Below are positions 1-64,000 of a DNA stretch of 64,000 nt, piece after piece (positions within the stretch are counted from its first letter, which is position 1; each line of letters starts with the position of its first letter). The stretch covers positions 1-64,000 of the forward strand of contig NZ_LXEP01000017.1 of assembly GCF_001654835.1 (NCBI RefSeq), read 5' to 3'. A model generated the notes under the pieces. The model did not search any database, had not been told where the DNA came from, and worked only from the letters and a program-made list of their open reading frames with translations. The position numbers and the translations under genes are program-made. Origin of the DNA: Buttiauxella gaviniae ATCC 51604 (GTDB lineage: Bacteria; Pseudomonadota; Gammaproteobacteria; Enterobacterales; Enterobacteriaceae).

Positions 1-74
1 CGGCTATATTCCTTACTGTTGCGCTCTCCCCTCAAGGAGAGAGCACGGGATCAATGTTTTTTAAAACTCTGGGC
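1..74. other. fusA-tufA type intergenic spacer (partial)
   Basis: Short gene-free stretch downstream of the fusA stop codon. It contains a small inverted repeat (GCTCTC at 23-28 against GAGAGC at 39-44) followed by T- and A-rich sequence. In enterobacteria the next gene of this operon is tufA, so this is probably the fusA-tufA spacer, but no tufA sequence lies inside the window. Confidence 0.5.
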
Positions 75-2198
<2,124 letters not shown>

Positions 2199-2230
2199 CT
2201 ATATCCTAGGACGTTCATTTAAGTAACCCA

Positions 2231-2260
2231 AAGCGGGCAGCTCACATGAAGCGCCCGCTT
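2231..2260 (-). other. Intercistronic hairpin between rpsG and fusA
   Basis: An inverted repeat of 8 bp (AAGCGGGC at 2231-2238 against GCCCGCTT at 2253-2260) lies in the 93-nt rpsG-fusA spacer. There is no T tract after it in the direction of transcription, so it is more likely an mRNA structure affecting coupling or decay than a terminator. Confidence 0.6.
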
Positions 2261-2282
2261 GGTGACTAACACTCCGAAGGGA

Positions 2283-3321
<1,039 letters not shown>

Positions 3322-3344
3322 GAAATATACAACAATCCTGGATT

Positions 3345-3632
3345 TTACCAGGAAATATGTTGTTCGTGTTTAACCGTCAATGCAACGAAGTCAGTATAGC
3401 TGACCTTGCCTACACCGGTTGAAATTTGAGTAGTTAAGCCGCGAGCCTCGATATCTTCCTGCAGAGCATACACAGTAATGGGGGCTGAGAGCAGTAAATC
3501 AAGGGCTTTGGTCCCTGAGAGGGCTGCAATGACCGCATCTTGCCGTAATAAAAGTTCATCACCATGCTTCACACAGCGCAGCAACGATTCAAAATCGGTC
3601 TGAAAAGGTGAGTGTTGTAAAATATGCAGCAT
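3345..3632 (-). CDS. tusB: Sulfur relay protein TusB
   Basis: Subunit of the TusBCD heterohexamer that passes persulfide sulfur from TusA to TusE for 2-thiolation of tRNA wobble uridine by MnmA. The 95-residue product starts MLHILQHSPFQTDFESLL, as TusB does, and has the usual length. Last of the tusD-tusC-tusB run, 6 nt after tusC, and directly upstream of the str promoter. TusB itself is not the catalytic subunit. Confidence 0.95.
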   Translation of the reverse strand: MLHILQHSPFQTDFESLLRCVKHGDELLLRQDAVIAALSGTKALDLLLSAPITVYALQEDIEARGLTTQISTGVGKVSYTDFVALTVKHEQHISW

Positions 3633-3638
3633 GTCGCC

Positions 3639-3998
3639 TCAGAAGGTTAGCACCACATCAAATTGATGCAGCATTTCGCACAATGCATCAGGCTCAAGCG
3701 GTTTAGCATCGAGAACCCAGTTTCTTTCTGGCGATAACCCTCGTTCACGGATCGAAGTCGCGCAGAGATAACACTGCTCGATATCGTACAACGGCAGCAC
3801 GCGGAATGTCGCGATGTAGTCTCTGGAGAGGATAAGGCCTGGTTGCTGATCTGGTATCAGTTGCATAACCCCGTCGCCAATGAAAAACACGCCGATGTCT
3901 TCGGTTAGTGCTGATGTGGCAAGTAAGGCATCAAGCCCTTCACGCCCGCTGGCGCTTCCATGTGGTGCTGATTGAAATACGAATGCTACACGCTTCAT
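3639..3998 (-). CDS. tusC: Sulfur relay protein TusC
   Basis: DsrE/F-family subunit of TusBCD in the tRNA 2-thiouridine pathway. The 119-residue length is usual; the N-terminal [21 protein letters not shown] segment is the typical DsrE-like first strand and loop. Its start codon overlaps the tusD stop by one base (TAATG arrangement), indicating translational coupling, and tusB follows after 6 nt. Confidence 0.95.
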
Positions 3999-4384
3999 CA
4001 GAATTGTACCGTCCGATCACAGCTCAACGAAGCCTGAGCCAGTGCCCCTAACCCACTAAGGGTGAAGCCAGGCTGCATATTATGACAAGGTAAACCGAGC
4101 TGTTTAGCTTGCTCTGCGTCAGTAACACCGCGACGCAGCGCCGCTGCAACACAGATATGCAATTCAACACCATGCTGTTCATTGAGTTGCTGCCACGCGC
4201 GAACAATATCAAATTCATCATTTGCAGGGGATGTAAGAAGGTTTGCGTTATAAACACCTTCGCGGTAGAAGAACACGCTTTCTAATGTGTGCCCTTGAGC
4301 AATAACGGCCTGAGAAAACTGCAACGCACTACTCGCCTGCTGCGTACCATAAGCTGGTCCTGTCACCAGGATGGCAAAACGCAT
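3998..4384 (-). CDS. tusD: Sulfurtransferase subunit TusD
   Basis: Catalytic DsrE-family subunit of the TusBCD complex; its active cysteine accepts persulfide from TusA and hands it to TusE. Cys78 (in [11 protein letters not shown]) aligns with the catalytic Cys78 of E. coli TusD. The 128-residue length and the ending [22 protein letters not shown] region fit the family. One-base overlaps join it to yheO upstream and tusC downstream, so yheO-tusD-tusC-tusB is a tightly coupled set. Confidence 0.96.
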
Positions 4385-5106
4385 TACTTATCCTGCCCCT
4401 GGAAATCACCGTTTTTGAATTGACGGATATAGAGATAAACCGTGTGCTTAGAAATATTCAAACGATCGGCAACCTGGTTAATCGCATCTTTGATATCAAA
4501 GATACCTTTCTCGTAAAGGTTCAGCACAATCTGCCGATTCTTGGCGTTGTTGGACACATTGCGATCGGCATTCACTTCTTCAATCGTGAATTCCAGCGCC
4601 TGCATAACCAGATCTTCAACTGAGGATGCAAAGTTCACCGATGAAGCCACTTCAGGCGTTTCTGGCGGAATAAACGTCGACATAATTTGCGAGAATGGAA
4701 CATCAAGATTGATGTTGATACACAATAAGCCGATAACACGTTCATCACGGTTACGAATGGCAATAGTCTCTGACTTCATCAGGACACCGCTTTTTGCACG
4801 GGTGAAATAGCATTTGGAAACGCTACTATCCGCACCAGTCATATCATGCAGCATACGTAAGGCAAGATCGGTAATCGGCGAGCCAATTTTGCGCCCAGTG
4901 TGTTCACCATTTGCGATGCGAATAGCGGAACACTTCAGATCTTGCAGCGAGTGCAACACAATTTCACAGTGAGAACCAATCAGCATCGCTAACCCGTCCA
5001 CCACCGCTTCGTAGGATTTTAATATTTCAAAGTCGGTTTGTTCGAAAGGACGCTGGTCCAGTAAATCAAGCTCACTGGTTTCATTGGTTAAAAGCGAATT
5101 GGACAT
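4384..5106 (-). CDS. yheO: YheO-type helix-turn-helix regulator
   Basis: Predicted transcription factor with an N-terminal PAS-like (YheO) domain, roughly residues 25-140, and a C-terminal helix-turn-helix near residues 200-230 ([17 protein letters not shown]). Full length at 240 residues. Its target is not defined by the sequence. It is the first gene of the yheO-tusDCB set, with 1-nt overlap to tusD, which suggests a link to sulfur relay expression or simply shared transcription. Family assignment is confident; function is not. Confidence 0.9.
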
Positions 5107-5242
5107 TTAAAGATACCACCCTCTACAGAGAGCCTGTCGCGCTTAAATGGTGTCAGGGCAGACTCATACTCGTTGTTGCGCAGCCTGCTAAGGTAATACA
5201 GCGTAAGAGGCGCTTTCCAGCTTTTATTATATCCTGCCTCAA

Positions 5243-5272
5243 ATAAAAAACCGCCGCCCCTGAGGACGGCGG
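5243..5272 (-). terminator. Rho-independent terminator of fkpA
   Basis: On the minus strand, immediately after the fkpA stop, CCGCCG and CGGCGG (outer stem at 5251-5256 and 5267-5272) form a GC-rich hairpin followed by TTTTTTATTT. A textbook intrinsic terminator separating fkpA from yheO. Confidence 0.9.
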
Positions 5273-5283
5273 TTAATAATGCC

Positions 5284-6117
5284 TTATTTGCTCTTAGCTG
5301 CATCAGCTTCTGGAGCGGCTTCTGGTTTCGCGTCTGCTTTAGGCGCTGGTTTAATATCCAGCAGCTCAACGTCGAATACCAGTGTGGAGTTAGCCGGAAT
5401 TCCCGGAACGCCAGTTTTACCATAAGCCAGTTCTGGTGGAATAACCAGTTTGATTTTCCCGCCTTTCTTCAGGTTTTTCAGGCCTTCAGTCCAGCCTGGG
5501 ATAACACCGTCAAGACGGAAAGAGAGTGGCTCGCCACGGGTGTAAGAGTTGTCGAACTCTTTACCGTCGATAAGCGTACCTTTGTAGTTCACAACAACAG
5601 TGTCGCTGTCGGTTGGTGCTTCACCTGTACCGGCTTTGTCGATTTTATACATCAGGCCAGTAGAAGAAGTTTTAACACCTTTCTCTTTTGCGAAAGTATC
5701 ACGGAAGGCTTTGCCTTTATCCGCGTTTTCTTTAGCGTCTTTTTCCATTTTCGCTTGAGCGGAAGACTTCACGCGAGCTTCGAAAGCTTGCAGAGTCTGC
5801 TCAATTTCCTGATCGGATAATTTGCTCTTGTCAGCAAATGCATCCTGAACGCCGGCGATAAGCTGGTTCTTGTCCAGCGTGATCCCCAGCTTTTCTTGTT
5901 CTTTCAGAGAGTTTTCCATATAACGGCCCAGCGAAGCACCTAATGCGTACGCAGATTTCTGGTCGTCATTTTTGAATGCTGCGTTGCTTGCAGCTGGTGC
6001 CGCAGGGGCAGCAGCATCTTTAGCAGCAGCCGGAGTCGCAGGGGCAGCGAACGCCGGAGCGCTCAGGGCAACGGCCATCGTGGTCGCCAGTAGCGTTACT
6101 TTAAACAGTGATTTCAT
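5284..6117 (-). CDS. fkpA: Periplasmic FKBP-type peptidyl-prolyl isomerase FkpA
   Basis: Homodimeric periplasmic chaperone and prolyl isomerase. The start is set at the ATG giving MKSLFKVTLLATT, because this begins a canonical signal peptide (about 24 residues, AFA-AP cleavage); the open frame extends 15 codons further without a signal sequence. An Ala-rich linker is followed by the helical dimerisation region (about residues 40-140) and a C-terminal FKBP domain containing VVNYKGTLIDGKEFDNS and LVIPPELAYG. Length 277, slightly longer than E. coli with an Ala/Pro/Lys-rich tail. A sigma-E promoter lies upstream and an intrinsic terminator downstream. Confidence 0.97.
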   Translation of the reverse strand: MKSLFKVTLLATTMAVALSAPAFAAPATPAAAKDAAAPAAPAASNAAFKNDDQKSAYALGASLGRYMENSLKEQEKLGITLDKNQLIAGVQDAFADKSKLSDQEIEQTLQAFEARVKSSAQAKMEKDAKENADKGKAFRDTFAKEKGVKTSSTGLMYKIDKAGTGEAPTDSDTVVVNYKGTLIDGKEFDNSYTRGEPLSFRLDGVIPGWTEGLKNLKKGGKIKLVIPPELAYGKTGVPGIPANSTLVFDVELLDIKPAPKADAKPEAAPEADAAKSK

Positions 6118-6229
6118 CCATTTCTCCAGGGCCGGGGCCTCTAACCCCAAGGTTATTATCAACTAAGAGACGTACTATAACGTCGTGGAAGAAATCTACA
6201 CAATCTCTCCGCGCCTTATCGAGACAAAT

Positions 6230-6257
6230 TCAGACTCTTTTTGTATAAAGAAGTTTC
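6230..6257 (-). promoter_or_regulatory. Predicted sigma-E promoter of fkpA
   Basis: On the minus strand GAAACTT (6251-6257) is followed after 16 bp by TCTGA (6230-6234). This matches the sigma-E consensus GGAACTT-N16-TCTGA with one mismatch in the -35. E. coli fkpA is a known sigma-E regulon member, so cell-envelope stress control is likely retained. Confidence 0.78.
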
Positions 6258-6343
6258 GTCCTGAGCAAAACGACGCTGTACCGTGCAGAATTTTTCAGTA
6301 GAATCGCCAGAAATTGTCCATCCGCAGGCCAGGAGTATTAGCC

Positions 6344-6562
6344 ATGCAACAGAAATCGACCGAACAACGGCTAGAAGAACTTGAGAGTCGTCTTGCTTTC
6401 CAGGAGATTACTATAGAAGAGTTAAATCAGACGGTAACGGCTCATGAATTAGAGATGGTCAAACTGCGCGAGCATTTCCGCTTGCTAGTTGAAAAACTAA
6501 AAGCCAGCCAGCCTTCGATGGTGGCATCAGAAGCCGAAGAGACTCCACCTCCGCATTACTAG
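6344..6562 (+). CDS. slyX: SlyX family protein
   Basis: Small cytoplasmic protein of unknown function, almost entirely alpha-helical with heptad spacing ([19 protein letters not shown]), so probably a coiled coil. The start [13 protein letters not shown] is chosen because it gives the 72-residue length usual for SlyX and is preceded by AGGAGTATTAGCC; an upstream in-frame start has no ribosome site. Divergent from fkpA and convergent with slyD, sharing a bidirectional terminator with the latter. Confidence 0.93.
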
Positions 6563-6576
6563 TTACCAAAAGAAAA

Positions 6577-6603
6577 GGCGTGTCAGTGACACGCCTTTTT
6601 TTA
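6577..6603. terminator. Bidirectional terminator between slyX and slyD
   Basis: Perfect 9-bp stem GGCGTGTCA / TGACACGCC with a single-base centre, flanked by AAAAGAAAA on the left and a run of seven T on the right. It can terminate slyX on the plus strand and slyD on the minus strand. Confidence 0.92.
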
Positions 6604-6614
6604 TCTTTCGCAGA

Positions 6615-7205
6615 TTAGTGGCAACCGCAACCGCCATTACCGCCACAACCGCCTTTACCATGTTCATGTTCATGGTCGTCGCCGTGACCGTGACCACCAC
6701 AGCAACCACCTTCATGGTCGTGATCGTGGTGATGATCATGTTCGCCGTGAACGTGGCCATGAGCCAGTTCTTCAGCAGTTGCTTCGCGAATTGCGATAAC
6801 TTCTACGTTGAAGCTCAGGTTTTGACCTGCCAGCATGTGGTTGCCATCAACAACAACGTGCTCATCTTCAACGCCAGTAATTTCAACTGGTACTGGGCCC
6901 TGGTCGGTGTCAGCCATAAAGCGCATACCAACTTCCAGCTCATCAACGCCCATGAACACGTCTTTAGGAACGCGTTGCACCAGGTTTTCGTCATACTGGC
7001 CGTAAGCGTCATTTGCGCCAACATTCACGTCGAAACGATCACCAACAACGTGACCTTCCAGCGCAGTTTCCAGACCTGAAATCAGGGAGCCGTGACCATG
7101 CAGATAGTCCAGCGGCGCACTCACCGGAGACTCATCAACCAACACACCGTCTTCTGTACGTACCTGGTAAGCCAGGCTGACCACCAGGTCTTTTGCTACT
7201 TTCAT
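6615..7205 (-). CDS. slyD: FKBP-type prolyl isomerase SlyD with metal-binding tail
   Basis: Cytoplasmic two-domain FKBP (FKBP fold with inserted IF chaperone flap) and nickel metallochaperone for hydrogenase maturation; also required for phiX174 lysis in E. coli. Residues 1 to about 150 are the FKBP/IF region (LVVSLAYQVRTEDGVLVDE, SGLETALEGH). The last ~50 residues are a His/Cys/Gly-rich nickel-binding tail (HVHGEHDHHHDHDHEGG then CCGGHGHG and CGGNGGCGCH). Length 196, matching E. coli. The repetitive tail produces spurious frames on the other strand. Confidence 0.98.
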   Translation of the reverse strand: MKVAKDLVVSLAYQVRTEDGVLVDESPVSAPLDYLHGHGSLISGLETALEGHVVGDRFDVNVGANDAYGQYDENLVQRVPKDVFMGVDELEVGMRFMADTDQGPVPVEITGVEDEHVVVDGNHMLAGQNLSFNVEVIAIREATAEELAHGHVHGEHDHHHDHDHEGGCCGGHGHGDDHEHEHGKGGCGGNGGCGCH

Positions 7206-7304
7206 GATATCTCCTGAGCGAGCGTGAGAAAAAAAACTGGCGCCGATTGTAGCGGAATTTAGCGCCGGTGTACCCCTAAGCTTAAAAAAAGCTGGAGCAT
7301 CTCG

Positions 7305-7505
7305 CTAGTCCGGATGAAAAATCCCAATGACTTGCTCTTGTTCGCGAACATGCTCACGAACTTGCTTATCCGCCTCACGCATTTGGTGGCCGCACTTAAC
7401 ACACTCAACAATATCGACATTATTCTCACGCCACATCGCGAGGGAATCTCGCTCCTGGCATTCGGGGCAAACAGCCCCGGCAATAAAACGTTTACGCACC
7501 GGCAT
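7305..7505 (-). CDS. yheV: YheV family zinc-ribbon protein
   Basis: Small protein of unknown function with two CxxC-type knuckles (CPECQ near residue 12 and CVKCGHQ near residue 37), implying a bound zinc. The start MPVRKRFIAG gives 66 residues, the usual length; an ATG three codons upstream is also possible. Ends IGIFHPD as in its relatives. It is 14 nt downstream of kefB in the kefG-kefB-yheV run. Confidence 0.9.
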   Translation of the reverse strand: MPVRKRFIAGAVCPECQERDSLAMWRENNVDIVECVKCGHQMREADKQVREHVREQEQVIGIFHPD

Positions 7506-7519
7506 TCGCTTCACCTTAT

Positions 7520-9328
7520 TTATTCAAATTCATCCCAACCATCGAACTGCCGACGCTCTTGCTGCATCTCGCGTTCGAAAATCTCTTCTAACTCACGACG
7601 CGCTTCACGCACCCTGGAAATTTGTGCGTTATCAGTATGAATCGGCATTAACTCACGCAGCATGCTCATATCCAGACGGCGGAAATGAAGCTGCGCGCGG
7701 TGCGCCTGATGAGGATGCATCCCCAATGTCATCAGCGCCTTGCGACCTAATTCGAGCGCACTGGAGAAAGTTTCACGTGAGAACTGTGTCACTCCAGCTT
7801 GCAACAATTCATGCGCTTCTACACGACCACGGGCTCGCGCCAGTATCGCCAGGTGTGGAAAGTGTTGTTGACACAAATGGACGACTTTCATTGTGTCTTC
7901 CGGCTCATTACAGGTGATAACGATAGACTTTGCGGTCTCCGCTCCTGCCGAACGCAGCAACTCAAGCTCCGTGGCATCGCCGTAATAGACTTTATAGCCA
8001 TATTTACGCATCAGACTGACTGAGCTAATGTCTCTCTCAAGAACAGTAATGCGCATTTTGTTCGCCATCAGCAAGCGGCCAATCACCTGCCCAAAACGCC
8101 CAAAGCCGACAATAATGACTTGCGGCTGATCGTCTTCAACGTAAGGCTTTTCATCGTTTTCGTCGTCAGCAACATTAAATCGCCGCGCCAGAATGGCATC
8201 AACGCCTTTCATCAGCAGTGGCGTGGTCATCATTGAAAGTGTAACCGTCACCAGCAACAGTGGCATTTGGTCACCGCTGAACAGCTTTTGTGATGAAGCC
8301 GTAGAGAAAAGTACGAATGCGAACTCCCCGCCTTGGCTTAGCACGCCTGAAAACTGTAGTCGCTCGGAGCTGCGCAAACCGAAAAACCACGACAGGCCAT
8401 ACAGTACGCCGGCTTTAACCGCCACCAACACCACTACGCCTAAAACAACCCAGAAGATATGGGTGTAAAGCACGCCGAGATTTAATGCCATGCCAACGGA
8501 GATAAAGAACAAGCCGAGCAATAATCCTTTAAAAGGATCAATCGCGATTTCCAGTTCGTGCCGGTATTCGCTTTCTGCCAATAACACGCCGGCAATAAAC
8601 GTCCCAAGCGCCATTGAGAAGCCCAGCGCATCCATAAATAATGCTGACCCCAACACCAACAGTAATGCCGCCGCTGTAAAGACTTCGCGCACGCCGGAAC
8701 CCGCAATAAAGCGAAATACCGGTTTCAGCAGATAACGCCCGCCAACCAACATCCCCGCAAAAGCCAGTACTTTGAAGCCGATCTTTATCCAGTCGGTATG
8801 CCCGCCGTCATTACCGGCCAACAACGGCACTAGCGCAATCGCCGGAATGACCGCCAAGTCCTGAAACAGCAACACAGAAAAACCAAGCTGCCCAGACTCG
8901 TTGCGATTCATACCTTTATCACGCATCAGCTGTAGCGCCATCGCCGTTGATGACATCGCCAGGCCAATCCCGCCAATTACCGCGGCTTGCCAGGAAAACT
9001 GAGTCAACATCAGCAGCCCAGCCAGGATCGTGGCACTGAGTAATACTTGTGCCGCACCGACACCAAATATCGAACGCCGAAGTTGCCAAAGTTTGGAAGG
9101 GTTCAGTTCCAGCCCGATGATAAACATCAGGAATACAACGCCCAATTCCGAGAAGTGAAGGATTTCATCTACATCGCTGATAAATCCTAATCCCCACGGC
9201 CCAATTGCAATACCTGCCAGCAAATAGCCCAGCACTGCGCCAATCCCTAAACGGGCGGCAATAGGTACGGCAACTACAGCAGCAAACAAAAACAGCACTC
9301 CGGCCAGTAATACGTCAGAACCTTCCAT
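7520..9328 (-). CDS. kefB: Glutathione-regulated potassium/proton antiporter KefB
   Basis: Inner-membrane K+ efflux system kept closed by glutathione and opened by glutathione adducts of electrophiles, acidifying the cytoplasm for protection. The start [10 protein letters not shown] is chosen because it yields 602 residues and overlaps the kefG stop by one base; 12 codons upstream are open but lie inside kefG. The N-terminal ~380 residues form the CPA2 antiporter membrane domain ([19 protein letters not shown]), followed by a Rossmann RCK/KTN domain ([17 protein letters not shown], about residue 402 on) and a charged C-terminus. KefG is its ancillary activator. Confidence 0.97.
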
Positions 9329-9882
9329 CAGCGGCCTCCCGGTAATGTCGGTGAAGCCAACCATTCACCATAAGCTTTCGCATGGCTGGCAAGCTCCTGG
9401 GGAGATTGCCGACGTGCCCAGTAAACAATCATCGGGTTCATCCAGTGCATACGGCACATGGCGGCAGTGAGTTCAAAGGGACGTAAAATATCGGTCAGTG
9501 GGAAGCGGTTAAAACCATCGTGCCGATAAGCGCCTTCTGGCTCTCCGGTGGTAATCACACTACGCCAATACTTTCCCGCCAGAGCGGTACCTCCGACACC
9601 ACTTGCGAAGCCACGGCTCAACACGCGATCCAGCCACTCTTTTAGCAATGCGGGGCAGCTATAGGTATAAAGCGGATGTTGAAAGACGATGACATCATGC
9701 TCTTGCAGTAATGCCTGCTCGCGATAGATATCAATAAAAAAGTCAGGATAGTGCGCATAAAGATCATGCACAGTGACATTGGCAAGCTGCTGCGCCGGCT
9801 GGAGTAAGACGCGGTTTGCGACCGAGTCTTGTGACTCCGGATGGGCATATAGCAGCAAAACTTTCGGCGGCTGCGACATCAT
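9328..9882 (-). CDS. kefG: KefG quinone-oxidoreductase-like ancillary subunit
   Basis: Flavodoxin-fold protein of the NQO/KefF family, needed for full KefB activity. Residues 6 to about 20 ([20 protein letters not shown]) are the flavin-binding first strand and loop, and [21 protein letters not shown] is the family signature. The start MMSQPPKV gives 184 residues, close to the E. coli length; an upstream in-frame ATG lacks a good ribosome site. The stop overlaps the kefB start by one base, consistent with coupled translation. Confidence 0.95.
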
Positions 9883-10004
9883 TACCCTCCAGGGCGTCGT
9901 CATAGTGATTTTTTTGGGCTACCATGCAGCCCGACGCGGTGCCGATAGCATCACGTTACCTTAATATAATGACAATTTAACATACTCTGAACATACGGCG
10001 CTTT

Positions 10005-11909
10005 ATGATTGTTTTCTCCTCGTTACAAATTCGTCGCGGTACCCGCGTTCTGCTGGATAACGCCACCGCTACCATCAATCCGGGCCAGAAAGTGGGTCTG
10101 GTGGGTAAAAACGGCTGCGGTAAATCCACGCTGCTGGCGCTGCTGAAGAACGAGATCAGCGCCGATGGCGGAAGTATGACCTATCCTGGTAACTGGGCGT
10201 TGGCCTGGGTAAACCAGGAAACCCCTGCACTGGCGATGCCAGCCATTGAATATGTTATTGATGGCGACCGTGAATTCCGCCAGCTTGAAGCGGAACTGGC
10301 AAAAGCCAATGAGCGCAACGATGGCCATGAAATTGCACTGGTGCACGGCAAGCTCGATGCGGTTGATGCATGGACGATTCGCTCACGTGCGTCGAGCCTT
10401 CTGCACGGTTTAGGCTTCAGCAATGAACAACTTGAACGCCCGGTCAGTGATTTTTCCGGTGGCTGGCGTATGCGCCTGAACCTGGCACAAGCACTGATCT
10501 GCCGCTCAGATTTACTTCTGCTTGATGAACCAACCAACCACCTGGATTTAGACGCCGTAATCTGGCTTGAGCGCTGGCTGAAAAGTTATCAAGGCACATT
10601 GATTCTGATTTCTCACGACCGTGACTTCCTTGACCCGGTGGTGGGCAAAATTATTCATATCGAACAAGAGTCGATGTTTGAATACACCGGCAACTACTCT
10701 TCGTTTGAAGGCCAACGCGCGACGCGCCTTGCTCAGCAGCAGTCGATGTATGAAAGCCAGCAGGAGCGTGTTGCTCACTTGCAAAGCTTTATCGATCGTT
10801 TCAAAGCCAAAGCCAGCAAAGCAAAACAAGCGCAGAGCCGGGTGAAGATGCTCGAGCGCATGGAATTGATTGCGCCGGCACACGTCGACAACCCGTTCCA
10901 CTTCAGTTTCCGCGAGCCAGAAAGCTTGCCGAATCCGCTATTGCGAATGGAAAAAGTCAGTGCTGGTTATGGCGAGCGAGTGATCCTTGATTCCATCAAA
11001 CTGAATCTGGTGCCTGGCTCGCGCATTGGTTTGCTCGGTCGCAACGGTGCTGGTAAATCAACGCTTATCAAACTGCTGGCGGAAGAAATCAAACCGTTGC
11101 AGGGTGATATCGGCTTGGCAAAAGGCATCAAGCTAGGCTACTTCGCTCAGCATCAGTTGGAATATTTACGCGCTGACGAATCCCCACTTCAACATCTTGC
11201 ACGTATCGCACCGAAAGAGTCTGAACAGCAGTTGCGTGATTATCTCGGCGGTTTCGGCTTCCGGGGCGATAAAGTCACCGAGCAAACAGCTCGCTTCTCT
11301 GGTGGTGAAAAAGCGCGTCTGGTTCTGGCATTGGTTGTGTGGCAGCGCCCCAACCTGCTGCTGCTCGATGAACCGACCAACCACCTTGATCTCGACATGC
11401 GTCAAGCGCTGACCGAAGCGTTGATTGATTTCGAAGGCGCGCTGGTTGTGGTATCGCACGACCGTCACCTGTTGCGTTCAACTACCGACGATCTCTACCT
11501 GGTTCACGATGGCAAAGTGGAAGCGTTTGATGGCGATCTGGAGGATTATCAACAGTGGCTTGTGGATCTGCAAAAGCAGGAAAACCAGCCCGACGATTCC
11601 GCGAAAGATAACGCCAACAGCGCCCAGGCACGTAAAGACCAAAAACGCCGCGAAGCCGAATTACGCACGCTAACTCAACCATTGCGTAAGCAAATCACCA
11701 CGCTTGAAAAGCAGATGGAAAAGTTAAATGTGCAGCTTGCTCAAGTCGAAGAAAAGCTGGCTGACAGCGCCATTTACGACCAAAGTCGCAAAGCAGAAAT
11801 GACCGAATGCCTGCAAACTCAGGTGAAAGTGAAGTCAGCTCTGGAAGAATGTGAGATGGAATGGCTTGATGCGCATGATCAGTTAGAACAGATGATGCAG
11901 GCCGAATGA
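10005..11909 (+). CDS. yheS: ABC-F family ATPase YheS
   Basis: Soluble twin-ATPase of the ABC-F type, a family that acts on ribosomes; no membrane segments. Two nucleotide-binding domains are complete: first Walker A GKNGCGKST (about residues 34-42), signature FSGGWRMRL and Walker B LLLLDEPTNHLDL; second Walker A GRNGAGKST, signature FSGGEKARL and LLLLDEPTNHLDL. An arm/linker of charged helices separates them and the last ~100 residues are a coiled coil with many Lys/Glu. Length 634. Followed after 34 nt by a convergent exporter gene. Confidence 0.96.
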   Translation: MIVFSSLQIRRGTRVLLDNATATINPGQKVGLVGKNGCGKSTLLALLKNEISADGGSMTYPGNWALAWVNQETPALAMPAIEYVIDGDREFRQLEAELAKANERNDGHEIALVHGKLDAVDAWTIRSRASSLLHGLGFSNEQLERPVSDFSGGWRMRLNLAQALICRSDLLLLDEPTNHLDLDAVIWLERWLKSYQGTLILISHDRDFLDPVVGKIIHIEQESMFEYTGNYSSFEGQRATRLAQQQSMYESQQERVAHLQSFIDRFKAKASKAKQAQSRVKMLERMELIAPAHVDNPFHFSFREPESLPNPLLRMEKVSAGYGERVILDSIKLNLVPGSRIGLLGRNGAGKSTLIKLLAEEIKPLQGDIGLAKGIKLGYFAQHQLEYLRADESPLQHLARIAPKESEQQLRDYLGGFGFRGDKVTEQTARFSGGEKARLVLALVVWQRPNLLLLDEPTNHLDLDMRQALTEALIDFEGALVVVSHDRHLLRSTTDDLYLVHDGKVEAFDGDLEDYQQWLVDLQKQENQPDDSAKDNANSAQARKDQKRREAELRTLTQPLRKQITTLEKQMEKLNVQLAQVEEKLADSAIYDQSRKAEMTECLQTQVKVKSALEECEMEWLDAHDQLEQMMQAE

Positions 11910-11943
11910 CTATTTGGCCTCACTAAAAATGAGGCCAAACGAC

Positions 11944-12543
11944 TCAATGCCAAATCAGCAGCACGCACGCAGCCGTCAGCAATCCCATAAATACGTTGAA
12001 GATTGTCCAGGCGCGGCGGCTACGAAGCAATGTGCCAATCATGCTGCCAAAGGCAATCCAGATGATGCCTGCGACAATGTTAACCAGTGCAATACCAATA
12101 CTGATTAACACAACCGAGTGCAGATACTGGGAACCTGCAAGGCTGAAACTTGCTACTGCGCCTAGCGCCATCAACCATGCTTTAGGGTTGATAACCTGTA
12201 ATAAACCGCCCTGCCAGAAAGGAATCGGTTCAGGTGGCGGTGCATCCGTTTCCAGTTTTTCATAGGCTGCAGAGCCGATTTTCCAGGCCAGCCATAATAG
12301 GTAAGCACTCCCGGCAATCTTCAGGATAAGGTGCAAAGCTGGATATAAAAGGATTAAGCTACCGACGCCAAACGCCACCAGCAATAGAATGCATTGCATT
12401 CCCAGCATAATGCCTATCATCAATGGTATGGTGCGCAGGAATCCGTAATTCGCCCCGGATGAAGTGAGTAGCATATTGTTTGGGCCAGGTGTGATAGCAG
12501 CAACCCAGAGAAAGCCCAGCATTGAGAAAAAAAGCGTTTCCAT
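11944..12543 (-). CDS. LysE/RhtB-family amino-acid exporter
   Basis: Inner-membrane efflux protein of the LysE superfamily. The 199-residue product, begun at METLFFSMLG because an upstream start six codons earlier has no better ribosome site, has about six hydrophobic segments and the family hallmark AAITPGPNN near residue 20, plus NPKAWLMALG in the middle. Substrates in this family are amino acids or small metabolites; the sequence does not say which. It lies in opposite orientation between yheS and yheT, genes adjacent in E. coli, so it is an accessory insertion. Neighbouring base composition looks similar, so no sign of recent foreign origin. Confidence 0.88.
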   Translation of the reverse strand: METLFFSMLGFLWVAAITPGPNNMLLTSSGANYGFLRTIPLMIGIMLGMQCILLLVAFGVGSLILLYPALHLILKIAGSAYLLWLAWKIGSAAYEKLETDAPPPEPIPFWQGGLLQVINPKAWLMALGAVASFSLAGSQYLHSVVLISIGIALVNIVAGIIWIAFGSMIGTLLRSRRAWTIFNVFMGLLTAACVLLIWH

Positions 12544-12605
12544 GAAATGGGTGTTCCACACCCCGTAAAGTTAATTAGCAAACTAAATGAAACTAACAGT
12601 GTGAT

Positions 12606-13622
12606 ATGGCTACGACAAGTCCCGCAGTATTGAATTTTAATCACGAAGAAGATGAGCAATTTCGTCCGTTGAAGGGTGTGAGTAATCCACACCTGCAAAC
12701 CATGCTTCCGCGTTTGATTCGCCGTCGCCTCAATTTCAAACCTCACTGGCAGCGTCTTGACATGCCGGACGGGGATTTTGTCGATCTTGCCTGGAGCGAG
12801 GACCCGCGCCAGGCAATGCATAAACCACGGTTAGTCGTTTTTCATGGACTCGAAGGTAGCCTGCACAGCCCATACGCTCACGGTTTAATCGAGGCCGCCA
12901 GCAAGCAAGGCTGGTTAGGCGTGGTAATGCATTTCCGTGGTTGCAGTGGTGTACCTAATCGCATGAAGCGTATCTACCACTCCGGTGAAACGGAAGATGG
13001 AAGTTACTTCCTTAACTGGCTCAGTACCCGTTATGGCAAAGTGCCAACGGCGGCGGTCGGTTTTTCTCTCGGCGGCAACATGCTCGCCTGCCTGATGGCA
13101 AAACAGGGTGCCGATTGTACGCTTCAGGCCGGTGTAGTGGTTTCAGCCCCTCTGATGCTTGAACATTGCAGCGCACATATCGAAAAAGGCTTCTCACGCG
13201 TTTATCAGCACTATCTTTTAAATCTGCTGAAGAAGAATGCCGCGCGTAAGTTAAGAAGCTATCCGGGCACACTCCCGGTAGATATGCGTCAGCTTAAAGG
13301 AATGCGTCGTCTGCGCGAGTTTGACGATTTGATTACCTCAAAGATTCACGGCTTTGCTGACGCTATCGATTATTACCGCCAGTGCAGCGCTATGCCGCTG
13401 CTGCCACAAATCAAAACGCCGACGCTCATCATCCACGCAAAAGATGACCCGTTTATGGATCACCATGTGATCCCCGATAAAGCTATCTTACCTGCCAATA
13501 TCGAGTATCAACTCACGCGATACGGCGGGCATGTTGGGTTTGTGGGTGGCACGTTACGGCGCCCTGAAATGTGGCTTGAGCAACGTATCCCGCAGTGGCT
13601 GTCTCAATTTTTGGACCAGTAA
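12606..13622 (+). CDS. yheT: YheT family alpha/beta hydrolase
   Basis: Predicted carboxylesterase/hydrolase of the YheT (ABHD1/3) family. Length 338. The nucleophile elbow GFSLGGNM places the catalytic Ser at about residue 154; [11 protein letters not shown] supplies the acid and GGHVGF near residue 315 the histidine. The N-terminal HLQTMLPR motif is characteristic. Followed by yheU after one base, so the pair is probably one unit. Natural substrate is not known. Confidence 0.93.
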
Positions 13623-13623
13623 T

Positions 13624-13842
13624 ATGATGATTCCCTGGCAAGACTTGCCTCCCGAAACGCTTGATAATCTGATTGAATCCTTTGTATTACGCGAAGGCAC
13701 AGATTATGGTGAACAAGAGCGTTCACTCGAGCAAAAGGTGGCTGACGTTAAGCGCCAACTGCAAAGCGGTGAGGCCGTGCTGGTATGGTCGGAACTCCAT
13801 GAAACGGTGAATATTATGGCTCGCGGGCAGTTTCGCGGCTAA
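13624..13842 (+). CDS. yheU: YheU family protein
   Basis: Conserved 72-residue protein of unknown function ([20 protein letters not shown]). The start is the first of two adjacent ATG codons, 1 nt after the yheT stop; a longer in-frame extension would run through yheT. No membrane segment or known catalytic motif is visible. Cotranscription with yheT is likely from the spacing. Confidence 0.92.
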
Positions 13843-13874
13843 GCGTTTAACTTCTATACTGCATAATAAAACCA

Positions 13875-13906
13875 CCCTCACCCAGCTATCTCCCTGAGGG
13901 TGAGGG
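13875..13906 (+). terminator. Hairpin after yheU
   Basis: Perfect 9-bp inverted repeat CCCTCACCC (13875-13883) / GGGTGAGGG (13898-13906) in the yheU-prkB gap. There is no T tract, so it is either a weak or Rho-assisted terminator, or an mRNA-stabilising structure. Confidence 0.5.
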
Positions 13907-13955
13907 CCAGCCCTTACTTACACACACTTGCTATCACCCATGGAGTTGTTGCCTT

Positions 13956-14834
13956 ATGTCAGCCAAACATCCGGTTATTGCCGTAACAGGTTCCAGCGGC
14001 GCGGGAACGACAACAACCAGCCTTGCCTTCCGTAAAATCTTCCAGCAACTCAATTTACGTGCAGCGGAAGTCGAAGGTGACAGTTTCCATCGTTTCACTC
14101 GTCCTGAAATGGATATGGCTATTCGTAAAGCACGCGACCTGGGGCGCCATATCAGCTATTTCGGCCCGGAAGCCAATGACTTTGGTTTGCTTGAACAGAC
14201 GTTCATTGAGTACGGCAGAACCGGGCAGGGTAAGTCACGCAAGTATCTACATACTTACGATGAAGCCGTACCCTGGAACCAAATCCCCGGAACCTTTACG
14301 CCATGGCAGCCATTGCCAGAACCCACTGATGTTTTGTTTTATGAAGGTTTGCACGGCGGTGTAGTTACGCCACAGCACGATGTGGCTAAAGCCGTCGACT
14401 TGCTGGTTGGTGTAGTACCGATTGTGAACCTGGAGTGGATACAAAAGTTAGTGCGCGATACCAGCGAGCGCGGGCATTCCCGAGAAGCGGTAATGGATTC
14501 TGTGGTTCGTTCTATGGACGACTATATCAATTACATCACACCGCAATTCTCCCGCACCCATATCAACTTCCAGCGCGTCCCAACTGTTGATACGTCTAAC
14601 CCATTTGCGGCTCGCGGCATCCCTTCTCTGGATGAAAGTTTTGTGGTGATTCATTTTCGCGGGCTGGATGACATCGATTTCCCGTATTTGCTTGCCATGC
14701 TGCAAGGGTCGTTTATTTCCCACATCAATACTTTGGTGGTGCCGGGCGGCAAAATGGGTCTGGCAATGGAATTAATTATGACGCCGCTCGTTAAGCGACT
14801 GGCGGAAGGGCGAAACATTAATCAGGGCGGCTAA
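13956..14834 (+). CDS. prkB: Phosphoribulokinase-like protein
   Basis: P-loop kinase of the phosphoribulokinase/uridine kinase family. Residues 12-19 (GSSGAGTT) form the Walker A loop and FYEGLHGG near residue 129 is a family motif. Length 292, near the E. coli 289. No RuBisCO or other Calvin-cycle gene is nearby, so the true substrate in enterobacteria is uncertain and ribulose-5-phosphate is only inferred from the family. Flanked by yheU and convergent yhfA with a terminator between. Confidence 0.9.
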   Translation: MSAKHPVIAVTGSSGAGTTTTSLAFRKIFQQLNLRAAEVEGDSFHRFTRPEMDMAIRKARDLGRHISYFGPEANDFGLLEQTFIEYGRTGQGKSRKYLHTYDEAVPWNQIPGTFTPWQPLPEPTDVLFYEGLHGGVVTPQHDVAKAVDLLVGVVPIVNLEWIQKLVRDTSERGHSREAVMDSVVRSMDDYINYITPQFSRTHINFQRVPTVDTSNPFAARGIPSLDESFVVIHFRGLDDIDFPYLLAMLQGSFISHINTLVVPGGKMGLAMELIMTPLVKRLAEGRNINQGG

Positions 14835-14850
14835 TCACCGCCCTGTTTTA
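14823..14850 (+). terminator. Terminator of prkB
   Basis: Stem CAGGGCGG (14823-14830) / CCGCCCTG (14838-14845) followed by TTTTA. The prkB stop codon lies in the hairpin loop. The same structure could serve yhfA from the other side, though without a T run there. Confidence 0.75.
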
Positions 14851-14854
14851 CACA

Positions 14855-15259
14855 CTAAGCATCAATCACTTCATAGCTATGAGTAACGTTGACCGCTTTT
14901 TCAAGCATCAGTGCTACAGAGCAGTATTTCTCAGCAGAGAGGTCTACTGCGCGGGAAACTGCAGCATCTTTTAGCTCTTTGCCTGTCACGATGAAATGCA
15001 GATTGATGTGCGTAAACAAACGCGGAGCCTCTTCACGGCGCTCAGAGGTCAATTTCACTTCGCAGTCGGTCACGGCGTAGCGGCCTTTTTGCAAAATAGA
15101 AACTACGTCAATTGCACTGCAACCGCCAACGGACATCAGCACCATTTCCATTGGGCTTGGTGCTTTATCACCAGAATTGCCATCCATAAGGATCTGGTGC
15201 CCTGAAGCGGACTCGCCCAGGAAGGTAAACCCTTCAACCCATTTCACTCGTGCCTGCAT
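14855..15259 (-). CDS. yhfA: OsmC-like protein YhfA
   Basis: Member of the OsmC/Ohr superfamily, which mostly act as thiol peroxidases; YhfA itself has no established substrate. The start MQARVKWVEG gives the usual 134 residues; a 35-codon open extension upstream has no ribosome site and runs into the crp regulatory region. GGCSAIDVVSILQKG carries the conserved cysteine near residue 48. Divergent from crp, as in E. coli. Confidence 0.92.
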   Translation of the reverse strand: MQARVKWVEGFTFLGESASGHQILMDGNSGDKAPSPMEMVLMSVGGCSAIDVVSILQKGRYAVTDCEVKLTSERREEAPRLFTHINLHFIVTGKELKDAAVSRAVDLSAEKYCSVALMLEKAVNVTHSYEVIDA

Positions 15260-15426
15260 GCTGCTTACTCCTGTAGAAAAATTACCTTTCAGAGTACGCA
15301 GATTCAGCAAATCTGGCAACGGAAGGCGACATGCGTCAAGCTGAAACGAGACAACAGGAGACACTTGCCAAAAGCTATGCTAAAACAATCCAGATGCTAC
15401 ATCGATACATTGACGTAATGCATGTA

Positions 15427-15442
15427 TGCAGAGGACATCACT
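15427..15442 (+). promoter_or_regulatory. Candidate CRP autoregulatory site in crp leader
   Basis: TGCAG-AGGACA-TCACT resembles TGTGA-N6-TCACA in seven of ten positions and occupies the place of the CRP site downstream of the crp start in E. coli. It is a weak match, so the assignment rests mostly on position. Confidence 0.5.
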
Positions 15443-15515
15443 AATTACAGGCAGCAAGAATGACTTGCATGCCATCTCCCCAAGGTGGGGAATATTCTAA
15501 TTACTTGCAACGCCA

Positions 15516-15538
15516 GACAGGATGTTTAGCGTCCTGTC
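15516..15538 (+). other. crp leader hairpin
   Basis: Inverted repeat GACAGGA (15516-15522) / TCCTGTC (15532-15538) with a 9-nt loop, 37 nt before the crp start. E. coli has a hairpin of different sequence at a similar place, so the structure rather than the sequence may be retained. Confidence 0.55.
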
Positions 15539-15574
15539 GTTGGTAGCCAGTTATAAAACAGAGGATAACCGCGC

Positions 15575-16207
15575 ATGGTGCTTGGCAAACCGCAAACAGA
15601 CCCGACTCTCGAATGGTTCTTGTCCCATTGCCACATTCATAAGTATCCATCGAAGAGCACACTCATTCACCAAGGTGAGAAAGCAGAGACGCTGTATTAC
15701 ATCGTCAAGGGCTCTGTGGCTGTTCTGATTAAAGATGAAGAGGGCAAGGAAATGATCCTCTCCTATCTAAATCAGGGCGATTTCATTGGTGAGTTAGGGC
15801 TGTTCGAAGAAGGTCAGGAACGTAGTGCCTGGGTTCGTGCTAAAAGTGCCTGTGAAGTGGCTGAAATTTCTTATAAAAAATTCCGCCAGCTGATCCAGGT
15901 CAACCCAGACATTCTGATGCGCCTGTCTTCACAAATGGCTAGCCGTCTGCAAGTTACATCTGAGAAAGTGGGTAACCTGGCATTCCTGGATGTGACTGGT
16001 CGTATCGCGCAGACGCTGCTGAACCTGGCTAAACAACCTGATGCAATGACCCACCCAGACGGTATGCAGATTAAAATTACCCGTCAGGAAATCGGTCAGA
16101 TCGTGGGTTGCTCTCGCGAAACTGTTGGTCGTATCTTGAAAATGCTGGAAGATCAAAATCTGATCTCCGCTCACGGTAAAACGATCGTCGTATACGGCAC
16201 TCGTTAA
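15575..16207 (+). CDS. crp: cAMP receptor protein
   Basis: Global cAMP-activated transcription factor controlling carbon catabolism. The 210-residue product is full length and nearly identical to E. coli CRP by eye: N-terminal cyclic-nucleotide beta-roll ([22 protein letters not shown] with the cAMP phosphate-binding Arg/Ser), long dimerisation helix, and C-terminal winged helix with recognition helix [10 protein letters not shown] (Arg180, Glu181, Arg185). Preceded by a long autoregulated leader and followed by a strong terminator. Candidate target sites in this window are upstream of ppiA and pckA. Confidence 0.99.
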
Positions 16208-16223
16208 TCTCCGTCTAAAAAAT

Positions 16224-16252
16224 GGCGTGTTGCTTCATAACACGCCTTTTTT
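16224..16252 (+). terminator. Rho-independent terminator of crp
   Basis: Perfect 8-bp stem GGCGTGTT / AACACGCC with a 7-nt loop followed by six T. It closes the crp transcript before the ERIC element. Confidence 0.94.
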
Positions 16253-16273
16253 GTCTCTACACTTCCCTCACTT

Positions 16274-16394
16274 GCTCTAAATAATTCATGTTGCAGGTAG
16301 GCGGTAAGCTCAGGAATCCCCAGGAGCTTACTAAAGTGAGTGACTGGTGTGACTGAGTACAACCAACAACCCTGCAACTTGAAGTATGACGAGC
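16274..16394. repeat. ERIC element (copy 1, crp-yhfK)
   Basis: About 121 bp matching the enterobacterial repetitive intergenic consensus. It carries the core GAATCCCCAGGAGCTTAC and AGTGAGTGACTGG halves, with ends AAATAATTC on the left and CTTGAAGTATGACG on the right. Somewhat degenerate at the termini, where the usual TATACCC/GGGTATA is lost. Its right end stops about two bases before the yhfK start codon. Confidence 0.88.
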
Positions 16395-16396
16395 AA

Positions 16397-18481
16397 ATGT
16401 GGCGACGGCTGATCTACCATCCTGAAGTTAACTACGCACTGCGACAAACGCTGGTGCTGTGCCTTCCGGTGGCAGTAGGTTTGCTCGTCGGCGATCTCCA
16501 GTCTGGCCTGCTTTTCTCGTTAGTTCCTGCCTGTTGCAATATTGCGGGCCTTGATACTCCACATAAGCGCTTCTTCAAACGTCTGATTGTTGGCGGCAGC
16601 CTTTTTGCCATCAGCAGTCTGATCATGCAGCTTTTATTACTTTATACCTCCGTACCGTTGCCGGTGATATTGGTCGTGATGGCGCTCTTGCTTGGGGTCA
16701 CGGCAGAAATCAGTTCCTTGCACGCTCGTCTGCTTCCCGCATCACTCATTGCTGCCATATTTACACTCAGCATGGCCGGAAATATGCCGATCTGGAAACC
16801 GATGGTGCTGTATGTCTCCGGTACGATTTGGTACGGCGTATTTAACTGGTTTTGGTTCTGGATGTGGCGCGAGCAGCCACTGCGGGAATCATTGAGCCTG
16901 CTCTATCGGCAGTTGGCAGATTACTGTGAAGCAAAATACGGCATGCTGACTCAACATACCGATCCGGAAAAAGCGCTCCCTCCTCTGCTGGCTCGTCAGC
17001 AAAAAGCGGTGGATCTCATTACCCAGTGCTACCAACAGCTTCATATGCTGGCGGCAAACCAGCAAAACGGCTACAAGCGTTTGCTGCGTGCATTCCAGGT
17101 AGCACTGGATTTGCAAGAGCACATCTCGGTAAGCCTTCACCAACCAGCTGAAGTTCAGAAGCTCGTCGAGCAAAGCCATGCAGAAGCGGTTATTAGATGG
17201 AATGCTCAGACCATCGCGGCGCGGTTACGCGTACTGGCTGACGACATTCTTTACCATCGTTATCCACAGCGTTTTACGATGGAAAAACAGATCGACGCCC
17301 TTGAGAAAATCGCCCGTCAGAATCCAGATAACCCGGTTGGGCAATTTTGCCATTACCACTTCAGCCGTATCGCTCGCGTGCTACGCACCCAACGCCCGCT
17401 GTATGTCCGTGATTTAATGGAAGACCGGCAACGCCGTTTGCCACTGTGGGCGGCATTGAAAAGTTATTTATCGTTGAAGTCAGCGGCGCTTCGCAACGCA
17501 GCAAGATTGGGTGTGATGCTCACGATAGCCAGTCTGTTGGGTGCATTTTTACATCTGCCCAAGCCCTACTGGATTTTAATGACGGTAATGTTCGTGACGC
17601 AAAACGGCTACGGTGCCACACGAGTTCGTATTCTCCACCGTTCGGCGGGCACCATTGCAGGCCTTGCCATCGCAGGTATTGCGCTTCACTTCCACTTCCC
17701 GCAAAGCATTGCTCTGGGCGCGATGCTGGTCATTACGCTGGTGAGCTATCTGTTTATTCGCAAAAGCTACGGCTGGGCGACGATAGGCTTTACGGTGACC
17801 GCCGTTTATACCCTGCAATTGATAACATTAAGTGCCGAGCAGTATATCGTCCCTCGCCTGATAGATACCTTGCTAGGCTGCTTGATAGCCTTTGGCGGCA
17901 TGGTGTGGCTGTGGCCACAATGGCAGAGTGGCTTGTTACGCCAGAACGCCCACGATGCGTTGGAAAGGGATCAAAATGCAATTCGCCTGATTCTCAGTAA
18001 TGACCCCGAACCAACGCCGCTCGCTTATGAACGTATGAAGGTCAACCAGGCACATAACGCGCTGTTTAACTCCCTGAACCAGGCGATGCAGGAACCTGGA
18101 TTTAATTCGCATTATCTGGCAGATATGAAACTGTGGGTGACGCACAGTCAGTTTATTGTCGAGCATATTAACGCAATGACGACTTTGGCTCGCGAACACA
18201 ATATGTTGACGCCAGATCTTGCCCAGCGCTATTTGCAGTCATGTGAAATTGCGCTGCAACGATGCCAACAGCGGCTTCAGTATGATGGGCCTGGGGAAAC
18301 CAATGACGCGAATATTTTGGACCCGCTAGAAGGGCTTCCAAACGGGCCATTAAGTACGATGGAACAACATTTGCAGAGGATACTGGGCCATCTCAGCACC
18401 ATGCATACCATATCTTCGGTTGCATGGCGTCAACGGCCACATCATGGTATCTGGCTAAGCCGCCTGCGGCGCTCAGATTGA
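16397..18481 (+). CDS. yhfK: YhfK/FUSC-family inner membrane protein
   Basis: Predicted membrane protein related to YccS and aromatic-acid exporters of the FUSC family; function unknown. The start MWRRLIYHPEVNYALRQTL is preferred because it matches the family N-terminus and gives 694 residues. The frame stays open 19 codons further, but those codons are ERIC sequence. Two membrane blocks of about six segments each (residues ~20-160 and ~375-510) flank soluble regions, as usual for the family. Ends close (3 nt) to convergent argD. Confidence 0.9.
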   Translation: MWRRLIYHPEVNYALRQTLVLCLPVAVGLLVGDLQSGLLFSLVPACCNIAGLDTPHKRFFKRLIVGGSLFAISSLIMQLLLLYTSVPLPVILVVMALLLGVTAEISSLHARLLPASLIAAIFTLSMAGNMPIWKPMVLYVSGTIWYGVFNWFWFWMWREQPLRESLSLLYRQLADYCEAKYGMLTQHTDPEKALPPLLARQQKAVDLITQCYQQLHMLAANQQNGYKRLLRAFQVALDLQEHISVSLHQPAEVQKLVEQSHAEAVIRWNAQTIAARLRVLADDILYHRYPQRFTMEKQIDALEKIARQNPDNPVGQFCHYHFSRIARVLRTQRPLYVRDLMEDRQRRLPLWAALKSYLSLKSAALRNAARLGVMLTIASLLGAFLHLPKPYWILMTVMFVTQNGYGATRVRILHRSAGTIAGLAIAGIALHFHFPQSIALGAMLVITLVSYLFIRKSYGWATIGFTVTAVYTLQLITLSAEQYIVPRLIDTLLGCLIAFGGMVWLWPQWQSGLLRQNAHDALERDQNAIRLILSNDPEPTPLAYERMKVNQAHNALFNSLNQAMQEPGFNSHYLADMKLWVTHSQFIVEHINAMTTLAREHNMLTPDLAQRYLQSCEIALQRCQQRLQYDGPGETNDANILDPLEGLPNGPLSTMEQHLQRILGHLSTMHTISSVAWRQRPHHGIWLSRLRRSD

Positions 18482-18484
18482 TGA

Positions 18485-19776
<1,292 letters not shown>

Positions 19777-19792
19777 ATCTGGCAATAAAAAA

Positions 19793-20356
19793 TCAACACT
19801 TAAGGAAATTGGCTAACAGCTGGTGTCCCTGCTCACTGAGAATACTTTCCGGGTGGAATTGCACACCTTCCAGCTCAAGCTCGCGGTGACGAATCCCCAT
19901 AATCTCTTGCTTATCCGTCCAGGCGGTCACGTCAAAGCAGTCAGGTAATGTTGCGGGGTCGATAACCAAAGAGTGATAACGCGTGACGGTGAGAGGGTTG
20001 TTCAGGCCATTGAAGACGCCAGAATTATTATGCGTAATAGCGGATGTTTTGCCATGCATCACTTTTTCAGCGCGAACAATCTTCGCACCAAACGCCTGAG
20101 CAATCGCCTGGTGACCAAGACAGACACCGAGAATCGGTAACTGCCCGGCAAAATGAGTAATCGCCGCAAGTGAAATCCCGGCTTCGGTGGGGGTGCAAGG
20201 GCCAGGAGAGATGACCAGTTTTTCTGGTGCCAGGGCACTGATATCAGAAAGAGTCAGCTCATCATTACGTTTCACCACCACTTCTGCGCCTAATTCACAA
20301 AAGTATTGATAAAGGTTCCAGGTAAATGAGTCGTAATTGTCGATAAGCAGTAGCAT
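19793..20356 (-). CDS. pabA: Aminodeoxychorismate synthase glutamine amidotransferase subunit
   Basis: Supplies ammonia from glutamine to PabB for p-aminobenzoate and folate synthesis. Class I glutamine amidotransferase with the triad Cys79 (GVCLGHQ) and the His-Glu pair in VQFHPESIL near residues 168-170; oxyanion region ISPGPCTP. Length 187 as in E. coli. It is 32 nt downstream of fic, continuing the ppiA-fic-pabA-argD order of E. coli. Confidence 0.97.
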
Positions 20357-20388
20357 CGCGGCTCCAGGGTAAAAAGAACCGCGCTATT

Positions 20389-20991
20389 CTATTCGCTTTC
20401 GCGCGCTTCACTCACGACTTTAGTGAAAATCTCAGTAAGCGGTGCCAGATCGCCCAACGCTCCCGCCTGATTCGCCGTTGCCCATCCTTCAGGCGAGACG
20501 TCTTTCCAATCGAGGATGTAACCGGCATGAATCGCTAACTGCTCGAAAAACACGCGCTGCGCCCGACCACTTCCAACAAAAAACGGATGAAGTACGTTAA
20601 TTTCACAATAGTAATGCGACAGGCGCTGAACGAACTCAGTTCTGGAAAGACCGACCAGATAATGCTCGTCCTCCATTTCTTGCATCAGATCGTTGCCTTC
20701 ATTTTCGATGTACTCGAAATGGCAGAACTGTATCTCCCCTTTGGAAATATCAACGTCTCGTAGCTCGCCTGCCCAGTCGAAAATATCCTGAAAAAGCTGC
20801 TGATGGATAGCACACAACCAGGGTAATCCGCGATGCAACGGGCCAAGTTCAATCGTTTCTACACGCTGCGCGATAATCTCATCTTGCGCATGAGGCTCAA
20901 GAATATCCAGCCGGGAACTAGCCTGAAATGAACGACTACGCAGCTGTTGCCAAAGACGGGACTTTTGTTTGTCGGTCAGTTTCTTTGTCAT
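20389..20991 (-). CDS. fic: Fic protein with fused YhfG-type antitoxin N-terminus
   Basis: Fic-domain protein of the EcFicT group (cAMP-related filamentation locus). Residues 1-28 (KKLTDKQKSRLW then RSRSFQASSRL) match the small antitoxin YhfG/EcFicA, not the E. coli Fic N-terminus. From about residue 31 the sequence is Fic without gaps (ETIELGPLHRG, Gly55 conserved, DIFDWAGELRDVDI). The active-site loop HPFFVGSGRAQR begins at His135; the usual acidic residue is Val and the usual Asn is Ser, as in E. coli Fic, but the following Arg, which is Leu in E. coli, is present. Total length is 200, like unfused Fic. GGAGGCACC precedes the ATG. No separate yhfG exists in the 107-nt gap to ppiA. Biochemical activity of this group is unknown. 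Confidence 0.93.
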   Translation of the reverse strand: MTKKLTDKQKSRLWQQLRSRSFQASSRLDILEPHAQDEIIAQRVETIELGPLHRGLPWLCAIHQQLFQDIFDWAGELRDVDISKGEIQFCHFEYIENEGNDLMQEMEDEHYLVGLSRTEFVQRLSHYYCEINVLHPFFVGSGRAQRVFFEQLAIHAGYILDWKDVSPEGWATANQAGALGDLAPLTEIFTKVVSEARESE

Positions 20992-21066
20992 GGTGCCTCC
21001 CTAACATGACCCATAGTTGCCACAAGTATAAGCAGCAATCGGTAGAAGTGCTGGAAGGGAGATTTT

Positions 21067-21089
21067 GCGCGGGCATGGGGTACCCGCGC
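21067..21089 (-). terminator. Hairpin after ppiA
   Basis: Strong GC stem GCGCGGG (21067-21073) / CCCGCGC (21083-21089) ten bases after the ppiA stop. On the minus strand it is followed by AAAATCTC rather than a T run, so termination may be partial and fic may receive read-through. Confidence 0.6.
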
Positions 21090-21098
21090 AGGAATTTG

Positions 21099-21728
<630 letters not shown>

Positions 21729-21814
21729 TCAAGTATGCGCCAGCCATTTACGGTTTTTTACTTTCACACAAATCAATAAGTTAAATGAATCAATAATCAT
21801 ATAACGCGATTAAT

Positions 21815-21830
21815 CGTGACACTGGTCACT
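21815..21830. promoter_or_regulatory. Candidate CRP site between ppiA and tsgA
   Basis: C-GTGA-CACTGG-TCAC-T has the perfect GTGA-N6-TCAC core of a CRP operator, with only the outermost base of each half differing. E. coli ppiA is known to be controlled by CRP and CytR, so regulation of ppiA (start 144 nt away) is the likely role; tsgA on the other side is 121 nt away. Confidence 0.65.
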
Positions 21831-21951
21831 TTAAACTGAAGTCGTTGCAGCAAATGAATTATAAATTGTATGAATGAGTCACGTTTTTGACTAAAATCCA
21901 TTCTTCTCGAGTGCTGTCAAAGCACTTTACATTTCTATTCACAGGCTTGTC

Positions 21952-23136
21952 ATGACTAACAGCAACCGCATTAAGCTCACATGGATCAGCTTCTTCTCCT
22001 ACGCCCTAACTGGTGCGTTGGTGATCGTCACCGGGATGGTGATGGGCAATATCGCAGAATATTTCCACGTCCCTGTTTCCAGCATGAGTAACACCTTTAC
22101 TTTCCTGAACGTGGGCATTTTGATTTCTATCTTCCTGAATGCCTGGTTAATGGAAATTGTACCGCTCAAAACTCAGCTGCGTTTTGGTTTCATCCTGATG
22201 GTGCTGGCCGTTGCCGGGCTTATCTTTGGCGATAACCTGACTATTTTCTCAGTCGCGATGTTTGTGCTTGGGCTGGTCAGTGGTATCACGATGTCCATTG
22301 GTACCTTCCTGATTACGCACATGTATGAAGGCCGTGAGCGTGGTTCACGCCTGCTGTTTACCGACTCCTTCTTCAGTATGGCAGGGATGATTTTCCCAAT
22401 GGTGGCCGCGATTCTGCTGGCTCGTAGCATCAACTGGTATTGGGTTTATGTCTGCATCGGTCTGGTTTATGTCGCTATCTTCATCCTGACCATCGGTTGT
22501 GACTTCCCGGCATTGGGTAAACACGCACCGCAACCTGAAAAAGTCGCCGAAAAAGAAAAATGGGGTGTGGGCGTGCTGTTCCTGTCCATCGCGGCTTTAT
22601 GCTACATCCTCGGCCAGCTGGGCTTTATCTCCTGGGTTCCGGAATATGCCAAAAGCCTGGGTATGAACCTCAATGATGCGGGCCAGTTGGTCAGCGATTT
22701 CTGGATGTCTTATATGTTTGGGATGTGGGCGTTCAGCTTTATTCTGCGTTTCTTCGATCTGCAACGTATTCTGACTGTTCTGGCGGGTGCAGCGACTGTT
22801 CTGATGTACCTGTTTAACAAAAGCGAACCGGCACATCTGGCATGGTTTATTTTGGCGCTTGGCTTCTTCTCCAGCGCGATTTACACCTCTGTAATCACCC
22901 TGGGTTCATTGCAGACCAAAATCGCTTCGCCAAAGCTGGTTAACTTCGTACTGACCTGCGGCACCATCGGCACCATGCTGACTTTTGTGGTTACCGGCCC
23001 GATTGTGGCTCACAGCGGCCCGCACGCGGCTCTGCAAACCTCAAACGCCTTGTACGCAGTGGTATTTATCATGTGCCTGATTCTCGGCCTGGTGACGAAA
23101 CACCGCCAGCATAACGCGGTGGCAGCGGTAAACTAA
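21952..23136 (+). CDS. tsgA: Major facilitator transporter TsgA
   Basis: Inner-membrane MFS protein, selenite/tellurite-associated in E. coli but with no firm substrate. Length 394 with twelve predicted hydrophobic segments; opens [21 protein letters not shown] and closes with a short polar tail. Residues [11 protein letters not shown] and [10 protein letters not shown] resemble the MFS cytoplasmic loops. Divergent from ppiA and convergent with the cytosine deaminase gene. Confidence 0.93.
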
Positions 23137-23166
23137 CCGCAGCCGCAAAGCTAACGGCGGGTCTAT

Positions 23167-24450
23167 TTACCCGCCGAATTTTATCTCTTCTGCTTCATCC
23201 AGCATCACCCAGGTTTGTGACAATTGCGTGGTCGCAATAACTTTCCCTTCCCGCACTGACCAACGCACCGGCACCTGCCTGCGTATCGCATCAAAGCCAT
23301 TCTCGGCCGGAAGAATAATCAGGTTCGCCGCATTCCCCTCAGTAATACCGTACTCTTGCACACCAAACGTACGTGCACTGTTATCGGTAATCAGCTTCAA
23401 ACCTTCGTCGATTTGCTGGTAACCCATCATCTGGCAGACATGCAGCCCCATATGCAGCACCTGCAACATATTGGCGGTGCCGAGCGGGTACCAAGGGTCA
23501 AACACATCATCATGCCCAAAGCAGACGTTTATCCCCGCTTCGAGTAACTCTTTCACCCGCGTGATACCACGGCGTTTTGGGTAATCATCAAAGCGCCCTT
23601 GCAGATGAATATTTACCAGCGGGTTGGCGACAAAGTTAATCCCGGACATTTTCAACAAGCGGAACAAACGCGAAGTATAAGCACCGTTGTAAGAGTGCAT
23701 CGCCGTGGTATGGCTGGCGGTTACGCGCTCGCCGATGCCATCGCGCAACGCCAGTGCCGCGACGGTTTCGACAAACCGCGACTGTTCATCGTCAATTTCA
23801 TCGCAGTGAATATCTAACGGGCGATCGTACTTTTTCGCTAGTGCGAAAGCTTTATGCAGCGATTCAACGCCGTACTCACGGGTGAATTCAAAGTGCGGGA
23901 TTGCCCCCACCACATCCGCCCCCAGTCGCAGTGCTTCTTCAAGCAGCGCTTCCCCGTTGGGGTACGACATAATCCCTTCTTGCGGGAAGGCGACGATTTG
24001 CACCTCAATCCAGGGAGCCGCTTCTTGCTTCACTTCCAGCATCGCTTTTAACGCGGTCAGTGTAGGGTCTGAGACATCAACGTGGGTGCGGACATACTGA
24101 ATGCCGTTGGCAATCTGCCACTTCAGCGTCTGCCAGGCGCGTTGTTTGACATCTTCATGCGTCAGAAGCGCTTTTCGTTCAGCCCAACGTTCAATGCCTT
24201 CGAATAAGGTGCCTGACTGATTCCAGCTCGGTTGCCCGGCGGTCTGCGTGGTATCAAGGTGAATATGAGGCTCAATAAATGGGGGGATAGCAAGACCGCC
24301 TCGCCCATCAAGCACCTGCTGGCTTTCGGTTTGGGTTTCACTCATTGGTTTAATGGTGCTGATGCGCCCATTTCCGATAGCTATTTGCCATAAGCCTTCG
24401 CGCCCGACCAGACGCACATTTTGAATCAACTCCAACGCCAGATTGCTCAT
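23167..24450 (-). CDS. codA: Cytosine deaminase
   Basis: Hydrolyses cytosine to uracil and ammonia for pyrimidine salvage; amidohydrolase-superfamily metalloenzyme. The start [12 protein letters not shown] is 5 nt after AAGGAG; a GTG two codons earlier would overlap that site. At 427 residues it equals E. coli CodA and is similar along its length by memory. Metal ligands His62 and His64 ([10 protein letters not shown]), the HCDEIDDEQ loop and the [12 protein letters not shown] metal/catalytic Asp are present. Unlike E. coli, no codB permease adjoins it; it stands alone between tsgA and nirB, whose promoter lies in its upstream gap. Confidence 0.95.
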
Positions 24451-24576
24451 ACCCACTCCTTGTTAATTAGCCGCCCCTATTTCATAGCATACAAGGCAAA
24501 ATGGGGACATTTATTGTCTTCCCGCGAATAGCTAAACATTTCCGCAACTTAGAAAAACCCACTAAAATCAGCAATA

Positions 24577-24592
24577 TACCTATTAAGAGGTA
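24577..24592 (+). promoter_or_regulatory. NarL/NarP 7-2-7 site of nirB
   Basis: TACCTAT-TA-AGAGGTA is a near-ideal inverted heptamer pair (TACYYMT consensus) with the 2-bp spacing used by NarL and NarP. Its centre is 28 bp upstream of the FNR site centre, which puts it at -69.5 if the FNR site is at -41.5, exactly the E. coli nirB arrangement. Confidence 0.85.
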
Positions 24593-24605
24593 TATAAAGG
24601 TGTAT

Positions 24606-24619
24606 TTGATTTGTATCAA
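24606..24619 (+). promoter_or_regulatory. FNR site of the nirB promoter
   Basis: TTGAT-TTGT-ATCAA is a perfect FNR consensus. Placing it at -41.5 predicts transcription from about 24654, with TAAGGT (24641-24646) as the -10. Anaerobic activation of nirBDC-cysG is therefore expected. Confidence 0.9.
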
Positions 24620-24677
24620 TAATCGCCATTGCTGAATCGTTAAGGTAGGCAGTAATAGAAAAGAAATTGAGGCAATT

Positions 24678-27230
24678 ATGAGCAAAGTCAAAATCGCAAT
24701 CATCGGTAATGGCATGGTCGGCCATCGCTTTATCGAGGACTTACTTGATAAAGCCCAGCCAGGCCAATTCGACATTACTGTTTTCTGTGAAGAGCCGCGC
24801 AAAGCCTACGATCGCGTGCATTTATCTTCCTATTTTTCCCATCATACTGCTGAAGAATTATCCCTGGTTCGTGACGGCTTCTACGAGAAACACGGTGTAA
24901 ATGTGCTGGTTGGCGAACGCGCTATCACCATTAACCGCCAGGAAAAAGTGATCCACTCGAATACCGGTCGTACCGTGTATTACGACAAACTGGTGATGGC
25001 GACCGGTTCTTACCCGTGGATCCCGCCGATTAAAGGTTCTGAAACACAAGACTGTTTCGTCTACCGCACTATCGAAGATTTGAACGCCATCGAAGCATGT
25101 GCCCGCCGCAGCAAGCGCGGTGCCGTAGTCGGTGGTGGCTTGCTGGGTCTTGAAGCCGCAGGCGCGCTGAAAAACCTCGGCGTTGAAACGCACGTTATCG
25201 AATTCGCACCCATGTTAATGGCCGAGCAGCTCGACCGCATGGGTGGCGAGCAGCTGCGCAATAAAATCGAAAGCATGGGTGTGCGGGTTCATACCAGCAA
25301 AAACACCCAGGAAATCGTTCAGGTTGGTAATGAAGCGCGTAAAACCATGCGCTTTGCTGACGGTACGGATCTGGAAGTCGACTTTATCGTCTTCTCAACC
25401 GGTATCCGCCCTCGCGATAAACTGGCTACCCAGTGTGGCCTGGCAACAGGTCAACGCGGCGGTATTGCGGTCAATGATACCTGCCAGACTTCTGACCCGG
25501 ACATTTACGCCATCGGCGAATGTGCCAGCTGGAATAACCGCACATTCGGCCTGGTCGCCCCTGGCTACAAAATGGCGCAGGTTACCGCTGACCACCTGCT
25601 CGGTGCAGAAAACGCCTTCGAAGGCGCAGACATGAGCGCCAAGCTAAAACTGCTCGGCGTGGACGTTGGCGGGATTGGTGATGCGCACGGCCGCACGCCA
25701 AACTGCCGCAGCTATGTTTATCTCGACGAAAGCAAAGAAGTTTATAAGCGCCTGATTGTTAGTGCCGACAACAAAACCCTGCTCGGTGCGGTTCTGGTGG
25801 GCGACACCAGCGATTACGGCAACCTGCTGCAACTGGTGCTCAATAACATCGAGCTGCCAGAAAACCCGGATGCGCTGATTCTGCCAGCCCATGCAAGCTC
25901 CGGCAAACCAGCCATTGGTGTTGATAAGCTCCCGGACAGCGCGCAGATCTGTTCCTGCTTCGATGTCACCAAAGGGCATCTGGTTAAAGCCATCAACAAC
26001 GGCTGCCATACTGTTGCTGCACTGAAGGCGGAAACCAAAGCCGGTACAGGCTGTGGTGGCTGCATCCCATTGATCACTCAGGTATTGAACGCTGAGCTGA
26101 GCAAACAAGGTATCGAAGTTAACCATAACCTGTGTGAACACTTCGCGTTTTCACGCCAGGAGCTTTATCACCTTATCCGCGTTGAAGGGATTAAATCCTT
26201 CGACGAGTTGCTGCAAAAATACGGCAAAGGTTACGGCTGCGAAGTCTGTAAACCGACCGTCGGTTCCCTGCTGGCTTCTTGCTGGAACGACTATGTGCTG
26301 GCACCACAGCACACGCCGCTTCAGGACACCAACGACAACTTCTTGGGCAACATCCAGAAAGACGGCACTTACTCCGTTATTCCACGTTCTGCGGGCGGGG
26401 AAATTACCCCAGAAGGTTTGATGGAAGTGGGCCGTATCGCTCGCGAATTCAATCTCTACACCAAAATCACCGGTTCCCAACGTATCGGCCTATTTGGCGC
26501 GCAAAAAGATGACTTACCAGAGATCTGGCGTCAGCTGATTGAAGCCGGTTTTGAAACAGGCCACGCGTATGCGAAAGCACTGCGTATGGCTAAAACCTGT
26601 GTGGGCAGCACCTGGTGTCGTTATGGCGTTGGCGATAGCGTTGGTTTCGGCGTTGAGCTGGAAAACCGTTATAAAGGCATTCGCACCCCACACAAAATGA
26701 AGTTTGGTGTCTCCGGCTGTACTCGCGAATGTGCGGAAGCACAGGGTAAAGACGTCGGGATTATCGCAACCGAAAAAGGCTGGAACCTGTATGTCTGCGG
26801 TAACGGCGGGATGAAACCACGCCACGCCGATTTACTGGCTGCTGACTTAGACAATGAAACGCTGATCAAATATCTCGACCGTTTCATGATGTTCTACATC
26901 CGCACCGCAGACAAACTGACTCGTACCGCACCATGGCTCGACAGCCTGGAAGGCGGCATTGAGTATCTGAAACAAGTCATCATCGAAGATAAGCTGGGCC
27001 TGAACGCTCAACTTGAAGCTGAGTTAGAGCGCCTGCGCGAGAAAGTAATTTGCGAATGGACAGAGACAGTTAACACGCCAGAAGCTCAGGTCCGCTTCAA
27101 ACACTTTATCAACAGCCCGGTGCGCGACCCGAACGTACAAATTGTACCTGAACGTGAACAGCATCGCCCAGCGACACCATACGAGCGCATCCCGGTTACC
27201 CTGGTAGAAGAAGTGGAGGAAAATGTATGA
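24678..27230 (+). CDS. nirB: NADH-dependent nitrite reductase large subunit
   Basis: Cytoplasmic siroheme enzyme reducing nitrite to ammonium with NADH during anaerobic growth. Length 850. Order of parts: FAD/NAD(P)H oxidoreductase domain (IAIIGNGMVG at residues 5-14, VGGGLLGLEAAGAL), a BFD-type [2Fe-2S] region (CSCFDVTKGH and GTGCGGCIP, about residues 420-460), a second Cys pair (CEVCKP), then the ferredoxin-like half-repeat and the siroheme/[4Fe-4S] domain with CVGSTWCRYG and CTRECAEA. The stop overlaps the nirD start by 4 nt. Confidence 0.98.
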   Translation: MSKVKIAIIGNGMVGHRFIEDLLDKAQPGQFDITVFCEEPRKAYDRVHLSSYFSHHTAEELSLVRDGFYEKHGVNVLVGERAITINRQEKVIHSNTGRTVYYDKLVMATGSYPWIPPIKGSETQDCFVYRTIEDLNAIEACARRSKRGAVVGGGLLGLEAAGALKNLGVETHVIEFAPMLMAEQLDRMGGEQLRNKIESMGVRVHTSKNTQEIVQVGNEARKTMRFADGTDLEVDFIVFSTGIRPRDKLATQCGLATGQRGGIAVNDTCQTSDPDIYAIGECASWNNRTFGLVAPGYKMAQVTADHLLGAENAFEGADMSAKLKLLGVDVGGIGDAHGRTPNCRSYVYLDESKEVYKRLIVSADNKTLLGAVLVGDTSDYGNLLQLVLNNIELPENPDALILPAHASSGKPAIGVDKLPDSAQICSCFDVTKGHLVKAINNGCHTVAALKAETKAGTGCGGCIPLITQVLNAELSKQGIEVNHNLCEHFAFSRQELYHLIRVEGIKSFDELLQKYGKGYGCEVCKPTVGSLLASCWNDYVLAPQHTPLQDTNDNFLGNIQKDGTYSVIPRSAGGEITPEGLMEVGRIAREFNLYTKITGSQRIGLFGAQKDDLPEIWRQLIEAGFETGHAYAKALRMAKTCVGSTWCRYGVGDSVGFGVELENRYKGIRTPHKMKFGVSGCTRECAEAQGKDVGIIATEKGWNLYVCGNGGMKPRHADLLAADLDNETLIKYLDRFMMFYIRTADKLTRTAPWLDSLEGGIEYLKQVIIEDKLGLNAQLEAELERLREKVICEWTETVNTPEAQVRFKHFINSPVRDPNVQIVPEREQHRPATPYERIPVTLVEEVEENV

Positions 27231-27553
27231 GCCAGTGGACTACTGTTTGCCAGTTAAACGACATCCTGCCTGCTACCGGTGTTTGCGCGTTGGTAGGTAA
27301 TGAGCAAATTGCAATTTTCCGCCCACGCAATGACGACCAGGTTTTCGCCATCAACAACATTGACCCGTTCTTCGAAGCGAGCGTGTTATCTCGTGGCCTT
27401 ATCGCTGAACACCAGGGCGAACTTTGGGTCGCCAGTCCATTGAAAAAGCAGCACTTCAGACTGCGAGACGGACTGTGCATGGAAGACGAGAGCCGCTCAA
27501 TTGCGCACTACCCAGCGCGCGTTCAGGACGGTCAGGTTCAGATTAAAGCTTAA
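27227..27553 (+). CDS. nirD: Nitrite reductase small subunit
   Basis: Rieske-like beta-sandwich partner of NirB, 108 residues. Begins MSQWTTVCQLNDILPATGVCALV. As in other enterobacterial NirD proteins, the Rieske iron-sulfur ligands are not present as two CxH pairs, so it probably carries no cluster. Its ATG overlaps the nirB stop (ATGA), implying translational coupling. Confidence 0.96.
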   Translation: MSQWTTVCQLNDILPATGVCALVGNEQIAIFRPRNDDQVFAINNIDPFFEASVLSRGLIAEHQGELWVASPLKKQHFRLRDGLCMEDESRSIAHYPARVQDGQVQIKA

Positions 27554-27573
27554 AACAAGTCCTTGAGGCTTCA

Positions 27574-27616
27574 TCGTAGAGCGGAGGACATAAAACTCTT
27601 CCCTCTGCGATTTTTT
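27574..27616 (+). terminator. Terminator-like hairpin between nirD and nirC
   Basis: TCGTAGAG (27574-27581) pairs with CTCTGCGA (27603-27610, one G-U), and six T follow directly. It lies in the 101-nt nirD-nirC gap and could trim expression of nirC and cysG relative to nirBD. Confidence 0.62.
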
Positions 27617-27654
27617 AGATTCTCTTTTTCTTTCAATTTGTTGGGATAACAAAA

Positions 27655-28461
27655 ATGTTCACCGATACCATTAATAAATGTGCGGCGAATGCCGCCCGTA
27701 TTACCCGATTGTCGCAAAACAACCCGCTTGGTTTCTGGATCAGCTCCGCAATGGCTGGTGCATACGTGGGCCTTGGGATCATTCTAATATTTACCCTCGG
27801 TAACCTGGTCGAGCCATCTTTGCGCCCACTAGTGATGGGAGCGACCTTCGGTATCGCCCTGACACTGGTTATCATCGCTGGCTCTGAATTATTCACCGGC
27901 CACACTATGTTCCTGACTTTTGGTGTTAAAGCAGGCACCATTTCCCATGGTCAAATGTGGGGCATTTTGCCGCAAACCTGGCTGGGTAACCTGATTGGCT
28001 CCGTGTTTGTTGCCCTGCTGTACAAATGGGGCGGCGGTAGTCTGCTGCCGTTAGACACAAGCCTGGTTCACACCGCAGCGCTAGCAAAAACTTCGGCTCC
28101 AGCCATGGTGCTGTTCTTTAAAGGTGCGTTATGTAACTGGCTGGTTTGCCTGGCAATCTGGATGGCGGTCCGTACTGAAGGTGCTGCGAAATTCATTGCT
28201 ATCTGGTGGTGTCTACTGGCATTTATCGCGTCCGGCTATGAACACTCCATCGCCAACATGACGCTGTTTGCTCTGTCCTGGTTTGGTCATCACAGCGATG
28301 CATACACTATGGCGGGAATCGGCCACAACCTGCTGTGGGTAACGCTTGGGAATACCCTTTCTGGCGTAGTATTCATGGGTCTGGGTTATTGGTATGCTAC
28401 TCCAAAAGCCGAGCGTCCCCAGCCTGCGCGTGTCGCCGCGCCGGAGACTGCCCGCAACTAA
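27655..28461 (+). CDS. nirC: Nitrite transporter NirC
   Basis: Formate/nitrite transporter (FNT) channel in the inner membrane, taking up or exporting nitrite. Length 268 with six transmembrane helices and the FNT signature regions GSELFTGHT and KGALCNWLVCLAIWM, plus SGYEHSIANMTLF. Third gene of the nir operon, after a terminator-like hairpin and before cysG (19 nt). Confidence 0.97.
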   Translation: MFTDTINKCAANAARITRLSQNNPLGFWISSAMAGAYVGLGIILIFTLGNLVEPSLRPLVMGATFGIALTLVIIAGSELFTGHTMFLTFGVKAGTISHGQMWGILPQTWLGNLIGSVFVALLYKWGGGSLLPLDTSLVHTAALAKTSAPAMVLFFKGALCNWLVCLAIWMAVRTEGAAKFIAIWWCLLAFIASGYEHSIANMTLFALSWFGHHSDAYTMAGIGHNLLWVTLGNTLSGVVFMGLGYWYATPKAERPQPARVAAPETARN

Positions 28462-28480
28462 TTTCTTTTGAGGATTGAAC

Positions 28481-29854
28481 GTGGATCACCTGCCTATATT
28501 TTGTCAATTGCAAGGTCGTGCCTGCCTACTAGTCGGTGGTGGCGATGTTGCAGAACGTAAAGCGCGTTTGTTGATGGAGGCAGGTGCACAAGTCACTGTA
28601 AATGCCCTGGAATTTTCCCCGCAATTTCATGTGTGGGCGGAACAGGGCATGATTACCCTGGTTCAGGGTGAGTTCGACGTCGCACTGCTCGATGGTTGCT
28701 GGCTGGCCATCGCCGCGACAGACAACGATGTGGTGAATCAGCAAGTCAGCGATTCGTGCGAATCCCGCCGTATTTTCTGTAATGTCGTCGATGCCCCAAA
28801 ACAAGCCAGTTTTATTATGCCGTCGATTATCGACCGTTCACCGCTGATGGTAGCTGTTTCATCCGGCGGTACCTCCCCAGTTCTTGCCCGCCTGCTGCGT
28901 GAAAAACTCGAAGCCATTCTACCGCTACATTTGGGGAGAATTGCCGCTTATGCTGGGACGCTGCGTGGCCGGGTAAAAGCGAATTTCAAGACCATGGGCG
29001 AGCGTCGCCGATTCTGGGAAAAATTCTTCACAAACGACCGCCTGGCACAATATCTGGCAAACGAAGACAAGCAAGCTATCGATAAAGAAACTGAGTCGAT
29101 GTTTGCCGCGCCTTTAGATCATCGTGGTGAAGTTGTTTTAGTCGGCGCAGGCCCAGGAGATGCGGGTCTGTTGACACTCAAAGGGCTACAGCAAATCCAG
29201 CAGGCCGATGTAGTGGTTTATGACCGCCTGGTTTCCGACGACATCATGAACCTGGTGCGCCGTGATGCTGACCGCATATTCGTTGGTAAACGCGCGGGTT
29301 ATCACTGTGTCCCACAAGAAGAGATTAACCAGATCCTGTTGCGTGAAGCGCAAAGCGGTAAACGTGTGGTACGCCTGAAAGGTGGCGACCCGTTTATCTT
29401 TGGACGCGGTGGCGAAGAGTTAGAAACTCTGTGCGATGGGGGCATTCCGTTCTCCGTCATACCAGGAATTACTGCAGCATCCGGCTGTTCAGCTTATTCC
29501 GGCATTCCGCTAACTCACCGCGATTATGCGCAAAGCGTGCGTCTCATTACCGGGCACCTGAAAACTGGTGGTGAGTTGGACTGGGAAAACCTGGCTGCAG
29601 AAAAACAGACGCTGGTGTTCTATATGGGATTAAACCAGGCTCCTGCTATCCAGGAGAAACTGATTCAATACGGTATGTCCGCGGAAATGCCTGTCGCGTT
29701 AGTTGAAAATGGCACTGCGGTCAAACAACGCGTGGTCAGCGGAATATTAAGTGAGCTTGGTGAATTATCGACGCAGGTTGAAAGCCCGGCATTGATTATT
29801 GTCGGCAGAGTCGTTGCATTGCGCGATAAGTTAAACTGGTTCTCGAATCACTAA
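28481..29854 (+). CDS. cysG: Siroheme synthase
   Basis: Trifunctional enzyme making siroheme from uroporphyrinogen III: C-terminal SAM methyltransferase (from about residue 215, [18 protein letters not shown]) and N-terminal NAD-dependent dehydrogenase/ferrochelatase ([15 protein letters not shown]). The GTG start ([10 protein letters not shown], read as Met) gives the 457-residue family length and follows TGAGGATTGAAC; two further open codons upstream are not needed. [14 protein letters not shown] carries the regulatory Ser128 region. Supplies the NirB cofactor, explaining its place in the operon. Confidence 0.97.
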
Positions 29855-29875
29855 TTCTTATTTAAGATAACAAAA

Positions 29876-29909
29876 AGGCTTGCCCGAGTATTCTGGCAAG
29901 CCTTTTTTG
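29876..29909 (+). terminator. Rho-independent terminator of cysG
   Basis: Perfect 9-bp stem AGGCTTGCC / GGCAAGCCT with a 10-nt loop and six T after it, 22 nt past the cysG stop. Ends the nirBDC-cysG operon. Confidence 0.94.
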
Positions 29910-30041
29910 TTTACAAGCATTTAATTACTTTACTAATCATCATAAGCAATATTTATTTCATACAATAACGTGTCTGATTTCAGACTTAGTAATACCATGA
30001 GTAAACCCTATAATTAACCACCTTTTTGAAAGGTCATTACA
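29910..30041. other. AT-rich intergenic stretch, nothing recognised
   Basis: Part of the 340-nt cysG-yhfL gap, lying between the cysG terminator and an ERIC element. It is AT-rich and I see no gene or clear regulatory motif. In E. coli much larger gene clusters lie between yhfL and trpS, but not here. Confidence 0.6.
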
Positions 30042-30168
30042 TATACCCCAAATAATTCGAGCTGCACAAAAGCGGCAAGTGCGCGAATTCCGATAAGCTC
30101 ACTCTGGTAAGTGATTCGGGTGAACAAACGCAGCCAACGCATATGCAGCTTGAAGGATGACGGGTATA
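30042..30168. repeat. ERIC element (copy 2, cysG-yhfL)
   Basis: Complete 127-bp ERIC with intact termini: TATACCCC at the left and GACGGGTATA at the right, inner arms AAATAATTCGAGCTGCA and TGCAGCTTGAAGGATGAC, and a diverged core (GAATTCCGATAAGCTCACT, GTAAGTGATTCGGGTGA). It ends 26 nt before the yhfL start, so it will be in or next to the yhfL promoter/leader. Confidence 0.93.
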
Positions 30169-30194
30169 CAAATAATTAATGATAGGGAATATCA

Positions 30195-30365
30195 ATGAAC
30201 AAGTTCGTAAAAGCTGCTTCTGCACTTGCTGTCCTGGCTCTGTTGTCTGGTTGTACAGGCCACATTGAGAACAAAGATAAATCTTGTGGTTATGATTATT
30301 TGCTGCACCCAGCAATTTCTATTTCTAAAATCATTGGTGGCTGTGGTCCAGCAACTCCACAATAA
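30195..30365 (+). CDS. yhfL: Small lipoprotein YhfL
   Basis: 56-residue predicted lipoprotein of unknown function. MNKFVKAASALAVLALLSGC is a type II signal sequence with the lipobox LLSGC and acylated Cys20. The mature part keeps the YhfL family motif CGYDYLLHPAISISKIIG and two further cysteines (31 and 50) that could form a disulfide. Preceded by an ERIC element and AGGGAATATCA, followed by a terminator. Confidence 0.92.
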   Translation: MNKFVKAASALAVLALLSGCTGHIENKDKSCGYDYLLHPAISISKIIGGCGPATPQ

Positions 30366-30387
30366 TAGTTCAGAAGCAAATATAAAA

Positions 30388-30420
30388 AACCGCCCAAATA
30401 TAAGAGGGCGGTTTTTTATT
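30388..30420. terminator. Terminator between yhfL and trpS
   Basis: Stem AACCGCCC / GGGCGGTT with a run of six T on the plus side and six A on the left, so it can serve both yhfL and the convergent trpS operon. Confidence 0.9.
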
Positions 30421-30473
30421 ATTAGACAGCTACGATATTCTCCCCATTAAGAGAGTATACGAGCCATAAGTCA

Positions 30474-31478
30474 TTAAGGCTGTGCGACAAACCCAATCAC
30501 TTCATAGACTTTCTTCAGTGTAACGCTGGCGTGTGAACGCGCTTTTTCAGCACCCTCTTTCATCACCTGCTGCAGATAAGCTTCATCGTTACGGAAATTG
30601 TGATAACGCTCCTGTAATTCAGTCAACATACCAGATACGGCATCAGCAACTTCACCTTTCAGGTGGCCATACATTTTGCCTTCGAACTGCTGCTCAAGTT
30701 CAGGGATAGGCTTACCAGTAACAGCAGAAAGAATATCCAACATATTGGAAACCCCTGCTTTATTCACCGGATCGTAACGCACAACAGGTGGCTCGTCAGA
30801 GTCAGTTACCGCGCGTTTGATTTTCTTCACGACCGATTTCGGGTCTTCCAACAGGCCGATAACGTTATTACGGTTATCATCTGATTTAGACATTTTCTTG
30901 GTCGGCTCAAGCAGAGACATCACGCGCGCGCCTGATTTCGGGATAAACGGTTCTGGCACTTTAAACACGTCGCCATACAGCGCATTGAAACGTGCTGCGA
31001 TATCACGACTCAGCTCCAGGTGTTGTTTCTGATCGTCACCAACCGGCACCAGATTGGTCTGGTACAGCAAAATATCTGCTGCCATCAATACCGGGTAGTC
31101 AAACAGGCCAGCATTGATGTTCTCAGAATAACGAGAAGACTTATCTTTAAACTGAGTCATACGGCTCAGCTCACCAAAATAGGTGTAGCAGTTCAGTGCC
31201 CAGCCCAGCTGTGCATGTTCTGGCACGTGAGACTGTACAAAGATGGTGCTTTTAGCAGGGTCGATACCACAAGCTAGATACAGTGCCAGCGTGTCGAGAG
31301 TGCGGCTGCGCAATTGCGTTGCATCCTGACGCGCAGTAATCGCGTGCAGATCAACGATGCAGTAAATGCAGTGGTAATCATCTTGCATGTTGACCCACTG
31401 ACGCAGCGCACCCATGTAGTTACCAATGGTCAATTCACCTGATGGCTGTGCGCCACTAAAGACGATGGGCTTACTCAT
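30474..31478 (-). CDS. trpS: Tryptophanyl-tRNA synthetase
   Basis: Class I aminoacyl-tRNA synthetase charging tRNA-Trp. Full length at 334 residues. The HIGH-type motif is TIGNYMGAL near residue 18 and the KMSKS loop is [11 protein letters not shown] near residue 194. Last gene of the aroK-to-trpS superoperon, 4 nt after gph. Confidence 0.98.
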
Positions 31479-31482
31479 GTTC

Positions 31483-32184
31483 TTATTCCTGATGTTCTTT
31501 GTTAGAGAGCCCTAGCGCGGGCAGTAAATCGTTGAAATGGTCAAACACGTAATCGGGTTTGCTCAACTCGATGGACTCACCATAGTTATAACCGTAAGTC
31601 AGGCCAATGGAATAGCATCCAGCCGCTTGAGCCGCGAGAATATCGTTGCGGGAGTCGCCCACAAAAAGCAGTTCTTCCGCGCTAAGATTCAACTCTTCCA
31701 TCACTTTATGCAGCGCTTCGGGATGCGGTTTTTTGTTTTCCACATCATCGCCACCAATAATGACTTTGAAGTACTGCGCAATGCCCAATCTTTCCAGCAT
31801 CGGTAAGACAAACGGTGTCGGCTTGTTAGTTACCAGCCCCATCGGCAAGCCTTTTTCGGCCAAAACAGCTAACGTATCAGCGACTTCCGGGAACAGGAAG
31901 CTGCCCTCTTCTGCTGTTTGCACATAGTAGGCGTCAAACAATTTACGAGCGATGCTGCATCGGTCGGCTTCAGGCTCTTCACCTTTCAGCGCCCAAGTCA
32001 GTGCACGCTTAACCAGCACATCTGCACCGTTACCGATCCACTTTTCAACATTGTCTTCACCCGCCGTAGGCAACTCCAGTGCATACAGCGCCTGGTCGAT
32101 TGCCTGCGTCAGACCCAATGCTGTGTCGACCAGAGTACCGTCTAAATCAAAGGCGATACCGCGAATTTTACTTAACTTATCCAT
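31483..32184 (-). CDS. gph: Phosphoglycolate phosphatase (short cap)
   Basis: HAD-family phosphatase removing 2-phosphoglycolate, formed for example during DNA repair of 3'-phosphoglycolate ends. Catalytic motifs: FDLDGTLVD (nucleophile Asp near residue 13), LVTNKPTPF, and [12 protein letters not shown]. Length 233 against about 252 in E. coli; the shortening is mostly in the cap between ALTWA and RKLFD (14 residues here, about 29 there), plus a shorter tail. Active-site residues are all kept. Overlaps rpe by 8 nt. Confidence 0.94.
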
Positions 32185-32854
32185 GACTTACCTTTGCTAA
32201 CTCACTACGCATACGTTCAATAACGGCTTTGTAGTCTGGCTGATTGAAAATTGCCGAACCGGCAACAAACATATCAGCACCTGCCGCAGCAATTTCAGCG
32301 ATATTGTCGACTTTCACGCCACCGTCTACTTCCAGACGAATATCATAGCCAGAAGCGTCAATGCGCTCACGCACCTGACGCAGTTTTTCCAGCGTATGTG
32401 GAATAAATGATTGGCCTCCAAAACCTGGGTTAACGGACATCAGCAAAATCACATCGAGTTTATCCATGACGTGATCAAGCCAACTCAACGATGTCGCTGG
32501 GTTAAACACCAGGCCTGCTTTGCAACCGTGCTCTTTGATCAGTTGCAGGGAACGGTCAACATGCTCTGACGCTTCCGGGTGGAAGGTAATGATGTTGGCG
32601 CCAGCCGCGGCGAAATCCGGAATGATACGGTCAACGGGCTTCACCATCAGATGCACATCAATAGGGGCAGTAATACCGTAGTCACGCAGGGCTTTTAACA
32701 CCATCGGACCAATAGTGAGGTTAGGAACGTAATGGTTATCCATAACATCGAAATGGACGACATCCGCACCAGCAGCCAGCACTGCAGCCGTGTCTTCACC
32801 CAAACGGGCAAAATCGGCAGAGAGGATTGAGGGGGCAATCAAAAACTGTTTCAT
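32177..32854 (-). CDS. rpe: Ribulose-phosphate 3-epimerase
   Basis: Pentose-phosphate enzyme interconverting ribulose-5-phosphate and xylulose-5-phosphate. TIM barrel of 225 residues starting [15 protein letters not shown]; metal ligands in [12 protein letters not shown] and HLMVKP, catalytic Asp in LEVDGGV. Six upstream codons are open, but this start has the family N-terminus. Overlaps gph by 8 nt and follows dam by 45 nt. Confidence 0.98.
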
Positions 32855-32899
32855 CCGCTTCTCCAATAGCAAATCAAAAAAGACTGCGGACGAAACGTC

Positions 32900-33718
32900 T
32901 TAGGCACTGACTTTATACAGCGCCAGCAGTTCGTCCACCTTGTTACGTGCTCCACCATTCCGGCTAATGCTGCGACGCACCTGCACGACATGCAGTTTTG
33001 CCTGGTGATACCACAACCGGGTGAGTTCCGTATCATGGTTAGAAATCAGCACCGGAATGCGATTTCCTTGCAAGTTTTCGGCTAACTGCGCGAGATGTTG
33101 CTGCTGCACAGCGTTAAAGCTATCGGTGTGATACGCCGTAAAATTAGCCGTTGCCGACAAAGGCGCGTAGGGAGGATCGCAATAGACAACAGACCCTGCA
33201 CTGACATCCGCCATGCTGACATCATACGACTGACATAAGAATGTGGCGTTCTGCGCTCGTTCGGCAAAATGATACAACTCTTCTTCAGGGAAGTAGGGTT
33301 TGATGTAACGGCCAAACGGGACATTGAATTCACCACGTAGGTTATAACGACACAGGCCGTTGTAACAATGGCGGTTCAGATATAAAAACAGCAATGCACG
33401 ACGAAACTCATCTTTGCACTGGTTAAATTCGGTACGATTGAGATAGAACGCCTGCTCATCGTTTTGCTCGGCAGTAAAGAGTTTACGGGACTCCTGAACG
33501 TACTCATCCGTGCGGGTTTTGACGATGTTATAGAGGTTAATCAGATCGCTGTTAATATCTGCGAGGATATAACGAGAGTAATCAGTATTCAGAAAGACTG
33601 AGCCGGCGCCGACGAACGGCTCAATCAGACAATCACCTTTCGGCAGATACTTTTTAATGTCTTCGAGCAGGGGGTATTTCCCCCCCGCCCATTTCAGAAA
33701 AGCGCGATTTTTTTTCAT
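32900..33718 (-). CDS. dam: DNA adenine methyltransferase (GATC)
   Basis: Methylates N6 of adenine in GATC, marking strands for mismatch repair and timing replication initiation. Length 272. SAM-binding motif IEPFVGAGSVFLN (about residues 32-44) and catalytic DPPY at residues 181-184, the same numbering as E. coli. Basic N-terminus KKNRAFLKWAGGK is typical. Lies between damX (64 nt upstream) and rpe in the superoperon. Confidence 0.98.
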   Translation of the reverse strand: MKKNRAFLKWAGGKYPLLEDIKKYLPKGDCLIEPFVGAGSVFLNTDYSRYILADINSDLINLYNIVKTRTDEYVQESRKLFTAEQNDEQAFYLNRTEFNQCKDEFRRALLFLYLNRHCYNGLCRYNLRGEFNVPFGRYIKPYFPEEELYHFAERAQNATFLCQSYDVSMADVSAGSVVYCDPPYAPLSATANFTAYHTDSFNAVQQQHLAQLAENLQGNRIPVLISNHDTELTRLWYHQAKLHVVQVRRSISRNGGARNKVDELLALYKVSA

Positions 33719-33782
33719 GCTGCCTAACTATTTACACCTTTTCCTGCTGTGGAAAGGTTCCAACAGCGGCTGCGCTTGTTCA

Positions 33783-35102
33783 TCACTTCAGATCAGACTG
33801 AACCTGATGGATAGGTTTTGCCCATGGGTTCTTGGCTTGCACATCAGCTGGCAATGTCGCAACGGCACGTTTTGCCTCATCTTTGTTGGCATAGATACCG
33901 CTAACCAACACATACCACGGCTGACCATTTCGCACAGTCTGGTAAACCATATAGTGCTGCAGATTCTCTTTCTTCGCCCATGCATTCAGGTTTGCTGAGT
34001 TTGAAGAAGAGCTAAGCTGCAGGGTGTAATGGCTACCCGGCGCACCTTTGATTGCGCCTGCATCACCCGCGACAGCGCCAGTTGCAGCTGTAACCGGTGC
34101 TGCTGTCGCTTTTGGTGCAGATGTTGTTGCTGTTGCTTGCGGTGCAGCTGTAGTTTGCTGCGGAGCTGCGGCAGTGATAGGCGCTTTAGCTGGTGCAGTC
34201 TGCGCTGGCGCTGTGACAGGTTCGCTGCGTTTAGCTGTAGCAACAGGTTTTGGCTCTGTTACTGTGCTTTTCACGGCAGGCTGTTGCTTCGCTGGTTGAG
34301 CTTTGTGTTGCGGTTCAATGACAGCCGTTTTGCGTTCCTGACGTGGCGCTGCAGGTTTCACTGGCTCTGCTTTCGCGACCGGACGTGGTGCCGTTGTTGC
34401 ACCATTGCTGCCTGCAACTGCCGCGACAGTCGCCGGTGCTGTTGGCAGCGTTGAGCTGGTAACTGCATTGTCAATCTGGCCGGACTGTTGAGTCAGTGCA
34501 TTATTCAGATCGCCCGGAACTTCAACACGCTGTTGGCCCTGTGGCGCAGGTTGAGTTTGCGCATCAGACGGCGTTGAAGAAATTGCAGGAAGAGTCACTT
34601 CTTGCGGGTTACCTGCGGTTTCGGTCTGATTAGCAGCAGATGTGTCACCTGGCTGCGGTTGCGCGCCATTAGCCTGGTCAGCAGCAGAGCCGGACAAATC
34701 GATATTCTTTTCAGCGTTCGGATTCTTATTCGCTGTTTCAGTATCAGTAGAAGGGGCTTTCAGGGCCGAACCAATTCCGATGATTAGCAGCAACAGGACA
34801 AGAATACCAATGCCCATCATCAGGTGCTGGCGGGAAACCGGGACTTTCTGTTTAGCGGATTTTTTGCGGGTACGTGCCGGGCGACGTTCTTCTGCGTCAA
34901 CTTGCAGGGAGTCGTCGTTTTCATACTCTTCTTCATCACGAGCACGACGGGTACGCGCTGGACGAGGCTCATCAGAGTCTAACTCAACATCATCGACATT
35001 GATTTGCGGCTCATTTTCGCGCTCATCAGCTTTGCGGCTACGGCCTGAACGACGATCGCTAGGATCGGGTTTCAGTTCGTCTTCCGGTTTAAATTCATCC
35101 AT
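33783..35102 (-). CDS. damX: Cell-division SPOR-domain protein DamX
   Basis: Bitopic inner-membrane protein recruited to the septum by binding denuded peptidoglycan. Charged cytoplasmic N-terminus of ~100 residues, one transmembrane helix (about residues 103-124, [20 protein letters not shown]), a long Pro/Ala/Gln/Thr-rich periplasmic linker, and a C-terminal SPOR domain from about residue 358 ([20 protein letters not shown]). Length 439, slightly longer than E. coli through linker variation. Confidence 0.95.
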
Positions 35103-35199
35103 TTAACACCCCACTCAAAGGCTTGTGCCAGCAATTCAAACTCAGCACATAACCTGAAGTTAAAAATCGCCTGACTTCAGCGACCGAAATTTCTAATAA

Positions 35200-36288
35200 T
35201 TAAGCCTGCTGACAATCAGCAATGGCGGACAAAACGATATCGTGTGGAACTCCGCCACGCATTTCACTCTTCCCGATTGCCAGCGGCAGCACTAAGCGCA
35301 GCTCACCAGCCAAAACTTTTTTGTCACGCATCATGTGGGGCATATACGCAGCAGCAGACATTTCTTTCGGCCCAGTAACTGGCAGCCCGGCACGTTGCAG
35401 CAATTTAATAATGCGCTGCACATCTGCCTCACTGAAGTTCCCTAAACGCTGAGCTGTTCGTGCCGCCATAACCATACCTGCGGAAACAGCTTCACCGTGT
35501 AGCCAATTGCCATAGCCCATTTCTGCTTCTATAGCGTGACCAAAGGTGTGGCCCAAATTCAGTAAAGCACGTAAGCCACTTTCGCGCTCGTCAGCGGCAA
35601 CAACTTCTGCTTTCAGCTCACAACAACGACGAATACACCAGGCCATTGCTTTACCATCCAGCGCAAGCAATGCATCCAGGTTTTCTTCAAGCCAGTTAAA
35701 GAAATCGCCGTCGAGAATAATTCCGTACTTAATGACTTCTGCCAGACCAGATGCCAACTCCCGAGCAGGTAAAGTATTCAGACAGTCGAGATCCACCACT
35801 ACCGAAGCAGGTTGGTAGAACGCGCCAATCATATTTTTACCTAGGGGGTGGTTAACGGCTGTTTTACCGCCAACAGAAGAGTCCACTTGCGAAAGCAAAG
35901 TGGTTGGAACTTGAATAAAGCGCACGCCGCGTTGATAACTCGCCGCGGCAAAGCCAGTCAGGTCACCGACGACACCACCGCCCAAGGCAATGAGTGTCGT
36001 GTCACGACCATGTGGCTTTTCAAGTAACGCAGTAAAGACAGTGTCTAATACAGCGAGACTCTTAAATTGTTCGCCATCCGGAAGGATGACGGAATCGACT
36101 TTAACGCCCGCTTGCTCCAGCACGCCACGCACCTTATCCAGGTAGAGCGGCGCCAGGGTTTCATTGGTCACCAGCATCGTTTGGTCGCCAGCCTTCAGCG
36201 GCCCAAAAGATGCCGAGTCACTAAATAACCCAGCAGCAATGGTGATAGGGTAACTACGTTCCCCGAGAGTGACTGTTAACCTCTCCAT
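35200..36288 (-). CDS. aroB: 3-Dehydroquinate synthase
   Basis: Second shikimate-pathway enzyme, NAD- and metal-dependent, converting DAHP to 3-dehydroquinate. Length 362, as in E. coli. The NAD loop [34 protein letters not shown] and the metal-ligand segment [12 protein letters not shown] are present. Between aroK (60 nt upstream) and damX. Confidence 0.98.
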
Positions 36289-36348
36289 AACGCGAAGTCC
36301 ACCTTGATGTTGCTTAGCCCGCAGGCGTTTTTTTCGATTAAGCCAGAA

Positions 36349-36870
36349 TCAGTTGCTTTCCAACATATTAATAATCTGGTTAGCAACCACTTTGGCACTT
36401 TGGTCGTCAGTGCGAATCGTCACATCAGCAATCTCTTCATAAAGAGGATTGCGTTCCTGAGCTAAGGCTTCAAGAACTTCACGCGGCGGAGTCTCAACTT
36501 GCAGTAGTGGGCGTTTTTTATCACGCTGCGTACGAGCAAGCTGTTTTTCAATTGTGGTTTCAAGATACACCACAACTCCACGGGCTGAGAGACGGTTACG
36601 GGTCTCACGAGATTTTACAGAACCGCCGCCAGTTGCCAGCACAATGCCCTGTTTTTCAGTGAGTTCGTTGATGATTTTTTCTTCGCGATCGCGGAAGCCG
36701 TCTTCGCCTTCAACGTCGAATACCCAGCCCACATCAGCTCCGGTACGTTTCTCAATCTCTTGATCAGAATCGAAAAATTCCATATTGAGTTGCTGAGCTA
36801 ACTGACGCCCAATAGTGCTTTTGCCGGCACCCATAGGCCCAACCAGAAAGATATTGCGTTTCTCTGCCAT
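36349..36870 (-). CDS. aroK: Shikimate kinase I
   Basis: Phosphorylates shikimate at O-3. 173 residues with Walker [10 protein letters not shown] (residues 11-19), [11 protein letters not shown] for substrate and magnesium, and the GGGSV loop. First gene of the aroK-aroB-damX-dam-rpe-gph-trpS run; its promoters should lie in the 319-nt gap upstream. Confidence 0.97.
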
Positions 36871-37189
36871 TTTTTCGGTACTACTAAGACAATTCGTTGA
36901 TGATAAACCCGCCCTGTTACAACCAGGTGCAGCGGGACATGAACTGAAACCTCATAAGCGATAGTGCGAGAGTCAGACTGAAAATTATCTCAATACTCAA
37001 GGTGGTTTGGCAACCGATTATATTCCCCAGCCTTCTTATGAAGAAGAAAATGCATGAATCGGGGTTATCTGTCACAAGACTTGAGCAACCAGCCTCTCGA
37101 AACGGTACACCTTGTAAGCTAATTCCTCTCTGCCGTCAAACACCTGGGCAACGTTTCAAAGAAAAACTGCACGATGAGGAAAGAAAACG
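36871..37189. other. aroK-hofQ intergenic region
   Basis: Gene-free stretch of 319 nt between the end of hofQ and the start of aroK, both on the minus strand. It must hold the superoperon promoters known to precede aroK in E. coli, but I could not pick a convincing -35/-10 pair. It contains a short imperfect inverted repeat (CTTCTTATGAAGAAG at about 37033-37047). A plus-strand frame starting here runs into hofQ and is not a credible gene. Confidence 0.55.
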
Positions 37190-38437
37190 CTACGAAACAG
37201 GGATAAGTCGAGGGGTAATAAATACCACTAATTCACGGCGTTGATGATTTTTTGCATCATGGCGAAACAGGCTGCCCACAATAGGTATTGAGCCAAGCAA
37301 AGGGACGCTGTCGCTACTGTCAGTGTTGTGTTGCTGGAAGATCCCGCCAAGGGCAAGGGTTTCGCCATTTTTCACCGCAACAACAGTTTCAATTTCTTGC
37401 TTGTCTATGGCCAAAACTTCACCATCAGATTGCTGAATGCTACGGCCAGGCATATTTTGGCTAATGCGCAATTTTAGACGAATATTGCCATCTGACTGAA
37501 TAGTTGGCGTCACTTCCATCCCCAGAACAGCTTCTTTAAACTCTATTGCAGTTGCCCCGCTCTCGCCACTGGATACCTGATAAGGGATCTCCGTACCTTG
37601 CTTGATGCTGGCAGGCTGTTGATGTGCCGCCATCAGGCGCGGGCTGGCAATGATTTCAAGCTGTTGCTGTTGTTCCAGAGCAGACAATTCAAGCTCCAGC
37701 AGTCGTCCATCTATTCGAGCGATGTTAAAACCAACCTTTGTGGTAGCGTTATTGACAGAAAGATCGGCTGAAAAGCCTGTGGTCTGAGGAAGCTTACTTT
37801 CCCCTTTTTGTTCGGCAGTTGACCACTTCACGCCAAGCTCACGTAACTTATCCTGGTTGATAGTGACAATATGGGCTGAAATTTCCACTTGCCCAATTGG
37901 CAAATCCATTTCTTTCACCCAGTCAGCAATCTGTTTGAGCACTGCCTTGTTATCTCGCACAATCAGCCGGTTAGTGCGTTTGTCAGCCGTGATATTACCC
38001 TGAGCACTCAACAACTTATTTCCACCAGATTTTAGTGATGTCGATAAATCTTCAACATCGGCATGATGAGGAGTAAAGACCTGGTAGAACATAGGTTGAT
38101 CAAGTGCCTGTTGTTTTCGCTGCTCCACCGCTTGCGCATGTTGCTCACGTAAGCGAGCCTTCGGAAAAATCTGTATTACATTACCTTCCCGCTGCTGGCT
38201 AAGCTCCGCACTATTCAATACCAATTCAAATGCTTGTTTCCACGGCACATCGATCAAGTTAAGCGAAAGTACTCCATCCACACCTGGAGCAACCATAAGG
38301 TTAACGTTTTGGTGTTCAGCTAATGCCTGTAAAACCTGGGTTACCGGCGCATTGTCCAAGACCAGAGATATGCCTTTACCTGCCTGGCAGGAGAGAGGCA
38401 GAGTCAACACCAGAAGAAATACCCGCATCCATGGCAT
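37190..38437 (-). CDS. hofQ: HofQ/PilQ-like secretin
   Basis: Outer-membrane secretin of the type IV pilus-like apparatus used in enterobacteria for uptake of DNA as a nutrient. 415 residues: signal peptide of ~19 residues ending CQA, an N-terminal STN-like/N0 domain (VTQVLQALAEHQNVNL), N1-type domain, then the C-terminal secretin core with VPLLGSIPIVGSLFR and ELVVFITPRLI. The start has AAGGA at 7 nt. It overlaps hofP by 62 nt and is last in hofMNOPQ. Confidence 0.93.
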   Translation of the reverse strand: MPWMRVFLLVLTLPLSCQAGKGISLVLDNAPVTQVLQALAEHQNVNLMVAPGVDGVLSLNLIDVPWKQAFELVLNSAELSQQREGNVIQIFPKARLREQHAQAVEQRKQQALDQPMFYQVFTPHHADVEDLSTSLKSGGNKLLSAQGNITADKRTNRLIVRDNKAVLKQIADWVKEMDLPIGQVEISAHIVTINQDKLRELGVKWSTAEQKGESKLPQTTGFSADLSVNNATTKVGFNIARIDGRLLELELSALEQQQQLEIIASPRLMAAHQQPASIKQGTEIPYQVSSGESGATAIEFKEAVLGMEVTPTIQSDGNIRLKLRISQNMPGRSIQQSDGEVLAIDKQEIETVVAVKNGETLALGGIFQQHNTDSSDSVPLLGSIPIVGSLFRHDAKNHQRRELVVFITPRLIPVS

Positions 38438-38762
38438 ATGTTTTTCCTTTTATTTCCCAACGATAAGAAGAGGGTTTGCAGGCAGGATTAACCCTCGCCA
38501 CCACATACCCCACCCCGACATTTTCAATGCGTACATCGGGAAAGAGCTCTTTATCTACTTTGATTCGCTGCCCGATACCTTGTGAACTGAGCATCAACGC
38601 AGTACTCGCAGTGGGCGAACTGATTACTCCCTGTAATACCCAGGCCGCCAGCTGCTCGGTCAGTTTTTCACAAGGAGAAATATGCTGCTGAAAGGGGTTT
38701 GGAGGCATAGCACTCACAGTTGGAATGACCATCAATCCTACCCAAAAAATGCTACGATTCAT
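38376..38762 (-). CDS. hofP: HofP/PilP-like pilus assembly protein
   Basis: Small periplasmic protein corresponding to PilP/ComD, thought to connect the PilMNO inner-membrane complex to the secretin. 128 residues with a signal sequence ending TVSA near residue 18. Sequence is weakly conserved, so assignment leans on position between hofO and hofQ. Overlaps hofO by 11 nt and hofQ by 62 nt. Confidence 0.82.
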   Translation of the reverse strand: MNRSIFWVGLMVIPTVSAMPPNPFQQHISPCEKLTEQLAAWVLQGVISSPTASTALMLSSQGIGQRIKVDKELFPDVRIENVGVGYVVARVNPACKPSSYRWEIKGKTYAMDAGISSGVDSASLLPGR

Positions 38763-39219
38763 CGGAAAACTCCATTTTCATCATAAGCTTGAGCAAGCCA
38801 CCTTGTGCAGTAATGGTGAAAGAGTGCTCCGATACCACTCGATATTCTGCAAGCCTGATAAATAAACTCGGTAGCTCCTCCCATGGCAAAAGAATTTCCA
38901 GTGTTCCCTCCTTATTTTCAGGCTGCCATTTCAGCAACTTGCCCCTTGATTCCCCAACGAACTCCGCTATGGAAAATGCCCGTAAATTAGATAAACGCAC
39001 GTGCAATTCAGAAGGTGAAACTTGAAGGATTTTGCGTTGCAACTCAGCAATGCGTTGAGTTGTCTGCTTGCTGTCTGCTTCTAACTGAGAAAAATGAGAA
39101 TGATGTGGACGTATAAAACTCATCCAGGCAGCAACTGTGACTAAGCCCGTTACGGCAGCAAATATCGCCACACGCCTCCAGCCTGGGCCACTCAGCCAGC
39201 GTTCAATTAACCAGGGCAT
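38752..39219 (-). CDS. hofO: HofO/PilO-like pilus assembly protein
   Basis: Bitopic inner-membrane protein of the PilO type: one transmembrane helix (about residues 16-36, RVAIFAAVTGLVTVAAW), a coiled-coil region (QLEADSKQTTQRIAELQRKI) and a periplasmic alpha/beta domain. 155 residues, a little longer than in E. coli. Overlaps hofN by 17 nt. Confidence 0.85.
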   Translation of the reverse strand: MPWLIERWLSGPGWRRVAIFAAVTGLVTVAAWMSFIRPHHSHFSQLEADSKQTTQRIAELQRKILQVSPSELHVRLSNLRAFSIAEFVGESRGKLLKWQPENKEGTLEILLPWEELPSLFIRLAEYRVVSEHSFTITAQGGLLKLMMKMEFSDES

Positions 39220-39754
39220 TTGCCACCTCAGATATCGTTAAGGTGAAAACAAAACCAAAGCCGCCCTGGGCTTCGTGCTGGACCGCACCTGTCCGAACTC
39301 TAGAAATACCTTCAAGATGAGCAAGCTCCTTTTCCAGCCCCTGTAAATCGTCAAGAAGGTTGGTGCGGCCCTTTACTATCAATTGCCCTTTTTGCATTGT
39401 TAAGGAAGACAGCCAGGCCCCATCTGGCATAATGCTAGCGATACGGATCAAACGTTTTTCCCATATCCGGATAGCTTTTTGCTGCGCTTCACGAATGCGC
39501 TGCAAGCGCAGTATTTCTTGGTTCTGCTTCTGCAGAACCAACCGCTGTTGATAGAGATGCTGCAATGCAGATTGCATACTTGTCAGGTAATCTTTTCGTG
39601 CCTGCTGTTGGTGAATTTCCCATATGGCAAACTGCCGCCCTCCCATTACAAGCAACGGCACAAGCACCAAAACCAAGCTGAATAACAGGCTCCAGCGGCG
39701 TACACGTTGCTGGCGCTGTATCTGGCGCCACGGTAGTAAATTAATCAGGCGCAT
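39203..39754 (-). CDS. hofN: HofN/PilN-like pilus assembly protein
   Basis: PilN-type bitopic protein. The N-terminus MRLINLLPWRQ contains the INLLPW motif that docks into PilM in related systems, followed by a transmembrane helix (about residues 23-40) and a coiled coil. 183 residues. One-base overlap with hofM and 17-nt overlap with hofO mark tight coupling. Confidence 0.9.
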   Translation of the reverse strand: MRLINLLPWRQIQRQQRVRRWSLLFSLVLVLVPLLVMGGRQFAIWEIHQQQARKDYLTSMQSALQHLYQQRLVLQKQNQEILRLQRIREAQQKAIRIWEKRLIRIASIMPDGAWLSSLTMQKGQLIVKGRTNLLDDLQGLEKELAHLEGISRVRTGAVQHEAQGGFGFVFTLTISEVANALVN

Positions 39755-40578
39755 TAGCTGAATACCCTACCTATCGCCAGCGCTATCGCGACCGTAAATT
39801 CAGAGCCATTACGAGGTAATGGAGGCTGTAAACGGTAAAACGCTCGCCAGGCATCCAAAGATAAAATATTCGCCGGAACTGGTGACGATTGCACCTGGCT
39901 CAATGCAACCAACTCAGGCTCAGTTTTTAATTGCTGACACAAGTCGAAAATTGTTGGTATTGCATTGGTATCACTCCATCCCCAACGTGGCACTGGCTCA
40001 TTAGAAGACCATAACCAATGGCCCTGTTCTTGATGAACCAGGTACTGACATTTCTCCAGCCGACACGGAGAAACGAGTGCCGGCAATGCGCTGGCTCCAG
40101 GGGTTACTGTCGCCGGATATAGCCTTATCGCGGCCAAACTTTTGAGCAACGCAGCGACATCTGTCTGGCGCGCAGCTACTATCAAATGTGGATCAGCAAC
40201 ATCTTGCGACGGTAAATAATCCCAACACAATTGAGCCGATGTCATCTGCAACTGACGGGCAGTTGCTGAGGCGATATAAGCTTCTCTTGCGGGTTCAGAC
40301 AAACGTTTATCGGGTGCCGGGACCGGGCGTTGTAATGTCCGTGACCCAGGAAAAGAGATGCGTATCTGGTGACGTAGCGGTAACTCTTTTCGCCACTCCA
40401 CCAGTGCTTTAGTCAGCGCTTCAGTATTCATTATTAGCCCGTCGCTAAAGGTGCCTTCAGGCAATGGCAATTGCCACCAATGCCGAAGTTGCCACCCTTG
40501 CCGTTGGCGCTGAACAGCCACAACCCGAATGCTTTCGTGTTGAATATCCATGCCAATTTGCCAGGTTGTGAATACCAT
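39754..40578 (-). CDS. hofM: HofM/PilM-like pilus assembly protein
   Basis: Cytoplasmic actin-like PilM relative that binds the PilN N-terminus. The start MVFTTWQIGMDIQ is selected because AAGGAG lies 9 nt before it and it matches the family; 13 more codons are open upstream without a ribosome site. 274 residues. First gene of hofMNOPQ, divergent from mrcA across 119 nt. In E. coli the operon depends on Sxy with CRP, but no clear CRP-S site was found in the gap. Confidence 0.87.
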   Translation of the reverse strand: MVFTTWQIGMDIQHESIRVVAVQRQRQGWQLRHWWQLPLPEGTFSDGLIMNTEALTKALVEWRKELPLRHQIRISFPGSRTLQRPVPAPDKRLSEPAREAYIASATARQLQMTSAQLCWDYLPSQDVADPHLIVAARQTDVAALLKSLAAIRLYPATVTPGASALPALVSPCRLEKCQYLVHQEQGHWLWSSNEPVPRWGWSDTNAIPTIFDLCQQLKTEPELVALSQVQSSPVPANILSLDAWRAFYRLQPPLPRNGSEFTVAIALAIGRVFS

Positions 40579-40697
40579 GTTTACGATCTCCTTATCGTCG
40601 GTTACGGAAAATGCCATACCAATGCCACTGGCTTGCCTTTATACTACCGCGCGGTTGTTTATAAACTGCCCAATGGAAACGTAATGGGAAATTTAAG

Positions 40698-43250
40698 GTG
40701 AAGTTCGTAAAGTATTTATTAATCCTTGCAGTCTGTTGCATTCTGCTGGGAGCAGGCTCGATCTTCGGGCTCTACAAATTTATTGAGCCGCAGTTGCCTG
40801 ATGTCGCCACGCTGAAAGACGTGCGACTGCAAATTCCAATGCAGGTTTATACGGCTGATGGCGAGTTAATCGCGCAATATGGTGAGAAGCGCCGTATTCC
40901 GGTAACGCTCGATCAAATTCCGCCAGTAATGGTGAAAGCGTTTATTGCGACGGAAGACAGCCGATTTTACGAACACCACGGTGTTGATCCGGTTGGGATA
41001 TTCCGTGCCGCCAGCGTGGCACTGTTTTCTGGTCATGCATCGCAGGGCGCAAGTACTATCACCCAACAGTTGGCACGTAACTTCTTCTTAAGTCCTGAAC
41101 GCACGCTGACGCGTAAGATAAAAGAGGTGTTCCTGGCAATTCGTATTGAGCAATTGTTGACCAAAGACGAAATCCTCGAACTGTACCTCAACAAGATTTA
41201 TCTCGGTTACCGCGCTTATGGCGTGGGTGCTGCAGCACAAGTCTATTTTGGGAAGTCAGTTGACGAGTTAAGCCTGAGTGAAATAGCGGTCATTGCCGGT
41301 TTGCCAAAGGCACCGTCAACCTTTAACCCGCTGTACTCGCTTGATCGCGCAACTTCCCGCCGTAATGTGGTGTTATCGCGTATGTTGAGTGAGAACTACA
41401 TCACTCAGGCGCAATACGATGAAGCGCGAAATCAACCAATCGATGCGAACTACCACGCACCGGAAATCGCGTTCTCCTCACCTTACTTGTCTGAATTAGT
41501 CCGCCAGGACATGGTTGCTAAGTATGGTGAGAAGGCCTACGAAGATGGTTATAAGGTTTACACCACCATCACTCGCAAAACTCAGCAAGCCGCGCAACAA
41601 GCCGTACGTAACAACGTTATGGCCTATGATATGCGCCACGGCTATCGCGGCCCATCAAACGTGCTGTGGAAAGTAGGTGAAACACCGTGGGACAAAACGA
41701 AGATTGTCGATTCGTTAAAGAATCTACCGGTCTACGGCCCACTTTTCCCTGCTGTGATTACGCAAGCATCACCGAATGAAGCTACCGCATTGTTGGCGGA
41801 TAGCAGCGCCGTTTCCATCAACATGGACGGCATGCGCTGGGCGCGTCCTTATCGTTCAGATACTGCTCAGGGCCCAACGCCACGAAAAGTGACCGATGTA
41901 GTACAGGCCGGGCAGCAAATCTGGGTGCGAAAAGTCGATGATAATTGGTGGCTTGGACAAATCCCCGATGTGAACTCCGCCCTGGTTTCCATTAACCCAC
42001 ATGATGGTGCTGTAGTCGCCCTGGTCGGTGGCTTTGATTTCAATCAGAGCAAGTTCAACCGCGCAACGCAGGCATTACGTCAGGTTGGCTCCAACATCAA
42101 ACCATTCCTCTACACAGCGGCAATGGACAAAGGTTTGACGCTGGCAAGCGTGCTCAATGATGTGCCAATTTCGCGCTGGGATGCTGGTGCGGGTTCCGAT
42201 TGGCGCCCGAAAAACTCTCCACCAGAATATTCCGGACCAATAAGATTGCGTCAGGGTCTTGGTCAGTCGAAAAACGTGGTAATGGTGCGTGCAATGCGCG
42301 CGATGGGCGTGGATTATGCGGCTGAATATCTGCAACGCTTTGGCTTCCCTGCGCAAAACATCGTGCATACCGAATCGCTGGCGTTAGGCTCGGCATCCTT
42401 CACACCAATGCAAGTTGCGCGCGGTTACTCGGTGATGGCTAACGGTGGCTTCCTGGTTGACCCGTATTACATCTCTAAAATTGAGAATGAAATCGGTGGG
42501 ACAATCTTTGAAGCGAAACCGAAAGTGGCTTGCCCGGATTGTGATATCCCGGTGATTTACGGTGAAACGCAAAAGTCTAACGTGCTGGAAAATCAGAATG
42601 TCGAAGACGTCGCACAGTCTGAGGAAAAACAGAACGTTAGCGTTCCAATGCCGAAGCTTGAACAAGCGAATACGGAGTTAGTTGCACAGAGCAGTCCGCC
42701 TGAATACGCGCCACATGTTATCAACACCCCACTGGCGTTCCTGATTAAGAGTGCGTTGAACTCAAACATCTTTGGCGAACCAGGCTGGCAAGGTACTGGC
42801 TGGCGAGCAGGGCGTGATTTGAAACGCAATGATATCGGCGGCAAAACCGGTACGACAAACAGTTCGAAAGATGCATGGTTCTCAGGCTACGGACCGGGCG
42901 TGGTGACATCTGTCTGGATTGGCTTTGATGATCATCGTCGCGACCTTGGACGTACATCAGCATCAGGGGCGATTAAGGACCAAATTTCAGGTTATGAAGG
43001 TGGGGCGAAGAGCGCTCAACCAGCCTGGGATGAGTTTATGAAAGCCGCACTGGAAGGTGTTCCGGAAGAGCCGTTAACGCCGCCACCAGGCATTGTTACG
43101 GTCAATATCGATCGCAGCACCGGGCAACTTGCTAATGGCGGGAATAGCCGTCCTGAATTCTTTATTGAAGGCACCCAACCGACGCAGCAGGCTGTGCATG
43201 AAGTAGGGACTACGATAATTGATAACGGCGAGACCCACGAGCTGTTCTAG
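40698..43250 (+). CDS. mrcA: Penicillin-binding protein 1A
   Basis: Bifunctional class A PBP that polymerises and cross-links peptidoglycan. 850 residues: N-terminal membrane anchor (residues ~5-28), glycosyltransferase domain with catalytic Glu86 in ATEDSRFYEHHGVD, a PBP1A-type outer-membrane docking/OB insertion, and the transpeptidase domain with the SxxK motif in GSNIKPFLYTAAM (Ser near 465) and KTGT near residue 716. Divergent from hofM. Confidence 0.98.
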   Translation: MKFVKYLLILAVCCILLGAGSIFGLYKFIEPQLPDVATLKDVRLQIPMQVYTADGELIAQYGEKRRIPVTLDQIPPVMVKAFIATEDSRFYEHHGVDPVGIFRAASVALFSGHASQGASTITQQLARNFFLSPERTLTRKIKEVFLAIRIEQLLTKDEILELYLNKIYLGYRAYGVGAAAQVYFGKSVDELSLSEIAVIAGLPKAPSTFNPLYSLDRATSRRNVVLSRMLSENYITQAQYDEARNQPIDANYHAPEIAFSSPYLSELVRQDMVAKYGEKAYEDGYKVYTTITRKTQQAAQQAVRNNVMAYDMRHGYRGPSNVLWKVGETPWDKTKIVDSLKNLPVYGPLFPAVITQASPNEATALLADSSAVSINMDGMRWARPYRSDTAQGPTPRKVTDVVQAGQQIWVRKVDDNWWLGQIPDVNSALVSINPHDGAVVALVGGFDFNQSKFNRATQALRQVGSNIKPFLYTAAMDKGLTLASVLNDVPISRWDAGAGSDWRPKNSPPEYSGPIRLRQGLGQSKNVVMVRAMRAMGVDYAAEYLQRFGFPAQNIVHTESLALGSASFTPMQVARGYSVMANGGFLVDPYYISKIENEIGGTIFEAKPKVACPDCDIPVIYGETQKSNVLENQNVEDVAQSEEKQNVSVPMPKLEQANTELVAQSSPPEYAPHVINTPLAFLIKSALNSNIFGEPGWQGTGWRAGRDLKRNDIGGKTGTTNSSKDAWFSGYGPGVVTSVWIGFDDHRRDLGRTSASGAIKDQISGYEGGAKSAQPAWDEFMKAALEGVPEEPLTPPPGIVTVNIDRSTGQLANGGNSRPEFFIEGTQPTQQAVHEVGTTIIDNGETHELF

Positions 43251-43258
43251 GTAGTGTT

Positions 43259-43287
43259 AAAGCCCGTTTCACCTTGAAACGGGCTTT
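43259..43287. terminator. Hairpin between mrcA and nudE
   Basis: Perfect 12-bp stem AAAGCCCGTTTC / GAAACGGGCTTT with a 5-nt loop, 9 nt after the mrcA stop and 12 nt after the nudE stop. The U tract is only the three T of the stem end, but position and stability support a bidirectional terminator. Confidence 0.75.
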
Positions 43288-43298
43288 AAGAGAAAAAG

Positions 43299-43859
43299 TT
43301 ACAAACGCCCCTGCTCTTTCAACCATTCACGCACGAGGAAAAGCGCACTCACATTTCGCGCTTCGCTAAAATCTTCCTCATTTAGCAGATCAAGCATTGA
43401 TTCTATCGGCCAAAGCACTTGCGGTAGTTCTTCTGGCTCATCACCTTCCAGAGATTCTGGATAGAGATTCTCAGCAATCACGATGTTCATTTTGCTGGAG
43501 AAATAGGACGGTGCCATTGTCAATTTTTTCAAGAATGTCAGCTGATTAGCTCCTAAGCCAACCTCTTCTTTCAACTCGCGGTTCGCTGCTTCAAAGACAG
43601 TCTCGCCCGGGTCAATTAACCCTTTAGAGAAGCCAAGTTCATATGATTCCGTACCAACGGCGTATTCGCGAATCAAAATCAAATGGTTATCAACGATAGG
43701 GACTATCATTACAGCTTCGCGGGCAGATGGGCGCATACGCTCATAGACTCGGCGCACACCGTTGCTGAACTCCAGGTCCACCGTTTCGACATTAAACAGC
43801 CGTGAACGAGCTACGGTTTCAACATGTAAAATGGTCGGTTTTTGTAATGGTTTGCTCAT
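43299..43859 (-). CDS. nudE: ADP compounds hydrolase NudE
   Basis: Nudix hydrolase acting on ADP-ribose, Ap3A and NADH-type dinucleotides. The Nudix box is GLIDPGETVFEAANRELKEE followed by VGL, near residues 86-108. The start MSKPLQKPTILHVE gives the usual 186 residues; 21 further open codons upstream lack a ribosome site. Confidence 0.95.
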   Translation of the reverse strand: MSKPLQKPTILHVETVARSRLFNVETVDLEFSNGVRRVYERMRPSAREAVMIVPIVDNHLILIREYAVGTESYELGFSKGLIDPGETVFEAANRELKEEVGLGANQLTFLKKLTMAPSYFSSKMNIVIAENLYPESLEGDEPEELPQVLWPIESMLDLLNEEDFSEARNVSALFLVREWLKEQGRL

Positions 43860-44188
43860 CGTTGCTGGGCTAACAGTAAATGCAGGTGCTCCATTGTGCG
43901 TTATGCCACATATCTCACGCAACGGACATTAGTTATTATTTACATTTTTGCAACTTTAGGTGATTTTTCAAGACCTCTGCCACGTGTCAATAGACGACAA
44001 ATGAAATAGGAATTTGCTGATATTTCTCGTAAAGTCGCTTTGCTAACATTATGTTACAGCAGGCTATACATACAAAAATGCCTCAAGATTGAGGCCGTAC
44101 CTGCCGATAACGTTTTTTACACCCAAATGCTATAAAGGGTGCAACTTGCTGCGTTTTAATAAGAAAACGAGTGTTTGATGGGGAAGGC
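43860..44188. other. nudE-igaA divergent intergenic region
   Basis: 329 nt without a gene. It must carry the nudE and igaA promoters. It is AT-rich around 43930-44080; I see no strong operator, repeat or terminator. Short frames here on the minus strand are not credible genes. Confidence 0.6.
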
Positions 44189-46330
44189 ATGAGCACCTTA
44201 TTACTTCTTTTAGCTGCTATGCTGGCCTGCATCTTAATTGCGGGGTGGCTTATCTGGCGCAGCCTGCGTTTACGCGCTCGTGCTTCACAAGCCCCATCGT
44301 TTAGCGGTGCAACTTCACGCAAGTTGACCACAGACGAACGCAATGCCGTTGAAAACTATATTGAATCATTGGACCGCACGCAGGATATCGTGGGGCCTTC
44401 AGGTGCCAGTGCTGCACCGACAAAACTAGTATTAAATTCCCTGAGCAACACAGCACTTGCTCTCACACGCTCCATCACCCGCTATGGCTTATCAACTGAC
44501 GACCCGAATAAGTGGCGCTATTACCTTGATTCAGTAGAGGTGCATCTTCCACCATTCTGGGAACAGTACATTAGTAACGATAACTACGTTGAGTTGATTC
44601 GTACTGAAACCATGCCGTTGGTTATCTCCCTTAACGGGCACACGCTTATCGACTACAGCAGCGAAAATCGTGGTTTTGCACTGGAACAAACGCCCCATAG
44701 TCAGGCATCTATTCGTGGCGAAGAAAGCGAACAAATTGAGCTGCTCAATATCCGCCAGGAAACACCTGAAGAGTATGCACTGAGCCGTCCCGATGGGTTA
44801 CGCGAAGCCATTCTTATTTGTGTCGCCTTTGTAATGCTGTTTTTGTGCCTGGTTACACCTGAAGTTGTGTTGCCATGGCTAGTCGGTGGTGCATTTATGC
44901 TACTGGCTGCGAGCCTTTGGGGCCTGTTTGCTCCTCCGGCAAAAAATGCTCTACGTGAGGTCCACTGTTTACGCGGTACACCTAAGCGCTGGGGGCTTTT
45001 TGGGGAATCGAATCAGGATCAGATTAACAATATCTCTTTGGGGATAATTGACCTGATCTACCCTGCGCACTGGCAACCATATGTTGCTCAGGACCTTGGG
45101 CAAAAAACCGATATTGATATTTATCTCGACAGGCATGTGATTCGCCAGGGTCGATTCCTGTCACTGCATGACGAAGTATGCAACTTCCCTATTCAGCATT
45201 GGGTTCGCAATCTGGTGATTGCCATTGGAAGCCTGGCCGTTTTGATCATGCTGACAATTTGGGTGCCGCTGGAGATGCCTTTAAAACTGAGTATCTCCAA
45301 GCTAAAAGGCGCGCAAACTATCGAAGCAACCACCGTAGCAGACCTCGATAAAACGACACTCCGTGTTGGTGATACGCTGAAAGTAAACGGTACTGGCATG
45401 TGCAATATCCACACGCCTAGTAATTATACCAATCGACAATCTTATCCGTTTACCCCCTTCGACTGTTCGCAAATCATCTGGAATAACGCGCAGGCGTTGC
45501 CGTTGCCTGAATCCGATATTATGGATAAAGCCACAGCACTGACTCAAGCGGTGAGTGGGCAAATTCATCCGCAAACCAGTGACGATTCGAAAGTAAACCC
45601 GCAGCTACGTAGTGCTATTCAAAAATCAGGCATGGTGTTGTTGGATGATTTCGCCGGTATTGTGCTGAAAACGCAGGCGCTATGTACCGCAGAAGATGAA
45701 TGTGTTCGCCTCAAAAATGCGCTAGTCAATCTGGGTAATACCAAGGATTGGGATACGCTGACCAAAAAGGCAGATTCAGGAAAACTCACAGGCGTAAATG
45801 TTCTGCTGCGACCGGTCAGTGCCGAGTCACTAGATAACCTGGTCACCACCTCGACAGCGCCATTCTTTATTCGTGAAACAGCACGTGCCGCACAGTCTCT
45901 GAACAGTCCTGCTCCTGCTGGGTATGTGATTATTAGCGATGAAGGAAGTGATCTCGTAGACCAGCCTTTGCCACCGGTTCCGTTGTATGACATTCCGGCC
46001 CAGGAGCAGTGGAGTGAATTCCAGCGTCTAGCCGATATGCTGCTTAAAACGCCGTTTAGTGCCGAGGGTATTATTACCGGCATCTATCAGGATGCAAACG
46101 GTACGCAGCACATCACCCTGCATAAAATCCCGGATAGCAGCAGCCTGTGGCGCTACATCAGTACTACACTGTTGCTTATCGGCATGATTGCCTGTCTGCT
46201 CATTAACGGCGTGCTGGCGATTCGCCGCTACCGCCGCAGCCGCAATCGCCTGGCGCAAATCCAGCAGTACTACGATAACTGTATAAATCCATCTTTAACC
46301 ACGATCTCCGCTGTACGCCCGCTGTTCTAA
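44189..46330 (+). CDS. igaA: IgaA/YrfF, inner-membrane inhibitor of the Rcs system
   Basis: Essential-type multi-pass protein that restrains the Rcs envelope-stress phosphorelay by contacting RcsD, relieved by RcsF. 713 residues from MSTLLLLLAAMLAC (GGGGAAGG before it). One N-terminal transmembrane helix, a cytoplasmic domain, a pair of helices near residues 210-255, a helix near 350-370, a periplasmic domain with cysteines (GTGMCNIHTP, FDCSQIIW, ALCTAEDECVRLKN) and a last helix near 655-675. Followed by yrfG after 60 nt. Confidence 0.95.
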   Translation: MSTLLLLLAAMLACILIAGWLIWRSLRLRARASQAPSFSGATSRKLTTDERNAVENYIESLDRTQDIVGPSGASAAPTKLVLNSLSNTALALTRSITRYGLSTDDPNKWRYYLDSVEVHLPPFWEQYISNDNYVELIRTETMPLVISLNGHTLIDYSSENRGFALEQTPHSQASIRGEESEQIELLNIRQETPEEYALSRPDGLREAILICVAFVMLFLCLVTPEVVLPWLVGGAFMLLAASLWGLFAPPAKNALREVHCLRGTPKRWGLFGESNQDQINNISLGIIDLIYPAHWQPYVAQDLGQKTDIDIYLDRHVIRQGRFLSLHDEVCNFPIQHWVRNLVIAIGSLAVLIMLTIWVPLEMPLKLSISKLKGAQTIEATTVADLDKTTLRVGDTLKVNGTGMCNIHTPSNYTNRQSYPFTPFDCSQIIWNNAQALPLPESDIMDKATALTQAVSGQIHPQTSDDSKVNPQLRSAIQKSGMVLLDDFAGIVLKTQALCTAEDECVRLKNALVNLGNTKDWDTLTKKADSGKLTGVNVLLRPVSAESLDNLVTTSTAPFFIRETARAAQSLNSPAPAGYVIISDEGSDLVDQPLPPVPLYDIPAQEQWSEFQRLADMLLKTPFSAEGIITGIYQDANGTQHITLHKIPDSSSLWRYISTTLLLIGMIACLLINGVLAIRRYRRSRNRLAQIQQYYDNCINPSLTTISAVRPLF

Positions 46331-46390
46331 ACGTCACGCGGCAGGTTGTGCTAACCTGTCGCGCAGTTTCCTCTAATCAGGTCCGAACCT

Positions 46391-47071
46391 ATGCATATTG
46401 ATATTGCCTGGCAGGATGTCGATACCGTATTGCTCGATATGGACGGCACATTGCTGGATCTCGCGTTCGATAGCCACTTCTGGCAAAAATTGGTGCCAGA
46501 AACAGTCAGTGAGCAAAGAAACATTCCACTGGATGAAGCCCATCAGTTGATTGCCCGCGAATATCACGACGTGCAACATACGCTAAACTGGTACTGTCTG
46601 GATTACTGGAGCGAGCGTCTGGGGTTGGATATTTGTGCAATGACCACCACGCAAGGGCCAAATGCCGTGCTGCGTGAAGATACCGTCCCGTTCCTTAATG
46701 CCCTGAAAGACTGCGGCAAGCGGCGTATCTTACTGACGAATGCCCATCCACATAATCTGGCCGTCAAACTTGAACATACCGGTTTAGGCCAACACCTTGA
46801 TTTATTGCTTTCCACCCACACATTTGGTTATCCGAAAGAAGATCAGCGGTTGTGGCAAGCCGTTGCCGAGCATACCGGGCTGGAACCCGCCAGAACGCTA
46901 TTTATTGACGATAGCGAAGCTATTCTGGACTCCGCCGCGAAGTTTGGTATTCGTTATTGCCTGGGCGTGACCAATCCCGATTCTGGCCAGGCTGACAAAA
47001 CTTACCAGCATCATCCGGCATTGAACGACTATCGCCGACTACTCCCGAAGTTGATATCTAAGGAGTCGTGA
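46391..47071 (+). CDS. yrfG: HAD-family nucleotidase YrfG
   Basis: Haloacid-dehalogenase phosphatase; the E. coli protein hydrolyses purine mononucleotides such as GMP and IMP. 226 residues with LLDMDGTLLDL (catalytic Asp near residue 17), LLTNAHPHNL and LFIDDSEAILDSA. Its stop overlaps the hslR start by one base (GTGATG), so yrfG-hslR-hslO form a unit. Confidence 0.94.
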   Translation: MHIDIAWQDVDTVLLDMDGTLLDLAFDSHFWQKLVPETVSEQRNIPLDEAHQLIAREYHDVQHTLNWYCLDYWSERLGLDICAMTTTQGPNAVLREDTVPFLNALKDCGKRRILLTNAHPHNLAVKLEHTGLGQHLDLLLSTHTFGYPKEDQRLWQAVAEHTGLEPARTLFIDDSEAILDSAAKFGIRYCLGVTNPDSGQADKTYQHHPALNDYRRLLPKLISKES

Positions 47072-47472
47072 TGAAAGAAAAATCGTCTGAAGGTGTGCGT
47101 CTCGACAAATGGCTGTGGGCTGCACGTTTTTATAAAACGCGAGCTATTGCTCGGGAAATGGTTGAAGGCGGTAAGGTGCATTACAACGGGCAACGCAGCA
47201 AACCGAGTAAAATCGTTGAGCTGAATGCCATGTTGACGCTACGCCAGGGCAATGACGAGAAAACCGTTAAAGTGCTGGCGCTAACTGAACAGCGCCGCCC
47301 GGCCACCGATGCCTCGCAGCTTTATGAAGAGACAGCGGAAAGTATCACTAAGCGGGAAAAAGTAGCGCTGGCACGCAAAATGAACGCGCTGACCATGCCC
47401 CACCCCGACCGACGCCCGGATAAAAAAGAGCGTCGTGATTTGATGAAATTTAAACACGGTGGCAACGAATAA
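47071..47472 (+). CDS. hslR: Ribosome-associated heat-shock protein Hsp15
   Basis: RNA-binding S4-domain protein that rescues 50S subunits carrying nascent chains. 133 residues; the S4 motif is RLDKWLWAARFYKTRAIAR near residues 9-27, with a basic C-terminal helix. The ATG is chosen over the overlapping GTG because AAGGAG lies 5 nt before it. Confidence 0.95.
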   Translation: MKEKSSEGVRLDKWLWAARFYKTRAIAREMVEGGKVHYNGQRSKPSKIVELNAMLTLRQGNDEKTVKVLALTEQRRPATDASQLYEETAESITKREKVALARKMNALTMPHPDRRPDKKERRDLMKFKHGGNE

Positions 47473-47499
47473 AAGATGTCATCCGAATGAGAGAAAATT

Positions 47500-48378
47500 A
47501 TGACCCAACACGACCAACTACATCGTTACCTGTTTGAAAACTTTGCCGTTCGCGGTGAACTGGTAACGGTTTCCGACACCTGGCAGCAAATCATGCAAAA
47601 CCATGATTACCCAGCCCCGGTAAAAACCATTCTTGGTGAATTGCTTGTCGCAACCAGTCTACTGACTGCAACGCTGAAGTTTGATGGTGATATTACTGTG
47701 CAATTGCAGGGTGATGGTCCTATGACCCTCGCAGTGATTAACGGCAACAATAACCAGCAAATGCGTGGTGTTGCGCGTTTTAAAGGTGATATCCCTGCCG
47801 ATGCGGATCTAAAAACGTTGGTTGGCAATGGCTATCTGGTCATTACTATCACCCCGGCTCAAGGAGAGCGCTACCAGGGTGTTGTTGGGCTTGAAGGTGA
47901 TACTCTGGCGGCATGTCTGGAAGATTACTTCTTACGTTCCGAGCAGTTGCCAACGCGTCTGTTTATCCGCACTGGTGATGTTGAAGGCAAACCAGCAGCG
48001 GGTGGCATGTTGTTGCAAGTTCTGCCAGCGCAAGACGCACAGGCTGACGATTTCAACCACCTGGCGGCACTGACTGAAACCATCAAGGCTGAAGAGTTGT
48101 TGACCCTACCAGCTAATGACGTGCTGTGGCGTTTGTACCACGAAGAAGAAGTGACACTTTACGATCCTCAAAACGTTGAATTTAAGTGTACCTGTTCACG
48201 CGAACGCTGTGCCGATGCACTAAGAACTCTGCCTGATGAAGAAGTGAATAGCATCATTGCAGAAGAAGGCGAAATCGACATGAACTGTGACTACTGCGGT
48301 AATCACTACGTGTTCAACGCCATGGACATTGCAGAGATCCGCAACAACGCATCCCCAGCAGATCCGCAAGTGCATTAA
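47500..48378 (+). CDS. hslO: Redox-regulated chaperone Hsp33
   Basis: Holdase activated by oxidation and unfolding during oxidative heat stress. 292 residues; the C-terminal zinc switch has all four cysteines, in [10 protein letters not shown] (CxC) and [10 protein letters not shown] (CxxC), around residues 230-268. Twenty-seven nt after hslR. The E. coli neighbour yhgE is missing downstream. Confidence 0.97.
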
Positions 48379-48383
48379 TGTCT

Positions 48384-48411
48384 TTTGCCCTTCCATTTAT
48401 GGAAGGGCAAA
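48384..48411 (+). terminator. Hairpin after hslO
   Basis: Almost perfect 28-nt palindrome, TTTGCCCTTCCAT / ATGGAAGGGCAAA, starting 6 nt after the hslO stop. The following ATCTTCGTTT is only moderately T-rich, so termination efficiency is uncertain. Confidence 0.65.
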
Positions 48412-48530
48412 TCTTCGTTTCATAGAATTGAGTGCTTAATCACACCTCGTCCGTTAATCGCACTATTTTTTAACATATTCAGAATATTTTCCCTGCCGTA
48501 CTAGCATTTCCTGCCATACTCTCACCCCGT

Positions 48531-48546
48531 TGTGACTCGCTTCACA
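48531..48546 (+). promoter_or_regulatory. Perfect CRP site upstream of pckA
   Basis: TGTGA-CTCGCT-TCACA matches the CRP consensus at all ten conserved positions. It is 242 nt upstream of the pckA start. Gluconeogenic pckA is a sensible CRP target. If the site acts at -41.5, TATTCA at 48569-48574 would serve as the -10, inside the left end of the ERIC element. Confidence 0.8.
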
Positions 48547-48557
48547 GCGTTTTCCGC

Positions 48558-48683
<126 letters not shown>

Positions 48684-48787
48684 TATGGATTCGAGTGGAT
48701 GCTCAAATCTATGATAGGTGTCGCGGTTAACAACCAATAAACAACCCTACAATCTCAGGCAGTACAAATTGGCTAAGGAGCAGTGAA

Positions 48788-50407
48788 ATGCGAGTTAAAG
48801 GCATAACCCCGCAAGATCTCAAGGCTTATGGAATTCATGACGCAAGTGAAGTGGTTTACAACCCCGATTACGACACTCTGTATCACGAAGAACTCAACCC
48901 CAATCTGGAAGGTTTTGAGCGCGGCATTGAAACCAATCTCGGTGCAATAGCCGTAGATACCGGCATATTTACCGGCCGTTCCCCAAAAGATAAATACATC
49001 GTCCGTGACGACACCACCCGCGACACGCTGTGGTGGGCAGATAACGGCAAAGGTAAAAACGACAATAAACCGCTTAGTGAAGAAACCTGGCAGCATCTGA
49101 AAGGTCTGGTCACTAACCAACTCTCTGGCAAACGCCTCTTTATTATTGATGCTTACTGCGGTGCGAATGCAGACACCCGTCTGTCGGTGCGTTTTATTAC
49201 CGAAGTGGCCTGGCAGGCTCATTTCGTTAAGAACATGTTCATCCGTCCAACCGAAGAAGAGCTTGAAACTTTCGAAGCAGATTTTGTGGTGATGAATGGC
49301 GCCAAGTGCACCAACCCACAATGGAAAGAGCAGGGTTTGAACTCTGAAAACTTCATCGCGTTTAACCTTACCGAGCGCGTGCAACTGATTGGCGGCACCT
49401 GGTACGGCGGCGAAATGAAGAAAGGGATGTTCTCAATCATGAACTACCTGCTGCCGCTAAAAGGCATCGCTTCAATGCACTGTTCGGCAAACGTCGGCGA
49501 AAAAGGCGATGTTGCTGTGTTCTTTGGCCTGTCTGGCACAGGTAAAACAACGCTTTCTACCGATCCGAAACGCCGCCTGATTGGTGATGACGAACACGGA
49601 TGGGACGATGACGGCGTGTTCAACTTCGAAGGCGGTTGCTACGCAAAAACGATTCGTTTATCCCAGGAAGCAGAGCCAGAAATTTATAATGCGATTCGTC
49701 GTGACGCGCTGCTGGAAAACGTAACGGTACGTGCCGATGGTTCAATTGATTTTGACGACGGTTCGAAAACTGAGAACACTCGAGTTTCTTACCCGATTTA
49801 CCACATCGAAAACATCGTTCAGCCGGTTTCGAAAGCTGGGCATGCCAAGAAAGTTATCTTCCTGACTGCTGATGCTTTTGGTGTATTGCCACCGGTTTCG
49901 CGCCTGACGGCCAACCAAACCCAGTATCACTTCCTGTCAGGCTTCACGGCCAAACTGGCGGGTACTGAACGTGGTGTCACCGAGCCGACGCCAACATTCT
50001 CTGCTTGCTTTGGCGCAGCATTCCTTTCTTTGCACCCAACGCAATATGCCGAAGTGCTGGTGAAACGCATGCAGGCGGCAGGTGCACAGGCCTATCTGGT
50101 TAACACTGGCTGGAATGGCACAGGTAAGCGTATCTCCATTAAAGACACGCGCGCAATTATCGACGCTATTCTCAACGGTTCTCTGGACGATACCGAAACG
50201 TTCACCTTACCAATCTTTGGTCTTGCTGTTCCAACAGCACTGGCAGGCGTGGAAGGCAATATTCTGGACCCGCGTAAAACGTACGCATCACCAGAACAGT
50301 GGCAGGAAAAATCGGAGCAACTGGCTAAGTTGTTTATCGAGAACTTCGAAAAATATACCGACACTCCAGCGGGTACAGCACTTGTAAGCGCAGGGCCGAA
50401 GATTTAA
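48788..50407 (+). CDS. pckA: Phosphoenolpyruvate carboxykinase (ATP)
   Basis: Gluconeogenic enzyme decarboxylating and phosphorylating oxaloacetate to PEP. 539 residues (E. coli 540). P-loop GLSGTGKTT near residue 247, the metal-binding [19 protein letters not shown] segment, and [13 protein letters not shown] are present. Start [15 protein letters not shown] has TAAGGAG 7 nt before it. The upstream region carries a CRP site and an ERIC element. Confidence 0.98.
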
Positions 50408-50481
50408 TTTTCGAATAGCGAATGAGTTTGTATGGGGGATTAGCACAAGTAACATCCACCATCTATGCTAACCCGAGCTAC

Positions 50482-50512
50482 AAAAAAGCGAACCTTAAAG
50501 GTTCGCTTTTTT
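50482..50512. terminator. Bidirectional terminator between pckA and envZ
   Basis: Stem AGCGAACC / GGTTCGCT with TTAAA loop, preceded by six A and followed by six T. It serves pckA on the plus strand and ompR-envZ on the minus strand. Confidence 0.93.
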
Positions 50513-50521
50513 ATTTATCAC

Positions 50522-52590
<2,069 letters not shown>

Positions 52591-52827
52591 TCTTATACTC
52601 CCAAAGGCACGAACAGTGAGTGCGTATTCTTAAAAAACTGGAGCGTTACGACCAGTCAATTCTGGTATATATTCTAGTCGAAATTGTTACAAAGCATATT
52701 AAACAGATGGTTATGGGCACTTTTTAACACAGAATAATGACTTACTTCGCAAATCTCTGGGATTGCCATCACCCTGATATTTCGGTTTAAATCACCTTTA
52801 ATTGTTTCACCCATGCAAGGCTTGCTG
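52591..52827. promoter_or_regulatory. ompR-greB divergent promoter region
   Basis: 237 nt between divergent starts. AT-rich between 52660 and 52740, which suits the ompR and greB promoters and the IHF control known for ompB in E. coli. I did not identify individual sites with confidence. The ompR ribosome site reads TTTGGGAGTATAAGA on the minus strand. Confidence 0.5.
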
Positions 52828-53301
52828 ATGAAAACGCCATTAATTACCCGCGAAGGCTATGAAAAGCTCAAACAAGAAAAGGACTACTTGTGGCGTGAAG
52901 AGCGTCCAGAGGTGACAAAAAAGGTCACCTGGGCGGCAAGCCTTGGCGATCGCAGTGAAAATGCCGACTACCAGTACAACAAAAAACGTCTGCGAGAAAT
53001 AGATCGTAGAGTGCGTTATCTCACGAAATGCCTCGAACAGTTGAAGATTGTCGACTATTCACCGCAACAAGAAGGCAAAGTGTTCTTCGGCGCGTGGGTG
53101 GAAATTGAAAATGACGCAGGAAACCAGATGCGTTTTCGCATTGTGGGCTATGACGAAATTTTTGGCCGCAGAGATTACATCTCTATTGATTCTCCAATGG
53201 CACGCGCCCTGCTGAAAAAAGAAGTGGGTGACCTCGCCATCGTGCAAACGCCCGCCGGTGAAGCGCAGTGGTACGTCAATGAAATCGAGTATGTGAAATA
53301 A
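52828..53301 (+). CDS. greB: Transcript cleavage factor GreB
   Basis: Rescues backtracked RNA polymerase by stimulating transcript cleavage. Start MKTPLITREGYEKL gives 157 residues; five upstream codons are open but not in the family. N-terminal coiled coil with the acidic tip in SLGDRSENADYQ, and a C-terminal FKBP-like domain (IVGYDEIFGRRDYISIDSPMARALL). Confidence 0.97.
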   Translation: MKTPLITREGYEKLKQEKDYLWREERPEVTKKVTWAASLGDRSENADYQYNKKRLREIDRRVRYLTKCLEQLKIVDYSPQQEGKVFFGAWVEIENDAGNQMRFRIVGYDEIFGRRDYISIDSPMARALLKKEVGDLAIVQTPAGEAQWYVNEIEYVK

Positions 53302-53307
53302 GCACAA

Positions 53308-53362
53308 GCCAGCCGCAGAACTGTCCGATTCATCACCACTCAGGCGCTGTGGCTGGCATTTT
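53308..53362 (+). terminator. Terminator-like hairpin of greB
   Basis: GCCAGCCGCAG (53308-53318) pairs with CTGTGGCTGGC (53347-53357) across a 28-nt loop, followed by ATTTTC. Stable stem and short T run, immediately after the greB stop. Confidence 0.65.
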
Positions 53363-53378
53363 CACCCTCCAATCCGTA

Positions 53379-53408
53379 TAACTATCCCCAATAATTTCGA
53401 CTCAAACA
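53379..53408. repeat. Possible ERIC terminal remnant
   Basis: TATAACTATCCCCAATAATTTCGACTCA just before tex resembles the left arm of ERIC elements (TATACCCCAAATAATTCGAGCT, read in parts) with small indels, but no core or right arm follows. It may be a deletion remnant or chance similarity. Confidence 0.4.
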
Positions 53409-53420
53409 GATGAAAAAACC

Positions 53421-55751
53421 ATGATGAATGATTCACTCTGCCGCATTATTGCCAGCGAACTAAAGGCCCGCAACGAACAGGTTGATGCCGCCGTTCGCCT
53501 GCTGGACGAAGGGAATACCGTGCCATTTATTGCGCGTTATCGTAAGGAAGTCACCGGCGGTCTGGATGACACGCAACTGCGTCAGTTAGAAACCCGTCTT
53601 GGCTATCTGCGCGAGCTGGAAGACCGCCGCCAGACCATCCTGAAATCCATTACCGACCAGGGTAAATTGACCGACGAACTCGCATCAGCCATTAATGGCA
53701 CGCTGAGCAAAACCGAGCTTGAAGACCTCTATTTGCCGTATAAGCAAAAGCGCCGTACGCGGGGGCAAATTGCTATCGAAGCCGGTCTGGAGCCTCTGGC
53801 TGAGTTGCTGTGGAATGACCCGTCCCACACGCCGGAAGAAGCCGCTGCAAGTTACGTTGACGCCGATAAAGGCGTTGCCGACACCAAAGCCGCACTCGAT
53901 GGCGCACGCTACATTCTGATGGAGCGATTTGCCGAAGACGCCGCACTGCTAGCAAAAGTGCGTAACTACTTGTGGAAAAATGCGCATCTGGTTGCCAATG
54001 TCGTGGCTGGCAAAGAAGAGGAAGGCGCAAAATTCCGTGACTACTTCGACCATCACGAACCGATTGCTACCGCTCCCTCACACCGTGCACTCGCAATGTT
54101 CCGTGGCCGCAACGAAGGCATTTTACAGCTTGCGCTCAATGCCGATCCGCAACACGATGAACCACCGCGTGAAAGCTATTGCGAACAAATCATTATCGAC
54201 CATCTCGGCCTGCGGCTGAACAACGCACCAGCAGATGCCTGGCGCCGTGCCGTGGTGAGTTGGACCTGGCGCATCAAGGTGCTGATGCACCTCGAAACCG
54301 AGCTGATGGGTACCGTGCGTGAACGCGCCGAAGACGAAGCGATCAACGTTTTCGCCCGCAACCTGCATGATTTATTGATGGCCGCTCCGGCTGGCCTGCG
54401 CGCTACCATGGGCCTCGATCCAGGCCTGCGTACCGGCGTGAAAGTCGCGGTTGTTGATTCAACCGGCAAACTGGTCGCCACCGATACCATTTACCCACAC
54501 ACCGGCCAAGCCGCGAAAGCGGCTGTTGCCGTCGCCGCGCTTTGTCAGAAGCACAACGTCGAACTTGTAGCGATCGGCAACGGCACTGCATCACGCGAAA
54601 CCGAGCGTTTCTTCCTCGACGTTCAAGAGCAATTCCCGAAAGTCACCGCGCAGAAAGTGATTGTCAGCGAAGCAGGCGCATCGGTTTATTCGGCATCTGA
54701 ACTGGCAGCACTGGAATTCCCGGATCTCGATGTTTCGATTCGCGGTGCGGTTTCTATTGCTCGCCGCCTGCAAGATCCCCTGGCGGAGCTGGTGAAAATC
54801 GACCCGAAATCTATCGGTGTGGGCCAGTATCAACACGATGTCAGCCAGTCACAGCTGGCGAAGAAACTGGATGCGGTCGTCGAAGACTGTGTAAACGCCG
54901 TTGGCGTGGACTTGAATACCGCGTCGGTGCCATTACTGACTCGCGTGGCAGGTTTAACCCGCATGATGGCGCAGAACATCGTTAACTGGCGTGATGAAAA
55001 TGGCCGTTTCCAGAACCGCCAGCAGTTGCTGAAAGTGAGCCGTCTGGGGCCAAAAGCCTTCGAACAGTGCGCAGGTTTCTTGCGTATTAACCACGGTGAT
55101 AACCCGCTGGATGCCTCCACCGTTCACCCGGAAGCGTATCCGATTGTTGAGCGCATTCTGGCTGCGACCGAACAAGCGCTACAGGATTTGATGGGCAACG
55201 GCGAAGCGTTACGCGGCCTGAGTCCGCGCGATTTCACCGATGAACGCTTTGGTGTGCCGACAGTGACCGACATCATCAAAGAGCTGGAAAAACCAGGCCG
55301 TGACCCGCGCCCTGAGTTCAAAACAGCGAAGTTTGCTGATGGCGTTGAAACCATGAACGACCTTCAGCCTGGCATGGTGCTGGAAGGGGCTGTCACCAAT
55401 GTGACTAACTTCGGTGCGTTTGTAGATATCGGCGTGCATCAGGATGGTTTAGTCCACATTTCCTCACTTTCCGACAAATTCATCGACGACCCGCATAAAG
55501 TGGTGAAAGCTGGTGATATCGTCAAAGTGAAAGTGATGGAAGTGGATCTGGCGCGCAAACGTATTGCGCTCACCATGCGTCTGGATGAGCAGCCAGGTGA
55601 GTCCAACCGCCGTGGTTCCGCACCGCGTGAGCAAACCGAACGCCGCCCGGCACAGCCGCAAAAACCTCGCGGGCGTGATAATGCCGGCAGCAGCGCCGGT
55701 AACAGTGCGATGAGTGATGCACTGGCAGCGGCATTGGGTAAGAAACGTTAA
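53421..55751 (+). CDS. yhgF: Tex-family RNA-binding protein YhgF
   Basis: Homologue of Tex, an S1-domain protein associated with transcription and linked to stress tolerance. 776 residues: N-terminal helical region, YqgF-like RNase H fold ([17 protein letters not shown] near residue 330), tandem helix-hairpin-helix motifs ([17 protein letters not shown] and [20 protein letters not shown]), and a C-terminal S1 domain ([21 protein letters not shown]) plus a basic Gly/Arg tail. Two adjacent ATG codons could both start it. Confidence 0.95.
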
Positions 55752-55917
55752 TCCTTAATGCTGATTTCCCCCTCTCCTTTCATCAGGAGGGGGCGGAATA
55801 ACCCCCATCTATGTTCCCCAGAGTTAAATTCAGCACAATTTGCCTCTTTCATGCCCGGTAGCGAATGAATAACATTTCTTTAGCATCCGCAGTAATTCGT
55901 CAGAAAATAGAGTGAGT

Positions 55918-55931
55918 TTGCTATAGATCAA
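55918..55931 (+). promoter_or_regulatory. FNR-like site upstream of feoA
   Basis: TTGCT-ATAG-ATCAA matches the FNR consensus TTGAT-N4-ATCAA except for two bases in the left half. feo is anaerobically induced by FNR in E. coli. The site is 333 nt before feoA, so either the leader is long or the site is not the activating one. Confidence 0.55.
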
Positions 55932-56175
55932 TTTTCGCAAAAATATAAAAACACCACTAACATTTATCAAACATGTAACACCTGAAATATCATGACAACA
56001 TTAGTAGAGATAAAATAATAAAATTATCATTTTAAAATAAATGCAACTTATTGTTATTAATGATTTTTATATATAAATAGCTTGTTCGCCCCACATTTAT
56101 AATTAATAAAACCTCCCTGAAAAAATAAATTCAAACGAGTCATTCACCACAAAAATAATTATTGAAGACAGAAAC

Positions 56176-56194
56176 CATTCTCATTATCATTGAT
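56176..56194 (+). promoter_or_regulatory. Fur box upstream of feoA
   Basis: CATTCTCATTATCATTGAT is a good 19-bp Fur box (reverse complement ATCAATGATAATGAGAATG against GATAATGATAATCATTATC). It lies 70 nt upstream of feoA, consistent with iron repression of feoABC. Confidence 0.75.
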
Positions 56195-56263
56195 TTGTTC
56201 GTTATTTCTCCTCAATACCCAACGATATTTTTAAATACCCGAGCCCAGCTCTAAGTAGGTCTT

Positions 56264-56488
56264 ATGCGTTTCTTACCAAGTAGTGCGTGGAAGATTACCG
56301 GCTTTTCCAGCGAAATTAGTCCGTCATACCGCCAAAAATTATTATCACTCGGTATGTTGCCTGGCTCTTCATTCAACGTTGTACGTGTTGCGCCGTTAGG
56401 CGACCCAATTCATATCGAAACACGTCGCGTCAGCCTGGTACTACGTAAAAAAGATCTCGAATTACTGCACGTTGAAGCCATTGCCTGA
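56264..56488 (+). CDS. feoA: Ferrous iron transport protein A
   Basis: Small SH3-like cytoplasmic protein needed for FeoB-mediated Fe(II) uptake. 74 residues; contains [25 protein letters not shown], the conserved FeoA core (quoted here in part: [12 protein letters not shown]). First gene of feoABC, 54 nt before feoB. Confidence 0.95.
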
Positions 56489-56542
56489 TTGGCGGGGTGA
56501 GCGCTCGCGCTCGTTGCTATTTTCTTTAAGTTCACGAAAAAA

Positions 56543-58864
56543 ATGAAAAAATTAACTATCGGCTTAATCGGTAACCCTAACTCCGGGAAAACCACGTTAT
56601 TCAACCAGCTCACCGGTTCACGCCAGCGAGTGGGTAACTGGGCGGGCGTTACCGTAGAACGAAAAGAAGGTCAGTTTTCAACGCTTGCGCATCAGGTCAC
56701 ACTTGTTGATCTGCCGGGTACCTACTCGCTGACCACCATTTCATCGCAAACTTCTCTGGATGAACAAATTGCCTGCCACTACATCTTGAGTGGTGATGCA
56801 GACTTACTGATAAATGTCGTCGATGCGTCCAACCTTGAGCGCAATTTGTATCTGACGCTGCAATTGCTCGAACTCGGCATTCCGTGTGTCGTCGCGCTTA
56901 ACATGCTCGATATCGCCGAGAAGCAGGCCATTCGCATTGATATCGACGCGCTGGCTGCACGCCTGGGCTGCCCGGTCGTTCCACTGGTTTCCACTCGTGG
57001 CCGTGGCATGGAAGGCCTGAAACTGGCAATCGACCGCCGCCAACCAAACACGCACAGCGATTTAGTGCTTTATCCACCACGTCTGCTTGAAGAAGCCGAT
57101 AAGCTGGCGGCAGAAATGCCTGCGGATATGCCAGAGCAGCAACGCCGTTGGTTAGCGCTGCAAATGCTCGAAGGCGATATCTACAGCCTTGAATATGCCG
57201 GTCATGCCGCGGACAAACTGGACGCGGTACGTGCACAACTGGCAGAAGAGAACGAAGATCCGGCACTGCTGATTGCCGATGCGCGTTATCAAACCATCGC
57301 CGCCATCTGTGATTCCATCAGTAATAGCCTGACCGCCGAACCGCATCGCTTAACGGCAATGATGGATAAAATCATTCTTAACCGTTTCCTCGGCTTGCCT
57401 GTTTTCTTGCTGGTGATGTACCTGATGTTCTTGCTGGCGATTAACATCGGCGGCGCATTACAACCCATTTTTGACGGCGGTTCTGCGGCCATCTTTATCC
57501 ACGGTATTCAGTGGATTGGCGCCACACTTCACTTCCCAAGCTGGCTGACGATTTTCCTCGCCCAGGGTATCGGCGGTGGTATCAACACCGTGCTGCCACT
57601 GGTGCCGCAAATCGGCATGATGTACCTGTTTCTCTCGTTCCTTGAAGACTCCGGCTACATGGCGCGTGCGGCATTTGTGATGGATCGCCTGATGCAATCC
57701 CTCGGCCTGCCGGGCAAATCATTCGTACCCTTGATTGTTGGCTTTGGCTGTAACGTGCCGTCGGTGATGGGTGCACGTACGCTCGATGCTCCGCGTGAAC
57801 GCCTGATGACCATCATGATGGCGCCGTTTATGTCATGTGGCGCACGCCTTGCCATCTTTGCAGTATTTGCCGCCGCGTTCTTCGGACAGCAAGGTGCGCT
57901 GGTTGTCTTCTCACTCTATATTCTTGGCATCGTGATGGCGATTCTGACCGGGCTGATGCTCAAGCACACCATCATGCGTGGTGAAGCAACGCCATTTGTG
58001 ATGGAACTGCCGGTCTACCACGTTCCGCACCTGAAAAGCCTGCTGCTGCAAACCTGGCAACGCCTGAAAGGTTTTGTACTGCGTGCCGGTAAAGTTATCG
58101 TCATCGTCAGTATTTTCATTGGTGCGCTAAATAGCTTCTCGTTTAGCGGCAAAGAAGTGGACAACATCAACGATTCGGCGCTGGCGTCGGTCAGCCGTGT
58201 GCTCACTCCGTTGCTAAAACCGATTGGTGTCCACGAAGATAACTGGCAGGCGACCGTCGGCCTGTTCACTGGCGCCATGGCAAAAGAAGTGGTGGTCGGT
58301 ACGCTCAACACGCTTTACACCGCCGAAGACATGCACGAAGAACCGTTTGATGCTGCAAGCTTCAATTTGCTTGATGAGTTAGGCGGCGCAGCAGGTGAAA
58401 CCTGGCAAAGCCTGAAAGACACCTTCAGCCTGAGCGTGCTGCTCAACCCAATCGAAGCCAGCAAAGGCGACGGTGAAATGGCAAGCGGCGCAATGGGTGT
58501 GATGAGCAGCAAATTTGGCAGCCCGGCTGCGGCCTATAGCTACCTGATTTTCGTTCTGCTCTATATCCCCTGCATTTCGGTGATGGGTGCGGTCGCCCGC
58601 GAGTCCAGCCGTGGCTGGATGATGTTCTCGGTATTGTGGGGGCTAAATATCGCCTACTCGCTGTCCACGCTTTACTACCAGACGGTAACGTTTAGTGCTC
58701 ATCCGAAGTACAGCCTGGTCTGTATTCTCGCGGTGGTGTTGTTCAACGTGCTGTTAATTGGTGGGTTGCGTAAAGCTCGCAGCCGTGTGGATGTCAGCCT
58801 GATGACAACCCGTAAAACAGTCGAAGCGGCCTGCTGTAAAAGCACTGCTGGCGATTGCCACTAA
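56543..58864 (+). CDS. feoB: Ferrous iron transporter FeoB
   Basis: Inner-membrane Fe(II) permease with an N-terminal G protein. 773 residues: G1 GNPNSGKTT (residues 10-18), G3 DLPGTYSL, G4 NMLD, then a helical GDI domain and a membrane region of eight or more helices with two Gate motifs, including VGFGCNVPSVMGARTLD and the related LLYIPCISVMGAV. The last residues contain paired cysteines (EAACCKSTAGDCH). feoC follows after 9 nt. Confidence 0.98.
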   Translation: MKKLTIGLIGNPNSGKTTLFNQLTGSRQRVGNWAGVTVERKEGQFSTLAHQVTLVDLPGTYSLTTISSQTSLDEQIACHYILSGDADLLINVVDASNLERNLYLTLQLLELGIPCVVALNMLDIAEKQAIRIDIDALAARLGCPVVPLVSTRGRGMEGLKLAIDRRQPNTHSDLVLYPPRLLEEADKLAAEMPADMPEQQRRWLALQMLEGDIYSLEYAGHAADKLDAVRAQLAEENEDPALLIADARYQTIAAICDSISNSLTAEPHRLTAMMDKIILNRFLGLPVFLLVMYLMFLLAINIGGALQPIFDGGSAAIFIHGIQWIGATLHFPSWLTIFLAQGIGGGINTVLPLVPQIGMMYLFLSFLEDSGYMARAAFVMDRLMQSLGLPGKSFVPLIVGFGCNVPSVMGARTLDAPRERLMTIMMAPFMSCGARLAIFAVFAAAFFGQQGALVVFSLYILGIVMAILTGLMLKHTIMRGEATPFVMELPVYHVPHLKSLLLQTWQRLKGFVLRAGKVIVIVSIFIGALNSFSFSGKEVDNINDSALASVSRVLTPLLKPIGVHEDNWQATVGLFTGAMAKEVVVGTLNTLYTAEDMHEEPFDAASFNLLDELGGAAGETWQSLKDTFSLSVLLNPIEASKGDGEMASGAMGVMSSKFGSPAAAYSYLIFVLLYIPCISVMGAVARESSRGWMMFSVLWGLNIAYSLSTLYYQTVTFSAHPKYSLVCILAVVLFNVLLIGGLRKARSRVDVSLMTTRKTVEAACCKSTAGDCH

Positions 58865-58873
58865 GGAGAAGGT

Positions 58874-59113
58874 ATGGCGAGCTTAATTGAGATTCGTGAT
58901 GCGCTGGCGCTACAAGGGCGCATGGATGCCACGCAAATTAGCCAACAGCTCGCCACGCCGTTGCCATTGGTGAATGCAATGCTGAGCCGCCTTGAAGCGA
59001 TGGGTAAAGCAATACGTATCACCGAAGACCCAAGCGATTGCCTGACGGGGAGCTGCAAGAGCTGCCCTGAAGGGAAGAAATGTGTTCGGGAAGTGTGGGC
59101 GTTGCGCGCGTAG
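58874..59113 (+). CDS. feoC: FeoC iron-sulfur regulatory protein
   Basis: 79-residue winged-helix protein that stabilises FeoB and is proposed to bind an oxygen-sensitive [4Fe-4S] cluster. The four cysteines are in [15 protein letters not shown] near residues 56-70. Start [13 protein letters not shown] has AAGGAGAAGGT before it. Its stop codon lies inside a REP-like palindrome. Confidence 0.95.
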
Positions 59114-59145
59114 GTGGAGGGTGTCGCTTACGCTAATCCCCCTAC
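59110..59145. repeat. REP-like palindrome after feoC
   Basis: GTAGGTGG...CCCCCTAC imperfect palindrome containing GCTTACGCTAATCC, resembling enterobacterial REP units. It shares ACGCTAATCC and CCTACAAAA with the element at 61322-61356. Starts one base before the feoC stop codon, so it is in the 3' end of the feo message. Confidence 0.65.
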
Positions 59146-59189
59146 AAAACCCGCAAATGAACTGAACGCGTGCGAACCGACATCCGACA

Positions 59190-59963
59190 TTAACCAAGCT
59201 GCTTTTGAAACGCCTCAAGTGCCAGGCACACATCCTGTGGATGCGAAATAAATGGCGCATGAGCCGCTTTCTGGAAAATCACTGCTTCGCTTTGCGGCCA
59301 CTGTTCATCTAACAAACCCGCGATTTTACGCGGCACCAGCCCATCCAGATAACCGTATAAACGCAAGAACGGTACCGTAAGCTGGCGCAAAGGCTCGCGT
59401 AAATCTGCAGTCTTGAGAATTTCCAGCCCACCGTTTAACACCTCAACACCCGGCATTGGTTGCTCAAGCACTACCGCTTTCAAACGGCGAGCGTCCTGGC
59501 GTGCGGTTTCTGTTCCCAGCGTCTGGAGCGCCAAAAAGCGCTCAACGGTACGCTGAAAATCTTCACTCAATTGCTGCTGGAAACCTGCCAGCACTTCAGG
59601 CTTGATGCCCGGCCAGTCACCTTGCGCGGTGAAACAAGGCGAGGACGCGATAGTCACCAGCCCTTTCACACGCTCCGGATGACTTAATGCAACCTGACTT
59701 GCCACCAGCCCACCCAGACTCCAGCCAAGCCAAATCGCCTGCTCTGGCGCCTGCGCCAACACGATATCAGCCATTTCCTCTAGTGAGAGCGCCCCGAAGC
59801 CCTGGCTGCGGCCATAGCCTGGCAAGTCGACAAGATGAAGACGAAAATGCGAGCTTAATTCCTCACAAATGCAATGCCACACTTCCGCATTCAGCCCCCA
59901 TCCGTGCAGCAGCACAAGATCATCTTTCCCTTCACCTTTTGTCTGCCACCAAAGCTTGCTCAT
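59190..59963 (-). CDS. bioH: Pimeloyl-ACP methyl ester carboxylesterase BioH
   Basis: Removes the methyl group from pimeloyl-ACP methyl ester, committing it to biotin synthesis. 257-residue alpha/beta hydrolase with Ser82 in GWSLGG, the acid Asp near 207 in YGYLDGLVP and His near 235 in KAAHAPFIS. Divergent from gntX. In E. coli a yhgA-type gene lies between feoC and bioH; here only a REP-like element does. Confidence 0.96.
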
Positions 59964-60001
59964 CAGTTACTGTTCTCATTTTTATCTGCAAGGAAGCGAA
60001 T

Positions 60002-60685
60002 ATGCTAACAATCCCAGGGCTATGTTGGCTATGCCAGATGCCACTCACCTGCGCACATTGGGGCCTTTGTTCATGCTGCGTTAAAGCATTACCCGCTCCG
60101 CCGCCCTGCTGTCCGCGCTGTGGATTACCTGCCACACATACAAAATCGCCCTGCGGCCGTTGCCTGCAAAAACCACCCGAATGGGATGCGTTGTTGTTCG
60201 TCACGGATTATGGCCCACCGCTAAGTCAGCTTATTCAGCGGTTTAAATTTAACGCCACTGTCGCGCTGGCTCCGGCATTGGCGCGTTTAATGCTGTTGCG
60301 TGTACTGCAAGCAAAACGCTTTAGCCAGTGGCCTAAACCCGATTGTATCGTGAGTGTTCCATTGTATTCGCGTCGTGCCTGGCGGCGTGGTTTTAATCAA
60401 AGCGACCTGTTGGCAAGACAGCTTTCACACTGGCTGCAATGTGACTATATGCCGCGAGGGTTGCTGCGGATCCGCGCTGCGCAGGTGCAGCATCAACTGA
60501 ACGCACGTATGCGTCGCAACAATCTTAAAGGTGCTTTCAGGGTTGATTTTCCAGTGGCTGGGCGCCATATAATTATTGTGGATGATGTCGTCACGACGGG
60601 CAGTACGGTGGCGGAAATTGCGCGGATGCTGAAAAAGCAGGGCGCGGCGACTATCCAGGTGTGGTGCCTTTGTCGAACCTTGTAG
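60002..60685 (+). CDS. gntX: ComF-family protein GntX
   Basis: Phosphoribosyltransferase-like ComF homologue, needed for growth on external DNA in E. coli. 227 residues from MLTIPGLCWLCQMP; a 105-codon open extension upstream runs through bioH on the other strand and is rejected. N-terminal zinc-ribbon cysteines (CWLC, CSCC, CPRCG, CGRCLQ) and the PRPP loop VDDVVTTGST near residue 196 are intact. Together with hofMNOPQ it is part of the DNA-uptake gene set. Confidence 0.94.
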   Translation: MLTIPGLCWLCQMPLTCAHWGLCSCCVKALPAPPPCCPRCGLPATHTKSPCGRCLQKPPEWDALLFVTDYGPPLSQLIQRFKFNATVALAPALARLMLLRVLQAKRFSQWPKPDCIVSVPLYSRRAWRRGFNQSDLLARQLSHWLQCDYMPRGLLRIRAAQVQHQLNARMRRNNLKGAFRVDFPVAGRHIIIVDDVVTTGSTVAEIARMLKKQGAATIQVWCLCRTL

Positions 60686-60731
60686 ACCCTCGATGATGGG
60701 CGTATTATAACCGACTAAAATAGTCAACTAT
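60680..60731 (+). promoter_or_regulatory. nfuA promoter with IscR type 1 site
   Basis: The stretch 60707-60731 matches the type 1 IscR consensus (ATASYYGACTRWWWYAGTCRRSTAT) at all but one position; its halves are CCGACTA and TAGTCAA. A plausible promoter overlaps it: TATTAT at 60703-60708 as -10 and TTGTAG at 60680-60685, coinciding with the gntX stop, as a weak -35 at 17 bp. Repression by [2Fe-2S]-IscR is expected, in line with E. coli nfuA. Confidence 0.82.
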
Positions 60732-60743
60732 TGAGCAATCGTT

Positions 60744-61319
60744 ATGATCCGTATTTCCGATACAGCACAATCCCACTTTGCCAAACTGCTGGCAGGTCAG
60801 GAAGAAGGGACGCAAATTCGCGTATTCGTCATTAATCCTGGTACTCCAAATGCGGAGTGCGGGGTTTCTTACTGTCCGCCGGATGCGGTAGAAGCGTCAG
60901 ATACTGCCCTCAAATTCGAGCAGTTGACCGCATATGTCGATGAACTGAGCAAACCTTATCTTGAAGATGCTGAAATTGATTTCGTCACCGACCAGCTTGG
61001 CTCACAGCTGACGCTGAAAGCGCCAAACGCCAAAATGCGTAAAGTTTCCGGTGATGCGCCTTTGATGGAGCGCGTTGAATACATGCTGCAAGCGACGGTA
61101 AACCCACAGCTGGCAGGCCACGGCGGTCGCGTTACGCTGATGGAAATCACTGATGAAGGTTTTGCGATTCTGCAATTTGGCGGCGGTTGTAACGGCTGTT
61201 CAATGGTAGACGTGACCCTGAAAGAAGGCATCGAAAAGCAGCTGCTGGCTGAGTTCCCGGAACTGAAAGGCGTTCGCGATTTGACCGAACACCAGCGCGG
61301 CGAGCACTCGTACTACTAA
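60744..61319 (+). CDS. nfuA: Fe/S biogenesis protein NfuA
   Basis: Carrier that delivers [4Fe-4S] clusters to apo-enzymes such as aconitase and lipoyl synthase, important under oxidative or iron stress. 191 residues: N-terminal degenerate A-type carrier domain ([11 protein letters not shown]) and C-terminal Nfu domain with the CxxC ligand pair in [14 protein letters not shown] near residues 149-152. IscR site upstream, terminator downstream; gntT, next in E. coli, is absent. Confidence 0.98.
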
Positions 61320-61321
61320 TT

Positions 61322-61356
61322 GATGTATCGGATGATGCTACGCTAATCCGACCTAC
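61322..61356. repeat. REP-like palindrome after nfuA
   Basis: ATCGGATGATGCTACGCTAATCCGAC imperfect palindrome (outer stem TCGGAT / ATCCGA), two bases after the nfuA stop. Typical REP appearance and related to the element after feoC. Confidence 0.7.
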
Positions 61357-61370
61357 AAAATACGAATAAA

Positions 61371-61394
61371 AAACCCCGCATCGCGGGGTTTTGT
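61371..61394. terminator. Terminator between nfuA and malQ
   Basis: CCCCGC-ATC-GCGGGG stem with AAA on the left and TTTTGTTT on the right, one base from the malQ stop. Serves nfuA, and possibly malPQ from the other strand where A-rich sequence gives a T run. Confidence 0.9.
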
Positions 61395-63476
61395 TTATCT
61401 CTTCTTACGTCGCTTATCCAAATCCTTCAGCAACTTATTCACTTCTTTATCGGCGAATATCGCCTCAAGCGAAGTCGATAACTTGCGACGCCAGTTCTTA
61501 TATTGATAGCTGGTGCCTGGAATATTCACCGGCTCCGCCATACCCAACCAATCCTCCGGCTGCAGGCCCAGTAACGCACTGTTGCTATCGGCGATGTAAC
61601 GCTGCATTGCGCGATTAAGCGTTGATGTCATCGCCATCATTGAAGCCTTGTGCCCGGCGCGTTTTGGCAGGCAACCATATTCATGCAGCCCATCCAGCAA
61701 ACCTTGTTTCGCACGTTCACGATCCTGATACAACTCAGTCAACATCTCGTCGTCAGGATAAAGCCCAAGCGTTTTACCCAGCGTCAAATCACCGCTTTCC
61801 CAGTAACCACGCAGCGTCGGTAAATCGTGAGTCGTAGCAACCGCCATTGACTGCTTCGGCCACGCTTTTGGCGAGCGGAACTGCTTTTCGTCGTCATGCT
61901 CGAAATAGAGCACTTTATACGAGTAAACCCCGCTGTCGCGCAGCTTACCGACGATCTCAACCGGCACAGTACCCAGATCTTCACCGATCACCATGCAATT
62001 ATGACGTTTACTTTCCAGCGCGAGGATCGACAGAAGATCGTCGACCGGGTAATGCACATATGCGCCTTTATCTGCGGTTTCACCGTAAGGGATCCACCAC
62101 AAACGCAGCATCGACATCACGTGGTCAATACGCAATGCACCGCAGCTGGTCATATTGGCGCGCAGCAGCTCGATAAATGGCTGATAGGCACGCGCCGTAA
62201 TCACATGCGGATCCATCGGTGGTAAACCCCAGTTCTGGCCGAGCGGACCGAGAATATCCGGCGGGGCACCCACCGAGGCTTTCAGGCAGTAAAGCTCGCG
62301 GTCACACCAGGTTTCAGAACCGCCTTCGGCAACACCTACCGCTAAGTCGCGATACAGGCCAATTGGCATTTTAAAGCCCTGGCTGGTTTGCCAGCATGCA
62401 TCGAACTGAACGTAGGCCAGGTATTGCAGCCACAGATAGAAATTCACTTCGTCACTGTGTTCGGTGCAGAACTCTTTTACTTCAGGATTATGCGCGTCGC
62501 GGAAACCTTCCGGCCATACCGGCCAGCCCCAACGCATTTCATCTTCTTTAACCTGGTATGCGTGCAGCGCATCGAAAGCGGCCTGGTAATAGAGGCTATC
62601 ACCGCCTTCCTGCACAAACTTCTGGAATGCGACTACTTGTTCATCACGCGCACCGCGCCGCGAAAACTGCTTCCACGCCATGCGCAGAGCGGCCATCTTC
62701 AGCACGGTCACGGCGGAATAATCCACCCATTGCGCATCACGGGCTTCATTCAGCATTTGCTGCGTGACCGGCATTTTCCACCAGTCTTGCGCTTCATCAC
62801 TGAGCAAGAAATCATCGACCGCATTCACGTCGATATAAATCACATTCAACCATCGGCGAGAAGACGGGCTATACGGGCTGGCGCTTTCCGGGTTTGCTGG
62901 ATACAGCGCGTGGATTGGGTTCAGGCCGATAAACGCCCCGCCCCGTTTTGCGACATCCACCAGCATGCGTTGTAAATCACCGAAATCGCCAATTCCCCAG
63001 TTATGCGCGGAACGTAAGGTGTAGAGCTGCACGCATGCGCCCCACAGTTTTTCATCCTGCATCAGTGCTACAGGTTCATAGCAGCGTTTTGGCGCAACAA
63101 TCACGCGGCACTGCCAGTGGTGTTCATTCTGGCTGACCGTCAGTTCGTGGTAGCCTTCCGCCAGCGTGGCAGGCAGAGTCAGTTTTTTGCCTGCCAGTGC
63201 ATGGCCTTTATGCTGCTTACCGTCTTCGGTCGTTAACTGCCAGCTGTAATCACCGTTGCCTTCCAGCACCGTCGCCATGCGAGTGCCAGAGGTAAACACC
63301 AGTACATTTGCCACTGGCGTCACCACCACCTTTTTCAAGGTGGTGGTACGGCTCATGGCTTCCAGCAAACGCTGCTTGGTATCCGCAGGAATAGCCTGCG
63401 GTTTGCCATGGGCGTTAATGTAGTTTGGGCTAATTCCCGCCTCAAGAGCGGCGTTATCAAGACGTTTGCTGTCCAT
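61395..63476 (-). CDS. malQ: 4-alpha-glucanotransferase (amylomaltase)
   Basis: Transfers dextrinyl units between maltodextrins, releasing glucose. 693 residues (E. coli 694), GH77 family. Contains GIGDFGDLQ and GLNPIHALYP near residues 160-190, the catalytic Asp in LRIDHVMSM, the acid Glu in VIGEDLGTVP and THDLPTLRGYW. Follows malP by 8 nt; MalT control is expected from the operon but its sites lie outside the window. Confidence 0.97.
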   Translation of the reverse strand: MDSKRLDNAALEAGISPNYINAHGKPQAIPADTKQRLLEAMSRTTTLKKVVVTPVANVLVFTSGTRMATVLEGNGDYSWQLTTEDGKQHKGHALAGKKLTLPATLAEGYHELTVSQNEHHWQCRVIVAPKRCYEPVALMQDEKLWGACVQLYTLRSAHNWGIGDFGDLQRMLVDVAKRGGAFIGLNPIHALYPANPESASPYSPSSRRWLNVIYIDVNAVDDFLLSDEAQDWWKMPVTQQMLNEARDAQWVDYSAVTVLKMAALRMAWKQFSRRGARDEQVVAFQKFVQEGGDSLYYQAAFDALHAYQVKEDEMRWGWPVWPEGFRDAHNPEVKEFCTEHSDEVNFYLWLQYLAYVQFDACWQTSQGFKMPIGLYRDLAVGVAEGGSETWCDRELYCLKASVGAPPDILGPLGQNWGLPPMDPHVITARAYQPFIELLRANMTSCGALRIDHVMSMLRLWWIPYGETADKGAYVHYPVDDLLSILALESKRHNCMVIGEDLGTVPVEIVGKLRDSGVYSYKVLYFEHDDEKQFRSPKAWPKQSMAVATTHDLPTLRGYWESGDLTLGKTLGLYPDDEMLTELYQDRERAKQGLLDGLHEYGCLPKRAGHKASMMAMTSTLNRAMQRYIADSNSALLGLQPEDWLGMAEPVNIPGTSYQYKNWRRKLSTSLEAIFADKEVNKLLKDLDKRRKKR

Positions 63477-63484
63477 GCGTTCCC

Positions 63485-64000
<516 letters not shown>

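Follow-up and report, generated by a model that had tools for sequence, protein, structure and literature searches.

The window analysed here is the whole stretch of 64,000 nucleotides from Buttiauxella gaviniae, and all of the features described in it lie on the reverse strand. Between the conserved flanking genes ppiA (upstream, ORF 21099..21728) and pabA (downstream, 19793..20356) lies an open reading frame (20389..20991) that starts with ATG, follows a ribosome-binding-like stretch, GGGAGG (20996..21001), and encodes 200 amino acids, the length given in the preliminary description. ORF analysis together with Pfam, NCBIfam and PDB sequence searches identifies this frame as a yhfG-fic fusion gene. 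In Pfam, residues 3–32 match YhfG at 40.6 bits (cut-off 22.6) over profile positions 1–30 of 54, and residues 58–152 match Fic at 57.3 bits (cut-off 24). In NCBIfam, the whole protein matches the Fic equivalog PRK10347 (291 bits versus a cut-off of 181), which, along with its ppiA-pabA position, places it with the EcFicT-like enterobacterial Fic proteins; the YhfG family PRK10204 matches at residues 3–29, below its whole-protein cut-off. The PDB sequence search pairs residues 2–33 with YhfG/EcFicA (5jff_B, E 1e-6) and residues 35–200 with EcFicT (5jfz_A, E 8.8e-73). A megablast comparison of the locus with E. coli genomes gave 0 matches.

The protein can thus be divided into three parts. The first is the YhfG-derived inhibitory helix (alpha-inh; residues 1–29, 20905..20991), which ends in SSRLD and is delimited by the Pfam match, the structural model and the motif census. 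The second is a linker, ILEPH (residues 30–34, 20890..20904), recognized from dN/dS by region and from comparison of junctions. The third is the Fic domain (residues 35–200, 20392..20889), whose numbering runs parallel to EcFicT 35–200 in the PDB search and the model-PDB alignment, with Gly55 retained. In the predicted structure a helix occupies residues 7–26, and the AlphaFold model aligns over its full length (1..200) with class II Fic chains in the PDB. The preliminary description, made from the letters alone, had read the N-terminus as YhfG, the remainder as colinear with E. coli Fic, and the usual Fic N-terminus as gone, and all three readings hold: the class I N-terminal segment with its DPY motif is missing. 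It had also found no separate yhfG nearby; 107 nt separate the fusion from the ppiA ORF, and a whole-genome profile search finds a single YhfG match in the source genome, the fused one. A chance likeness of ordinary Fic N-termini to YhfG was ruled out for the one split Fic tested, from Dryocola (L043), which has no Pfam YhfG match.

Elsewhere in the source genome there is a second Fic-domain match (L065, G000:C62:6261-6503, 41.5 bits) in a 147-aa open frame. With PADLOC, the Fic domain of the fusion strongly matches the candidate defence family PDC-S04 (E 8.8e-61) and reaches only E 0.0019 with the SoFic model; the PDC-S04 family may catch every Fic protein of this type.

The Fic signature, HPFFVGSGRAQR (residues 135–146, 20554..20589, from the motif census), retains R1 and R2, the latter being Arg146. 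Its R0 is Phe, the acidic Mg ligand is Val and the Asn is Ser, and with the acid and the Asn replaced it departs from the AMPylating signature HxFx[D/E]GNGRxxR. Asp29 (20905-20907) is the equivalent of Glu28 in E. coli YhfG, and SSRLDI (Asp29-Ile30) stands opposite E. coli SRRLEG, as had been proposed; the class II motif [S/T]xxxE[G/N] is therefore absent. In class II Fic proteins, competent binding of ATP is prevented by the Glu of this motif, which makes contact with R2. That contact residue, Arg146 here, is retained.

The fusion in Buttiauxella gaviniae is real. An assembly or sequencing error, for which no support was found, has a negligible probability: the same junction type is present in 12 of 12 Buttiauxella genomes, and fused frames occur in many other assemblies. 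Both fused and split loci exist in related genera. A genus search of Dryocola gave 3 fused and 3 split loci in 6 genomes, and 7 Scandinavium genomes comprise 3 with type A fusions (one with an in-frame stop), 1 with a type B fusion and 3 with split genes (types are defined below). The 61 Enterobacter genomes divide into 32 fused, 28 split and 1 without a match, and fusions with other junctions were found in two more genera. Genus labels of the genome groups (Buttiauxella, Dryocola boscaweniae, Enterobacter huaxiensis, Scandinavium goeteborgense) are based on one or a few members each. In a survey of Enterobacteriaceae, 133 of 295 genomes had a match, of which 14 were fused on reading. A Pfam YhfG scan of 394 Enterobacterales genomes found matches in 33, with helix-only matches inside long frames in Buttiauxella, Enterobacter, Scandinavium and the genome G456; in one Buttiauxella genome (G003) profile positions 1–47 were matched.

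The comparative analysis used 120 loci, 52 fused and 68 split, drawn from Buttiauxella (12), Dryocola (6), Scandinavium (7) and Enterobacter (59 of 60 matching loci; G716, on a short contig, was omitted), plus 36 others hand-picked from the 295-genome survey. Several candidates were rejected: G197 seemed fused and is actually split, and G456, G381, G557, G185, G045, G060 and G088 have Fic in a frame separate from YhfG (the G456 Fic is full-length, and the frame of G088 starts late). A Fic pattern search of the regions fetched for G626, G357 and G204 found no Fic. The two genes overlap in 66 of the 68 split pairs, with the fic start lying 11 nt ahead of the last base of the yhfG stop codon, and they are probably translationally coupled. 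The stop noted in Scandinavium is an in-frame TAG in the fused gene of a Scandinavium-like isolate, 18056 (L222, G723), whose close relatives have open copies; this copy looks broken. In addition, CACSKA010000004.1 (L039), titled Chryseobacterium sp. 18061, is from an enterobacterium congeneric with Scandinavium goeteborgense, so the title is probably wrong.

Four junction types can be distinguished, all of which retain the YhfG inhibitory helix and lack both the second half of YhfG and the DPY motif. Type A (SxxLD[I/V]xEPHxxD, about 200 aa) is found in Buttiauxella, Dryocola and Scandinavium. Type B (SxxLE[K/E]GxGP, about 194 aa) is found in Enterobacter and one Scandinavium, and Pfam assigns its N-terminus to YhfG (40.8 bits against a cut-off of 22.6). 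Types C (G061; SCRLEI, linker about 10 residues longer) and D (G269; SLRLDD, a different linker) are each known from one locus.

In the inhibitory motif of split YhfG the Ser is present in 68/68 and the acid is Glu in 64/68 and Asp in 4/68 (the first pattern missed six rows, which were added afterwards). Ser and acid are likewise kept in all 52 fused loci, with S-x-x-L-D-[I/V] in 18/18 of type A, and SxxLE[K/E], in which Glu is retained and G/N is not, in 32/32 of type B. The Gly that follows the acid is present in 65/68 split loci compared to 0/52 fused loci. Asp is thus not peculiar to the fusion, and loss of the Gly nearly is. These patterns bear on the possibility that the helix is a structural leftover, which fills the groove and stabilizes the fold but in its Asp/Ile form no longer regulates, and leaves a Fic that is uncontrolled or has a different, non-AMPylating function. 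Type A, with its Asp-Ile/Val and a signature lacking the acidic residue, fits this account, and passages of PMC5033356 report that Glu28Gly lowered the melting point of EcFicTA by 10 degrees, from which the helix is stabilizing. However, this explanation is unlikely given the retention of Ser and acid in every fused locus, of Glu throughout type B, and the occurrence of Asp in split YhfG, in two cases with Fic partners that carry HPFRDGNGR or HPFREGNGR.

Purifying selection acts on both halves of the fused genes, YhfG and Fic alike. The ratio of mean dN to mean dS is 0.088 in Buttiauxella (helix 0.12, linker 0.13, core 0.077), 0.106 in Enterobacter type B (helix 0.09, linker 0.28, core 0.10) and 0.107 in the three genomes of Dryocola type A; the linker has the highest ratio in the three fused groups measured. 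These are NG86 pairwise estimates, excluding L222 and pairs with dS outside 0.02–1.5, and they are rough because mean dS reaches about 1. Such ratios argue against a neutral relic, and the suggestion in the preliminary description that the protein might be inert is accordingly unlikely. Constraint on the fused genes is slightly weaker than on split fic, which lends something to the leftover-helix account: split Enterobacter fic and yhfG have 0.072 and 0.089, split Dryocola fic has 0.069, and the flanking genes in Buttiauxella and Enterobacter have 0.02–0.07.

Loss of the DPY motif is accompanied by a change at R0. DPY is absent in 52/52 fused loci and the R0 Arg in 51/52, whereas both are present in 68/68 split loci. 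Both are lost in types A (18/18), B (32/32) and D (1/1), and type C lacks DPY with the R0 Arg retained. Counted by origin, R0 has been lost in three of the four fusion kinds and in none of the split loci examined. In the EcFicTA complex, Asp10 of DPY contacts the signature R0, and passages of PMC5033356 describe an Enterobacter “subgroup 2” of EcFicT that has an odd N-terminus with a five-residue deletion, no DPY and a residue other than Arg at R0, the two changes being perfectly correlated. Subgroup 2 probably corresponds to the type B fusion, unrecognized as such. Both are from Enterobacter (type B, at 194 aa, in 32 of 61 genomes), have a shortened N-terminus, lack DPY and do not have Arg at R0. 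On the other side, the available passages of that paper do not call the N-terminus antitoxin, and its S4 legend places an EcFicA homologue upstream of all but one.

The yhfG-fic fusions of Enterobacteriaceae apparently have more than one origin, judging from trees and junctions. In a protein tree of the Fic core, type A groups with split Dryocola and type B with split Enterobacter; types C and D each fall beside other split rows, on long branches whose placement is unsure. Type A helix DNA is closest to split Dryocola YhfG in 17/18 loci. The Enterobacter B helix has a mean amino acid identity of 83% to split Enterobacter YhfG versus 70–76% to other groups, with the best single DNA match in other genera for 16/32 type B rows. 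It is improbable that a single old fusion was later lost or replaced in some lineages. The AU tests covered 98 rows, for which 10 of the 31 Enterobacter B rows were kept, and on protein a single clade is not rejected (p 0.084 for all fused, 0.36 for A plus B), which such a fusion would allow, as would the uncertain placement of the lone type C and D rows. On DNA, in an alignment of helix and core, a single clade is rejected (p 0.0001 for all fused, 0.0017 for A plus B). Moreover, junctions and linker lengths differ between the types, and a return to the split state would mean rebuilding the second half of YhfG as well as the DPY segment and the R0 Arg.

A possible route to the type A junction is seen in split Dryocola, where AACCGGCT occurs in both yhfG (encoding NRLE) and fic (encoding NRLD), 148 nt apart, in two of three loci. 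A 148-nt deletion at this repeat would produce an in-frame S-NRL-D-I and change Glu-Gly to Asp-Ile in one step. This can be offered only as a suggestion, because in-phase shared 8-mers arise in 16–20% of codon shuffles and are present in 17/68 split loci. The route would also demand an extra loss of 4 residues.

The gene tree conflicts with that of the surrounding genes. With an identical set of 99 loci, a tree of the flanks (tsgA, ppiA, pabA, argD) shows 10 changes between the fused and split states, and the gene tree shows 4. The Scandinavium loci with type A have Scandinavium-like flanks and a fic closest to Dryocola or Buttiauxella. In the Scandinavium locus with type B, ppiA and pabA are closest to Scandinavium, the other two flanking genes, tsgA and argD, are about as close to Enterobacter, and fic is closest to Enterobacter B. 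With full support, the seven Scandinavium rows all fall into one group on the flank tree. Four split Enterobacter loci (L153, L157, L177, L178) have flanks inside the fused clade and fic among the split genes. These conflicts suggest that whole or nearly whole fused and split alleles have been exchanged at the ppiA-pabA slot, and such exchange qualifies the mainly vertical descent of the EcFicT family described in passages of PMC5033356. Because the type B Scandinavium helix is closest to Scandinavium YhfG, exchange in this genome may have started within the gene.

The reading we consider probable is that an in-frame deletion turned the module into one functional polypeptide with a class II-like cis arrangement, repeatedly and with subsequent exchange at one slot. 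The deletion would have taken the second half of YhfG and about 30 residues from the start of Fic, placing the inhibitory helix straight before Fic helix alpha-1 in class II fashion, most likely in its former groove next to Arg146. Inhibition, or an acid-assisted reverse reaction, would then act in cis, and loss of a separate antitoxin could no longer release the toxin. Once the DPY “lock” was gone, its partner Arg at R0 would no longer be needed and could change. Several such fusions would have arisen in Enterobacteriaceae and moved between species as alternative ppiA-pabA alleles. The conversion from class I to a class II-like protein in the preliminary description is thus supported by domain content, trees and predicted structure, and has to be broadened, as the fusions apparently arose more than once and seem to have spread by allele exchange.

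In Buttiauxella, cis inhibition is likely, with Asp-Ile/Val standing in for Glu-Gly. The Fic partner may have departed from AMP transfer, of which the available passages of PMC5033356 give no evidence for EcFicT. The class I complex Fic-1-AntF, which removes AMP from GyrB and requires antitoxin Glu28 to do so (passages of PMC13327609), points to another role that the tethered acid might have. If tethering locked such a state, with the acid permanently part of the active site, the fused enzyme would mainly be a dedicated remover of the modification; this is hardly probable, since the Fic-1 toxin has the signature HPFREGNGRAQR (8wt0_A) and Val replaces the metal-binding acid here.

By analogy, Enterobacteriaceae might repeatedly convert the two-gene module into a one-gene switch, swap fused and split alleles at one slot, and use the fused form as a self-contained sensor, for instance of phage, in which conformational release replaces antitoxin decay; this combined reading is rather doubtful. 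CapRel is reportedly a fused toxin-antitoxin that senses phage. Sofic is described as an antiphage Fic in passages of PMC12249575.

The fusions offer an explanation for the published joint loss of DPY and R0 in Enterobacter, and suggest that one of the Fic subgroups in the literature is a fusion that went unrecognized. They also suggest that an independently degradable antitoxin is not required for the module to persist, a point relevant to whether EcFicTA behaves as a toxin-antitoxin system at all. No earlier report of yhfG-fic fusions was found among the titles and abstract openings searched, a coverage mostly outside subscription journals.

Among known systems, the class I EcFicT-EcFicA (Fic-YhfG, 5jff/5jfz; passages of PMC5033356) shares the ppiA-pabA locus, Fic domain and inhibitory helix with the fusion. 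However, that system consists of two proteins with Glu-Gly, and here there is one protein with Asp-Ile, no separate antitoxin gene as in class I (FicTA), and no DPY segment, R0 Arg or second half of YhfG. Class II proteins (SoFic, FICD, C. difficile Fic_0569) likewise carry the helix N-terminal to Fic in a single chain, with which the predicted model aligns. They differ in carrying the SxxxE[G/N] motif together with the canonical signature HxFx[D/E]GNGR, and here the helix is still recognizably YhfG, which indicates joining within Enterobacteriaceae. Phylogenetic evidence cited in passages of PMC13327609 points to the opposite direction, class I arising from class II via gene splitting; the sequences here point to joining. 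An antitoxin sequence ahead of Fic is also known from Bartonella, in which Bep3/1, Bep3/2 and Bep4 are said to bear an N-terminally fused antitoxin copy (passages of PMC8401265). Those are secreted effectors, whereas the fusion described here belongs to a module that occupies a conserved place in the chromosome and occurs in the same genera in both split and fused form. It provides natural before-and-after pairs for the conversion of a class I Fic into a class II-like one, and an example of a two-part switch that became a one-part switch.
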